Positions 1-64,000 of a stretch of DNA of 64,000 nucleotides are shown one piece after another. This DNA is from Trichosporon coremiiforme (lineage: Eukaryota; Basidiomycota; Tremellomycetes; Trichosporonales; Trichosporonaceae). The DNA lies in the NCBI GenBank assembly GCA_039545355.1, contig BCJJ01000016.1:310001-374000 (forward strand), in the 5' to 3' direction. Made by a program: the position numbers and the translations under genes. The notes under the pieces are model-generated. The model did no database searches. It was not told the origin of the DNA and saw nothing but the letters and a program-made list of their open reading frames with translations. Within the stretch, counting starts at the first letter, position 1. Every line of letters begins with the position of its first letter.

Positions 1-3000
1 TTTTAACTCGAGGTATTGGCTCGCGTTCCGCCCGGAGAAGATTCAAGGTTGAAGGCTTTCGCACGCTCGGCGTGCCGTGCGCTGCCTGTCCCCGGTAAGC
101 AGCCGGGTAGGAGAAGGCGTGTAGTCTCGTGGAGTGATGCGGGGTAAAGTGCGGCGGGCACGGGGTGCTCACGGGTAACGTCAGAGCAACACGGGCCTCG
201 GGCTGCGTGGTCTCGGAGTCGGAGGAGCCGGAGAGCGCCGGGCGATGACGTTGGAGCACCGAGAGAGTCGGGGAGCGACGACGAGGACGGACGACGTTCG
301 AGCGATAAAACGCTTCAATTCACCCTTTCTTCGTCAGATCACCCGAGCTCTCTGTCGGCACAGAGGAAACGGCGACCCCTTGACCTTGTTCCTGCCCGCT
401 GCGCCTTGGGTCCTTTAGGTCCCTTTCATTGCAAACCCCTTGGCACGGCCGGCTGCTCACTTCAGCTCACCTGTTCGCCACGTCCCAGCTTCTTGACCCC
501 TTGGGCAATATGGGAAGGTTATCTTTAGATGCACTGTGAGCTGTTACCCCGCACATACATGCTTAAATGGTCAAATGTGGCGTCACCTGCGGGTTTCCGC
601 AAGTCGCTTTCTGGCGGAGCACTACAAGCACCTGGCCAGCACTTGAGCTTTGCTCGTGGGGTCAGGGGTTTTGGGTTTAAGCCTCCCAGGCGGATCTTCG
701 CCGTGGATACTAGCTCAGCATCCTGCCTCTGCATGTGCGACGGAAATTCAAAACTCTGACGGCCTCTGCAAGTGTTCGAGACGATCAGCCTCGTTCTTTA
801 AACGGCTCAGAGACGATCGTCCGTTCGCTCTGTCGTTTCCGTAGCGGTGTCCATCTGCTGAGCTTCTATCCTGGGATGATTTAGAGCAGGCGCTGACGCT
901 CCCTGCGCCAGGCTGATCTGACTGCCGGCCCTTGATGGCCTCCTCAGCTGCATGTGGGGAAGTGCCTCGACGCGGTACGAGGAGGGAGTGATGATTTGCA
1001 GGTAGCACAGCGGAGCTTTTCCACTCGGTTTGTCGCCCCAGGTCCAACCTCAGCTGAGCACGTCAGACCCGAGAAACCGGCATGTTGGCTCTGTAGGCAT
1101 GTTCAAGCATGTCGCGAGGGAGCCTAGGCGCACCTGTTCCCGACCAGCCCGTGGACTGCAGGATGAAACTCTGGCCAAGGGTCCTCGGCGCCTCACGCAC
1201 TGTAAGGGACCAAGCGGCGGCAGGGTAGGGCACAGTCGTGGGTTCATGAGCATTTCCGGGTCCCTCGGTCCTTGAAGTCCTGGGTGTCCTGAATGTCCTG
1301 ACGTCCTGACGTTGAGGTCCGTGTGGTCAGTGTGCTATCACTAGATTACCAGCTAGGACGACTGCCGCGCCTGGCCCGAGAGCAAAGGGGTCCGAGCAGC
1401 AGTGCTCGGAGGAACGGCTCATGCGATTTGCCTGATATGACTTTGACCGCGCGCCAGTGCTCAGACCCAAGAGCAGAGTTGCCCAGGCTGTCTGACGAAG
1501 CACCAAGCAGGCACACAACTGCTGCTCCAGCTCGTACCTCCTTGTTGCTGGTGCATATAGCCCCGGGACGTAAAGATTCGGCACGCATAGCTCAACGCTG
1601 ACACCGAGTTACGTATCGTTCCCCATACTTGACTACCTCGCTGTTAGAGTCCCATTCCACCGCTCCACGCTGAGGATCCGAAACTAGACACTGGCGGGCT
1701 TCAAATCGACATCCCCAGTGGTCCACCAACGGTACATTACCACACACGCCGATCATCCTTCGACATCTCTTCTCCCAATAGCCGTGCCCGGGGATTATTT
1801 CGCCAAACTCGGGACAGACGATCACTTGCGACAACTCATCAGTGACAAACTACCGCGGTAGCTTTACGGTTACTGCCCTAGACCGGCGGGGCAGATCACA
1901 GTCGCACGCCTTGTACCTCGCGCTCTCGCTCGCCCTTCCTCTCGCCGGCGTTCCGACAGTGATCAGACCAATCTCGCTCGGCTGATCGATAGGCTATAGG
2001 CTCCCCTCGACTTACGTTCTGCCACGCAAAAGTGAGGGACGTACGAACCTTTCGAAGGAGTACGCACGTCCACATAAAGATCACCCAAACCCACTGGACC
2101 CATCGCTCGGCCTACCTCCTGTCTCACATCACACTTGCCGTACGTACTACGCACCCTGCCCAGCGTAGCCTAGCATAGCGCGGACAAACCCCAGAACCGG
2201 GACCTGACACTCGCTTGTCGTTGGGGACAGCTGCACGCCCGGCTCAGCGTTCCAAGATCTAGCGACACACATCGTCCACCGATACTTCCATCTACCGTTT
2301 GTGTTATCCTGCATCACGCGCGCGCAGCAATCGTCGCCCACGACACGACGACGGCGGTGAATACAGCACACAGCCCAGACGGACGGCAGCTCTCACACTG
2401 GACTAGTTGTTAGGTCGCCGCTGTGACACCGATCGAGCTTGCCTTTGCGGATATCGTTCGACTCAATACCACCTTCGACTGAATTGAAGACCGGCTGGCG
2501 AAATCGTTCTAATACTCGAAACCGGTTCTCGTCCGAGTGTTCCAGTCGACACAAGGCACAAGATCGACATCTTGTCTTATCAAGTGCTAGTGAAGCGTGA
2601 CAGCTTTGTTCGACATTCCCAGGACGATCCATCGCGGCGAGCTCAACATCCGACATCCGTTTCGTCCATTCCACCCTTGTTCCAAACACGAGCGTCCCAC
2701 GAACCCACCGACAAACGTCACTAGCATCTTGGTTGACCCGAAGTGCAGCCCTGATCAGCTGATCCGAACAGATTAGTTGCACTAAACAGCGGCCATCAGC
2801 CCTCGCCTCAGCGACACAGGTGGCCCGTTGGTACCCCAACTCCTGACCGTGCGTAGCGCGACCCAATTCGGAGCGTAACCGTGGTGGTCGATCGTGGGTG
2901 CCCAGGTCTGAGAGCCGACAGCCAAAGCCGACGAACCGCCCAACCGGCCGATTGATTAGCACACAAAAAGATCAGAGCCGGCCCAGAAGTTCAGCTCTTG

Positions 3001-3055
3001 AATAAACAAACTACAACACCACCCACACTCCTACGCGAGGCGTACGAAGGACGCA
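1..3055. other. Stretch without a supportable gene
   Basis: I found no reading frame with family motifs, splice-consistent exon chains or codon bias like the neighbouring genes. The longest open frames here (for example minus strand 2393-2962) begin at non-ATG codons and match nothing I recognise. A short run near 1270-1315 repeats the word gtcctga several times. The left end may be the promoter side of a gene outside the window. Confidence 0.6.
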
Positions 3056-5013
3056 ATGTTCCTTCTCCCGACACCGCCAATTACGCCGCGCAAGTTTGGG
3101 TCCGGCGGCCTCTCCAACTTGCTGGCACCGCCGACACCGCGCGTCTCTGACCCGAGACCGACGACAACACGCCGCCTTAGCGATGGCGAGCTGGTCAGGT
3201 ACCTCCCTGCGCGCACTGAGGGGCGCGGTGACCTGTGAGTATGCCTATGATTGAGGTGCGATTGCGACAGAAAATTGCATGCGGCCATGCGGGGCTCATG
3301 AAAGCCCATTCGGGCCATGGGGGCTATGCCTTGCATCAACTCGCTCGATGCTCTGATTACGTTCAGTCATACGCGATGGCCATGTTGCAGGCAGTGGAGA
3401 GAGCTCGGAGCTGTGGCGAAGGAGGGCGCAAGGACGTGTTTCAGCTTGTGTTGTGGCGTCTTGCTGACCTCAGATATGTCCACCAAGTGATCCTCGGGCG
3501 AAGTTCACTGCTCTCCCAGCCCCGAGTCCGACTAGCATGGGCGATCCTGCTCGCAAGGCACCCATTATTGGCGGCTAGGATTCAAGCGCGGTCCTACACA
3601 CAGACGTCGTTCTTGCACGCCTCCCCCACCTCGATCGATCTCGCCCTAGCACGGGCAGATCAGCAACTGACTTACTTGCCAGAGTGTCAGACGGATCTGG
3701 TCGATGCCTTCTTGCACGGGCCGCGGACATTGAACGCGGATACGAGTGCCGTGCTCGTTGTGCGAACTTTGCCCCGGGACGGAGAGCGATTACGAACGGG
3801 AGAACGGATTTACGAGCTCCTACTGTGCGCGGCGCCATACGCCTCGACTCCTTCCGGATTGCACGCCGTCATGGCCGAGCTGCACTCTCTTCTCCGGACA
3901 CGGGACCTGACCAGTCTTCTGCTTTACGAGCTCGCCCACCCTGCTCCGTTCCCGAGTGCGCTCGACGCAGCGCCGCTGACGCCATTGCAACACGCGGTCG
4001 GTGCAGTGCTGTACGCGCACGACTGCTCGGGACCCGGGGCCCAAGCGTTTCCTCACAACCTCGGGCCATCACGGCACTTCTCCTCCGACCCCCTCGAGCG
4101 AGAGTTCGACCCACGGACAACAGAAAGGATACACGCCCGCTGTCGGGAAAGAGGGACCGAGTTCGTCCACGTGCTCGTGTACCTTGCCGCTGCGGCGTTC
4201 GGCTCACAAGTGTACGACCGCGGAACACCGACACTGATCGAGCTCCCGACACCATATACGTCCCCGCTCCCCCAGTGCTCGCCGACACCGAGCATGACCA
4301 GCGACTCTGACAGCAGCGTGTTTTCAGAAGAGGAAGTGAGCAACCCTGTGCTCGTGAGCCAATTTGCGCCGAAGTGCGCAGAGACGATATGGGCCAAAGC
4401 GGCCGCTCTGACGAGGCGGGAACGGAAGCAGCACACGACCTTGCGGCAGCTGGCTAAGTTTGCTGCTGCTGCCAAGGCGGAGGTGCAGGACTGTATCCGG
4501 AGTGCGAAGCGGGAGGACGAGAGCAACCCCGGTCTCGGGCTGGTAGGGTTCAGCATGCCGAACCGCCCTGCGCCGGTGCCCGAATGTTCCGAGGAGGGAT
4601 GCACATCGCCCACTACTTCCACATTCGGTTCTTCAACACCAGGCGATACCGGTCACGGATCCGTGTCACGACAAGAGAAGCGGAGACGGCGAGCCTCCCC
4701 GCTCCTCGGCATCCAGAACCTCGGCTCCCTCGACGCCCTGTACGCCCCCGACATCGAGGGTCTGGTCGATGGCCTGCAGGTCCGTCGCATGTCGACAGGG
4801 AAACGACGGAGCGGCGTGCTCCTGTACTACTTCGAGTTTGGGGGACGGGTCACGCTCAGTGTCTCGGCGGACGAGGGGTATGAGCTGCGCCGGTGGTGGG
4901 ACGAACTGGGCGCGTTGATCGACGACATGTTCGCCCCGCCTGAGGAGCCGCCGACACGGCTCGAGTGGGGAGGCATGGTTGAGCCGCCGGACGTGCTGGA
5001 GGCTGACTGGTGA
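3056..5013 (+). CDS. Condensation/acyltransferase-fold protein, probably lacking the catalytic motif
   Basis: Exons 3056-3234 and 3474-5013 give about 572 residues; the intron has a GTGAGT donor and a gctgacctcag 3' end and keeps the frame. Just after the junction the sequence WAILLARHPLLAARI is the helix seen near the N-terminus of condensation-domain and BAHD-like/fungal acetyltransferase proteins, and the C-terminus (FEFGGRVTLSVSADEG) matches the late beta-strand region of that fold. Where active members carry HHxxxDG, this protein reads CAAPYASTPSG, so acyl transfer is doubtful. Ser/Thr-rich and charged segments lie in the middle (about residues 290-430). The frame is also open through the 239-nt intron, so a longer N-terminally different form starting inside it is possible. 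Convergent with TRP4. Family assignment is inference from fold-like motifs. Confidence 0.65.
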
Positions 5014-5555
5014 TGGCCCACCGCTCACTGTTGCGAGAACAACAGTGTGAAGCCTAGTTTGGTAGAGGCAATGCCACTCCAATGTCACAGTCTGCCAAGT
5101 GGCATGCCCTAAGCATGTCACAGTCATACCCACCACTGCGGATGCCACCGCAGCCCACTCTCCTAACCCTACATACACCTCCGGCTCCGATTTCAGCCGT
5201 CTGGTGCGGCATGCAGCTGCGATCAGCAAGATGACGACTTTAACGATGCCACGAAGCAAGGCGACAAACTGTACGACCAAACGACGAACACTTTCAGCAT
5301 GCAAACAAACACACGCACAGTTCAAATCACAACACAATCTAGCATTTATATCATCCTGCGGAGGGGGTCGAGCGCCATAGATACATATAGTTCTTTTATG
5401 ATGTACTACTCCTCCCCTTCGCCTTCACCTCATGCTGCCCATCGTCTGCGCGGCAGACCTTATCGAGCTACTAATCCAAGAAAGCCTACGGACATGGAAG
5501 AGGGATTGGGCAGGCAGCCCACGTATACCGAGAATCAGCTGTGCGGGGAACACGC
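5014..5555. other. Convergent 3' intergenic region
   Basis: This holds the 3' ends of the condensation-fold gene and TRP4. Nothing coding is seen. An AT-richer stretch around 5320-5410 probably carries the polyadenylation signals of both transcripts. Confidence 0.5.
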
Positions 5556-7195
5556 CTAGGGCGCCTCCTCCGCGAGCGGCTTGGCGGGGATATTTCCCGG
5601 GCTGCCGGGAGACGAGCCGAAGACGGGGCTCCTCGAAGCGCCGAAGGCGGGCGATCCGTAGCCTGAGTTCCGGCGCGAGTGGAGCCACGCCTTGACGAAA
5701 CCGTTGCGGGCGGCGACACCTCCGTCGTCCTCCGGCGCGGGGGGGAGGTCGAGACCCTTCTCGCCCATAGCACGCTTGCTCATGTCGCGGAAACCGTCAA
5801 AGGCGGCGCGGGCACCTCCGGACTCGATCGACTCGCGCGCAATAGCAACACCCTCCTTCCAAGTCGCCGCGCGACCCGAGATGTGCAGGAGCGCAGCTGC
5901 GTTAATCAGGACGTAGTCCTTGATCGCCTCGAGCGAGGGTGCGTTCTCGTCCGCCGGAGAGGCGAGATGCGGCGGCGGAGCGGAGTTGTCGAGAATCGAG
6001 TTGAAGGTGAGAGCGTTCTCGTCGGGCGTTCCTCCCTTAACGCTGCTGAGGGGGTGGAGAGGAAGGCCAAAGTCGCGCTCGGGGTGAATCTCTCCCGGCG
6101 TGATCTTGCCGTTCTCGAGGCGCCAGATCTGATGTCAGCTAACGAGAAGGAAAGGAACAGCTACACAACAGCCGCGCATCTGAGCTGGCCGCTCTGCAGC
6201 CTGCACGCTGCCTCTCCGCGCTCTTCGAGCGACCGAAGCTCCACTCACCCAGGTCGGTCCGGCAATCGAAATCTCATCAAGTCCCTCGCAACCACAGACA
6301 ACAAGCGCGCGCTCTACGCCAAGTAGGCGCAGAACCTCCGCGAAGGTGTCTCCAAGCTCGCGCTTCGCAACACCGAGCACCATACGCTGCGGGCGCGCCG
6401 GGTTGATGAGCGGTCCGAGGACATTGAAGATTGTTCGGAAGTTGAGCTGGCGACGAATCGGCGCGATGTGCGCAAGCGCCGGGTGGTAGTGGGGAGCGAA
6501 AAGGAAGAGGAAGGGGGAGGCGGGGAGGAACTTCGGCACCTCCTCGACGGGGAAGGAGAGACGGCAGTCGAGAGAGATCAGCAGGTCGGCTGATCCGGAG
6601 GTCGAAGTGGCGGCTCGGGAACCGTGCTGTCGTTAGCTCAACCACAACGCCTCAGATCGAAGACACGAGCAGGGAAGGCAAGCAATCATGACCGAGATAC
6701 AAGCATCGAAGACCAGCCTGTAGCTCTTTGGTTGCCCACCCCTGATTGTTCACTCACCTTCGCGACTCGCACGCCTGCACCGGCGACGACGACAGCGGCA
6801 GTCGTGGAAACGTTGTAAGTGTCCCATCCGTCACCTCCAGTACCGACAATGTCGACGATACCCCTGTATCCGTCACCCTCGGTGTCCGAGTCCTTGTAGT
6901 CCCAGTTGCCGTGGGTGAGATCAGGTGCCGGCGTGTCCTTCTGGGGCATGTGGTGCTCGACGGTGAGGGCGTGCTTCCTGAGAACAGCAGCACAGGCGGC
7001 GACAATCTCGGCGCTACTGTCCATACCGGACAGGGTGAGCGCGGTCAGGAAAGCGCCGGCCTGGGCGGGAGCCGAGGCGTTGAGAGCGAGGTGCTCGAAG
7101 GCTTCACCGCAGTCATCGGCGGTGAAGTCTCGGGGGCTTTGCAGGAACTTCTTGAGCAGGACCTTGAAGGTTTCGGGGGAGAGTCCGGTCGCCAT
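5556..7195 (-). CDS. TRP4: Anthranilate phosphoribosyltransferase
   Basis: Exons 7195-6758, 6626-6249 and 6128-5556 (minus strand) encode about 462 residues. The enzyme joins anthranilate to PRPP in tryptophan synthesis. The PRPP loop [14 protein letters not shown] lies at about residues 118-131; the [15 protein letters not shown] segment spans the first splice junction (about 146-160) and confirms it; the third conserved block is [11 protein letters not shown], followed by [12 protein letters not shown] just before the second junction. Introns end in ctaacgacag and ctgacatcag. The protein is longer than bacterial TrpD (about 330-340) through a Gly/Ser/Pro-rich C-terminal tail. The start at 7195 is the first ATG consistent with the family N-terminus. 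Divergent from the polynucleotide kinase gene, 322 bp away. Confidence 0.95.
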
Positions 7196-7517
7196 CCTGA
7201 GAGGTTTGCGGAGAGGGACGGTGGTCGTGGAGAGTGTGAAGACAAGGTAGGACCTGAGTGCTGAGCTTGACGACGTGCTCTCGTTGCCGACCAACCAACC
7301 ACCTCCCGATCTGGACGAAGATCCCCCGCGTAGGCCGGCCGTTCTCTGCGGAGCTCGATTGAGTCGAGATAAAGACCACGTGGAGGTACGTTTTGCTCCC
7401 GTTCAACATGGCTGACCCAGGGCGCATCGACCTCCACCGGAGTCGACTAACCCGGACGCGCGAGGAAGGCACCTCAACAACATCGACCGTGCACTCGCCG
7501 TCGCCAACGCGTCCACC
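7196..7517. other. Divergent promoter, TRP4 / polynucleotide kinase
   Basis: The 322 bp separate two start codons on opposite strands. No clear TATA box is seen and no coding frame is supported. Confidence 0.5.
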
Positions 7518-9035
7518 ATGGCTCAGAAGAGGGCCTCCAGCGGGTCCCTCCCGCCCGCCAAGAAAAGTAAGCTGACTCGATGTCATTTTGCGAGCTTACC
7601 CTAGTCCACTCTTTCTTCTCTCAGAACGGTGCTAACGGGTCGACCGATATGGCGAACGGATCTTACCAGAAGGCGCCTTCGTCGCTGCTGCACTACCAGC
7701 ACCTCGACCCGCTGAAGGAAGCGAAGGAGAAGAAAGAAAAGGTGTCGCTCGTCCTGTACGATCTTGACGGCACTCTGATCAAGCCGCGCAACAACGGTCG
7801 CTTTCCTAAGAACAGAGAAGACTGGACGTGGTGGCACACCTCAGTCCCCGCACGCTTGAAGGAAGAGGCAGAGGCAGGGAAGCACATTATCATTCTGTCC
7901 AACCAAGGTGTCACGGATAAAAAGTGGGTATAGCTGCCGGCCCCTTGTACAACCGAGCTAACTTCAGACTCGTCGAGTGGAAGGCCAAGATTCCTCTCAT
8001 CGCCGCCAAGGTAGCTGCCCCCGTGCTCTCGAAGCTGATAACAGCAGCTCCCCAACGTTCCTTTTCGTGTGCTTGCTGCGACGAAGCGGGATGTTTACCG
8101 CAAGCCGCGCACGGGCATGTACGACCATGTCGTGGACCTGTATCGGGAACAAGGCGTCGAGATTGGTGAGCTAATGACCAAGTCTGTAGCAGCTGACAGC
8201 AGACTTCGACGACTGCGTATACGTGGGAGATGCTGCCGGGCGTGTCGACGCACGTGGACGTAAGATTGACCACGCGAACACGGACTTCACGATGGCGCTG
8301 AACGCGGGGCTGCGATTTGCGACGCCCGAGGAGCATTTCTTCGGGAAGAAAGTCGCCTACCCTAACCCGCCGGCATCCTTTCGGCCAGACCTAGCGGACT
8401 GTGAGTGCTCGCGAACGGCACTGGAAGCTGACGACAGTGCCGCTCGTGACTCCTGCGAACAAACCGATTACGAGCAACAAGACCGAGTTGGTGGTCTTTG
8501 TCGGACCACCGTGAGTTGTAGACAGCCCTCCCCGGATCACAACTGACATCCAGTGCTTCGGGCAAGACGTCGTTCTACCGGCGGTACTTTTCCGACCATG
8601 AGCACGTGAACCAGGACACGCTGGGCAACCGTGACCGCTGCCTGAAGGCTGCACGCGAGGCGCTTCAGGCGGGCCGCTCCGTCGTCGTCGACAACACGAA
8701 CCGCGACCGCAAGACGCGCAAGCTCTACGTCGAGCTGGCAAAGGAGCTGGGCGTTTCGGCGAGGTAAGCTATTTGTTCTGGCAGAGCTAACCTCCAGGCT
8801 GTTCAACTTCGCCGTAAGCACCGACCTCGCGCACCACAACAACGCGTACCGCGCCTTCTACGGGCCGGACGACGAGCCGAAGCGCGACTTCCTCCCCGGA
8901 CTCGCGATCAACAGCTTTGGGTCCGCGTACGAGGCGCCCGATGCGACGGAGGGCTTCAAGGAGATCCGCACGGTCAACTTTGTCTGGGAAGGGACGGACG
9001 AGCAGAAGAAGAAGTGGATGAGGTACATGGACTGA
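7518..9035 (+). CDS. pnk1: Bifunctional polynucleotide 3'-phosphatase / 5'-kinase
   Basis: Eight exons: 7518-7566, 7605-7923, 7968-8010, 8048-8165, 8203-8400, 8438-8510, 8554-8763, 8798-9035, about 415 residues. The protein processes DNA strand-break ends (3'-phosphate removal, 5'-OH phosphorylation). The N-terminus is Lys/Pro-rich (PPAKK) followed by HSFFSQ, which resembles a PCNA-binding type motif. The HAD phosphatase motif YDLDGTL is at about residues 68-74, SNQGVTDKK is motif II, and VGDAAGR is the distal motif. The kinase Walker A GPPASGKTS is at about 265-273, split by intron 6, and VVVDNTNRD follows. No FHA domain is present, as in fungal enzymes. Exons 4 and 5 both have tandem NAG acceptors that would add one residue without changing the frame. 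The first intron is only 38 nt; using its other possible 3' end breaks the frame. Confidence 0.93.
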
Positions 9036-10409
9036 GCGCCAGTAGCTGGGCGAGTGTGTAGATTTGGCGGTCAGCAGCGCAGTGTCTGGTGCCGAGTGGA
9101 GGGTGTGCGTAGAGTGCGTGTGCATAGAGCCATGGAACACAGCCAACGGCGAGCCTAGAACGCGTAGAGGCAGCTGCCGAACATGCCGAATAGTAGAACT
9201 GTAGAATAGTGTCATGCATCATGTAGCATAGCACTGCCTGGTCTGCTGGCGGAATCCGGGAACAGATGTCCGGATGCATGGGGTGCATGGGACGTCTTTA
9301 GCACCAACATAGTGTAATGATAGCGCGCTCTTGGCGTCTCCGCGGACGTAGTGTGTATCTGGGTAGCGTATAGTGTGCGGAGTGTGCATCTGTCTACGCG
9401 AGCCTGTTCTCGGGGAAGAGTTCCTTTTCAGCAGGTATGCCCAGAAGTGGAACGATTCGACAGCGACTTGGTTCTGGCCGTTCTGGGTTTAAAACCTCAG
9501 CCCACCTAAACATGCCATGACGGGAGATCTAATCGGATCGACCGAGGCGCCTCGACCGGCCGACTGGTTAGTCCAGTTTAGTAGCTCAAGCAAGACCAGG
9601 AACCTCGGGACAGACGACGCCACCGGTGTGGTTCATGGAACAGAGCAATGTTGCATGTGTAATGGAATCGCAATCATGGATGAAACCTGTGGCTTGCGCT
9701 GCGCGTCTTGCGGGTTTGTTTCTGACCCGATGTACCTTTGTGTCTCCCGATACTGACCAGGCTGCACACTGGAGGTTGCATAGAGAGATGAGCTGTTCGG
9801 AGAGTTTGCCGCCGCCGAGCCGGTGCCGCGCTGCGCAGCATTGCCCGTTGCAAGAGTTCTGGCAGTTCTTACTCTTCCGGGTTTGCGCGGGGGACGGAAT
9901 GCACGCAGTGTCAAAGTCCGAAAGCAGCAGCCAGAATTACAGTTCAGCCCCCCAGTTCCCCATCCCGGCGTACGGCGACGCGTTATGCGTCATGTGGTCA
10001 CATGCCAACTTGGGCTCCGCGCCCGTCAGGGGTGCTGGGGGTGCCAAGTGGAGCTTAGTATTTAGCCTTGGGACTATTTGAGGAATGGTAATTGGATTAG
10101 GTGCGGTGTTGATCTGGTGGGGAGGGCGGGGTTGGGGACAGGGCGCAGGCGCGCAGGGCGCAATAGCAGACCAGTGCGAGGGCAATCTCATGGGGAGCCA
10201 GGAGCCCAGGACCTGCCAGTGGCGCGCAGCAGACCGTGCGTGCGGCCAACGACTGGGCCATACTGGGCCGTTGTGGACCACTCTTGGGGTTGGGGCACAA
10301 GGGTTAGTCAACGACGCCAGTGCATGCATCGAAGAGTCGGAGCAACATATGAACAGCGGGTCGTTGCATCGTTGCATCCTCATCTTCGTCCACAAACACT
10401 GCACTGCAC
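9036..10409. other. Stretch without a supportable gene
   Basis: This is the 3' flank of the polynucleotide kinase and the upstream side of the next gene. A 79-codon ATG frame at 9517-9756 contains a few CxxC pairs but shows no splice context or family match. Nothing else is supported. Confidence 0.5.
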
Positions 10410-11136
10410 TTGCTCGCCACTGCGCCGCTGCGTTCTCAGCGCACCACACCGCGACCTACACCAACTGAACGCGACCACCCACCGTCCTCCACCTCTCCGA
10501 CCTCCGACGGAGACACCCCATCCAGCCCTCCGGCAGGCTTCGTCGCTCGTCGCTCAGCGCGCGACCCGGCCACTGGCCAAGTAACGACAATAACCTCCCT
10601 CAGCGTCCTCCCCGCGCCTGCCGCTGCGCCAGCCGGCGTGGTCGAGCTCCGCCCCGTCTCGCCACTAGGCAAACTGAAGCCGTTCGCGTTTGAGCCACTG
10701 GAGCCCCTCTCCTTTGACCTCGACTCGGACCCGAGCACGACGCATTCCTTCGACTCCCTGTCGCTCGACCCCGCACCCTTTCTCTCCTCCGCCTCTGGGT
10801 CTGAGGTCTGTCTCAGTGGTATGAGCACGCTGAGCGCGCCGATACCCCTTGCGCTTGGGATGGAGATTGGAAGTCTGGGCGAGCTGGACAATATCGGTGT
10901 CGGGATACGGGGGTTGCATAAGAAGCCGACGCGGTTGCTTGTGAGTATGACGTTGCCACGGGAGGGGGCCAGGCAGCTGGCTCACGGTTGGGGAGCTCGA
11001 GAAGCTGCGGAGGGGTTTGAGGGTTGAAGCTGACAAACAGTTACTCGGGAGTATCTCCGCCGCACTGGGGACGGCGTTCCTCCTCGCGCGCGTGCCGATC
11101 CAGAGCGTCGAGGAACTCTGGGCCGTGCCGTGGTAG
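10410..11136 (+). CDS. Unknown protein, 5' end unresolved
   Basis: Two exons, up to 10940 and 11041-11136, joined in phase 0 by an intron with GTGAGT donor and ctgacaaacag end. The predicted product is about 208 residues: Pro/Ser/Thr-rich N-terminal half, then FDLDSD and FDSLSLDP, and a C-terminal LLLGSISAALGTAFLLARVPI stretch, which could be a membrane or amphipathic helix. The frame is open from 10353 but has no ATG before 10821, so either a 5' exon is missing or translation begins at 10821. 10410 is only a nominal start. I do not recognise the family. The opposite strand is also open over 10436-10891, but without splice support. Confidence 0.5.
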
Positions 11137-12281
11137 GACGATAGCGACGTCACGCGAGTGACTCCCCCAACGATCCGACGAGCTAGTTTCTCGGCATGAT
11201 CGTTATCGACATCCCCACAGGCCCTGGGATGACACATCTCGACATGACAGGAGATCAGAAGTAGAAGGAGTGGCGAGGATTAGAACCGCAAGAAGAGAGA
11301 AGAGAGGAAAAGAAGGAGAGCGCCGCGCGCTCCCAGCTCAGCAGTCCCCGCACGCACACAAATCTGTACGACGATTGTTTCTGTGTCCACATCGTATATT
11401 CCTAGTGTTTTGTTCAAATGTAGCATTATATGTCCCCGTCCAATCGTGCACAATCCTGCAATCTCCCGAACTTGTCCCGGCGCACTGGTCCTTGTTGACA
11501 ATAATGTTGCTCCGCAAGGAAACGATTGGTGGAGACATGCCCGCCCACCTCCACCCAAACCTCCACCATCGACAACCCGCGATGTCGGCCAGCGTAGATC
11601 ATTAATCAGCCCACCTATGTTCCGGACCCGTCGCCCAAGCCTTGCAAGCCTTGCATGCCTCGCACAAGTCGCCGATGTCGCATGTCCCAGAGGCTGACAA
11701 GTGAGGCGGCGAACAACGCCAGCGCGGGCGGGCAGCCATTTGCGGGGCCTCACGAGCGGTTATGTCCGGGGCGCTGATACCACACAACCTGCGACAGGGC
11801 GTGCCTTGTCCGGGCCGGAGATGCGGATCTCACATGATCGCGGTTGTTCCTCACACTGTACCCATCTTGCTCGTGTGCCGTGTGCCAGCAAGGTGTGCAG
11901 GTGGGCATGACATGCTGGCGGGAGGTAATGGCCCGTTCTCAGCCACTGCGTTCCAGCCGTACCGGCGGACATGCCTTCCGGCTCAGCGCGGCTAGACATG
12001 GGAATGACACAGCTTCGAAGGGAATATGTACCCCGCCTTTCTTGAGAGACGTCCTCCATCCTTCGTCCTCGTCACTGACATATCACCGTTTGGCTGACGG
12101 TGCTCATCAGCTCATCAGCTCCATCAGCCCCATCAGCCCCTCGTCTCCTCAGCTCATCAGCTCACCAGTTCACGCAACACACACAGCTGTCGACCCCGAG
12201 TTCAGCTCTCCCACTACTCGAACCCCCTAACCCTCGCTCACTCGCCCCCGTCTCGCTCCGCTCGAGTCGGGCTTCGCAACG
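11137..12281. other. Long upstream region of the dihydroxyacetone kinase gene
   Basis: No coding frame is supported. Around 11640-11670 the word gcaagccttgca/gcatgcct recurs, and a short tandem repeat lies at its 3' end (listed separately). The length (1.1 kb) could hold regulatory sites, but none is identifiable by eye. Confidence 0.5.
12098..12170. repeat. Short imperfect tandem repeat (ctcatcagc)
   Basis: The words ctcatcagct, catcagcccc and ctcatcagct recur about seven times in 70 bp, immediately upstream of the dihydroxyacetone kinase start. It is CT/CAG-rich, in the 5' UTR or core promoter. Seen directly; any function is unknown. Confidence 0.7.
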
Positions 12282-14485
12282 ATGGACCGCCACTTCTTCA
12301 ACGACCACACGACGCTCGTCGCCCGCTCCCTCCGCGGCCTCGTGGCGAGCAACCCGCGCTTGAACCTGATTCCTTCCCAGAAGGTGAGTACCAGCGAGCG
12401 GAGCGAGCATCGTCCAACCTCTTGCCTGTGCTGCTTCCCAGTGCCCGACCCGGTGTCCGACCTGTGGGGCGACTAGGAAGACGGCGAGGACAGCGTGAGA
12501 CTTGAGACGTATGCGGCTCGCGTGAGCAGCCGTGTGATGATGTCGTCACTACCCCTCCGCAGTCGTGTGGCATCCGCAGCCCTCCCCTCCCAACGGGAAC
12601 AGTGCTAATATGTACAGGTGGTCTACCGCGCCGACGCCGACCCCTCAAAGGTCTCCCTCCTTTGCGGCGGCGGGTCCGGACACGAGCCGGGCACAGTCGG
12701 TTTTGTCGGGTCTGGCTTGCTCTCGGCCAGCGTGGCCGGAGACGTCTTCGCGTCCCCGAGTGCGAAGCAGGTACTTGCTGGCATTCGCGCCGTGCCGAGT
12801 GACAAGGGCACGATCCTCATTATCACGAACTGTAAGTGGCCCTTGCTCAACCTCTGTTCCGCTTCATAGTGGAGGAGTGATGGCGGAGAGAAGTGGCTGG
12901 CAATGCCCCCCTGCTGTGCGGCTCAGGCTCGCTCCACCGGCCTTCGTCACACTCGCTCGCTGCGCTCGCTCATGCTGACATTAGACACCGGCGACAACCT
13001 CCATTTCGGACTTGCGCGACTCATGGCCCAGTCGCAGGGTATCCCCAACGTCGAGCTCGTCGTGGTCGGCGACGACGTGTCCGTCCCCAGGTCGCGGGGG
13101 AAGATGGTCGGCAGGCGTTGTCTCGCGGGCATTACTATGGGTACGTCTCACTCGGCCCTCAGTGCTGACTCCCAGTGTGCAAGATCATGGGCGCCGCGAG
13201 TGAGGAGGACATGGCCTTCGACCCCCTGCTGAAGCTGGGCCGCTCGCTCGCCTCCAACATTGGCTCGGTGTGCACGGCGCTGGAACACTGCCACGTCCCC
13301 GGCCGGTCCGAGTTTGCGTCCATCCCCGCGGGCCGGATCGAGATCGGTCTGGGGTTGCACAACGAGACGGGCGTCATGAACGTGCCCCTCCCCTCCCCTG
13401 AGGAGCTGATCAAGACGATGCTCGACCTCATTCTGAACCAGGACGACGCGGAACGTGCCTTCGTCCCCTTTGCCGACGGCGATGTGACGGTGCTCATGGT
13501 GAACAACCAGGGCGGCCTCAGCCCCCTTGAACTCGGCGCTGTGGTGGACGAGACGCTGAAGCAGCTCGATGAGCGCGGCGTCAGGCCTGAGAGAGTGCTC
13601 AGCGGCGTCTTCATGGGAAGCATGAATATGCCCGGCATGAGCCTCAGCGTCATGAACGTGACCAACGTGGCCCGCGACACGGGGCTCTCAGTGGAGAAGA
13701 TCATTCAGCTGCTCGATGCGCCGCACACTGCTCCCGCGTGGCCGGCCACATCGACTGTTTACCCCCTCCCCGAGAAATTGCGTAACCGCCCGCTCTCAGA
13801 ACGCCTGACCGAGATTGCGCCAGAGAGCAAAGACTCCGCTCCCAAGGGCCCGAAGCTCGAGGGCAATCTGGATATGATCCGCAACGTCCTTCGGAAGGCA
13901 GCGGAGGACGTGGTGGCCATGGAACCAGAGCTGACGCACTGGGACACGCTTGTCGGAGACGGGGACTGTGGCGAGACGTGCGCCGCGGGCGCGAACGGCG
14001 TCCTGTCTCATCTGGACCAGCTATCCACCGACGACCTCGTCGTTCTCTTCAGGGAGTTGACCGAGGTCATCGACGACGCGATGGGGGGCACGCTCGGCGC
14101 CATCTTCTCCATTTTCCTTGCTGGACTTACGACGTCTACCATGGCCGCGGCGGCCCAGTCCCCCCAGCCCAAGGTTACGCCGCAGCTCCTCGGCCAGCTG
14201 GCCATGGGCGGGCTCGAGACGTTGCAGCAGCGCACGGCGGCTAGGGTCGGGCACAGGACGGTCATGGACTCTCTCATTCCGTTTGCCGAGACGCTCGCGA
14301 ATTCCGGCGACGTCAACGCTGCGGCCCAGGCGGCTAGGGATGGTGGCGAGGGCACCGCGCGACTTACGGCCAAGCTGGGTCGCGCGGCTTATGTCGGCGA
14401 CCGAGAGGATGTCGACATGCCCCCTGACCCTGGGGCTATGGCTTTCGTCGCCGTTGCCGAGGCCATTGCCGCGTGCTCAAAGTAG
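12282..14485 (+). CDS. DAK1: Dihydroxyacetone kinase (ATP-dependent, DhaK-DhaL fused)
   Basis: Exons 12282-12383, 12618-12831, 12985-13140, 13176-14485 encode about 593 residues, the normal length. The enzyme phosphorylates dihydroxyacetone (and glyceraldehyde) in glycerol/methanol and detoxification metabolism, in the cytosol. The DhaK domain shows CGGGSGHEPG (about residue 44 on), TGDNLHFGLARLMAQ after junction 2, and the substrate-binding His in IGLGLHNETG (about His219). The DhaL domain starts near residue 385 with HWDTLVGDGDCGETCAAG (the Mg-ATP binding Asp residues) and continues with DAMGGTLGAIFSIFLAGL. The first intron is long (234 nt) for this window. Tail-to-tail with the mitochondrial carrier, 136 bp apart. 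Confidence 0.95.
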
Positions 14486-14621
14486 ATCAGTAGGACGAAG
14501 TAATGAACACTGTGTTATTCCTCTCATGTCAGTGGCATCTCCGCTCTGAACCCACAGCTCACTCCTCACCCCTCGCGGCCGGCGGCCGCTCGGCGACGTC
14601 GTGGTCTATGCAATTCATACT

Positions 14622-16625
14622 CTATGCCATGTCCTCTCCTTCTGACCTTTCTGCTGCCGCCCTCGCCGCGCCCTTGGAGAGGTTCCGCATGATGAGCTCG
14701 TACGTCAGCATCGTGACTGCTGACGCGGGCACGGTTCGGACGAGATTGATGCTGAGGCCGCGGTAGAAGCCCCTCCACCCGTCCTGGCGGTAGATCTTGA
14801 TGAAAACGTCGATGATGCCGCCCTTGCGCGGCCAGGTGCGTTTCGGCGGGTCAGAAGTGTAGGGGCGGAGCGTGTTCGCGCGCGCCTCGCGCACGGCTTC
14901 CGTCACCTCGGCTTCGGCGGCTACCGCAGCGCCGCGCGCATCCCGGGGCACTGTTGGCGGTGAGACGCGAGTGGCCCTGTCCTTGCCCTGCTCACCTGCC
15001 GAGAGAACGGGCTCAGCGACGGCCCTAGCTACCATCGGCGCATGTCCTGTTGAGGGACGCGGAGCAGCCTCCGGCCGCGTTTCGTGCACTGTTGCTTCGG
15101 ACAGAGACCCGGGGATCGTCGGCGGGATGATGCCTCTTCGCCCTTTGGGCACCTTGCCCTCCTCCAACGGCGGCTGCGAGCCCGTAAGCAGCGGCGAGTA
15201 CGTGTGCGGTGTCGGCTCGATATGCGGCTGCACTGGCGGCTTGGGGAGCTGGCGCGGCTTCTTCTGCATCTGGATGCGCGTCCGCAGCACCTCGTGCGGG
15301 TAAGTCGCGAGCGAGGCGGTCATCTTGGACAGCGCGGAGCAGAGCAGGATCGCGCTCGGCGTCAATGGGTCAGGGCTACCGTGCGCCGCCCACGCCTTTG
15401 CCTTCTCGTACAGCGTGAACTGGACTGCGACATGCGAGATGCCAAACAGCGACGGGATCAGACCCTTGTAGAACGCCGCGAGACCCTCGTTCCGGTAAAT
15501 TGTCCGGAAGCCGTCGAGCGTGGACCGGTACTTCGGCGCGTCCGGAGGAAGAATCGCTTGCGCCTAATGTTAGCTACGTTGACATACTTGTACAGCTGCA
15601 GGCGGCTATGGCACAAAGGCACCGCGGTCCCATTGACCAGAAGCAGGCGCTCGGGCTATCGGAACGCCAAGTGCGCCGTGCACCATGATACGTCGAGACC
15701 GGGTGACTCATCGGTTGCCATAGCCGACGGCAATCGACCCAGACTCACCATGAAACGTGTCTTGACGACCCAGAGCGGGTTCGTCAGAATCGTGCCGCTC
15801 GCACCAGCGAGCATCGCCGAGATGATGTGTGCAAGATCGGGGTGGCCTGGGGTCAGCACGTTATCACGACATAGGCGAGGCATCAGACATTCCGACCCGC
15901 TCTCCACACCAGGCCCACGGGCCCAGCGCTACACAAAAATAGATGCGCCGTGCCTCCCATCGGGGAGTACTGGGCGGGTAAATGCTCGTGGTGGACTCTG
16001 CACCTGTCGTTGAAGCGATGGGGTTCATGTGTTGCAACTTGGGATCTCGGACAGTCGCGGCCTCGCACACCTTGTTCCGGCACCTGTCCCGCTTCCCTTA
16101 CTCACTAGCCATGGTCGCGTTGTTCTTCATCCTGTCCTTCACAAAGTCGTACACGGTGAAGTAGATGCCCCAGGTCGGGAGATATCCAGCAATGGTCGGT
16201 CCGAGTCCGCGGTAGAAACCCTTGAGGCCGTTCTGACGGTATATCCTCAGGCAAGTCTTGGTGACGCCCTCATATCCCGGGTCACCGCGCGGCGCGCTTT
16301 GCGCCTGGAGCGTGGTCTTGACGACGTCGAGTGGGCAGGTCGCTATACTGCTCACGAGGCCGGCGCCCATGCCCGCGATCATGGAGTGCATGCCGTGCGG
16401 GATCAACCGGCCGAGGTTGATGTGGTGGATGTTGTGGATGCGCTCCGAGATCGAGGCAACATAGTACGCGCTCACTGGGTCAGAGAGGTCGGAGGAGCGG
16501 GAGGGAGAAAAGGAAGAGAGGGGAGGAAGGGGAGCACCCCGCCGGCGCGAGCGCGAGCTGCTGGCCTCGGAACTCGCGCTCGCGACGGTCGCGCTGATCG
16601 CGCCAGTCGCGGCATCACCGAGCAT
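14622..16625 (-). CDS. Mitochondrial carrier, NAD+/FAD/folate or pyrimidine-nucleotide type
   Basis: Exons 16625-16106, 15846-15749, 15563-14622 (minus) give about 519 residues. The three carrier repeats are clear: PLDVVKT, PLWVVKTR and PHEVLRTR, each with the downstream GFYRG/AFYKG element. The Trp in the second repeat signature (NPLWVVKTRF) and GYLPTWGIYF place it near the Yia6 (NAD+), Flx1/SLC25A32 (FAD/folate) and Rim2 carriers; I cannot choose between them. Odd features: an N-terminal Ser/Arg-rich extension of about 60 residues, and about 145 extra Pro/Ala/Glu-rich residues (about 307-450) in the matrix loop of repeat 3. The first intron is 259 nt and could hide a further small exon. Confidence 0.88.
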
Positions 16626-17312
16626 GGCAGGACGGCGGTCCTGCGGCCGGGGCGGGTGCGTGGAGGGGGAAGGTCGGAGGCCTGTAGCCAGCCGAGGACG
16701 TGGAGCCGATAGCGAGGCCGGGGTGTGGTGTCGATGTAAGGGTTGTATCAATTGCCGTTCCGGTCTGTCTGGCGTGTGTGTGGGCGGTGGGTGGGGAAGA
16801 CGGGAAAATCGGTCGAGGAGTCGTTCCAGAAGTCTAAGAGTCGTCGGTCAAGAAAGTACGCTTGAGCAAGAGGTGAAGAGCAACACGCAGCAATGGCGAC
16901 GGGCTGCGTGTGCGGCGAACTGGGGTAACAAGCGATAGCAAGTGGGTGAGCGTGATCGGGTGAGTGAACTCCTGCGCTCCGTGACTGGCGGGCCCGTGCC
17001 GGAGGATTACACTCGGCTCACGTGGGCCGCGGCCACCGCAACGCACATCCACCGGTTCACCGGGCAGTCACCGACAACGCTGTTCCGATCTCCGAGCCGC
17101 AGGCCTTTGTCTATGCATAACCCCGCCGCATGTCTCTGCATCGGCTTGCATCCTCTGATGCGACTGCTACTCGAATCTACTGGATGCCATGCTGCTCTCG
17201 GCTCTCGTCATTTCTGTCTGCTTCCTGATCTGCTCCCTCCCGCGCTTCCCTCCAGGCTGCAATCGCCGTCACGCTCCTGTCTACGCATGTCACATGTCTA
17301 TAGCGCTATCGC
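16626..17312. other. Intergenic: carrier 5' flank and YIF1 3' flank
   Basis: The two flanking genes are both on the minus strand. No coding frame with splice or family support is seen. Confidence 0.5.
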
Positions 17313-18593
17313 CTACACCCGGGACAGGATGAACATCCAGAGGCCCTGCGCCATCGCGACGATGAACAGGAACTGCACGCGCCGCGAGCGCTGCGCGTGC
17401 GTCATCGTGCCGTGCATCTCCGTCGTCGGGTCGGGGAGCAGCACATACTTGAGCGAGCGGAGCTGTCTGTCAGCTATTATCACGGCCCAATCAAGCTAGA
17501 ATACTACTCACAAGGAAGAACGCGTTTGCGAAGAACGTGTAGAAGAAGGTCGTGTACGTGAGGACAGTGCCAAAGTTGAGTAATCCCATGACGACGGTCG
17601 CGATGATGCCGATGAACTTGTACCCTCCGTAAGCGAGGAGCTCGACGCTGCTAGCGCCGCCGCCCCGCACGTCGAGGAAGTAGCATCCGAGCTTGATCGC
17701 GAGGAACTCGAGGATGACAACCGCGAGCGACTTGCTCAGCGAGTAGCCAAGCACCTCGGGGTGGAAGCGCTCCTGGATACCGGACGCGAACGCCGACAGC
17801 AGCGTGTACGTGACAAGCGCCATCGCTGAGGTCAGCTACAGCACTCGTGTTGAGGTGACTGGTCAACGTGCAACTCACAGGGAATGTACAGGTCGGGGGC
17901 GTTGATGTCTTCGCGGGGCGGGGCGTAAGACTCGACGCCGCCTCCGTCCGCTTGCCGCACGACCTTGCGGTTCCACGGCCGGTGCCGCCAGGGGAACAGA
18001 ACGAGGCGAAGTTTGCGAAGCACATAGCTGTTCGTCACCGAGAAGCACGTCTTGACCATGCCGAGCGGGATGTACCGCGTGAACTGCGGTTAGCTCGCAG
18101 TACCTCGTCAATCCAGCTTGCGCAAACCATCACAACTCACGTTCTTCTCGACATAGTCCTGACCCGCAGAGATGGCGCTCTTGCCGAACTGCATGCCCAT
18201 CTGCGCCGTCGCATCGTTCATCCCTCCCCATCCGCCGAAGCCTCCCGGCTGCGCTCCGTATCCAACGGGCGCGTTGGGACCGGCAGGCGCAAAGCCTGCT
18301 CGCTGGTGAGGATGCTGTCCTCCGTGCTGGGGAGTGTACGCCGACCCGGCACCCTGCATGTTGCCCATGTTGCCCATGGCGCCACCGGCGTCGCCGAACG
18401 ACCCGCCGACAGGCGGCGAGCTGTATCGCGCGTACCCGTCAGCGTCCTGCGACAGCCTCGCCGAGTAAGGGGAAGACTGGGACGAGCGTCCTGGCGTCTG
18501 AGGCGGCTCCGGGGGCGGGTAGGCCGGATGCGTCGGCTTGGGATGCTGGAGTGGCGGGGGCGAGTGCGAGTTGGTATACGGCGGGACGGCCAT
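17313..18593 (-). CDS. YIF1: Yif1-type ER-Golgi membrane protein
   Basis: Exons 18593-18141, 18083-17879, 17825-17512, 17462-17313 encode about 373 residues. Yif1 works with Yip1 and Rab GTPases in ER-to-Golgi vesicle traffic. The N-terminal 120 residues are Pro/Gly/Gln-rich and disordered, as usual for the family; then GQDYVEKN, FTRYIPLG and DLYIPSMALVTYTLL are conserved family blocks spanning two splice junctions. About five membrane segments follow, the last ending in a short lumenal or cytosolic tail (QGLWMFILSRV). The 3' end of intron 3 contains acagacag; only the second AG keeps the frame. Divergent from the Nop13-like gene. Confidence 0.93.
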
Positions 18594-18970
18594 GATGTCG
18601 TTATCGAGCAATGGAAAGCAAATGAAGAGCTGGAAAGTAGATTATGACGCGTGGCCAGCGACGAACAACAGCTCTCCCTAGCCCTGACGAGGCGGACGAC
18701 ACCTCCACCGCACTCGCTAGCACAGGTGTGCGCTGGCTGGACTCGCCCGGACTGCGCTAGCTGCGCTCGACTGGTCTGGCCAGCATCCGTGTAGGAGGGA
18801 CGTCACGTGGAAATAAATCATCCGCTTTTCAACGTGCATTAATCCCAAAAAGTCGGTTTCACGAAGTCCTGCGCCCCCGGCTGATGAAGTCATGCGAGCC
18901 GCGTAAATAATGCATTGCGGATTTGGATTTGAGACCTGCCTAGTTGACTTCATTCACACCGATCGACACC
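18594..18970. other. Divergent promoter, YIF1 / Nop13-like
   Basis: 377 bp between two opposite start codons. AT-rich elements (gaaataaatc, gcattaatccc, gtaaataatgc) lie between 18808 and 18912 and are the likeliest core-promoter sequences. No gene. Confidence 0.5.
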
Positions 18971-20489
18971 ATGTCCGAGGACAAGAAGGACAAAAAGAAG
19001 TCCGGCCGTACCCCCGAGCAGCAGGCCGCCCGTGACGCGCGCAAGGCGGCCAAGAAGGCTGCTCTCGCTGCCGCCGAGGCGACCTCCACCGACGCCGCCG
19101 CCGAGGAAGGCTCAACGACGACGCCGAAGAAGCGCCGTGCCTCGACCGACGGCACCGAGCTCGAGATCGACCTGTCCGCCTCTGCGCCGCTGTCCAAGGC
19201 TGAGGCCCGCGCCGCCCGCAAGCGCGCCAAGCGCGGCGAGGAGCCCCTGCCGCCGAAACAGACCGAGGACGGTTCCGAGAAGCCTCTCAAAGCCGCCAGC
19301 AAAAAGAAGGAGGGCAAGCCGAAGCAGGAGAAGGGTCAGTTCAGCGTGTGGATCGGAAACCTCTCGTTCCGCACGAGCGAGCAGGCCCTGCGCGAGTTCA
19401 TCGAGACCGGCATCACCGAGCTGGGTGGCGAGGCTGGAGCCGTTACGCGGTTGAACCTGCCGAAGAAGGCGGGCCACGGCCAGTTTGCGGAGAACAAGGG
19501 GTGAGTTCTATGCGCAGTTGGTGATCGACGGGCGCAGCCTCACGATAGCTACTACGAGTAGGCCATGAGCTGACATCAGTTTCGCTTACTGCGACTTCAC
19601 GAACGAGGCGATGATGCTTCTCGCCCTTGGCCTCTCTGAGCGACCGCTCGAGGGCCGTCGTCTCCTGATCAAGCGTGGAGACGACCACCGCGCCAACCCG
19701 GACGCCAGGACACCGAAGACTCTCCCGTCTGGACCCGGTACGGCTCCCAGCATCCTGCAGCGCCAGAAGAACCCCGAGAGCGCTACGCTTTTCATCGGCA
19801 ACCTGCCCTTCGACGTGACTGAGGAGGAACTGCGTGATCTTGTCGAGGGCAACGCCACTGACGCTTTCGTCGTCCCTGACACTGAGAACGGCGAGAAAGC
19901 CGACGCCGCCGAGGGCGACGAGGACGAGGAGAAGGAGACCGAAGAGGAGAAGGAGGACGAGGAGGAGGGAGACGACGAGGAGGGCGAGGGAGAGGGCGAG
20001 GAGAAGTCCACCCGTGGAGGCAAGCGTTCCGGTCTCATCAAGACCCGCGTCGCCCAGTTCGAGGACACGGGCCGCTGCAAGGGCTTCGCCTTCTGGGATT
20101 TCAAGTCTTCCGCCCACGCTAAGGCCGCGCTCATGAACAGGCGGAACCACTTCCTGCGGGGACAGAAGCTGAACGTTCAGTTCGCCTCCGAGTCGGCGAC
20201 CTCGCGCGCCGGACGGGGGAAGAAGGCCGCGGCGGGCGGCGGGAAGAAGGTGCGCCCCGGAAAGCAGGAGCGGGAAAGGCAGAAGGGTCGTTACTTCAAT
20301 GCCGAGGGAGGCGCTGGAGAGGGAGAGGGAGCTGGTGCCGAGGGAGGAAGTGGGGAGAAGAAAGGAGACGTCCGAGGGAAGAAGTGGGAGGCTTCTGGAC
20401 GACCGAGACCGGGTGCTGCCCTCGCCATGGCGCAGCGCGAGAAAGTCGGTATTGTCGAGAGCCAGGGAAACAAGATCACCTTCGACTAG
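18971..20489 (+). CDS. NOP13: Nucleolar RNA-binding protein with two RRMs, Nop13-like
   Basis: Exons 18971-19500 and 19580-20489, about 479 residues. The N-terminal 115 residues are Lys/Ala-rich with many KKR/KRAKR clusters. RRM1 begins at FSVWIGNLSFRT (about residue 122), with its second half (FAYCDFTNEA) after the intron. RRM2 starts at ATLFIGNLPFDVTEEEL and its RNP1 is GRCKGFAFWDF; between them lies an acidic insertion of about 50 residues made almost only of Glu/Asp. The C-terminus is Gly/Lys-rich and ends AQREKVGIVESQGNKITFD, a signature of the Nop13/Nop12-type ribosome biogenesis factors. Location in the nucleolus and a role in pre-rRNA processing are inferred from the family. Confidence 0.85.
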
Positions 20490-21672
20490 ACGCCTGTCAC
20501 ATAGATTTCATTGCATGCATTTCTGTACCATACTCGCCATCTGGGGAGCTCGTTCATTCAAGTCCCCTTCCGAGCTTCGCAGTACTGATAACCGAATGCT
20601 ATTCGCAATGCAGTGCCCATTGCTGTACATCCCCTCCAGGCTGGTGCATGCATGCTGGCGCTCCTCGATGCATAGCCGGGCAACCGACGGCCCTCAACTG
20701 GTCAGCGGCCTGATGGCTGGCCGAAGTCGTGTGCCACACCATCCGCACCACCATAAGCCCATCGCGAAATTTGCCTCCGTCTGCCATCGCTTCGCCCCTG
20801 GCTCGCGCATACAAAACTTCGCGCCGCAACAATCTTTCCTCCTCGCCAAGCACCAAGAACCGCTGTCGCAGCACACGCACGGGCCCAAAGGCCCCTCTTA
20901 AGCTGTGGGTAAAGTCCCCGGAGCGCAGTCCGTCCGTGTTCATTCCCTTTGCACTCCGCTCTTCGGCGCGGAGGGCAGGGATGGAAAGCATGCGCCCCCA
21001 AGGCGGCGTACACTGTCCCACATGGGACGCACGGGAGGACCGGTGGCGGGGGAACACACGGCGAAGACACGAGCCGCCCCCGTCTGCCGCGTCTCGGACA
21101 CGGGCTCATTAGAATATAGGTATGCGGTTGCCCCTTGCCTTTTCGCTCTTGTTGGCCTCGAGAGAGGAAGACGGGAGCGGAACAGGGGGTACCTCGATGG
21201 GGCTTAGTCTGGCTTGCTTGGCCACTAGCTTTCCTCGTATGGCACGCAAGTGTCTTGTCCTCGCTATCCTTGCCGACCTTCGCCTCTCCGCGCTTCCCCT
21301 TCGATTTCGTCCTGCTTCTCGGTCTCTCGGCTCGACATTTCGCGGCGTCGCGAGGAGGGAGCAAGGAAGGGTGCGATGGTTCGGCAAAGGAACGCATGGC
21401 CAACATGCTCGCAGGTCATGCGAGGCTTGTAAACTTAACCCGATGATGGCTTGAATTTCTTCAGCGCTAGCTCAGCACCACCAGGCGCCGGGTGACACCG
21501 TGTGCTGCTTATCGGAGCTGGGCGTGGAGCGACAAGTTGACGCTGAGGGTTACTCTGTAGTCGTACTCTATGAACACTGTATCGTATCCATGAGAAGTCT
21601 GAGCCGCAGCTGGCGGAGGTTTGCTGAAGTTGGTTGCATGTTTGGTCTATATCTACGCTCGGCGCGCTCGCT
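20490..21672. other. Convergent intergenic region, no gene seen
   Basis: 1.2 kb between the 3' ends of the Nop13-like and GNAT genes. Both strands have open frames but these begin at non-ATG codons or lack any family motif or splice logic. Nothing can be supported. Confidence 0.5.
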
Positions 21673-22578
21673 CTACGCGAGCTCAACGTCCTTCACCATC
21701 AGCACATGCGGCGCGCCGTCCTCGTCAAACTCGCCGCCCTGCACTTCGTATCCGAGCTTGCCATAGAAGCCCTTGACCGGGATCTGTCGTCAGCTAACCA
21801 AACCACGCGAGACTCTAAGCTCAACCACAGTTCTCGCCTCCCACAGATATCCCACAGATATCACTGTAGCAGACGCAGACTAACCTGCGAGTGGATCTTG
21901 ACCGTGACGACCTTCTTGCCGTCCTTCTCGTGCACGAGGTGCTGCACGTCCTCCCCGCCGGCGGCCGCGTGCGCCTCGAGCGCCTGCACAAGCTGCTTGC
22001 CCAGGCCGTACTTTCGGTAGTCCTTCAGCACCGCGAGCCGCGTCAGCTTGCCCTTCTTCGGCACGAAGCGGACGGTGCCGACCGGCTTGGAAGACTCGTC
22101 GTCGGCAATGGCGAGGAAGGACACGTGCGAGTTCGTGTTGTCGACGCTGGGCGTCAGTTACTTCTCAGCTGTTCGGCTGCTGGCGCATGGAAGCGAGTCT
22201 GGAGCTAGAGTTCCGGAATCTTGCAAGCGCGTTCAAGCATATAAGGACGACGGAGATAGCGCCAGATCTGATCCTTCCTCGACCCAACGTGGACGGTCTT
22301 CTGGATCGCAGAAAGTGTGACTCACTCATCGATCTCAACGTCGGCAGCGAATTTCTGTGTACGTCAGTGCCAGTCATCATGTCAGCGAGGAAGAAGCCGG
22401 TCGGCCGAGTGATACACGGCACCCTTGACGCAAGTGCGCTCGTGCCCGCGCTGTGGCTTTCGTCTGCTCCTGGCAATGGTGGGCTCACCTGCTCGTCGAT
22501 GAAGACGGCGAAGCGGATGTCGCGCGACTGCTGGATCTCCTCGGGCGTGCAGACCTCCTTCGTGCTGAAGCTGGGCAT
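21673..22578 (-). CDS. GNAT-family N-acetyltransferase
   Basis: Exons 22578-22489, 22354-22326, 22146-21885, 21783-21673 encode about 163 residues, a typical single GNAT domain. The N-terminal IRFAVFIDEQKFAADVEIDD block is assembled from three exons, the middle one only 29 nt. Motif A, the acetyl-CoA binding loop, reads RLAVLKDYRKYGLGKQLV, and the C-terminal FYGKLGYEVQGGEFDEDGAPH is characteristic of ElaA/Arylalkylamine-type small GNATs. Substrate is unknown. Intron 3 starts with GTTAGT. The gene lies divergent from the carbonic anhydrase gene. Confidence 0.9.
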
Positions 22579-23893
22579 GCTGGCTTTTTAGTTGGGAAGG
22601 GTGAGTGAACGTGATTTCGGAGCGCGGTGGAGAGCGAGAGTGGAGGTTCGATTTGAGTCAGTCATCGGCCGGCTTGCCGGGAAGTCCGGCCCGGGGAGCG
22701 TCTTGCCCGCCGACCACAAAGTTACGACGAGTCTTCCACACCACATGCAATGTGCGTCTGGCAAGCGACAGGAGTTGCATGCGCAGCGTGTCTTGATAAG
22801 CCAAATGCTGTGAACTTTTTGCTTGTGCAGGGGCGTCGAGTTGAAAGTTGCGTCTTCCTTGAGCCCAGGTCGGCGAGGGGGGAAGGAACGGGCGTCTGCG
22901 ATGAATTGGCGCGAGTCTCCAGCCCGGGTTGGTCGGCATCATCTTGCGTTTGCCCTGTCGTCGTCGATTCACTCCGGCTCGTTCCTACGCGCCCTTATCT
23001 TCCCTTGGTTCCGTCCTGACTGTTGCCTGGCCTTCCTTCACTTTACGCCTACGCCCAATGTCTGATACGTTTGATCCCCATCCACGCTCTCGCCGCGTCG
23101 AGGTCCACCCCGCGGCGCAGGCCCGACGTCGCTTTTTTGTTCACGCAGGACTCGTGCCAGACTCGCTCCTGGCCCTGCAGGACTCCAAACCGCTTCCTCA
23201 CAGTTGTCAAGCGACTGGGATCGAGATGGACGAAGAGACGAAGTCCTGTGCGGTGGTGGCGCTGTGCGCCTTAGCCTGAGGACGACGCCCGAGACGCCCA
23301 GCAACGCCCGGAGAGCGCCTCAAGCCCGTCCGACCCTGGGACATCGGGAGTGTTCGTTCTCGACGACCTCGAACTTGCACTCTACGTCCGCCGTGCGTCC
23401 AGATACTCCGGTCTGCGAAACTGGACCTGACTCACTGCTTGCAGCCTGCATACCTGGGCGGACGTGTGTCGGGTCTGGGTGTGCGAGGATACCCAGAGCC
23501 AGAACCTGGAACGTGCAGAGCCCAAGCTCACTCACCCAAGGTGTCCAAGGTACCCAAGCCTCCGTCCTCCCTCAGCCAGCTCAGCCCAAGTCCGCCCAGC
23601 AGTTTCTGCGAGTGTTCCGGCACATCCACCAATTCTCGCCTCTCGCTCTCCTTCCTTTCCTCCTCACTCGCACTCACCTCACTCACACCATCGACGCTCA
23701 CCACGCGCTCGCCGCTTAGACTGATCTCACTGCTGTACAGAACTCTCTCCCCGACCTCACCTGCTCTCGAGCTCACTACCTCTCGCTCCTCGACCGCCTG
23801 CCTTCTTCCTCCGCTCCCCCTTCCCCGCCGTCATCTCATCGCTGTGCCTGATACCCACTCGACCAACCCCACCGACGAGAACGAAGTAGCAAA
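22579..23893. other. Long divergent intergenic region
   Basis: 1.3 kb between the GNAT and carbonic anhydrase starts. Pyrimidine-rich runs (ctctccttcctttcctcctcactcg and relatives, 23640-23780) lie just upstream of the carbonic anhydrase start, as is common for fungal core promoters and 5' UTRs. Open frames here have no support. Confidence 0.5.
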
Positions 23894-25635
23894 ATGCCGG
23901 CCACTATGCCCGTGATCCGCGCGGCGGAGCCTCGAATCACTGCTCGTGAAGGCTACAACCTCGCCTCTCCCCAGCACCCGTCAAGCCAGTACCCCGAGCT
24001 GGTCAGTTTACTTCTTAGCCACAGATCCTACGACACTTAGTTCGCCGGTGGACATGTTCTCGGTCCATGCCTTTCGGTCAGAAAGCCGTTGGCGTACCAA
24101 AAGGCAAAGGACGTGGGGAGCGCACGCTCGGCAGACTCCTAACCCGGAGGGACACCGTGCCGTCTGTCTCGCACCCGGTGGCCCCACACCAAGCTTACGA
24201 GTCAGGAGCTTCAGCTAACATTCAGCGAGAGCTCATGGAGCGCAATTCGCGTTGGGCGAAGCGTGTCAACTCGGCCGACCCGACGTTCTTCCCTCGCCAC
24301 TTCCCCGGCCAGCGACCTGAGATCCTCTGGATCGGATGTGAGTACTGTCGAGCTGGGCTCGTCAGAAGGATGTCTGGCAGTCACGCGGGCGCGTGACCGT
24401 TTCTCGCTAGCGTTCTCCACTTCTAGACAGGGCGTTTGGCTCATCCGAGAGGAGCTGGAGATAGGAGAGCGGAGTCCAGACCTAGGAGTAGAGACACTGA
24501 CGACAGGTTCTGACGCGCGAGTCCCGGAAACGACGATCATGGGCTCCACCCCGGGCGACATCTTCGTGCACCGCGGTATTGCCAACCTCTACACGCCCGG
24601 CGACGACAGCATGAATGCCGTGCTCATGATCGCCCTCATCAACTTCAAGGTCAAGCATATCATTGTTGCGGTGAGTCGCCTGCTCGGGAGGGGTGGAAGT
24701 TCTAGCCTGCTAAGGGTTGCACAAGGAGCATGCTCGCAAGTGAGAAGAGGGAGCGGCGTCGTGCGCGCTGTCCTGCTGGATCTCGTGCAGTTGGGCGCGG
24801 ATCGGGTGATCGGCTGCGTCCTTAATTCATTGACCTTGGCACTTTCATTCAATGAGGGGATCGGCGTTGTCTCAGCTGAGAGATCTCGTGCCTCGTCCAT
24901 GGCTGGAGAACAAGGGAGTCTAGACCACAGAGACGCCCAGTGTCGCGACCGACGCCAGCGGTCATGCCGATCGGACGAGCTCGCTTGATAAGGAGCGAGT
25001 ACGACATCGTCGGAGCCGGGTCCTGCAGGAGCGGACGCAGGATCAGCAAGACCACCTGCTGTTTCTTTCGCGGACTCGCCCATGCTGCTCTGCAACTGCT
25101 ACCCTCCATGCTCTGATCAGCATCGTTCTCCTCCGCTGCACCGTTCCCCCTCTCCGTGAAGCGACTCAGCTGACCTCACAGGGCCATTCGAACTGTGTGG
25201 GCTGCCAGACGGCGCTGCGCTCCTCTATGCTTCCGCCAGTGCCCGAGACGCAGGCGATCCAGCGATACCTGAAGCCCCTGACGCAGCTTGCGCGTGCGAT
25301 GACGACCGAGGATGGCCCGCCCTCGCTCGACCTGCTCGTCGAGGAGAATGTCGCGCAACAGGTGCGCAATCTCCTCGCGTCGCAGGTAGTGCAGGACGAC
25401 TGGAAGCGTAGGGGGCAGTACGGCGTTACGGTGCACGGATGGGTGTACCAGCTTGAGAATGTGAGTGCAGAGCCGAACACACCGAGTTGGGGGCCACCTA
25501 TCAGTCCATGGGCGTTCAAGCAGCTGCCACGAAGTCTCTGTAGCTGACGTACAGGGCACGATCCGCGACCTTGGTATCTCGCAGGGCCCGCCCGACTCGA
25601 AACCGGGCAAGAAGATTCTGCCCAAGTTGTTCTAA
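23894..25635 (+). CDS. Beta-class carbonic anhydrase
   Basis: Exons 23894-24001, 24226-24337, 24507-24670, 25182-25460, 25555-25635, about 247 residues. It interconverts CO2 and bicarbonate; in fungi this supports growth at ambient CO2 and, in Cryptococcus-type yeasts, CO2 sensing. Zinc ligands are visible: Cys74 and Asp76 in GCSDARVPETT (spanning junction 2), His130 and Cys133 in GHSNCVGCQ (right after intron 3). GDIFVHRGIANLY and YGVTVHGWVY are further family blocks. The N-terminal extension (about 36 residues) is encoded by exon 1, whose donor is GTCAGT. Intron 3 is 511 nt, about ten times the local norm. Confidence 0.95.
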
Positions 25636-28001
25636 GCCCGCATTCGTAGTGATAGCAACCATCTGCCCAGTCTGATTCACGTCACCAACCCGGCTGTGCA
25701 GTCCCTCAAGTGCGCGACAGCATACATACTCATACCCCTCCCTGATCCGCCCTTGTTCCTCTCGGACCTCATCTCGCCCTCACCTCGCTCTCATCTCGCT
25801 CTCAATCTCTTTATCATACCATCACACAGCCTCACCTCGTCTCTGCCCATCTCCTCCTGCCTCAACCCGACCTATAAAATTGGAGCATCACCACACCCGG
25901 CCCGTCATCCGTAGTTCCAATTGTCATATATGTAATACGATACTATCCCCAGGGGCGCGATTGCTGGGCTAGTGGCCAGCCTAAAGCTCGGGGTCAGAAT
26001 AACAACGTTCGCTGCTCATCGGCTCATCGGGTGGCAGTCGCCTGCTGTGCCACACGCCCCCACCATGTAACATTGACGATCTCGCTCATACCCCCTCACG
26101 TCAAATCAAGCCCTCAAGCCCTTTGGTCTAGCCAAAGAAGCAGTGCAGCAAATAGTATAGCACAAGAAACTTCATCACAACACGAATTCTATGATACAAC
26201 CTCACAAAACTCACGAACAAACCTATTCGTCAGCCAAACAAACTCGTTTAAGATCGTGGAGGTCTCAGAAATCGATGAATCACCTTCTCCGCCTCCCCGC
26301 CCACTTTTTGTACACTGGGGCGTTTAGGTCCAGAAGGACCATGGGATTTGGGGTTCTGTCCGCCCATCGGAAATTTTCATCCTCGACCAACCCTTTGAGC
26401 GGGGCACGCGCAGCGTGCTCCGCGAGAGCATTGCACTCACTCATTCAACACCTCCACGCCCTTTTACTTCATGCTGATCCTAGCGTCTCGATCTCCATTC
26501 CTGTCTCCTATTGAGGGTACGCCTTCCCGACGTAGAGTCAAGAGGTTGATGAAGGTGCCTGTTCGTTAGCTTCCGTCGATACAGAAAGCTTCAAGAACAA
26601 GTGTGCGCTCAGACAAGGCTGAAAATGTCTCGGCAATCGCGGCCTGGGGCCGGTTACGAATGAGGTAAAGTATGGTAATGGTTGTTCTTCATGGCGCACA
26701 CAAGCCTCTTGTCGACTCACTCACTGTTTGGGTGGGGTTTGGATACCAGCGTCATATCAGCGATAGGAACTTGGAGGGAGCGAGGTCAGTAGTCAGGTCT
26801 GATGGTCAGCAAACTACTCAACAAAGTGTAAGAGCACAAGAGTATATTGATCTCAGGTCATGTGTAATAGGTCCGCAAGCGATACCGGTCCTACCCGGCG
26901 CTGTCGCGGTGGAACCGAGGGTTCGCGCCGCTTAGGAGTTGGATTGTAGTGCTCATCCTTGGGGACTGGAGAGGGTGGATGACTCACTAGTATAGTACCT
27001 TTGCGGAGCGAAGCGACGCAACGCAACCTCAACACGCAGGTATGTCAACGGTCAGGACAGCATCGGGATGGAGTGATGGAGGAAGTCAAAATCAAGGGCG
27101 CGTCGAAGTTTTGTACAGCGAGGAAGACAGATTGGTGCGAGAAGGACGAGTTTGGATGCGAAGCTCCACTTTTTGGGAGTATTTATGACGTGGAAAGTGG
27201 AGGGCGTGATACGGCTAGGTCGAGGCTCAAGTGTGGAGGGCGACGGTAGACGTAGGCCCTAGTGGGTGCACGTGGGGATCGCCGTGCGCCGTGCGCGCCG
27301 GGCCGGCGAGAGAATCAGCCGAGCGTACCGAGTCCCTTGCGCCAGCCAAGGTCCGTTAGCGCATGGCCAAGACATTGCGTCTTTAGCAGGTCGCCGATAT
27401 GCTGACCACACCCACCCACCACCACCCCAGCTACCCCAGGCACTACTCTGCCCAGGGAAAAGCAACCCATGATCCCATGAACGCATCTGCTTCTCGGCGC
27501 CCACTGGACAAGAGCCTGCACCGAGGGCCCCGCCGGTCCGGTCACCGCAGTCATGCATCCCCGCTAACCGCTTGCTTTCCAACTCCACTTGAGTGGCCTT
27601 TACACACTCGCTCATCCTCTTCCCAACATCAGCTCGTTGTCGACTCCCGAGCACCAGCGACACTGGAGACCACCGCTGGAGACAGGATCCGAAAGAGCGA
27701 GACCACATTCCTGTGTCAGACGAAGCAAGCTCTGAATTTTCGGCCGTCGGACGTCACCGGGCACACCTGCTGCACAGACGAGATCGCATCAAAGGACCTT
27801 AAGCTCTCACGGGACATTTAGACAGACTCGACTGCATCAAGAAGCACAATAACAAGCACGTTAGATAACGGTCCGCTCGCATTGTCACGGAAGCACAGTG
27901 CATCGTGCTCTGCATAAGCAACAGCTGAGCCGTTGCTCAGCCCCCGCACCATTCCCTATCCCGGCGACTCCCCCACGACAAGCGGCTACCGCCTCCTCCC
28001 C
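25636..28001. other. Largest gene-free stretch in the housekeeping part
   Basis: No gene is supported over 2.4 kb. A CT-rich microrepeat (ctcatctcgccctcacctcgctctcatctcg type) lies at 25765-25815, followed by comparatively AT-rich DNA to about 26330. No tRNA or rRNA signature is recognisable. The right end holds the upstream region of the LCCL gene, possibly with an unresolved 5' exon. Confidence 0.5.
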
Positions 28002-29984
28002 ATGAACGACCCCGAGCCGCCCTCCCCCTCCTCCCCCTCCTCGACGCTGGCGCCGAAGGGCCAGCCTCATCGCCCGTACTCCCCGGCCTACCCCGACTCA
28101 ACCCCGGGAGTGTCGGGCACACGAACGCCCGACGCCATCTTGGGCGGCCCCCCGACGCTGCTGTACGATGAAGAATCACAGGCGCCACCCGAGTTCGTCG
28201 GCCGGTGGGGTAAGCGCCTGGCCTCCTTTCCGGGATACTCGCGCAGTTCCTCGTTACTCAGTGTGGCGCTGGGCCCGACAGAGAGGAAAGAGGCGCCGCA
28301 CCCCACCTCCCACCTCCAGGCGGTTTGGGCGTGGATCCTGCGCAAAGCGGGCGTGGCGTGGCATCGATCCATGGAACATCCTCTCGACCACTTGCTGTAC
28401 CGTTTCTCGCGTCGGTGGAAACTGCAGTGGTTCTGGCTCCCCTTCCTTCTTGTGTGGATCCTGGGTAACGCCCTCTTCCTGCGTGCGCAGTACTATCTCC
28501 CCGGTCCCGAAGTTATTTCCTGTACGGCGTCGCTCTTCGATTCCTGGCCGCCGGACGTCTGTGGCCTCCATGGCGAGGAGTGCGCAGAGTACCTCCAGCA
28601 AGCGACGTATCGCTGTCCTGGCGGCTGCCACGAGACACCACTAGGCAATCCCCGCTGGGTGGGCAATGAGAGCGTGAACGGCGTCCCGCTCATCATTGGC
28701 GGGCATGGGACTTATCGCGCCGACTCATGGATCTGCGCGTCGGGCGTGCATGCCGGTCTCGTGTCGCCTCGCTATGGCGGCTGTGTCTCCGTCACGCCCC
28801 TCCCTTATCCGGCCGGCGCGACCAATTTCCCTGGCTACGAGAGCAGTGGGCTTACATCGACGGCCTTCTCCCCCCAATTTCCCGGAGCGTATGGACTGAG
28901 TGCAACAGGCTCAAAGAACGACTGCATGGACTACCACTGGCCCATCACTGCCTTCAACGTGATCATGCTCTTCGCGTACACTATCTTTTTCACGCCTCCC
29001 CCAGCCGTGCTCTTCTCCACGCTCCTGATTCTGGGTTTCTTCCAAATCACCCTCATCTCCGATCCGCCCGACCAGCCGCCCGACTGGAGTCTCGTCCTCC
29101 AACGTCTCCTCCCCGTCTTGATAACGGGATACTGGATCTGGCGCGTATCCTTTGCCCGAAGCCTTAATGGGTTCTACGCCGCCAAGCTGTTCTTAGAGAT
29201 GGCGTTCTGGCAAGGGTTGGGGTTCTGGATCGGGATCGAGAGCAGCACGCTCTTCGCCAAGATTCCCATCTCGCGCCTCGGGTATGGGGCGCTGAGTGCC
29301 GACGCCGTCATTGCGCTCATCATCATTGTCGTGCTTGTCGTCATTGTCGTGGGAATCCAGGTTCTGCAGTATCGCCGTCTCGGGCACGTCCGGTATTATC
29401 TCGCATGGTACCTGCCCCTCGTGCCCATCTTGATCCTCCTGGCCACGATTGGGAGGGGATACCACCTCAGACTGCACCACTACATGCTTTCTCTCCTCGG
29501 TCTCCCCGTGCTCAGCCTTCCCAACCGAGTCAGCATCGCGGGCCAGGGGTTCCTCCTCGCCTTCTTCCTCGACGGGGTTGGAAGGTGGGGATGGGCCAGT
29601 ATACTGGAGCACGAGTCGGATCTCCGCGGTGACGCGGCGGCGGGCACGTGGGTGCCGACTTTCTCCAACCAAACGCTCGTGCAGGAGAGCCGGTACGAGT
29701 TCATCGACTGGACAAAGCCCAACACGACGGCCATCAAGGGGCATATTGCGTACAGCGTCGTGTTTGACGATATCCTCATTGCGAGCAATTACAGCGCGCT
29801 CAATTTCTCCATTGCCCAGGGCACGGATGAGCTCGACGGGGATCACTTCTTGCGCATCGCGTATGAGGTTAATGGCACGACGCTCGACTTTACGGATCCC
29901 TCGGTGTGGAATGGCACCACGAGGCGGTGGACGCCCAGTCCGACTGATATGGAGGGGGAGGAGAAGGAGAAGGAGGACGAGTAG
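28002..29984 (+). CDS. LCCL-domain multi-pass membrane protein
   Basis: A single uninterrupted exon of about 660 residues from the first in-frame ATG (28002). The frame is open for 84 nt upstream (27918-28001, giving ...YPGDSPTTSGYRLLP) and ctgagccgttgctcag at 27924-27939 could be a 3' splice site, so the true start may lie in an earlier exon. Order: disordered Pro/Ser-rich N-terminus, one membrane segment (about 143-160), the LCCL domain (about 180-295; RCPGGC, GTYRADSWICASGVHAG and YGGCVSV are its hallmarks), then about eight hydrophobic helices and a C-terminal acidic tail. N-glycosylation sequons (NQT, NYS, NGT) cluster after the last helices. Fungal proteins of this architecture have no established function. 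Confidence 0.9.
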   Translation: MNDPEPPSPSSPSSTLAPKGQPHRPYSPAYPDSTPGVSGTRTPDAILGGPPTLLYDEESQAPPEFVGRWGKRLASFPGYSRSSSLLSVALGPTERKEAPHPTSHLQAVWAWILRKAGVAWHRSMEHPLDHLLYRFSRRWKLQWFWLPFLLVWILGNALFLRAQYYLPGPEVISCTASLFDSWPPDVCGLHGEECAEYLQQATYRCPGGCHETPLGNPRWVGNESVNGVPLIIGGHGTYRADSWICASGVHAGLVSPRYGGCVSVTPLPYPAGATNFPGYESSGLTSTAFSPQFPGAYGLSATGSKNDCMDYHWPITAFNVIMLFAYTIFFTPPPAVLFSTLLILGFFQITLISDPPDQPPDWSLVLQRLLPVLITGYWIWRVSFARSLNGFYAAKLFLEMAFWQGLGFWIGIESSTLFAKIPISRLGYGALSADAVIALIIIVVLVVIVVGIQVLQYRRLGHVRYYLAWYLPLVPILILLATIGRGYHLRLHHYMLSLLGLPVLSLPNRVSIAGQGFLLAFFLDGVGRWGWASILEHESDLRGDAAAGTWVPTFSNQTLVQESRYEFIDWTKPNTTAIKGHIAYSVVFDDILIASNYSALNFSIAQGTDELDGDHFLRIAYEVNGTTLDFTDPSVWNGTTRRWTPSPTDMEGEEKEKEDE

Positions 29985-30109
29985 TTGTATGAATACATCT
30001 AGACAAGCTATACCTATGTATACACATGCTGAACATGTTCTGTCGTCAGCTGAACAGGCTCATCGGAAAGCACACCTATTCTGTGGCGGCTTCGTTGCCG
30101 TGGGAGTGA

Positions 30110-33100
30110 TCAGCGCCAGGGGTGTAGCACGCCTGCTGTTAGCTAACAATTCGCGGCCGCAAGCTCACCTACTAAATCGCGCTGCCCTCCGGGTCGCTTC
30201 CTTGCGCTGCCTGTCAGTTCTTGCAGTCGCCACTCTAACTCACTGGCGAACGAAATGTCCTCATCGTCGCACACGAAACTGCCCACTTCATACTCGTCTT
30301 CCGAGTCGCGCTCGCGGTCGCGCTCGTCGTCGCTGAGTAACACAGCCTTGCGCGCCTTGCTGAGGAACGCTGCGCGCTCGGTAGCGCCATCGCGATCAAA
30401 CTTGAGTCCGGCGCGCGCACACGCTTGCGTGCTGAGACCTGCCGCATACACGGCGTGCTGGTCGTAGCCGCGCGGCGCCTGTGTCGCGGCAAAGTCGCCC
30501 GCAAACATGCGGTCTTGCGAGTTCTCGCTGCCCGAGGACTCGTCTCCAGAGGCGTCGCTGCCTGAGATGACGGCATCCAGGTCAAGCTGGAGTCAGCTAC
30601 ATCTTCGGCCTCTTTAGCTTACCATCTCGTGGTCGGCATACGCTCCGCGGAGCTGCTTGCGTCGCCGGCGCATGACAACCGGACTACTATCGTCCTGGGC
30701 GGCTGCAGGGGCGTCTCCGCGGCGGCGCAGACGCTGCAGGCTCTGTGCCGGGCTCATGTCCGGACTGGAACCGACGATGCCGATGCGGCGCCGCGTGCGG
30801 ACGGGAAAGGGCGTTGGCTCCGTCGAATCGGTAGTGGGTGTGCTAGCTGGAACCAACTGCGCAGGGCGGGAGAGGGGCGTGGCGACCTTAGGCGAATATG
30901 GCGATGACTTAGTTGGCAGAGGTGGGGGTGGCATGCTTTTGTCAAGAGCAGAGGGCTTCGGCGCGGGTGGCTCCTCCTTGAAGATGTCCTCGTCGTCGTC
31001 ATCGAAGCTGAGGTCAATGGTGGGTTGGAACAAGAGCGTTCCGTCCTGCTTCCCGTTAGGTTGCGCCGGTGACTTGAAGGGGGACTCGGCGGGCAGAGCG
31101 TTGTCTGCGCGCTTCGGAGAGGGCGTCCAGACGATGCCGCCTGATGAAGCCTGCGAGGGAGAATGCGCGGGCGGGGAGTCGAACAAGCCGGGAGGCGGCG
31201 CACGCACTAAACCCTGCGTATTGAAGAAGTCAATAGCTTCATTGTCGAGCTCCTCGCGCTCTTGGCGCTCGCGTTCCGCCGCCGCAGCCTTCTCCGCAGC
31301 CGCCTCCGCCGCAAGCTCGGCGGCCGTTTTTGGCTTGTCACTCTTCCGGGCCTTCCTCGGCCGACCAGACTTCGCCTTGCCGGACGAGCCCTGCTCCTCG
31401 TCCCCCTCTGAGTCGTCGTCGTCATAGTCACGAAGTCCGGAGTTCTTGCCCCGCTTTCCTTTAGTGCCTTCCTTCAGCCAGGCTGAGACGCTTTTGAAGC
31501 CCTCTGCTCCTTCGGGGACGGCCATGACCGGCGCACGCTTTGCTTTCAGCTTGCTCGCACCGGCAAGTTGCCTCTTCTTGCCCTTCGCACCAGGATCCCA
31601 GGCATCGACGGGCATTTCCTTCTCCACACACTGCGGCAAGTCTCCCGGCGGAAGGAGGCGCTCGACGTCTTCGAACAGTTCGAGGTTGGCGTTCAGGAGA
31701 ATCTCGCGCTGGATGTCGCGGTGGGTTTGCTGTGCCTTCTCCCAGTTTCCGTCCTCCCGTCCTTCCGTCATCAGGACATGCACGATGCCATCACGTTTGC
31801 GACCGGTGCGACCGATACGCTGAATCTGCTTGATCGACTGCTGCGGCATGTCGTACAGAATGATGAAGTCGACCTCGCCAATGTCGAGACCTTCTTCTCC
31901 GACAGACGTCGAGACCAGAATGTTGAACTTGCCCTCCTTGAAGTCGGCAATCGCCTGCTTCTGGTCCTTTTGCCTGAGACCTCTGTCACCCGCTTTTTTG
32001 CCGTCGCTCTGACCCACGAATCTCGTGGCTCGCAAGAGGCCGGGGTGGTCATTGAGGGCGTCCTGGAGCGTCAGCCATCGGAAAGCGCTTGTGACCCACA
32101 ACAATCTCAGCCACACTGTCTCGGAAGGAAGTGAACACCATGGCGCGCGTGTCATTCTTAATGCCGTGCACCTCAGCGTCCTCTTCACACTGGGCGAAGT
32201 GGGCCAGCAGCTGATGTCAGCGGTGCCAGCGTGTCGGCGCTCACAAGATTCAGCGTCTTCTTCATCTTTGGGTGCACATCGGCTCTCGTCTTCCCCTCCC
32301 GATTGCCTCTGATGTCGTTCAGAGCGGTCTCAACATCGGTCATGAGCATCTGATACTCTCGATTGTTATGCAATGAGTTCGCGCCAGCTCGCGAGTTGCC
32401 CTTCTTTCCTTTGTCGTTGAACGAGCCACTCAGCTGGAGTGCCTTCTCATGAAAGGTCCCCAGAGAGTACTCCAACTTAAAGTCAGTGACAGCTTCAGGT
32501 GTGCGCAGCCGCTTCGTGGTGACGTACCAGGTGCTGCATGGCGGCCGCCATCTGCCGAATCTGGTTCATCGGCCCCCAAATCCACTTGAACTGTGGCTGC
32601 CGGCCAAGCTCCATAGTCTTGACTTGCACGGTGAAGGGCCGAAGACGGGTCGCGTCTAAGTCTCGCGGAGAGAGGACGTTCTTGTCTACCATGCGCTTGA
32701 TGAGAGGGTGCATGAGTTCGGCCCAGCGTCTCATCGTCTCCCGGACGACACCCTCGACAGGAATCGTGTGCAATTCAACCTTCTTCTCGTTCGTGTACTG
32801 CGTGATCTCTGGCGACTCGGCTTCGCGGATCTCGATTCGACTGATGTGAAGGCCGTCAACAACACCCTGCACTTTCTCAACCTTGTTACCAGGTGTGGCG
32901 GTGAGCGCCAGCACGCGGAAGTAGGGCGACACGGCTGTAATGCGCGCGATGACTGTAGTGTATGCGTAGCTACCGCTCGCTCGATGCGCCTCGTCTTCAG
33001 TCAGCTATGACCCGGCCTAGGAAGCTCACCAACAACTGCCAGAACAATATCCCTCGCATCGATTGCGCCCCGTTCAAGATCGTTCTGTAGTGTCTGTGGC

Positions 33101-34259
33101 GTGCAGTAGAACACGCGCTTCTCCTCCCACTAGATGTCAGCAATGGTTGTCGATGTGCGAAGCCTACCAATCTGTCCCGTTCTGCGCTAGAAACTGAGCC
33201 GTTGATGACGGCAGCCGCGTCGGACGGGATACCACACGTCAGCTGGCACGCCTCGATCTGCTGGTTAACGAGCGGCTTGGTCGGTGCCATGAAGACGATT
33301 TTTCCGGACGGGAACCACCGGAAGACTGCAGTCAGCTTCACGTTCGGACAAGCAGCTTACAGTTCAGCATGACGACTCCCGCCACAAACGTCTTTCCAAG
33401 ACCGGTTGGGATAGCCACCAATGTATTGTCGGTGAAGCAGTTCCGGACAATCTCATATTGATATCGGCGTATCGGGTGGTTTGTCGGGTAGATGTATGTC
33501 TTTGCAGCTTCGGGGTCGTAGCTGTGCAGTTGAGGCTCATATGGTTTGGCTGAGGTTAGCTAACATGCAGAAGTCTCCCAATTACTCACAGGTATCAATA
33601 GGTGGAATGCCGTCTGGCAGCAGCGGCGCTTCATCCTCGCTCTCGTCATCGTTCCTCCTCCCTTTACTCTTGTTTTTCGCCTTCTCTGCGTCAAGCCGTC
33701 TCCCACTGGCGGCGTATGCAGTGCGATCCCAACGCTTTCCTTTGGTATACGGGTTCTCACGGTAGAAGTTGAGATGAGTCTGGTGAAAGCTGTTCTGTCT
33801 GTTAAACGGACGGCCGCCCCTGTTCAGGTTTGAGCTAGGGATCGACGTGCGTTGACGGCCGCGGGCACCAGCTGCGTCGATCTGCGCCAGCGCTTCCTCG
33901 GAGAAACTGAAGTCGTCAAAGTCATCGGAGGAGGAAGCGGGCGGTAACGCAGGCGGTAAAGGGCGCCGGGGTAGACGCACGCCGAGTGCGGCTGCGCGGC
34001 GTGAAGGTCCAGACTCTGCATGCGTGTCGTTGATACGAGCGGGCGTCCTGGCACTAGCAGCACTCGGCGGCTTGAACGGCGAGTTCGTACCAAGAATCGA
34101 CGTTATGGAAGGTCTCACTGCCGGCGCTGCCCTCACTGTTGTCGGTGCGGTCGAGGCTGACGCCGACGAAGCCGTTGCCGTTGCTTCGATACTATCGATC
34201 GCGGCGAAGAAGGACTCGTCGGCGTCGAAGCCGTCGTCGAACTCGTCGTAGTCCGACAT
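30110..34259 (-). CDS. MPH1: ATP-dependent DNA helicase, FANCM/Mph1/Fml1 family
   Basis: Ten exons (minus): 34259-33590, 33549-33361, 33325-33168, 33129-33030, 32994-32528, 32475-32245, 32210-32100, 32062-30623, 30586-30169, 30132-30110; about 1268 residues. The enzyme remodels stalled forks and D-loops. After an acidic, Ser/Ala-rich N-terminus, YIYPTNHPIRRYQYEIVR and PTGLGKT (Walker A, about 271-277) open the SF2 core; DEAHRASGSYAYTTVI (Asp373) is rebuilt across junction 4; helicase C shows FTSFRDSVAEIV, LVSTSVGEEGLDIGEVD and QRIGRTGRKRDG. The C-terminal 480 residues are low complexity. Introns 6, 7 and 9 are 34-37 nt; exons 5 and 6 use AAG acceptors. If the last intron is retained the protein instead ends at 30143; its acceptor is also NAGNAG. 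Confidence 0.93.
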
Positions 34260-34837
34260 TTTGAGAGTTCAAGAAGTATGTGTACGCTGGTCTAGAGGGG
34301 GTAGGGCATGCTGTTAGTGGTGGCGGAAAGGAGGCGGCGGCGAATGTTGACAACTGGCGAAATCAGCCAGAGTGAAAGGACCTCCACCGCGCGTCAGGTC
34401 CGTCACCGTACAGTCAACTAAACAACGTCACGTGAGCAATCGCGTGGTGGTAAGAGTTAATTCAGCCGTTTTCTAATGAGCGGTTAGCTGGTGGGCTAAT
34501 GAGTGGGCTCGGTGAATTCGCCGTCTCAACCGATGACGCACCGCTGCGCACTGGATATACGCCGAGCTCGGCTTGGTCCGATGGGAATGGCAGCCACCCG
34601 TCACGACACCCGTCGAGTCGAGCACGATTCGCCCATCTGCGACTTTATCTGCGTGTGCTTATCATTCCATCACTTCCGGCCGGCTCTTGATACGCTGCTC
34701 TAACTGCTACTTATAGCCCTGTTCGCCCTTGGCCGGATGCACAAGCCCCCTCCCTCAACGGAAGCGCAGCACACACTGCACATCAAATTGTGGGCATGCC
34801 CGACACACGCCTTTGATAAGCGGCTGACCGCAGGACC
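34260..34837. other. Divergent promoter, FANCM / cyclotransferase-PLP fusion
   Basis: 578 bp between opposite starts with no supported gene. The sequence ctaatgagcggttagctggtgggctaatgag (34474-34504) contains a short direct repeat of ctaatgag. Confidence 0.5.
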
Positions 34838-36875
34838 ATGACCGAAACGAAGGACACATCGAAGCGTACGCCTGGATCGGTTCCCAGCTGACAGCAGTCT
34901 TCGCCTATGGCACGCTCATGGTGCCCGCGATCGTGTCGCGTGTGCTTGGTCGCGACATCTCCGACCTGACGTTCCAGGATGCCGTCTTGCCAGGCTTTTC
35001 GCGTCACCACATCACAGGCCGGGACTATCCTGCGATTATCTCTTCTGGAAAACTCGGTCCCGAGGATGCGAGAGTGCGCGGGACTCTCATTTCGAACCTG
35101 ACCGACGACGACATGCGTCTCCTCGACGTTTTCGAAGCGGAGGTGAGTTCCGGCCGAGATGTACGCTGATAATAAGGAGTACTACCGCAAGATTGTGGTC
35201 ATCGAGCTCCTTGGCGACAAGACAACCGGTCACCTGTACAAGTCGGGTGCTGGTATCGAGGCCGCGGGTGAGGCTCGGGCTGAAGCCTATGTGTGGCAGG
35301 AGCACCTTGCCAGGCTCCTCGAGCCTGCCGAGTGGAGCTTCGAGTCGTTCCTCCGTGACAAGGCGGATGCTTGGGCGCAGGGGAAGCACTTGGAGTTTGA
35401 AGACGTCGAGAAGGCTCGAAACGGGTCGTCTGACGATGGCGAGCTTGCGGGCCAGAAGGTCGCTGGATACCCCGAGTTCGGCAGGGGCATGCGCAGGTTC
35501 TGGAAGTTCAGGGACGGCTGTGAGTACTACTTGATACGAAGGGGCGGTTAAGGTAGTTCGCTGACCTCAGACATCAACCTGAACCACGGCAGCTATGGTA
35601 CACCCCCTCGCGCGGTGCTTGAGGCCAAGGACGTACTCAGCAATGAGATTGAAGGAGCTCCCGACGTCTGGATCCGCCGCAGGTCCGAGCCCGCGCTCGC
35701 CGCCACACGCGCCGCTGTCGCGCATATCATCAATGCCAAGGCGGAGGACATCGTGCTTGTCCCCAACGCGACGCACGGCATTAACAACGTCCTGCAGAGC
35801 ATTGAGTGGAACGACGGTGACGTCGTTGTGTGCTGTGAGTAAACCCCACCCTTGAACTCTGTGGCTAATGTCAGACGCCTCGACATACAATGCCGTCTCC
35901 CAGGGTCTCAAGTACATCTGCGACCGAAACCCGGGTGTGCGTCTGGAAGTCATCCCCGTGACCTTCCCCACGACGCACCAGGACCTGATCGACCGCACCG
36001 CCTCAATCTTCAGGACCTACAACCACTCCGTGCCGCACAACTACCAGCCTCTCTCGGGTAAACCCGCTCCCTTTGCCTCTGAGCGTATCCGTCTCGTGGT
36101 CGTAGACTCCATCGCCTCAGCCCCCGGTGTCTCGTACCCGTGGCGCCAGATTGTCGAGCTCGCAAAGCGCTACAAGGTCCTCTCGCTCGTGGACGGCGCG
36201 CACTCGATCGGCCAGGAGCCGCTCGACGTGTCCAAGGCGGACCCCGACTTCTTCGTGTCCAACTGCCACAAGTGGCTCATGTCGCACCGCGGCGGCGCGG
36301 TGCTCTACATTCCGCAGCGGAACCAGGAGCTGATCCGGGCCACCTTCCCCGTGGGTCACTTCTACGAGTCACTCCGCTACCCCACCGTCGGGGGCGGACA
36401 CCCCTGGTCCTGGCAGAAACAGTACGACTGGAACGGGACCATCGACTTCACGCCCATCATCACGATCCAGGATGCGATCAGGTTCCGAAAGGACATTGGC
36501 GGCGAAGAGCGCATTATGGCGTACTGCCACGATCTGGCTGTTAAGGGCGGAAAGAGGCTCGCGAAGCGGTGGAAGACCGAGGTCATGGATAACGATGAGG
36601 GCGAACTCACCAAGTGCATGGTCAACATCCGCCTCCCTCTCCCTCCTGTTCCCAACACTAATGCTGAGACGGCGGTCATTAGCCGCTTCCTCGAGGACCA
36701 GATGCTGTTCAGCTACAACTGCGCCGCGGCCATCTACCCGCATAATGGGCGTTGGTGGACGCGTCTCTCTGCGCAGGTGTGGAATGACATGAGCGACTTT
36801 GACCACATCGGCACAATGTTCGAGGAGGTCGCTGAGAAGATCCGGAAGGGAGAGCACCGGCAGGCGAAGCTGTGA
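34838..36875 (+). CDS. AIG2/GGCT-like cyclotransferase domain fused to a class-V PLP enzyme
   Basis: Exons 34838-34865, 34898-35142, 35177-35519, 35571-35834, 35875-36875 give about 626 residues. Residues about 11-160 form a gamma-glutamyl-cyclotransferase (AIG2-like) domain: FAYGTLM, LPGFSRH, VRGTLI, DVFEAEEYYRK. Residues about 195-626 are a class-V aminotransferase-fold enzyme like isopenicillin-N epimerase and fungal hercynylcysteine-S-oxide lyase (Egt2): FGRGMRRFWKF, YINLNHGSYGTPP, VDGAHSIGQ, and HKWL with the PLP lysine (about Lys426). Exon 3 carries the end of the first domain and the beginning of the second without a break, so the fusion is written in one exon. Introns 1-2 are about 32 and 34 nt; intron 1 has a NAGNAG end and intron 2 an AAG end. 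Substrate is unknown. Confidence 0.9.
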
Positions 36876-37041
36876 TCATCGGTGTCCTGTCTGTAAACTA
36901 AACGGGGCGTGAAAGCCGGAGCCCTAAAATGAGTAGACCTAGATGAAACGAAAGGCTCTTGAGCGGAAAAAGATGTTGCGGACTCGCTGGTGGCGCCCAC
37001 CGCTTGTATCCTACTAATAATGCATTTTCTACGCGTTCTGT

Positions 37042-38159
37042 CTACTTGGTGTGGCAAATGCGGAGCTTGCCGGGAACGTGCGTGTAGTTATCGGCTGGAT
37101 AGGTTAGCTATCGCACTCCTCAAAGCATGCAGAGAAGGTGTGGAAGGAGGAGGGGTATCGTGAAGAGGCGAACAGGTGGTGCGGTGAACTGCCACTTCGG
37201 TGCAGTGCGGATTTCGAACTCACCATAGTTCTTGGGGGGGATGCGAGCGGCCTTGGGCTCCTGGACGTAGTACTCCCAGCCCTGGCGCTCGGCGAAGCGG
37301 CAGGCGTCCTCGCGCGTGCGGAACGCGAGCGTCGTGCCCTGCATGTAGTCGGCGGACGATGCCCAGCCCATCAGCGGGTTCTCCCACCGTCCGGAGCCCT
37401 GCAGAACGTCCCAGTCGATGCGCCAGACCTTCGTCTTGCCCTTGGCGGACTGCATCGTGTTCTTGGTCGGCTTGAAGATGCGGACCTGCATGTTAGCTCA
37501 AGTGGGAAAGGGACAGCCGATGTGCTTTGCGCTGCAGGTGGTGGAACTTCTGCAGGAGAATTAAGACAGAGAGGCGCGGATGTGCGATCCCAACCCCACA
37601 CATGTCTTCAGAGAACGCAGAGCAGACCAAAGCGGGCCGCGGAAGTGAAGCGACAGACCATCGGGGCCGGTATGACGAGCTGGAGGAAACGGCATGATCG
37701 CAGATATCAGGAGAATGACTTTCCGTGACCGTCCACCTGATGAGCTGCTCCTCCATCCAGGCTCTGCAGTCGAACGTTTCCTCTCCCCATATCTGCCTTC
37801 CCTTCCATCCTTGTCCGTTCCATGCAAGTGCGCTGCGCCGACACAATTGTCCGACTAACCTGGCGGTGCCTGAGCTCCTTGGGAGCCTCCGAGACAACGT
37901 CGAAGGTGATCTCCTTAGCGTCCTCGTGCTCGGTGGGGGGTCCGGGCTCGCGGCCGGCAACGACGTCGGTAGGCTGGACGTGCTTGGTTGACCAGCGGGC
38001 GGGGGGAACGAACGAGTCGAGCTCGGACTCGGCGTCGAACTTGGGGCCGACCGAGGTAGGGTTGACACCGCCGGGGACGGTGACGTCGAGGCGCGCGGGA
38101 GTCGTCGAGAACGCACGCGCGGAGACGCGCGCGCGCATGGCGGTGCGGAGGAGCGACAT
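37042..38159 (-). CDS. NDUFS4: Mitochondrial complex I accessory subunit NDUFS4 (18-21 kDa)
   Basis: Exons 38159-37860, 37485-37224, 37094-37042, about 204 residues. The N-terminus (MSLLRTAMRARVSARAF) is Arg/Ser-rich without acids, a mitochondrial presequence. The ETC_C1_NDUFA4-type core reads VRIFKPTKNTMQSAKGKT, WRIDWDVL, NPLMGWASSADYMQG, AFRTREDACRFAERQGW, and the C-terminus KNYADNYTHVPGKLRI spans the last junction. It caps the N-module of respiratory complex I at the matrix side. Intron 1 begins with GTTAGT and is long (374 nt). Tail-to-tail with the fusion gene upstream on the map. Confidence 0.95.
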
Positions 38160-38490
38160 GGTGAGTGGGGTGTGCTGGCTGAACACTGCTCCGAGAGAGC
38201 TGTTGTCGACCACCGAACCGGCGGTGGGACGCAGGCCCGCGGAGGGGAGAGGGGACGCTCGCAGGCTGAGAGCTGGGTGGGAGTTTGGAAACGCCGACGC
38301 GTGGCACCCTCCACTTGCCTCGTCCACTCACAGCAGGCGGATTTCACGACTGCATCGCTGCGCCCAGGCGATGCATGCATACAACCACCGCTACATGACT
38401 TGGATGCATATGTCCTACACGATACAACAAGAATAATGCAATGCAAGAGACACGCGAACATGGACGCGCGTAAGGAGACAGAGAAGCTTT
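38160..38490. other. Short intergenic, NDUFS4 5' flank
   Basis: 331 bp between NDUFS4 start and the CDK8 stop, both minus-strand genes. No coding support; CAT/ATGCATGC words near 38365-38410 only. Confidence 0.5.
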
Positions 38491-40091
38491 TCAGCGCAGC
38501 TTGGTGCGCTTCGCGGGCGGGATAGCGCCGCTGGACGACCGGAAATTGGACGAGCCTGGCAGACGACTGCCCTGCAGCGACGGCGGGAGTCTGTTCGTCA
38601 GTTAGGAGTCGATTCTCGTAGACTCACGATCCCATCTTTGCGTCGCCGTTGTCCTCATGCGTGACTCGGCGCGAGGGATAGGGGATGGTGCTGCCCTCGA
38701 AGACGCTCTCGGCGGCACACCCTCCATCCTCCTGGAACCAGGGGTGGGCGAGCGCGTCGCGAGCCGTGATGCGCTTCGTAGGGTCCCATTCGAACAGCTT
38801 CGTCAGCAGGTCATACCCATTCGAGCTGCCACTGCGGTTCGAATACCACGTAGGCAGCGGGTTCGATGTTGTGTACGGCCCATTGGTCAGATACGTCTTC
38901 CACTCTGGCATGTGCACAATGCCGGGCCAGTGCTCCGCTGTCTGTTAGCTAGCCAATCCGACCATCAGCTCACGCTTCACTGGGCCGAGGACGTCGCAGA
39001 TCTTCGCCATTTGATCTCGCTGGAACGGCAAAGTCTTCTTGCTGTCCAGCTTCGCCTCCTCGCCCTTGAAGATCGGCCGCAGCGACAGCAGCTCGGCGTA
39101 GATGCACCCGACAGCCCATAGATCTGATGTTAGCTAGCGCGACAGAGAGCTCAGCTCACCAACAGCAGCCGTGTAGTGCTTCGATCCGAGGATCAGCTCC
39201 GGAGCACGGTACCAAATGGTAACGACGACCTTGTCGCCTCCGAAGAGACCGCCTTGAGCGAGGGGTTTGTGCCATAGACGAGCGAGACCGAGGTCACCAA
39301 TCTTGACCACGCCGCCGGACGTGACGAGGATGTTGGCGGGCTTCAGGTCACGGTGCAGAGTGAAGTTCGAGTGCAGGTAGTGCAGCCCGCAGAGAAGCTG
39401 GTGCAGCAAACGACGCAGTGTTTGGGACGGGATCGGGCTGCGCACCGTTTGCGAGTGGTGGTGGATGATTTGCTTTCGGTCAGCTAGTACCAGACATCGA
39501 AGCTCACGAGGAAGTCATGCTCGGCGTACTCGAACACCATGTAGATCGCCTTGTCTTCGAGGATGACCTCACGGAGCGCGACAAGATTCCGGTGGTGCAG
39601 CTCGCGGTTCAGCTGAGCATTAGCGCCGCTCACCCACGTCCACGAAGAGCCTCACCATGATTTCTCGTGCTCCACTCTGGCTGATTCCCGCGTACGTCTG
39701 TTGATCGCCTTCCTTGTCTGGCTTGAACTTCTTGATCGCAAACACATCGCCTTCTTTCGCTGGTAGGTCTCCTGGCCTCATGCACAGCTCGGGATTGTTT
39801 AGTGGGTCGTCGCTGACGCTGGGCGACTTGCGCGACACGGTGCCCCGAGACGGTTTCGGCGGCGGCAGTAGGACTGCCTTGTACACTCGTCCGTAGGTTC
39901 CTTGTTTGTTAGCTTGATTACGCAGTGGGTAGCTTACCAGACGAGATGAAACCGAGGATCTTGTACGCCTTCAGAACCCTGTTATGAGCTAGAGCAGCGT
40001 GGATGGCAGCTTACGTTCGTCGTTCGCGATCCCGCTTTGCGCGGTACGCGTGCATGGGGTCGACCATGCCCTGCAGGCGTGTCGAGGCCAT
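38491..40091 (-). CDS. SSN3: Mediator kinase CDK8 (Ssn3/Srb10)
   Basis: Eight exons (minus): 40091-40015, 39978-39938, 39900-39656, 39612-39508, 39472-39160, 39123-38974, 38937-38628, 38590-38491; about 446 residues. Cyclin-C-dependent kinase of the Mediator CDK module in the nucleus. Gly loop [11 protein letters not shown] is rebuilt over two junctions; [19 protein letters not shown] and SGAREI form the ATP lysine and the C-helix; [12 protein letters not shown] (Asp198), [12 protein letters not shown] (DLG in place of DFG, a typical CDK8 trait is DMG) and [13 protein letters not shown] follow. A 40-residue insertion sits between beta strands 2 and 3, as in other fungal Ssn3. Exons 3 and 5 follow AAG acceptors; exon 7 follows acagacag, only the second AG keeping frame. 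Basic C-terminal tail. Confidence 0.93.
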
Positions 40092-40449
40092 GGTATCGTC
40101 GCTGGGGAAGGGGGAGGAAGGAAGACGAAGCTGCAAGGTCGGTGACAATGCTCTAGCGAGTACCCACCTCCACAACACTGATCGCCATTCGGTAGTTACC
40201 TTCCCACGGTCGGCTCGTCTCTGTGGCTGTCCAGTCACGTCAAGCAATCCACTGACGCGGGTGAGACAGAGACAATGTCTGAGGCGCGGACGTGCATCGA
40301 TCGCTCACTCTCTTGTCCCCGACGACGACCGGAGCCGCGACTCCGCCGAGTCAGACGATGTTTCCGATCTGATCCTCGCACCAGCTGACGAACAATGCAT
40401 CGCTTCGATAGTCTACAACGTCCCGCCCAATGGCACATTCAGCCTCGGT
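40092..40449. other. Intergenic, CDK8 5' flank and P450 3' flank
   Basis: 358 bp between two minus-strand genes; open frames on both strands but no supported coding. Confidence 0.5.
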
Positions 40450-42276
40450 TTACTCCTCCAGAGGACGCACAAGGAGCGGGAGCTGTGGGCCCCTCGCCTC
40501 CTCGCCCTCGACGACGCAGCGCTGGATGATCATCCACTTGGGCTTGATCACCGGGCCAGACGGTACCAGCTCAAACTTGAAGTTGCGCAACATGACGTAC
40601 AGGAGCACCTTCATCTCGAGCACCGCCATGCGGTGGCCGCTGGGCTGTCAGTGTTTCGCTCTAGCGAATGATGTGGGGGTCTGCGCCCTAGCCCATGTCT
40701 ACTCACATGCAGTTGTGCGGACCGCCGCCAAACGTAGCGAGCTCCCCCCAAACGCCCGGCATCTTCTTGTGCGGGAAGTTAGGTTGCTCCCAGCGCTCGG
40801 GGCGGAACTCGCGGGAGTCCTCGCCCCACACGTCCGTCAGGCGGTTGGCGGCTTGATACGCTGATCTGTGAGCAATCTCTTCGGTACGATGGTACAGAAC
40901 TCACGAGCCTGGACGTAATCGCCCCTCTTAAGGTGCACGCTGTCCATGACCTTGCCGTCTCGTCCGACGATCGGCTGGCTCAGTGGAATCGTGACGTTCT
41001 CTGTAGCCACACGGCCCATGTTGGGCACCGGCCCTTCGAAGCGGAGAGACTCCCTCACGACATTGTGGAGGTATGGCAAGGCCATGAGCGTCTCAAAGTC
41101 TGGCTCGTCGGAACCGGCTTCCAGCACTTCTCTCCTCAGTTTCTCCTGAGCTTGCTGATTCAAAGCAAGTTGGCGGAGACAGAACCCCGTCGCCGTGCTC
41201 GTCGTCTCGTGGCCCGTGAAGAGCATCGTGGTGATCTGCGCAATGACCTCTGCATCATCCAGTCGCTGGTCTTCTCTCAGATCGGCGGCCGAGTTCGCCT
41301 TGATCAGCAGACTCAGGACGTCCTTCCCAATATCCGTCTTCTTCTCCAGCCTCCCGGCGTGCATGTCCTGCAGCAATCTTCTTTTCTCAGCGATCACTTT
41401 GTGTCCGAACGCTTCAACAGTCTCGCGGCTGCGCTTGACTACGCGCCCGCGCTCGGTCGGGATCTTGCGTGTGATCGGGACTGCGAAGCGGAGCACGGTC
41501 AGCCAGTCCGTGATGAACCCGACACGGAGGACGTCCTGGTACGCCGTCCTCAGGTCGTTCTGCCTGTCGCTCAAGGCGCCGAGATCCTCGCCGATGGCGA
41601 CGAGACCAATGATATCGAGGGCCGCGTTCGAGAGGTGCCCGAACATGTCCATGACCCTTGCACTGGGGACATCATCACACGCCTTCTCAGGTTTGAGGTA
41701 GAAGGGATCGCCCAAGGATGTGAGCATCTTGTCCCTCAGCTCGTAGCCCTTCTCCCACATCCGGGGAAGCATGTCTCGAATCTGCGGCCATCCGAAGGCA
41801 GGGTTCAGCACCCTCCGATGCCTTCGGTGTGCGTGTCCTTCGGCCGCGAGCACGCCGTCTCCGACATTGGCGGCGATCGCCTGCCTCATTCCAGCCGGCT
41901 TCACGAATCGCTCATCCGTCGCACGGTAGATGAATGACAGGGCTGCTGGGTCAACGGTACTCAGCTCGACGACGCCGAAAGGCCGTGCCAGTCGAATCGT
42001 TGGGCCGTATGCATCATGCCATTCCTCAGCAGTGACTCCCGGCGAGCGGCGGACAGTCTCCATCTGGTGACCCAGGAGATTGCTCGGCGGTTTCGGACCG
42101 GGTACGTTTGCGAGCGAGCGAGTCATCCACAGTGTAGGCCAGAAGACGCGGAGGATCGCCCGCAGGATCTTGAGGCTGATTCAGAGCGTGAGAGCACACT
42201 TGAGGAGAGTACGCCAGTTCTCACTTGCCCACTGGAGGTACGTCGACGGCGCTGTATCGAGGAAGAGTGCCGGCAT
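40450..42276 (-). CDS. Cytochrome P450 monooxygenase
   Basis: Exons 42276-42242, 42175-40905, 40851-40707, 40639-40450, about 546 residues. Heme-binding loop FGGGPHNCIGHRMA (Cys483) crosses the last junction; the I-helix TTMLFTGHETTSTATGF, the K-helix ESLR, and FRPERW are all present. HRRHRRVLNPAFGW is the C-helix. The membrane anchor is short (LKILRAILRVFWPTLW). The first exon is uncertain: the only donor that restores frame is GTACCT, giving a 66-nt intron; without it a TGA lies between the first ATG and the anchor. Exon 3 uses an AAG acceptor. Substrate unknown; microsomal location inferred. Divergent from KNL1/Spc105. Confidence 0.9.
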
Positions 42277-43152
42277 CGGTATTGTTGTTGTAGGTGTTGC
42301 GAAGGAGCGGCGGCGGTGAGTCCAACTGAGAGAAACGGGCCCCCCTTTAGCGGCTGGATATATGAGGCGCGGGCCGATACCGGATGCGGATGGCACTGTG
42401 CCGTAACTCCTTAACTGGGAGAGATCTGGAGATTCGAAGCTCGAGCTCACACTGTTGTCTATATCTTGGCCAGAACGATCCGGGGTGGGGTTGAAGAAGA
42501 AGAATTGCCCGAGGCCCCGGGCGCCGCGACCCCATGACCTCTTCCATGTCTTGTGGGACTGGATTGCCGGATGGCGTCGGTCATCTGCACCTTCGATTGT
42601 CTTGGCCGCCTGCACTTTCACGACGCTCCGTGTGTTCCCGCGCCTCATTAGGCATCAAAAGGCGTATACCGTACTCATAAGATAGCCAGAAGGAATCATC
42701 ATACCCGAACACTCTGGAACGGTTAGGACGAGCATATCGCACGGTAAGGGCGAGAAGCATTATTTGGCCCGAGTGCAGTCAGTGCTCCGCTTCAATGGAA
42801 GTTCACACGACAATCGCCGCTTCTCTTGTCCCTCTGTCAGGCGCACCAAACCCTCCTCCCGCTCCCTATCTGTCGCTGATTCTCCGAGGATGCGCTAGTC
42901 GACATCGAGGCTCGGCCCAACACATGCATGCAGCTATGTGCGCAAGCACAGCGGGGGATGTGTGCACGCCACCCCCATGGCAGGCACTATCGCTACCTGA
43001 GGGGAACATCTAAGGTTGTTTGGTATTACGTAACAGTCGCCGCCGCTGCACAAACAAAGTCAGTCACGTTGCATGTAAACAAATGGAGCGGCGGTGATCG
43101 TCGCTGCGTCCTCCACTCTCACCATCATCGACACCCCCCACATCGCGGCAAC
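42277..43152. other. Divergent promoter, P450 / KNL1
   Basis: 876 bp between opposite starts. No coding exon is supported. ggcgggggatgtgtgcacgccaccccc-like palindromic words occur near 42952-42975. Confidence 0.5.
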
Positions 43153-46100
43153 ATGTCGCTACCCCGAGTATCACCTCGGAGACGCAAGTCTGCCGGACTG
43201 AGCGAGCGCAGCCTGAATAACTTCGACGATGACAACCTCACGCTCCCCGCAACCCTTAAGCCAAAGAAGCGCGGTGTGTCTATCGGCGGAGACCTAACCT
43301 CGTCGAGGTCATTTGATGGTCTCAGCGAGATGCAACGTATGCGCCGAGCTGCTGTGAGTTGGGCTGGTGGTATCTATAGCTAACGAACAGCGTCCTCGCA
43401 AGAGTATCTTGAAGCTCGCCGCCCCCGAAGATGAAGAAAACACGGGCGTATATGGGAACACAATCGACTTTGGATCACTGTCCAAGTCAAGACAAAGCCT
43501 GGGTCCATCACGACGAGTCAGCTTTGCTCCCACTTCACACGTTAGGTGAGCTTCCGATTTGCTGTGAAGCTAACAGCAGGATGTTCGAGAAGGGGGAGCC
43601 GAAACCCCGGCGCAAGTCCTCCATGGGCATGATGATGTCACGTCGCCAACAACAGCAGGAGTCGCCGGCCAGATCTTCCCTCCCGGAGATGCCGCGGCGG
43701 CGATCCTCCATCCAACCCGCTCAGGCACCGGCGCAGCAGTACTTCGTGGGCGAAGGCGAGGGCGGCGGTGAGGAGTCGATGGAGCTCGAGTCCGACGACA
43801 GTGCCAACTCGGACGAGATCCTTGCTCAGGTCTCGGCACTGTCGCCCTCGAAGAGCTCCGAGATGTCCGACAGCGAGGACGAGATGAGCATGGACGAGAC
43901 AGCCATTGGAGGTGGCATCGTGCAATGGGACGAAGCCGACACGGAGGAGGAAAGCGACATGGACATATCACAATCGTCCACCGCAACCGACGACGAGGAA
44001 AAGACTATGGATTTCACCGTCGCGCTCGGCCGTGTAGTGCCCATGCATCCACCGCAGGGAGCGAAGCGCAGCCGGCAATCGATCGGATATTCGCACCCTC
44101 TGGAGCCAGGAATGGTGCCGATCCGCCCTGGAGATAGCGACGGCGCCGACCACTCCGATGAAATGGAGATGGAAGAGACCGCGATCTACGGTGGCATCTA
44201 TGGAGGCATGCACGACGACTCGACGATCAGCTCGACCGAAAGTGCTGATGGCGAGCATACTGTCACGTACAATCTCGGACGGATGGACTTCACGCAGGCC
44301 GTCGGTGGCATTGTTGGTCGCGAGAGCTCGGCATCCGACGCCTCGTTTGTTACTGCCAACGGCATGGACTTCACGGAGGTCGGCGGAGGCATCGTCGGAC
44401 GCGAGTCGACCATCAGCGGCGCCGATGTCTCCTACACGATGGGTGGCGGCATGGACTTCACCGAAGTGGGTGGCGGTATCGTCCACGAGCGGACGATTGG
44501 AGGCCAAACGACAGCATCCTACACAACCAGTGGCGGGATGGACTTCACAATTGCAGGAGGCGGCATCAACTACCAGAGTACCGAGGCGTACGGCCGATCG
44601 ACTACGAACATCTTCGCACCCCCGCCTCAGCCGCAGCAGACGCCCGCTCCCATTCCACCAGAAACACCGAAGAGCTCGTCATCAACTCGTTCGCGATCCG
44701 CCCTGCCCGACATGCCTGGCTCGACTCCCGCCGCGCCACGCAATCCCTTTGCTCCTCAACCAGTGACGGCCGAGAAGCCCACGATGAAGAACATCTTTGC
44801 GCCCGGTACGCCGGCGCAAACGACACCTGCAAAGAAGAGCACCCGCCGTATGTCCACCCCGCGCGCCCCGACACCTCACCGACCGCAAGCGGCTGCGACA
44901 CCGGCGAAGTCTCCCGCACGCCCGACAGCCACCCCCGCGAAGTCACCGGCGCGACAGACGGGCACGCCGAGTTTCGCACGTCCAACGGCCGCATCTGTCA
45001 AGAAGAGTGGCACACCTGCGAAGAGTCCGGGCCCGAAGGCGACCCCGAAGCCGCAGAAACGCAACGTCTTTGCGCCCTCGCCCGAGGAGCTCAACGGCCC
45101 GCCGACGCCGCGCACGACGGGGATGCACACTGCCGCCAGCGTCGCGAAGAAGCTCGACTTTACCCCCAGTAGCACGAAGGGCACTCCTAACTCGACTCCG
45201 GCATCGCGAATTCCCCTCGCCGCCTCGGTGCAGACTACGCCTCTGACACTCTCTACGCCTGGTAAGAGAAAGCGAGATGAGGAGGATGAGGACGAGGCGG
45301 AGGAGGAGGCGCCGTCGCGCAAGCAGCAGGCTATCGAGGCGCCGGAAACGGGCTCTGCTCAAAGCTCGACAACGGAGGGAAGGGACAGCACGTCCACCAT
45401 TCCGACACCAACGCCTTCGGCGACCGTGTCGGCGAAGTCGTCGCCAGTACCTGAGGTGCGCGTAGAGCGTCCTGCTCTAGAACCTGGAGTTATGGGTGGT
45501 GAAGATGAGGAAGAGGACATGGAGCTTGAGGAGGAAGAGGAGGAAGAGGTCGAGGGCGAGATCGAAGGAGAGGGCGAGGGCAGTGACCGCGAGGCGACGC
45601 CCGAACCTGAGCCCGAGGATGAAGACCGCCCGCTTCCTACGATCACACCGACGCGACGACGCTCGTCCGCCCCGCGCCCCTCGCTCGGCACTCCGATGCG
45701 CATGCTCTCCGCCGAAACGGCTGGTATGACGTTGCACCCATTCGAGACTTCTCGCGATCGTGCCGAGGCTGCTGCTTCGGCCCCACAGGAGGAGCCCGCC
45801 TCCGCTTCCGACTCCGAACAGAACAACGCTGGACCCATCCCGCTTTCAACGTTCCTGGAGACCGTCGGCGTGCGTTTCCTTGACGACTTAAACCCGCACG
45901 TCCCTAAACCTCGGCGATCCTCTGTCGTGCCGCGCGGGATCCTCTCCACAGGCGAGGACACGCTGTCGTCGTTCACTGTCGCGAACGCCGAGTTGCTCTT
46001 CGTCAACATGTACGACTATGCGATTAACCTTATGAACGCCGAACTCGCTCATGGGCGCGAGGAGATTGCCTCTACCACTCGCGTCTGCGATGCCGACAAC

Positions 46101-47204
46101 CCTGCAGTCATGCAGGACTACTACGAGTGCCCGCCCGAGGAACGGGGACTGTACGAGTCGACTCTGCGAAACTTCAAGGCGAAAGCTCTCCTCGAGGCGC
46201 AGGGCACATGGTACGAATGGCGCATGTCATTGTTGGACCGAGTTAGGCCCGACATTACCGCGATCCACGCTGCGATGACAGAAGAGGCCGAGCGACACGG
46301 CGTCAACCACGAAGTGGCGGACGCGCTGCTCCCCGACCTGATCGAACGCCACAAGACCTTGACAGAGGAGCTTGAGGAGAACAAGAAGCAAGTTGCGCAG
46401 ATTCTGGAGAGCGACCCGACCGAGCTCGCGGACTTGAAGGCGGCCGTGGTCGAGCAAGGCGAGGAGATCATGCGGTTCGAGACCGAGCTCGCGCAGAAGA
46501 GCGCGGCGCTTGCCGAACTGGAGCGCGAGGTCGCCGAGCTCGAACGCCAGGAGCAGGAACACACTGCCGCGCTCGCAGTCGCAAAGGGCATGTGTGACGA
46601 GTACACTAGCTCCGACATTCGCCGGCTGCAGTCCGAGCTCCAGGCCGTGCAGGCGCTGCACGGCTGGCGTATCGTGAAGACGCAGCCGTTCGAGGCAGTG
46701 TACAACAACGAGGTCCTGCTCAAGGTCGATGCCGAGCCAGAACTCTCGCTCATGGGCGACGTGGAGGAAGCTACCGACTGCCTCCTCGCTCTTGCCCAGC
46801 GCGCGTTGCGCGAGCTCAAGCCGAAGGATCTCCCCGCCACCATCCGCGCCGCGGGACAGCTGTGGACCGCTGCTTCCCGCCTCAGGGCCGAGTTGGCCCT
46901 GCTCGGACTGTATTACCCCGCCGCGTTTGAGCTCAGCGACGGAGAATTGCAGTGCAAGGCGCGCCTCATGCTGCCCGCCGCCAAGTCTAGGGCAGACCTC
47001 ACGTTTGGTATTGGCCCGCAGACACTCCGCCTGTGGCCCGAGCCAGTGGCGTTTGCTGTTCCGGTGACGGCTGATGTCAAGTATGGCCGTGCGAAGGGCG
47101 GGCGGCTGGAGGAGATGGCGAAGGAGACGCTGGCGAGCGCGGTGCCGCACGTCCCGGGTGTGTTGCTGCAGGCGTGCGTAGAGGCGGCGGCGCTCTACAA
47201 GTGA
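43153..47204 (+). CDS. SPC105: Kinetochore scaffold KNL1/Spc105/Spc7
   Basis: Exons 43153-43353, 43391-43545, 43580-47204, about 1326 residues. The protein links microtubules, the Mis12 complex and the checkpoint. Visible elements: RKSILK and the PP1-docking RVSF (about 109-112); a series of MELT-type Bub3 docking motifs in the form MDFT at about residues 262, 354, 381, 410 and 439, the last four spaced 27-29 residues with a GGGIV follow-up, plus degenerate MDET and MEET copies; a long Pro/Thr/Lys-rich low-complexity part with SPAR/TPAK repeats; an acidic stretch; then the Spc7 domain (PIPLSTFLETVGVRFLDDL), a coiled coil and a C-terminal RWD-like region. Exon 3 follows a NAGNAG acceptor. Convergent with PCNA. 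Confidence 0.94.
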
Positions 47205-47536
47205 TCCGCCGGTGTTGCAATTGTTGTCGTAGATAGTTTTGGGGTTCTTCTTGGTATCTTGGTCTCCATTAGTTCTAGTTGTCTCTACTACTGTAGTTAT
47301 TTGTTTCAATGAAATCCATAGCTAAACAAAAGTACATCTGGGGCTACTCGCTGCTGGCTGCGGTCTAAAACTGGCAAAAGAGAAAAAGAGGTTTATGACT
47401 TCTGCTTATACACACTACGCTGTGTGCCCGACTGGCCGGTGTGCTCTGCTCGCTCAGGCGCGGCAGGCGCTCCTGCGGCATCGAGCTCTTCTCACTCCCG
47501 TCGCGCCTTGGCTGCGCTCTGTTTTTCCATTTCTGT
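47205..47536. other. Convergent 3' intergenic region, KNL1 / PCNA
   Basis: 332 bp, AT-richer, with the 3' ends of both genes. No coding support. Confidence 0.5.
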
Positions 47537-48699
47537 TTACTCGTCTGAGATCTTAGGCGCAAGGAAGAACTGGAGCGTGCCCTGCTCAAAGTCGAACTGG
47601 ACGAGGAGGGGGACGTCGTTGCTCATGTTGAGCGAGACCTCGCGGGCAAGCGGGGCTGACTTGGCAAAGTTGGACAGGTACTTGAGCGAGAAGGTGAGCG
47701 AGACCTGCTTCTCGAGGATGATGGAGACGCCGACGTCCTCGTCGCTGGCGGCGGCCTTGCCCTTCTTGGACGCAGCCTTCGAGGTGCCGTTCGCCTTGCG
47801 CTTCTTCGGGCGGTCCTCGTCGTCAATCTCGTCCTCGCCGTCACCCTCGGAGACGTCCGGCTTCTCGTCCTCCTCCTCCTCCTCCTCATCGGGGTCCGTC
47901 TTGGCACGCGTCCGGCGGTCAGAGCCGGCAGTCTGCTTCAGGAGAACGGATCCAGAGCCGACCTCACCCTCAGACGAGAATCGGACACCCTCCTTCGACG
48001 CCTCGATCTTGACGCTCTCACCAAGAGCGGTCAGGTCACGACAGATACGCGCAAACTCCTGCGACGACATCGTGATCGTCGCGTCGTACTGCGTGTCCGG
48101 GATACCGAGGTGCTCCTGGTCAATGTCCATGAGCTTCATCTCGTACTCGCCGACACGGTCCTCCTTCGGCGACTCGAAGACGAGGCCGAGGCTGTCCGCG
48201 TCGTCGGCGGCCTTCAGCGTAACAACATCGTTGTCCTTGGCACACTTCAGGATCTTCGTGAGCGACGTGAGCTGAATGTTAGCTGACAGGTGCAAAGAGG
48301 AAGCTGAGCCTGAGTATACTCACGTTGACACCAAGGGGGATGTTGCGGTCGCAGCGGTACGACTCGAACTGGTCGGCGACCAGCTTCAGCGAGACAAGCG
48401 CAACGTGCGAGTTGTCCATGGCCTGGAGAGCCTGATATGTTAGCTCATCCGAAACACCAAATAAGCTCACAATTCCCTCGTCCGAGCAGTCGAGGTTGCC
48501 GTCAGTGACGAGCTCCTTGATAGCTATATCGTCAGCATCCAGATTGTGTGGTGTGGCGAGCCTTGCCTGGGTGGGGAAAATCAAAATTGATTTCTGCAAG
48601 CCAAACATTGCGCATCCCGACCTGTCAAGACTCAGAGTAGAACGTACCATCAAGAAGCTTCTTGAGAACGGATGCCTGCTTGACACGAGCCTCGAGCAT
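47537..48699 (-). CDS. POL30: PCNA sliding clamp with a long charged insertion
   Basis: Exons 48699-48648, 48523-48471, 48431-48324, 48271-47537, about 315 residues against about 258 for typical PCNA. N-terminus [42 protein letters not shown], the interdomain loop [24 protein letters not shown] and the C-terminal [12 protein letters not shown] are all standard, so the clamp looks functional. Between LLKQTAG and [10 protein letters not shown] (about residues 187-252) the usual short loop is replaced by about 57 extra residues: an Asp/Glu tract, then RPKKRKA and SKKGK, which resembles a bipartite nuclear-localisation signal. The insertion has no canonical splice sites and keeps frame. Divergent from SAC1. 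Confidence 0.95.
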
Positions 48700-49059
48700 A
48701 GTGAGTAGTAATGTGTGGGAGGTGTGGGGAGGGGGTCTGGTGGGAGATGGTCAGAAACAACAGGGCTGCGCTCATGTTGGGAGACGCGCGACGCGAGTTG
48801 ACGCGTACAGGCCAAACATGACGTGGACTAGACCACGTGCGGCTGTGATAAGACCTGGGTATGTGGCTGGGTGGCCCTGACTGAGTGAGGGCCGTGAGGG
48901 ACGGTTGCGGCTCCTGAGCGGCGACGCGTCGATCGGTAATCGTCACTCACTCGGACAGCAACGTGCAAGGTAAACGTAATTCATCAGACTTCTTCAACCA
49001 CACCTCCCAACTATCCACTCTACTTTCTCCCTCGAAGGCCAGCCAGCCCGCAACACACC
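48700..49059. other. Divergent promoter, PCNA / SAC1
   Basis: 360 bp between start codons. Several acgcgt/gacgcg words (48785-48805, 48922-48930) resemble MluI-box type cell-cycle elements that drive DNA-synthesis genes in other fungi; this is a guess from the word only. Confidence 0.4.
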
Positions 49060-51325
49060 ATGGGCTTCAACTGCGCTCCCGTGAGTTTCTAGCTACTCTC
49101 GTTCGGTCTCAAAGCTGACTCCAGCTCTACGAGACGTTCAACGTCTATGTCTCTCCATCGGCGTACGTCTTCGAGCCCAGCTCGTCGACTGTCCCTGTCG
49201 GGGACTCTGGCGTCTCGGAGAAGGACGCCCGTGAAAGTCTGCACGTCGACCGCAAGACCGGCCAGCTCTCCCTTAATGGTATGCTAGTATCATTGCCCAC
49301 CAGCTCACGGCAGTCTCCTCTGCCATCCCCCTTGGCCGCGATAAGGTCATCACCTGCTACGGTATCATGGGCATGATCACTCTTGCCACCAGTGAGTCGA
49401 CGACATGCGAAGGGGCGAGGCCGTATGACTTGGCCCGACAGACTCGCACCTTGCAGACATTGCCCTTCCACGAACTGTAGCTGACAGCCAGCCGAGTACC
49501 TCGTGATCATCACTCAGCGCGAACCCTCGTGTCGCCTCCTTTCGCACCCGATCTTCCTTGCGACCGACTTCCGCCTCCTTCCCCTGAACCCCCAGTCGTC
49601 GACGCAGGCGATCCTCGGTAACCCGATCGAGAAGGAGCTGATCAGCCTCGTGGAGCAGGGTCTCAAGGCCGGCAACATCTGGTTCTCGTACGGCTGGGAC
49701 TTGACGAACACGCTGCAACGCCAGCAGGAGCAGCAGGATGCTGGTATGGGACCCGGAAAGGCGCCGCTGTGGCAGCGTGCGGACGAGCGCTTTTTCTGGA
49801 ACCGCTTCCTGCAGGACAGGCTCATCGATGCGACGGAGAGCGGCACCGACCTCAGCCGCTTCATCCTCCCCGTCATGTTCGGATGTGAGTTCCTCAGACA
49901 TGCGCCTAACTGACTCCAGCTCTCGAGCTCCGATCCGCGACTATCAATAACCGCGAGTTCCTCTTCTGCCTTATCGCCCGCCGCTCCCGCCACCGTGTCG
50001 GAACTCGTTACTTTTCGCGTGGTATCGACGCTTCGGGTGCGGTCTCGAACTTCAACGAGACAGAGCAGATCGTGCTGTATGACCCGCTGCCCGAGGACGG
50101 ACGGCTGCCGACGCGCGGGCGTGTGGATGGCCGCGAGCGCATGTCGTTCGTGCAGGTGCGGGGCTCGGTTCCGATCTTCTGGGCAGAGATCAACAACCTC
50201 CGCTACAAGCCCGACCTGCAAATCATGGAAGTGCCCGAGACGGCCGAAGCGTTCCGCTCGCACATGACCGACCTGGTGCAGCAGTACGGTGACATTGAGC
50301 TGGTCAACCTCGTGAACCAGAAGGGCTACGAGCAGCCGGTCAAGGAGGGCTTCGAGCGCGCGATGGCGCTGACGGCGATGGACCCAAAACTCGCTCAGCA
50401 CTGCCACTACCTGTACTTCGACTTCCACGCCGAGTGCAAGGGCATGCGTTTCGACCGCATCCAGCTCCTGATTGACCAGCTCTCAGACCAGCTGAACAAG
50501 GACGGATGGTACCGTAGCAGTGCGCCTGCGTCTGCGGGATACGGCGCCGCCGCTGGCCCTACGAAGGAGCTGAAGAGGCAGAGTGGTGTCATCAGGTCGA
50601 ACTGCATGGACTGCCTCGACCGGACGAACGTCGCACAGAGCGCGCTCGGCAAGTGGGCGCTGAACCACCAGCTGCGCGACGCGGGCATCCTCAGCATCAA
50701 GGAGACGGTCGACGTGCACCCCGAGTTCATGAGTGTGTTCCGCAACGTCTGGGCCGACCACGCGGACACAATCTCGAAGGCGTACTCTGGCACGGGCGCG
50801 CTCAAGACCGACTTCACGCGCACGGGCAAGCGCACCAAGGCCGGCCTGCTGCAGGACGGCTACAACAGTGTGATGCGGTACGTGAAGAACAACTTCTTCG
50901 ACGGCGACAGGCAGGACGCCTACGACCTCATCACGGGCTCGTGGGTCGCGCGCCGCGGCGCCATCCCGCCTCTGTCCGACACGCGGCCGCTGCTGCACCG
51001 CTCGATGCCGTACATTTTTCTCTTTGCGCTTGCCATGATTCTGGCAGCCCTCACCCTCCCTCGCTCCAGCGACTGGAGCATCGCCTCCTTTCTCCTCCTC
51101 TGGTTCCTCCTCCTCGCCATCAGCGGCACCTTCATGTGGGGCAACGGCACGCACTACGTCGCCTGGCCCCGCCTCAACCCGCCCCACGCTATCCTCAACT
51201 ACAGCGGAAACGGGTTCCGCTCCAAGCAGCGCGGACGCGGGATGAGCATCTCCAAGATTGTGCCGGTCAAGAAGCGGCGCGGAGACGAGATCGAGATGAA
51301 GCGCAAGGGCGCTCTCATCGACTAG
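49060..51325 (+). CDS. SAC1: Sac1-type phosphoinositide phosphatase
   Basis: Exons 49060-49080, 49125-49278, 49314-49391, 49492-49884, 49920-51325, about 683 residues. It dephosphorylates PI4P (and PI3P) at ER-Golgi membranes. The Sac domain shows YGIMGMITL, FWNRFLQDRLI, RSRHRVGTRYFSRGID, and the catalytic CX5R loop RSNCMDCLDRTN (Cys444). Two C-terminal membrane segments (IFLFALAMILAALTLP and SFLLLWFLLLAISGTF) are followed by a basic cytosolic tail rich in Lys/Arg. Exon 1 codes only 7 residues. Length and topology are normal for the family. Confidence 0.96.
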
Positions 51326-51431
51326 ACTTTTTTCTGTTTATATAGCGAATGTAATATGGGTTTTGGCTCAGGCCAGACAGTGATGCATCTGGACTTCTAT
51401 TCTACGCTGCTCCTTGTCGAGGGGGAAAGGC

Positions 51432-51770
51432 TCACGGGGCACGGCGGCCAAGCCAGACAGATCCGGCGAGAGCTACAGCCGCGGCGGCAACGATGATAGC
51501 CTGAACCCTCGTAGCGTAGGTCAAGCTCTGGAGCCGTTGCTCGGTCGCAGCGAGTCGCTCCTCAGTGTGTCGAAGACGATCATGAGCGTCGTGGACACTC
51601 TTCTCGAGGCTCGCCGACGACGCCAGGGGGATGGAGGGCACAGCATCGTGAACGATGGCAGCAATTTGTGCCGCAACACTGGGCGGGAGTTGAGGGTATC
51701 CCGAGGACGTCGGCGTGCCGGGAGGCGAGTGGGAGGCGGGGTGCACGCGGCTGAAGTCGGGAATGGCCAT
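51432..51770 (-). CDS. Small coiled-coil, tail-anchored-like protein, unknown
   Basis: A single-exon frame of about 112 residues from ATG 51770 (a start at 51839 would add 23 residues). It has a Pro/Ser-rich N-terminus, a heptad-like helix (EKSVHDAHDRLRHTEERL and on), and one hydrophobic segment near the end (AIIVAAAAVALAGSVWL) followed by GRRAP, the layout of a tail-anchored protein. I do not recognise a family. It is tail-to-tail with SAC1, 107 bp away. Support is composition and layout only. Confidence 0.55.
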   Translation of the reverse strand: MAIPDFSRVHPASHSPPGTPTSSGYPQLPPSVAAQIAAIVHDAVPSIPLASSASLEKSVHDAHDRLRHTEERLAATEQRLQSLTYATRVQAIIVAAAAVALAGSVWLGRRAP

Positions 51771-52573
51771 CGGTGTTACAAAAGCAGCGCTTCTGGTGTG
51801 GTCGGTGGTCGTGACGATGCAACAGCTCGAGATGGCCATGTGTATGGCGAGAGGATGGCGCACATTGCTCGACGTGCACGGAGACTCGGAAGCACGCAAT
51901 GAGCGCAATGTGCACTGCGCGCTCTGTGCTGGCTGCACGACCAGATGCCGGCGGGACACAGGCCGCACGTTCTCGATCCTCCTATCCTCCTTCCTCTCTC
52001 TGTCCTTTCTTTTCGCCAGACGATCGTTTCGGCGGTCTCAAAGCTTCGCCTTCTGCTTCGCCAGACTGTCAAGGAAGCCATACGTGAGTCGCTCCAGCCC
52101 CCGGTTTTGCGCATTACCGATTGCTTTCTGCTGAACTTGATCGATGCGGGGGCTCGGGGAGCGACACGAGATTCCCGGCCACCAAATGCGGAGCGGGAGG
52201 GCGGACCACTGCGTCGGTGTTGGCTGAGCTGGGTTCATAGTCGTTGATGCTGAGGTGGGTGATGGAGAGGCGTCATGGGGGAAGAATGTTAAGAACGGCC
52301 GTGGGTTGAGGAGTAATACCGAACACCGCGCAACTCACCGCCGTCGACGGAGCTAGTGACCTTGGCGTGGTTAGGTGAACTGGGTGACGTCAGGCACAGC
52401 TGTTTACGTCGGCAGACACCGACATTGCAGTCCGTCCAGTCGCCAGCGATGGCACTTTCACAATGCCCATAGTGCACAGGGTGAGCAATGTAGAAGTGAT
52501 GAAAACTACGTAGTGTGCAGGCGGGGTTGAGGTCGAGTCCGACGCCGAAACCGAGCCCTCAGAGACCATCCTC
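51771..52573. other. Left edge of the small-gene region, no gene proven
   Basis: No supported gene. An intron-like segment (GTGAGC at 52481 to gtgtgcag at 52520) lies just before the next candidate frame and hints at an upstream exon that I cannot resolve. Confidence 0.45.
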
Positions 52574-52876
52574 ATGCACGGCGTGCCGGATGACGGCACC
52601 CAAGCACAGCCCACCGAGGACGGCGACGTGTTTGTCCCGCCCCAGCCTATGCGTCTTGTTCGGGGTCCCGCCCAGAATGTCTCCTATGCATGGCAGTTCT
52701 CTGCCAAGCGCCTCCCCCTCACGTTCATGCACCGCACTCTCGCCGGGGTGGAGCACAAGACACTGCCTTGGGTCGACGTCCGCCGCTTTGCGCGTATGCT
52801 CGACATCCGCTCCTCAGCGCAATGGGTTCGTGACGCCGTGCCCCTCGACGACTTCGCCTGCACACTGTGCGCCTGA
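52574..52876 (+). CDS. Candidate small protein, possibly a very divergent SUMO-like member
   Basis: A 100-residue ATG frame; the frame is open upstream to an acceptor-like gtgtgcag (52520), so an earlier exon is likely. From VSYAWQFSAKRLPL to VPLDDFACTLCA it can be laid against the SUMO-like genes that follow (WRVYPTTRV..., DRFKMQ..., EEGDIIDAL): shared points are the Trp, the R-F pair and the acidic-hydrophobic end. This is weak, pattern-level similarity. No diglycine. It could equally be an unrelated hypothetical or a remnant. Confidence 0.35.
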   Translation: MHGVPDDGTQAQPTEDGDVFVPPQPMRLVRGPAQNVSYAWQFSAKRLPLTFMHRTLAGVEHKTLPWVDVRRFARMLDIRSSAQWVRDAVPLDDFACTLCA

Positions 52877-53394
52877 CAAAGGGTGCGGGCTGGGACAATG
52901 TGAACGTGCTGCCTCACGGCGTACCGCGTCGTCTTCGAAAAGCTCAATGCGCAACACTGTCCCGTAATGTGTCTTGGCCACGTGTTTCAATAGCGTGTGG
53001 TCGTGACAGGTGCACATGGATGCTGTCTCTGTGATCTGAAAAGAATTGCCTAGTCCATATTTCCGCATCTGCTCAAGGCGGGGATGGGTCTGGAAAGACC
53101 GCGAATTTCGGCTTGTGTCTCAGACTGAGGAAGACGTAGACCGCTGCGATCCAGAGTTGCCCGATATGGTCTCGATTCAGACACTTTGTACTGCTCGTGG
53201 GAAGTGCGTAAATGCAGCATGTGCTCATGAGACAGACGGGTTGAGCGATTTCGGAGATTGGACGTCGTTGAGCGATTTTAGCTACAAGGGTCCGAACGCG
53301 GGGACCTGACAATAGCGGCTTCTCAAACGTCTCCTTAACTCGTCCCCTCCAACATGTGTGCGTGCTTTGTTGACACGGTCGATTGTTGCATGTG
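52877..53394. other. Intergenic in the ubiquitin-like region
   Basis: 518 bp with no supported coding; the 5' flank of the first clear SUMO-like gene. Confidence 0.5.
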
Positions 53395-54065
53395 ATGTCT
53401 CTCAGTGCCGAGGATGCTACTTATGCAAGTCGAGCCGGTCTTGGGCTCGCCACTGTCCCCTCCCCACTAAGAAACATGTCTGACCCAACCTCCCCTGTTG
53501 CGTTATCTTCCAAATTCGAGGTCGAGCCCGAAATCGCCTCCCTCTCCACCACACTGGCGTACAGTCGCCAACCCACCTCCACCCAGCACTACCTCTCCCC
53601 TTCTCCTGGCGGTACTCACCACCCCGAACGGAAAGCATGGTATAAGGCCGAACACAGGAAACAAATTTGGGAGCGTGCGACGCCGACCAAGGTCGCGAAG
53701 CCTGTCTGCGTGGTAGTGCGGTACGGCAGCGTCGTGTGGCATGCCAAAGTCGGTGAGGAGACGTACATCTACTACCTCAAGGTAGGCTGTGCTAGTTCTT
53801 GTGCTGAGCTGACAACAGCGTGCCATCGCGTACCGCTTCGCGCCGCAGGTCGGTCCAACAGGGCTTCAGTGAGCTGCAGCACAGCAAATGGACTTGGCAG
53901 CTGACGGGCGCAGAATCATATACGGAGGGCGCAGACTGAAGGACTGTCAGCAGATTCGCGACACGGGGATCGAGTACGGCGACGAAGTCGAGTGTACCAT
54001 CGACTACGGTGGGATAGCGCCTGACCTCTAGACTGACCGCAGACCAGATTGAGCTGTCTGGCTAG
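53395..54065 (+). CDS. SUMO-like protein, paralog 1
   Basis: Exons 53395-53781, 53819-53868, 53914-54008, 54043-54065, about 184 residues. The N-terminal 110 residues are Ser/Thr/Pro-rich; ASRAGLGLATVPSPLR resembles the start of the two paralogs downstream. The C-terminal 75 residues read as a beta-grasp fold of the SUMO kind: CVVVRYGSVVWHAKV, AIAYRFAPQVG, IIYGGRRLKD, TGIEYGDEVECTID, to be compared with FLFDGRRI and LGMEEGDVIDAM of SUMO. The last exon gives a terminus ending in IELSG, a single glycine with no tail to remove; if the last intron is not spliced, the frame instead reads YGG followed by five residues and a stop at 54031. Function unknown; attachment to targets is only a hypothesis. 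Confidence 0.7.
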
Positions 54066-54238
54066 AAGAGGGCGTACAGTAGTGTGTGTCGCTGTGTCAT
54101 ACTTGCGTCATGTTATGAAGCTGTGTTGTACGGTGTCGCACGCGCACACGCCTGGTCTGTACGGTGGGCGCTGGAACGCTGACGGCATTGATAAGCGCAT
54201 AGCTTGCAACACCTGACTTTTCTCATCCACATCTCACC

Positions 54239-54892
54239 ATGACGGTCGCCATTGACGACAGCACCGCGGACGTCTGCTGCCTCTCGCGCAGCCTAGCCGC
54301 CTTTGGCTTCACGGGCATTCGTCCCCATCGCTCTCGTCCGGTCACCGAGTCCGAGAAAGCTGCCATTCTCGAGAAGCGCAAGTTGTCCCTCGACTCTTTC
54401 GACTCGGACGCCCCCTCCATCACCTCCACCGCCGTCGAAGTCAGCTCTGACTCGTCAGTTTACGAAGTCAAGCCTTGGATTGTCGACGAGGGACTGGCTC
54501 GCTCGCGCCACAAGCATGGTCCCCACGACGATGCGATCCACATCAAGACCTGCTACGGCAACAGGAACACTGACTGGAGGGTGTACCCTACCACCCGCGT
54601 CTGAAGACTCAAGGTGGGCTGGGTGTGTGATTGCATGGAGAGCTGACAAGACAGAGGAGCTTCGCATACCGCTATGCCCGCGACGTGGGACCGGACGCCC
54701 TCCAGTGAGTCTGCCTGGGATGAGTGATGCTAACGCCGTGCTAGGTTCAACTTTGACCGTTTCAAGATGCAAGTCGACTCACGCATCCGCGACTTCGAGA
54801 TGGAAGAGGGAGACATCATTGACGCCCTTCCCGACTTCAGTGAGCTTTTGGCCTTGATGGTACTGACGCCAGGCCGCATGCATGGTGGTTGA
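54239..54892 (+). pseudogene. SUMO-like protein, paralog 2, interrupted by one stop codon
   Basis: Exons 54239-54613, 54655-54704, 54745-54839, 54873-54892 align with the neighbouring paralogs in number, phase and size. The start MTVAIDDSTADVCCLSR parallels MTVATSSESVHSVSCLSR of paralog 3. The fold blocks are RVYPTTRV, SFAYRYARDVGPDALQ, FNFDRFKM, FEMEEGDIIDAL, and the reading ends in RMHGG at the stop, a mature-looking diglycine. A TGA at 54602-54604 stands where paralog 3 has a Lys codon, just before the first intron, so translation would stop after 121 residues and lose the fold. Everything downstream is still in good order, so the stop is recent, or is read through, or is a sequence error. 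Confidence 0.65.
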
Positions 54893-55196
54893 ACGGAGTA
54901 GTCTGGGCTCTGATGGTCTCCGCATGCATGTTAGAGGTGTTGTAGGTCGTAGTGAAATGAACAAGCGATGCATGTCATGAACGCACTCCCATCTCCCCAT
55001 TGTGTGCCAAGGCATGTATATGTTGCACATCGCGACCAATTTCGGTCGCCCATGCCCCAACTAACCGGCTCGCCGACACACAGCTGAGATCTGCGCACTC
55101 CTGGCTGCGCGATAACAGCTGCTCCTCATAACCCCTCCAGATCAATGTTCTCACGCCATGTCTCCTATCTCCTCCTTCATCGCCTTTCAACCCACC
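54893..55196. other. Intergenic between SUMO-like paralogs
   Basis: 304 bp with no further coding; ATG at 55158 lies in frame with the next gene but the paralog alignment favours 55197. Confidence 0.5.
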
Positions 55197-55882
55197 ATGA
55201 CGGTCGCCACCTCCTCCGAATCAGTCCACAGTGTCTCCTGCCTCTCGCGCGGGCTCGCTCTCCTCGGTCTCCATCCCAGCCCCAGCAAGCGCACCCCCAC
55301 CCCCCTGAGCGAAAAGAATCTGAAGCTCCACACCGGTTCCGACTCTGGGTCAGAAACTTCCAGCACCCAGTCCTGGTTCACTGTCGAGAAGCCCCAGAGT
55401 CCCGAGCAGGCTAACGAAACTGAGAAGCTTCCCGCCCCCGCCTCGGACAGCACGAGCCAGCTCGCCGTCGAGACGTACGAGGAGGATCTGCCCACCTACA
55501 CTGAGCCAAGCATCCTCACCGTCTCGGTCAGGTACAAGCATCACGAGATTTACTTCCTTGTCAAGCCTACCACGCGCATTAAGATCATCAAGGTGAGCTT
55601 GCTCGTTCGTAGGCCATCACAGCTGACACTGCAGCGCGGGTTCGCGAACCACTATGGGTCGAAGGGCGAGCTGCGCCCCGAAAAACTGCAGTGAGTCGTC
55701 ACTTTAGTGTATCCGAGGCTGAAGCCAAGGCTCAACTACAACAGCCGTAAGCTCCGTGACAGGATGACTGTCGCTGAGTGCGGTATTGAGGACGGCGACG
55801 AGATCCATTGCATGATTGACTTCGGTAAGCTAAGCGGTTTCTGCACTGGCTCACGTCAGATTACACCCCCATGGCTGGATGA
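55197..55882 (+). CDS. SUMO-like protein, paralog 3
   Basis: Exons 55197-55592, 55635-55690, 55730-55824, 55860-55882, about 189 residues. A 13-residue longer start (55158) is possible. After a Ser/Thr/Pro-rich N-terminus the fold runs LTVSVRYKHHEIYFLVKPTT, RGFANHYGSKG, LNYNSRKLRD, CGIEDGDEIHCMID, and ends DYTPMAG at the stop, again a single terminal glycine. The third exon is 95 nt, identical in length to the other two paralogs, which supports the AAG acceptor chosen for intron 2 (39 nt); an earlier ctttag would leave a 17-nt intron and break the frame. The first intron (42 nt) has no stop and could be retained. Confidence 0.72.
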
Positions 55883-56182
55883 TCTGCGCACGAGACTTGA
55901 TTCAAGTGAAGTCAGAAGGGCCCTAGTGACACCTTAAGCTATACACTAATGCTCTGTGAGACGGCAGCTAGCTGCGTTTGTAATTCTTAGGTTCAAAGAT
56001 GCATGGAACTGATGAGAACTTCATCCTGTTATCTCGGTGAAATCGCATTCGGAGCCCTGAATCGGTGATGTCGGCGTTCGTACAGTAAATGAGACTTCTT
56101 CTGGGCGGCCATCACTGCAGCTGTTTGAACCTCTGATGTGCACGTAAATGCATACAACATGACACTGTAAACTTTCCAGCAG
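55883..56182. other. Convergent intergenic, paralog 3 / two-domain protein
   Basis: 300 bp with no coding support. Confidence 0.5.
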
Positions 56183-57081
56183 TTACATGCGGTCCAAACA
56201 TTGGGAGTAGATAGCGATCATCCTCTCTCGTCCCCCAGGAAGGGACAGCTGCTTCTGGACATCGAGTGCTACGTAGAGTCCGGCGTACGTCTTCCCTGGC
56301 GGGACGTAGTCATCGAGGCTCTTGTCGTCGACAACATAGTCGGAGGTGATGAACCGAAGTCTTAAAGTCAGCTGAAGAACACATCCAGAACGCACACTTG
56401 AGCTGCGGCCATGTAGTACGTTTTCTTCTCGATGATGAACTTCAAGTCCTTGATTTTGATGTGCCGAGGAACGTCGAGGCAGCAAATGGCGGTACCCCAC
56501 TCGTTCACAGCATTGATGTGGACCATTTCGACATCTTAAATGAGCACGAGCTTTCAGATTATAGTGACAGAGAACTCACCACGGGGCTGGCCAACACCAA
56601 AGAGCATGGACCTGCGCCAGCTGTTGGGCAGGTGTTGCGCCTTGCGGACAACGCGAAGGGAGATATCGATCTCATCGGGTCTAGTCCCTGCTTCATCGCT
56701 GAACAGGAGTCGGTGGACCTCGAGATGAGGCTGGACTGGGCCCCTCAAGCTGTGAAGTCTGCCATTAGCTGACGGACCAAGTGACAGCCTACTCAATACG
56801 ATCAACGTCAACGGCGACGCTGTCGTCTAGCGACTCCAGGTAGTGCACCCACGCATCGAGAAGCTCTCGAGCTCTGACGTCGTGAGGGAAGACAGTCTGG
56901 AGTGACAAGTCATTGTTGCCGAGGAGCTCGATACGAACTGAGGTCAGTACTCATAGGCGGGGGAAGGCTCACGAGTTCCAGCTTGCTTCCGTCGTCTGAT
57001 AGAAGCGATACGAGCGAGGGTGGCAGCAACGGGTGAGGCTACGCTACGAAGGGAGGAAGTCGTCTTACGCGAGATTGCCAT
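56183..57081 (-). CDS. Protein with two ubiquitin-like domains and a Pro-Gly-Gly terminus plus tail
   Basis: Exons (minus) 57081-56973, 56937-56793, 56758-56580, 56534-56396, 56360-56183; about 249 residues, all four junctions in frame. A basic Ser/Arg-rich N-terminus is followed by a first beta-grasp-like part (RIELLGNNDLSLQTVF, ARELLDAWVHYL) and a second, clearer one (about 146-234): ICCLDVPRHIKIKDLKFII is the beta2-alpha1 region, VVDDKSLDDYVPPG resembles EDGRTLSDYNIQ of ubiquitin, and the domain ends LSLPGG (compare LRLRGG), followed by 15 residues (RERMIAIYSQCLDRM). A UBL-specific protease could remove that tail. Exons 4 and 5 follow AAG acceptors; introns 2 and 4 are 34-35 nt; the donor of intron 4 (GTGCGT) is the least certain point. 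Confidence 0.68.
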
Positions 57082-57799
57082 GGCGGGCGAGGCGAGAACG
57101 GGTGGCTGGACACTCGAGGAAGGGAAGTCGTTGGCCGGCAACGAAGGAAGGTCAGAGGAAGGTGTTGCGCGGAAAGGGAGGCTTGGCCGAGACGCGGGAA
57201 GGACGAATACAAATGTTCAGAGGAAGCGAAGTGTCTGCCAATCGCTGAGTACAGGTGACCGAAAGAGGAGGAGTGTAAGGAGATAGGAGGAACACGAGGT
57301 GAGGTTGAAGAAGAAAGAGAAGGAAGAAGGAAGATCCAGCTGTGGACCGCATGAGGTGTATATAACGATCTGCAGACCACAGGTCGGGGCACAGAAACCC
57401 TAGCACTTAGCGCAGAATTGGCGCCGCAATTGTGCCCTGGAGTATCCACTCAACATACAGACGCTAGAGTGCGAGGCAACCGAACGTGCATAGAGCATTG
57501 CAGTGCAAGCTGCTCATCTCACCTCCTCTATGCATGGTTGAGATGTCGTGGTTTGTCATAAGGAGTCACAACTGCGACTGATGCCCAGGTGTCAGCTCAG
57601 TTGTCCACGTCAGGGCACCATGGAATTGACCGAGTCTCGGGTTTGAAGGAATGAGATCGGAAACCGTGCAGTCAAATCGGTGTGCCATCAGGACTCGTTT
57701 GCACGGAACCAGCGCCTCCTCAATCACTTTCATCATACTATCTTCAGATTCGTATTCGGAGCTTTGGAGGGCTCAAGGGCAGCAGGGAAGATGCTGCAT
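57082..57799. other. Upstream of the two-domain gene, no other gene
   Basis: 718 bp. A TATA-like gaggtgtatataacg lies at 57353-57367 on the plus strand (tatatac read on minus), about 275 bp upstream of the two-domain start. No other coding support. Confidence 0.45.
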
Positions 57800-58185
57800 T
57801 TAGGGCCAGTGGACACCGTCGGGGAGCGAGTTGCCAGAAATGCCGTCGGCGCAGAGGCGGTTGAAGAGATCGAAGGTCTCGGGCTTGATCTTGTCCGGGC
57901 AGTGCTGCTGGAGGTACGCGATACCACGGTTAATCAGGTCCTGGTGGTCCTTCTGGCAGCCGCACTTGATGGAGCCGTTGAGGTCGTCCTTGTTCAGGCA
58001 GCCGATCTCGTTTCCGATGTCAATGACACCTTGGACGAGGCACTTGTCGACCGAGTTGGGGCTGGAGAGTTAGCTGGAGCTCGAAGGGTTTGGAAGGCAT
58101 TGAAGAGGGAGACTCACTCAATGGGGTCAGCCATGACGGTAGCGACCGAGGTGAAAAGGGCGGCAGCGACAGCGAAGAGCTTCAT
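57800..58185 (-). CDS. Small secreted cysteine-rich protein
   Basis: Exons 58185-58118 and 58061-57800 (minus) encode 109 residues. The N-terminus MKLFAVAAALFTSVATVMA is a classic signal peptide, cleaved probably before ADP or DPI. The mature part of about 90 residues has six cysteines (30, 44, 56, 58, 77, 93) in the order KCL, GCL, CGC, HCP, LCA, which would make three disulfides. Six cysteines are too few and too differently spaced for a CFEM domain. I do not recognise the family; effector-like or cell-wall roles are possible. It lies inside the small-gene region and has its own TATA-like element upstream. Confidence 0.85.
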
Positions 58186-58253
58186 TGTTGTTGGGCGATT
58201 GGTTGGAGAGAGGAGGGAAGTTGTTTTTGATGGAGTCTGAAGACGCCTCGAGG

Positions 58254-58264
58254 GCCCTCTTAAA
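58254..58264 (-). promoter_or_regulatory. TATA-like element of the secreted protein gene
   Basis: On the minus strand the sequence reads agatatttaaga, about 70-80 nt upstream of the ATG at 58185, the position expected for a fungal TATA box. Most other genes in the window lack such an element, consistent with a strongly regulated gene. Confidence 0.5.
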
Positions 58265-60780
58265 TATCTTTCTGAGAGCATCTTGTGACTTCGAGAGCTC
58301 CACGAACAAAGGTGACCGGCACACATGTAGCCAGACCCGATGAGTGGGTTGCTGCTGTTGAAGTCAGGCCCTCCACAACTACCCCGGATCGCCTCGATCG
58401 AAACCCCATGGCACTTCCGTCGGATCCCGGGAGGGCCCCTGGCAGCGCGGACCTCTGAGCGGCCGTAGCCTGTCGTTGGGTATCGGCCGGAGCCGCTGGA
58501 ACAGCTCAGCGTATGTCGGAGTGGGCTTGACGTCACCAAGCGGGCTATGCATGTCGGCGGTGAAGCTAGACATGCCGAAGGTTTACACGGCCCCGCAGTC
58601 TAGTGATCGCTCTAAACAATTCGTCCACGCGTGGACTCGCTAGTGCAAAATCGCCGAACGAGGCCAGCATACCTCCATGCCCGATCACCCGCCACTAGTC
58701 CGCGTAGTGCGGGTCATAGTGCACTAACCGTAAGCTATCGCGAGCTATACCAGACTAGGGATCAGGTCAGAACGTAGTCCGTCTTCCACCTGTCCACGCT
58801 TGCACACTCTTCCGGGCAGCTTCGCGCCGGTGCAGCGGATACCCCGGGGCATGTGACTTTTGGGCTGATCGCAGGTGTCCCATCCCATGCGATCCATGAG
58901 CGACCATGATGGATGCATGCACCATGCTGAGGCATGTGGTCACACTGCCTCCGAGAGCCGTTATCTTGTGCACTTAACCGTGCCGATGCAGCCGGAGCAC
59001 TGGTGCTTCTTATCTGTCAATCAGCTAGCGATGCCACTTACGCGTGGGGCACATGGTCAATGGGGCTGACGACGATCGGGGCAAGCGCTAGAACACGACT
59101 TGGAATGGCGCACATGGCCACAGGCGGGAGCGGGGCCGACGTCCCCAGAGTTGGAGACCCCTCATGCTCCCCGTTCCCGTGGTGGGGAATGCATTCGATA
59201 CGCGGTGTTCATATTGCAGCTGCCAGCCTGTACTGTTGATCTTGTGTGAAGCTAGGAGCTGCCGGACAAGAAGACCGACGCGCGGGAGATTCGGCTACTC
59301 AATAACCCAGGCTAGATGCGCAGCGCGCATGCGCAGCCCGACTACGGTTGGAGACAGGCGGCGCGTGAGCGGATCGCGGAGACCCCTCATGCCGCGCCAG
59401 TTGACGAGCCTGCGGATGCGGGGTTCTGGGCGTGCGACTTACTCCTGTAACCTCATGGTGACCCAGGACCCGGTAGCGTACCGAAACGGAGTTGATTTGA
59501 GCTGGAAGGAACGAAGCTTCCGGATGTGTTAGTATACCAGTGCGTGGGTATTCCGAAACCGCCGAGTCGACCACAGCGCTAGCTGAGGATGACACGGTCA
59601 GTCGGGTCTGCGTAGCAAGTTGGCAAACTCACGACACGCACGACACCAACGCCCGTTGATTCCAAATCTGAAGCTGTTGGTGTCGTTCGGGGTCCATGGG
59701 GATCAGAGCATTCTACCCTGTCCTCAAGTTTGAGGGCGTTGAAGAGAGTGCGCGCGCTGAGGTTCCTCTGGATCGCAGTCGGTGGAGGGGTCTTAATACA
59801 AGCAAGCACGCTGAGCAGTGACCGCTGCACAGCTGCATCCGGTTGACGTTGCCGGGAGATGTTGCGGGAGGAGGTTGCCGACACCGAGCGCCAGGTATGT
59901 TTGGCACACCTCTGGGACCCAAGTCGGCCCTGGCATCGGCACCGCCTCGTCACACTAGCCCTCTACCATCGTACACGGTTTGCTATTGATAGAGCATGGG
60001 AGGCTAGAAGGGTAGAAGCATGGGGAGCGTGCGAGGCTTGCGCGCATACCGGACCAGCAGTCTGGGGCTTCGAACTGACAGCTGAGCAGCCACGTTCATC
60101 AACACATACCAGAAGCTTGTTAGGCGCTTAAGCGTAGGTCAGCTGAACAAATCCCACATGCCCGGCACACTTGGGCGGTAATGAAAGGGTGGTTCTTAGC
60201 GTACGCTAGATTGTGGAAGGCAGGTACCGGTGCACCACGTCGATCGCATGTGTGCAGTTGTGTGCATCCCTCCATCTCGTCGCCTTCAACCTCAACACTT
60301 CATCTTCCCCGCCGCACAATGACATCTCACCGGCCTGCCGTCCAAAGACCCACCCGAAAATCTTGACACCCTCAAGCCAAGAGGCTCAATCATGTTCCGA
60401 CGTCATAGCTCATCCCCACCACGGCCATGCTTCATCCCCTTCCGGCTCGACGAGTATCCGACGTGCATTCGGGGTCAGCGACGTGTGACCTGCAGCGTTG
60501 CAGCAGATCACAATTACTACTCTTTCTTGTCAGCTTGGTATGTGTGTGAGCTCGAGAGGATGAGTGTTTGGACATGACCCTCACCAGCTTGTTGATGCAC
60601 CGCCGGAGGATTAACGGTGGGGACGTGAGGTGGCATTATACAGTATGCTGCATGCCTCCATCGCTGTGCGACTTCCGAGTGCTTCACATCAGGCGAGACG
60701 CTCCCCAAAGGTTGCTCCGTCAAAGGCGTTCCACATAGATGTGACACAGGACAGGGTGACTCACACGTACTCGCCACTGG
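58265..60780. other. Gene-poor stretch with possible ubiquitin-like relics
   Basis: No intact gene is supported. A minus-strand frame at about 59620-59900 is described separately. The rest has short open frames only. Confidence 0.5.
59630..59850 (-). pseudogene. Possible SUMO-like relic
   Basis: Read on the minus strand, an open frame contains SARTLFNALKLEDRVECSD and TASDLESTGVGVVRVV, then an intron-like gtgagt...ctgac...cctcag at about 59631-59584. The second block can be laid on the TPKELGMEEGDVIDAM end of SUMO and the first resembles ARELLDAW of the two-domain protein. No start, no diglycine and no upstream exon were found. This may be chance. Confidence 0.25.
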
Positions 60781-60783
60781 CAG

Positions 60784-60849
60784 TCTTACATCCTTGATAG
60801 CGACACGGATGCTAGCATGCATCTCGTCCTCAGGCTGCGCGGATGCTAG
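60784..60849 (+). pseudogene. Ubiquitin C-terminal fragment
   Basis: After an acceptor-like ccactggcag, the frame reads SYILDSDTDASMHLVLRLRGC and a stop. HLVLRLRG is identical to the ubiquitin C-terminus and MHLVLRLRG follows a short acidic segment as in the DYNIQKESTLHLVLRLRGG end; the last Gly is Cys. No convincing upstream ubiquitin sequence was found, so this is probably the relic of a ubiquitin unit or an exon of the next gene. A 12-bp direct repeat (ggatgctagcat) sits at 60807-60818 and 60841-60852. Confidence 0.6.
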
Positions 60850-61014
60850 CATCATAGCACTACCGATGAAGCTGTGCATAGCAGAACTGTTGTATACACA
60901 TGCATTGACGTGGATCCATCCATGGGGCAGCGTTTGCGCGTTTGCGTCGCGTCGCAGTGTGCGGTTTGGATGCAAGGGACGATCAGATCCCAGGTCGAAT
61001 AGCATCCGCCTACC

Positions 61015-61722
61015 TTGGGCCAGTCGGTTGGCTCGCTGCCTGCTACGAAGAAGTTCAAGCTCCCTGATGGCCAAGTGCAGACGTTCTTGTGCTTGAGTGC
61101 CTACCGCTCGGAACCTGCGAGTTCCACCACTGCACATGGCTTCCCGACCAAGCTGAGATACGTAAAGAGAAGCGGTGAGTCTGTCCAATCGCAACCCCCT
61201 TCAGCTAAACTGACTCAGAATACAGCTACATCTATCCTCAACCTCTGTGTGCGCACGCTGACTGGGAAGACGATGTCCTTCCCGGTCAGGCGCGCCGCCA
61301 CTACGCTTGATATCAAGGCCTGTCTTCAAGACCGAGATGGCACTCCTCCCGACATGCAGAGGTAAGCAAACGTTATTAAGCCACACTAACTCTTCAGGAT
61401 TATCTACGAGGGCCAACAGCTGGATGATGTCCTGCCTATCGGATTCTACGTTCACGATGACGCGGAAAAAGCAGAACTTCACATGATTTTTGGCTTCGTG
61501 GCTGTTAGGGGAGGTGCAAGAGTAGAAGCTAGTGCCGTCCTTTGTGAAGAATCCCAAGTAGTGGACGAGAACCTTAAAGAAAAAGACCGCATGCAGAAGT
61601 CCTTGTATATTGGGTTACCCCACCTCTCCACTAAAAGCATGCATGCAGTGAGACGCTCGTTGACCAACTCCCCGAGCTCGACCCTTGCACTCTCCATCTG
61701 TCGCTTCAGTCTCGTCACGTGA
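61015..61722 (+). CDS. Diverged ubiquitin with C-terminal extension, 5' end unresolved
   Basis: Exons up to 61174, 61226-61361 and 61398-61722. The ubiquitin unit is plain: LNLCVRTLTGKTMSF, CLQDRDGTPPDMQRIIYEG, QQLDD, AELHMIFGF, then VAVRGG at about 61498-61515, matching LKIFVKTLTGKT, IQDKEGIPPDQQRLIFAG and LRLRGG. Lys48 is Gln and Lys29 is Cys; the Lys11 and Lys27 positions are kept. About 69 residues follow the RGG. The N-terminal part (from 61003, no ATG) carries FKLPDGQVQTFLCL and could be a second, more decayed unit; 61015 is a nominal start. Intron 2 and both phases fit. Whether it is expressed is unknown. Confidence 0.6.
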
Positions 61723-61793
61723 CTATGCCGTCATTGTTGACATAAGTCAGTCGGACGACCTGGGATTTCTCTCATATTCGCTCCATACACATT

Positions 61794-64000
61794 ATGGTCC
61801 ATCGCGAGCGGTCAGCGCGGCCATCTCGAGGTGCGGTAGCGCACGTCAGTGGTCCCGCAGACCGTGCCGCGGTGATTCATGACGTGCAGGGCGACCTAAA
61901 GCTATACGCAATTCTCGGCGCACTGCGAGACGGGTGAGCCAGACAGTTTCGGAAAATCCGGTCCGCGAGCGGCTCCAACTGACATACGACAGGCAGTTTC
62001 CCGACAACAAGCAACTCGATGCTCTTCTGGGTTACATGGCGAAGCGATGTCCTCCGAGGAACCTGCACGTCAAGCTGTCCCCCGACACGGAGGAGCTGTT
62101 CGAAGCCATCCGCGACTTGCTTATCACTGTGCGGCTCGTCCTGCGTGAGAAGAACGCGGATGAGCTCATTCAAGACACGATGTGGATGACCTGGAAGGAG
62201 TCGAGAGATGTCGACGGCTCAGCGGCTCGACACATTCGCACATTGACCATGCTCTTCGTCACGAGTCCGGAGGTCCGAGCGCTCCTGACCGAAATCCTCG
62301 TCGTCGGTCGTTCGATTCTGAAGGAGAAGAGGTCGAAGGAGCGCAAGTTTGTCATTCCGGTGCCCGACAAGGAGAGCCAGCCGATTGAGGATCGGATACC
62401 GGGCGCGTACCTTGAGGAGGACTCAGACTCCGACGACGACAGCTATGAGCACGCCGTTGATGCCGTTGATCCGCGACTGTTGAGGCTGGTCAAACTGTTC
62501 AAGAAGGCTGTGTAAGCTACCCGCCTACCATTGAAGCTGACGTCAGATCGAGCTTGCAGCTGTCAGACGGATATCTCGAGGCTATGTCGTGGCTGCTCGA
62601 CACGTTCCAGTACTACGAGCGCGAAGCGGCCGAAAACCCCGACAACTCACCATTCCTCAACAGTACGAGAGAGCTACTTAGCCGCGTCATCACAATCATG
62701 GAGCGTTTTGCCAATGGACGCTCGTTATCAGGGGTGCAGGGCTCAATACTGCAGCTGTACCGCAAGTTTCTGTACGACCCGAACTTTGCGGTGCTCGGTA
62801 CGGATACGGACGCGTACCTGCGGCGAGTCCTCCTGGAGCGCGGGTTCTTGCAGCATGAGAACTGCGTACCGCAAGCGGAGGAGCTGTGGGATCGGTGGAA
62901 CCAATGGTTTGCGGATGAGCTGAACCGGGCACAATGGAACGTCTTCTTCGTTGCCGTTTCAACCTGGCTCGGCGTCAAGGAGGACGACCCCGACCCGGAG
63001 GTGTGGTTCCCCGATGACCCGGTGACGAGCCGCCTCGAGACCGACTCGCGGCGAGTGGGGGCTCTGCTGCTGGGAAAGAAGCGGGTCGTGTGGTCGGATA
63101 TCTGCCGCCTGATCTTCCCCTCGGTGTGCGGCTGGGGATACGTGACGATACCACGTTTCGAGGTTTGCTCGCCGAAGATTGAGCTCGTGCTGGAGAACAT
63201 CCACCTGTCGCTCGCGAACGTCATTCCCACCCTGACGACGTACAAGTCGCAGGACATCTTCAAGTTTACGCCCTTCGACGAACTCGACGACTATTGCGCG
63301 AGCAGGAATCGGAAGCGCGTACAGCTGCGCCTAGACCAAATCCAGGCTGATGCCCGCGACCTGCTCGCCAGTGTGCGCGTCAAGCGCTTCTCGCTCTTCG
63401 AACAGGGCAAGGCAGACATCACCCTCTCGCGCAACGGCATCGTTGTCGAAATCGACGTTGAGATCAACTTCGACCCGGGGGCCCAGCGTGTGCTCGAGAT
63501 CCACGAAGCAAAGGTCACCGTCGACGAGATGCGCATCGTTGCGCGAGGGACGGGGCGCGACTACCTCTTCCGCCTGTTCCTTCCGATGGCGATGCCGTTC
63601 CTGAAGAGCCTCATATCGACGAAACTTACGAAGAAACTGAACCAGCTTCTCGAATGCATAAACCGCGAAGCTGTCATCATTCGCGACCGGACCCAAGCAG
63701 AGGATGCCGACGTTAAGGGCGCCGCCATCCGAGTCATGTCTCGCCGCTGGGACGAGGTCAAGAAGGAGTCGCTCGCGTACAAAGAATACAAGGCCACAGT
63801 CGAGGAGAGTATCCGAGCAGGAAAGGAGACGCCGACAGAGGAACAGCGCAAATGGCGACCGATTCTCAAGAGTGCCAAGTTCAGCTCGCGCATCGAGGAC
63901 GCGCTCCGGCCCGACGTCAGCGCATACCCCGAGGAGAGCCTGCTGTACCGCCGAGCAAAGGAGGAGAAGCTCGCGCGAGAAGCGGGCGACAAGGAGCCTA
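61794..64000 (+). CDS. HAM1-like (DUF5923 / BPI-like) large protein, 3' end beyond window
   Basis: Exons 61794-61933, 61993-62511 and 62547 to the window edge, at least 704 residues. QFPDNKQLDALLGYMAK, LSPDTEELFEAIRDLLI and LREKNADELIQDTMWMT are the hallmarks of the fungal HAM1-like N-terminal domain, which belongs with lipid-binding BPI/LBP-like proteins; a C-terminal part is expected to the right. The middle holds an acidic linker (EEDSDSDDDS) before junction 2. The start MVHRERSARPSRG is the first ATG in frame with exon 1. The family is linked to hyphal anastomosis in Neurospora, though its biochemical role is not settled. Confidence 0.88.

Follow-up and report, generated by a model that had tools for sequence, protein, structure and literature searches.

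Organisation of the locus

Three neighbouring genes, the second of them interrupted, lie on one strand of the window (the whole stretch of 64,000 nucleotides of Trichosporon coremiiforme DNA that was analysed). The following features were assigned.

53476-53781, 53819-53868, 53914-54008 and 54043-54065, plus strand: exons of gene 1 (157 aa, ending in IELSG and a stop), based on splicing and on the homeolog h1 with the same sizes of exons 2-4
53782-53818 (phase 0), 53869-53913 (phase 2) and 54009-54042 (phase 1), plus strand: introns of gene 1
53698-54065, plus strand: SUMO/ubiquitin-like domain of gene 1, based on profile scores and a domain dN/dS of 0.05
54043-54065, plus strand: tail exon of gene 1, last Gly codon at 54060-54062 and stop directly after it
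54239-54892, plus strand: gene 2 (exons 54239-54613, 54655-54704, 54745-54839 and 54873-54892), ending in RMHGG and a stop; interrupted in the window copy
54602-54604, plus strand: in-frame TGA in exon 1 of gene 2, nine bases 5' of the intron-1 donor
54873-54892, plus strand: tail exon of gene 2, last Gly-Gly at 54884-54889 and stop directly after it
55197-55882, plus strand: gene 3 (exons 55197-55592, 55635-55690, 55730-55824 and 55860-55882; 189 aa), ending in TPMAG and a stop
55593-55634 (phase 0), 55691-55729 (phase 2) and 55825-55859 (phase 1), plus strand: introns of gene 3
55506-55882, plus strand: SUMO/ubiquitin-like domain of gene 3, based on profile scores, intron sites and a domain dN/dS of 0.15
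55860-55882, plus strand: tail exon of gene 3, last Ala-Gly at 55874-55879 and stop directly after it

A first-pass annotation of the window had described three same-strand neighbours with an identical exon plan, and splicing of the gene models bore this out. Exon 2 measures 50, 50 and 56 nt, exon 3 95 nt in all three genes (that of gene 3 has 55730 as its first base, after the acceptor AAG) and exon 4 23, 20 and 23 nt. The intron phases are 0, 2 and 1 throughout, as had been claimed. The intron positions, also claimed to be identical, fall in the same alignment columns in genes 1 and 3 and in the homeologs h1, h2 and h3, an alignment that leaves out the interrupted gene 2 itself. The description of the N-terminal arms as having a CLSR-type start does not fit gene 1, which reads SLSTTLA.

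The start of gene 1 had been placed at 53395, where the homeolog reads ATA, so that this start is not common to both copies. The first ATG common to the window copy and the homeolog is at 53476. As h1 has a further in-frame ATG 35 codons upstream, a longer form of gene 1 that starts at a site other than 53395 is possible. The in-frame TGA of gene 2, close to intron 1, had gone unmentioned in the first-pass annotation. The same position is open in h2 and in five related proteins (P0015-P0019), and two in-phase GTs that would bypass the stop were found within the 61 positions scanned.

A minus-strand neighbour (about 56.18-57.1 kb) was considered as a further ubiquitin-like gene. It matched no Pfam family and reached an hhalign probability of 0.1 against the family profile, and was not counted as a member.

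Second copy of the locus and selection

The genome contains the region a second time in diverged form (L024, G000:C2:2151750-2155499), with a nucleotide identity of 73%. This copy holds homeologs of all three genes (h1, h2 and h3) with the same sizes of exons 2-4. Identities at codon positions 1, 2 and 3 are 0.92, 0.92 and 0.68 for gene 1, 0.84, 0.86 and 0.62 for gene 2 and 0.78, 0.80 and 0.63 for gene 3, while introns are 0.62-0.65 identical; positions 1 and 2 are thus better kept than position 3 and the introns. Exons 2-4 show no length difference between the copies, and the six indels in exon 1 are all multiples of three (12; 6 and 9; 3, 9 and 15 nt). Homeologs with the same exon sizes, the codon-position pattern and indels in threes make the gene models more than a product of chance.

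Comparison of the window genes with their homeologs yielded dN/dS values of 0.114, 0.216 and 0.252 for the full genes 1, 2 and 3 (the value of gene 2 computed with the stop codon set aside), with bootstrap upper bounds of 0.198, 0.321 and 0.395. For the domain alone, the values are 0.050, 0.147 and 0.146. At the level of sequence, these ratios show the trio to be held by purifying selection. The earlier statement that the genes diverged fast is correct between paralogs, which are 30-34% identical to gene 3, but does not apply between homeologs (dN/dS 0.11, 0.22 and 0.25). The C-terminal residues are kept as well: the terminal Gly of gene 1 in h1 and the terminal Gly-Gly of gene 2 in h2, both with changed third codon bases, and the terminal Ala-Gly of gene 3 in h3.

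Affiliation of the domains with SUMO

The C-terminal ubiquitin-like domain that had been proposed for the genes was found by profile search, albeit not evenly. With the Pfam family ubiquitin (PF00240, cut-off 25.4), gene 1 (26.0 bits) and gene 3 (38.6 bits) pass and h2 (12.9) stays below. With Rad60-SLD (PF11976, cut-off 23.8), gene 3 (35.1), h2 (35.2), h3 (39.9) and two genes of a second cluster, L011A (27.1) and L009b (30.7), pass, whereas gene 1 (15.8), h1 (16.0) and the tail piece of gene 2 (23.0) do not. None of the spliced family models ends in RGG, so the combination of a PF00240 match with that end, characteristic of ubiquitin, was not found.

A profile built from nine family domains matched SMT3 over positions 2-75 with 52.0 bits (E 5.3e-13) and single ubiquitins with at most 11.5 bits each. 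In an hhalign comparison of the family with SUMO and ubiquitin aligned from the genome itself, the probability was 97.2 (E 3.6e-11). A tree of 16 domains set ubiquitin apart from a group of SUMO, the family and a Rad60-type domain with a support of 98/99 and recovered the family as a single group with a support of 80/83. The profiles place the family domains next to SUMO/SMT3.

AlphaFold2 was applied to the related protein P0001, which appears to retain unspliced intron residues, and gave a mean pLDDT of 37.1 with an alignment of 5 rows and 53.1 with one of 16 rows; neither model is of a quality that can be used. The first model has a beta-grasp-like order of strands and helix at a confidence too low for use, and Foldseek with this model returned no match at E <= 1 (best E 1.7). 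In the second model, the full set of strands and helix of a beta-grasp was not seen.

The intron plan provides an additional means to determine the origin of the genes. The SUMO genes of both subgenomes (L015 and L016) have exons of 55/89/44/92/20 nt and intron phases 1, 0, 2 and 1. The two genes of the second cluster that were modelled in full show the same four phases (L011A with exons of 214/86/50/95/23 nt, L009b with 169/83/68/95/23 nt), and the last three of them recur in the window trio. In an alignment of the two SUMO copies and seven family genes, introns occupy columns 47 (phase 0), 69 (phase 2) and 101 or 102 (phase 1) in all nine rows. The comparison with the canonical SMT3 of the same genome, recommended along with the SUMO-like reading, hence supported that reading: its introns lie at the same three sites with phases 0, 2 and 1.

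Five of eight fetched ubiquitin-like loci, read by eye, served as controls. In the Rad23-like and Dsk2-like genes, an intron follows LIYSG. The introns of the NEDD8-like gene lie at sites other than those of SUMO, and two further ubiquitin-like genes lack an intron in the matched stretch; the plan of SUMO is absent from all five. Based on the common intron sites and phases, and on the presence of 17 family loci in two clusters beside SUMO, we consider the family to be descended from SUMO: judged from gene structure and sequence, its members are very probably duplicates of the SUMO (SMT3) gene of this fungus. That they arose from another ubiquitin-like gene such as RAD23 and resemble SUMO by convergence is scarcely credible; h3 alone finds RAD23 ubiquitin-like domains as its best PDB matches (27.6 bits, with SUMO-2 close behind at 25.0) and the score of gene 1 is higher against PF00240 than against PF11976, but three or four introns are common to family and SUMO in site and phase, and the Rad23-like and Dsk2-like genes differ in this plan.

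The family across the genome

The family had been called local. It comprises 17 SUMO-like loci, which form two duplicated clusters, in addition to the two copies of ordinary SUMO. In twelve of the 17, a glycine is the very last residue (-SG, -AG or -GG), and there is no tail to clip. A C-terminal di-glycine is restricted to gene 2, its homeolog h2 and L014b; all other clean ends, those of genes 1 and 3 included, read SG or AG, so that GG is not a feature of the family as a whole. The remaining five loci are without a clean Gly end: L009a ends in LSDE and L014a in HNED, both having lost the tail exon, L009c and L009d read on, and L014c would have a terminal Gly only with intron 3 left unspliced. 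Beyond the last strand, the family tails are 3-4 residues longer than that of SUMO (counted by eye), and Q-x-G-G is not kept. The N-terminal arm is about as long as the domain and has the common motifs LS..LA and W...E. For several copies of the second cluster, no clean first exon or tail could be built.

Relatives of all three window genes were present in a protein database (P0001-P0013 and P0015-P0019), of which the first search scored the 7993 candidates with most words in common; the proteins of the second cluster had one relative there (P0014). Among viral contigs, 212 pattern matches were obtained and none was confirmed as a relative. A weak match was recorded at C28:95274-95387 (E 0.037).

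Paired loci were also observed for polyubiquitin, SUMO and others, and the genome measures 42.04 Mb, which together suggests a hybrid Trichosporonales yeast. Such hybrids are described in the available parts of PMC6642101 and PMC12820176; those of PMC12820176 mention neither SUMO nor ubiquitin and those of PMC6642101 do not mention ubiquitin. No fungal family of SUMO paralogs was among the matches listed in a literature search that covered few subscription journals.

Proposed function and alternatives

Judging by their sequences, the proteins probably have a part in the SUMO pathway, whether they are conjugated or not. The genome's true SUMO (SUMO_A and SUMO_B) is a precursor ending in GG-SL. 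The family members, in our preferred reading, would be SUMO variants that are translated already mature, with one N-terminal arm each. The domain and the free glycine at the C-terminus would give them entry into the pathway, and the ordinary SUMO E1 and E2 would join them to a set of targets. Taken whole, the chances of this explanation appear evenly balanced. Conjugation as such is slightly more doubtful, and the -SG and -AG ends, which differ from the SUMO signature, count against it. Since S or A replaces the next-to-last glycine in most members, they may be poor substrates of SUMO proteases and thus more lasting marks. The SUMO machinery is present and not expanded in exon-by-exon scans, which found Peptidase_C48 at no fewer than three loci and zf-MIZ at one or more (both lower bounds). 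The further-reaching proposal that several genes together supply a second set of SUMO-type modifiers, made mature and attached by the ordinary E1 and E2, with -SG/-AG ends that resist the proteases and marks that outlast those of SUMO, seems rather unlikely.

A serious alternative, towards which we incline less, is that the proteins are mimics of SUMO that are not conjugated. The SUMO-derived domain would dock on the SUMO E2 or on SUMO readers, the arm would carry the specific function, and the glycine would be inherited or serve folding. SUMO-like domains of Rad60 and Esc2 work as docking modules, and the profile similarity to Rad60-SLD, the -SG/-AG ends of most members, the missing tail exon of L009a and L014a and an arm of about domain length with common motifs are all in line with this. 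However, the end glycine is kept in 12 of the 17 loci despite varying preceding residues, for which a docking module has no obvious need, and in genes 1 and 2 the codons for this Gly differ between the subgenomes at the third base only.

C-terminal-glycine degrons occur in human cells, and the family could likewise consist of regulators with a short life, which a ligase recognising the C-terminal glycine would destroy. A conserved last residue in a variable context would agree with this, but the reading is improbable: the tail exon is inherited from SUMO, which gives the glycine a simpler origin. Functionless, decaying gene copies are very improbable, as the dN/dS of the trio (0.11-0.25), exon indels in threes and relatives of genes 1-3 elsewhere outweigh the interruption of gene 2 and the incomplete copies of the second cluster.

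The family sequences suggest extra protein tags or mimics. Yeast, which has a single SUMO gene according to the available part of PMC10415295, serves as a one-SUMO model. Here, ordinary SUMO of one kind stands beside 17 loci derived from it, of which some are interrupted and the trio is under selection. With arms and tails that vary around a constant core and last glycine, this amounts to a natural experiment on the parts that SUMO requires. Conjugation of any member would show that a modifier can do without the maturation step and the penultimate glycine. If no member is conjugated, the family would clearly exemplify the conversion of a modifier into a set of docking proteins.

Comparison with known systems

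The family shares with SUMO/SMT3 (L015 and L016) the ubiquitin-like domain by profile, intron sites and phases, an acidic stretch before the last strand and a short separate tail exon. It differs in having no precursor tail, mostly -SG/-AG instead of -GG, a long N-terminal arm and many genes; 19-23 of 76-77 aligned residues are identical (genes 1, 3, h1, h2 and h3). Rad60/Esc2-type domains are comparable in their PF11976 match and in that a conjugation tail may be absent. The domain in this genome that we take to be Rad60/Esc2-like (L018/L019) lies in a single open frame without intron, in a different protein and without a glycine end, whereas the family proteins have 157-189 aa with one recognised domain each.

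Plant SUMO paralogs, which need processing, and human SUMO4 are likewise SUMO duplicates whose conjugation is partly unclear. Six SUMO proteins are given for Arabidopsis, and the maturation of SUMO4 is in doubt, in the available part of PMC10415295. Unlike the family, these are few genes, and they are set beside it by description, not by sequence. The ubiquitin-like modifiers Ufm1 and Atg12 end in one glycine, so a lone C-terminal Gly can suffice for an E1. They belong to separate families with E1s of their own, and what likens them to the genes described here is the glycine end.

Gene models of the trio and the diverged second copy

Rebuilt splicing reproduced the exon sizes claimed in the first-pass annotation for three neighbouring SUMO-like genes, the 5' end of gene 1 excepted:

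53395–54065, gene 1 (w1), exons 2–4 of 50, 95 and 23 nt
54239–54892, gene 2 (w2), exons 2–4 of 50, 95 and 20 nt
55197–55882, gene 3 (w3), exons 2–4 of 56, 95 and 23 nt

The introns are in phases 0, 2 and 1. Exon 3 of gene 3 begins at 55730 with an AAG acceptor, which was chosen over a CAG further downstream (80-nt exon) because the 95-nt exon restores the domain and matches a diverged copy of the gene. Within the 42.04-Mb genome, in which the window spans G000:C16:310001–374000, the region 52500–57000 matches one other place (G000:C2:2151750–2155499, locus L024) with 73% identity. Since many genes of the genome are present as such pairs, the two copies were regarded as homeologs, of the kind that hybridization or genome duplication leaves behind. 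The counterparts h1, h2 and h3 are all present with open frames, and their exons 2–4 (50/95/23, 50/95/20 and 56/95/23 nt) are equal in length to those of the window in all three genes. Indels in exon 1, whose positions shift slightly in a whole-region alignment, measure 12 nt (gene 1), 6 and 9 nt (gene 2) and 3, 9 and 15 nt (gene 3), all multiples of three.

Table. Divergence between window and homeolog (identity at codon positions 1/2/3; intron identity; dN/dS after Nei-Gojobori with up to 500 bootstraps; dN/dS of domain alone; dN/dS of N-terminal arm)
Gene 1: 0.924/0.924/0.677; 0.621; 0.114 (0.055–0.198); 0.050; 0.188
Gene 2 (stop codon set aside): 0.844/0.856/0.617; 0.649; 0.216 (0.134–0.321); 0.147; 0.289
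Gene 3: 0.784/0.800/0.632; 0.638; 0.252 (0.160–0.395); 0.146; 0.390

At the sequence level, the codon-position identities, the indels in threes, the dN/dS values and the shared exons 2–4 argue that all three genes of the trio exist, use the proposed splicing and evolve under purifying selection. Constraint on the N-terminal arm is weaker than on the domain.

The ATG at 53395, previously taken as the start of gene 1, is not shared between the copies: it is ATA in the homeolog, the first ATG common to gene 1 and h1 lies at 53476, and the identity of 53395–53475 (0.679) is on par with introns and third codon positions. Position 53476 is therefore the best-supported start. A longer form is possible; h1 has a further in-frame ATG 35 codons 5' of the shared start (53395 being the sole upstream ATG of the window), and among the database relatives an upstream ATG is likewise present in P0007, with MSDP as the first residues of P0003 and P0013.

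Gene 2 carries an in-frame TGA at 54602–54604. At this position h2 is open, as are all five relatives of gene 2 retrieved with h2 in a protein search (P0015–P0019), including P0015, which corresponds closely to gene 2 as it stands in the window. Two in-phase GT sites precede the stop within the positions scanned (54581 GTGTAC, 54599 GTCTGA), neither of which resembles the donors used across the family. Hence, the window copy is either interrupted or affected by an assembly error at the TGA; intact copies exist.

A first protein search yielded 13 relatives, assigned by reading to gene 1 (five) and gene 3 (eight). Proteins of genes 1, 2 and 3 share longest-contig values, 11022 for P0001, P0016 and P0011 and 9230 for P0013, P0019 and P0004, which suggests that the trio occurs together in other lineages too.

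Neighbours of the trio

The following frames flank the trio or related loci:

53354–53395 (+), upstream frame of 13 codons (MCACFVDT..CCM*) 5' of gene 1, conserved in the homeolog (L024:1626)
~56183–57100 (−), convergent neighbour kept in both copies (L024 ~4430–5330, −), with a ubiquitin-like-shaped stretch (VHINAVNE...CCLDVP...IKDLK...LRFITS...LDDY); no match to Pfam or the family profile
~52.5–52.9 kb (L024 from 338, ~125 codons), upstream neighbour, weak F-box-like match in L024 (E 0.0023; 18.1 bits, below the required 24.3)
L025:2709–3077 on C2 (L024:6459–6749), frame 3' of the homeolog trio reading VIKVQIEGTGEGNKIALEVKAHTTIRRLRNFWAQHL; 7.0 bits against the family profile (very weak), no Pfam match
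L011 from 3721, gene beside a second cluster on C16, F-box-like by eye, without Pfam support

The identity of 53310–53394 between copies (0.859) is slightly above that of gene 1 exons (0.842), and the 13-codon frame may be regulatory.

Domain identity

The proposed SUMO/ubiquitin-like C-terminal domain was recovered in part: gene 3, h2 and h3 exceed the Rad60-SLD cut-off (PF11976, 23.8), and gene 1 and h1 stay below it.

Table. Pfam scores (ubiquitin; Rad60-SLD)
Gene 1: 26.0 (cut-off 25.4); 15.8
Gene 2, tail piece: Rad60-SLD 23.0
Gene 3: 38.6; 35.1
h1: 26.5; 16.0
h2: 12.9; 35.2
h3: 40.9; 39.9

Against PDB, a family profile of nine domains matched SMT3 over positions 2–75 (52.0 bits, E 5.3e-13). 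No single ubiquitin domain scored above 11.5 bits; the top rows are poly-ubiquitins, whose totals sum repeats. Alignment of the family with the genome's own SUMO plus ubiquitin (hhalign) gave a probability of 97.2. In a tree of 16 domains with long branches and 5 of 13 forks open, SUMO, a Rad60-type domain and the family (80/83) fall on one side and ubiquitin on the other (98/99). Counter to the profile matches with SUMO, h3 alone found RAD23 (27.6 bits) in the PDB before SUMO-2 (25.0 bits).

Descent from SUMO

The Rad60-SLD scan also retrieved the ordinary SUMO of the genome, two loci (L015, L016) with identical proteins ending in EQIGGSL, whose PDB matches are SUMO and SMT3. Their exons measure 55/89/44/92/20 nt (phases 1, 0, 2, 1). 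The comparison with this canonical SMT3 revealed the same three domain introns in all nine rows aligned (SUMO_A, SUMO_B, L011A, L009b, w1, h1, h2, w3, h3; the interrupted w2 left out), in columns 47 (phase 0), 69 (phase 2) and 101 or 102 (phase 1). SUMO has a fourth intron, in phase 1 and ahead of the domain. It is also found in L011A and L009b, the two second-cluster genes modelled in full, and is missing from the window trio.

As control, five of eight fetched loci of other ubiquitin-like genes were read by eye (Rad23-like, Dsk2-like and NEDD8-like are our own labels). In the Rad23-like and Dsk2-like genes an intron follows LIYSG, which places it a few residues 3' of the SUMO position; the introns of the NEDD8-like gene lie elsewhere, and two others have none within the matched stretch. 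Polyubiquitin and the Rad60-type domain (L018/L019) are single open frames. Judged from these gene structures, the intron plan is common to SUMO and the family only, among the ubiquitin-like genes read.

Family size and terminal glycine

Profile scans (PF11976, PF00240), searches with single proteins and reading of loci gave at least 17 SUMO-like loci:

C16, window trio, 3 loci
C2, h1–h3, 3 loci
C16, ~980.6–995 kb, L009a–d and L011A–B, 6 loci
C28, ~298–312 kb, L012a–b and L014a–c, 5 loci

The second clusters on C16 and C28 are oppositely oriented. L009d was detected by reading alone, not by the scans. For L011B, L012a and L014c no clean first exon could be built, so some of these members may be damaged. 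L009c reads past DLSG into a linker leading to a second domain, L009d (C16:980619–980939); a SUMO-like protein with two domains is thus a possible product or ancestor of L009 (C16:980500–985500, − strand).

Glycine is the last residue in 12 of the 17 loci, which are homologous and hence not independent.

Table. C-termini of the glycine-ending loci
w1, h1: ELSG
w2: MHGG
h2: IHGG
w3, h3: PMAG
L011A, L012a: DWSG
L011B: NWSG
L012b: VRSG
L009b: DLSG
L014b: TWGG

L009a (LSDE) and L014a (HNED) end inside exon 3, L009c (DLSG) and L009d (TWGG, by eye) carry the motif but read on, and L014c ends in RGG only with intron 3 retained. Between homeologs, the last glycine codon of gene 1 (GGC vs GGA) and both terminal glycine codons of gene 2 changed at the third base, with glycine kept.

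Possible function and comparison with SUMO

Exon-wise genome scans found SUMO-protease domains at no fewer than three loci and a SIZ/PIAS-type zinc finger at one or more. The SUMO pathway around the family thus looks ordinary, and a single set of SUMO enzymes would serve the additional SUMO-like proteins as well. Most likely, family members act in this pathway, whether by attachment to targets via the terminal glycine or as SUMO mimics. The kept terminal glycine speaks for conjugation; a penultimate residue that has changed and tails that are longer and variable speak against it.

No report of a fungal SUMO-paralog family was present among the matches listed from full-text literature under open licence. 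The family is SUMO by descent, yet, since most members lack the di-glycine and the precursor tail, it falls outside the definition of SUMO. Two residues must be cut off the genome's own SUMO, but none off the glycine-ending family members.
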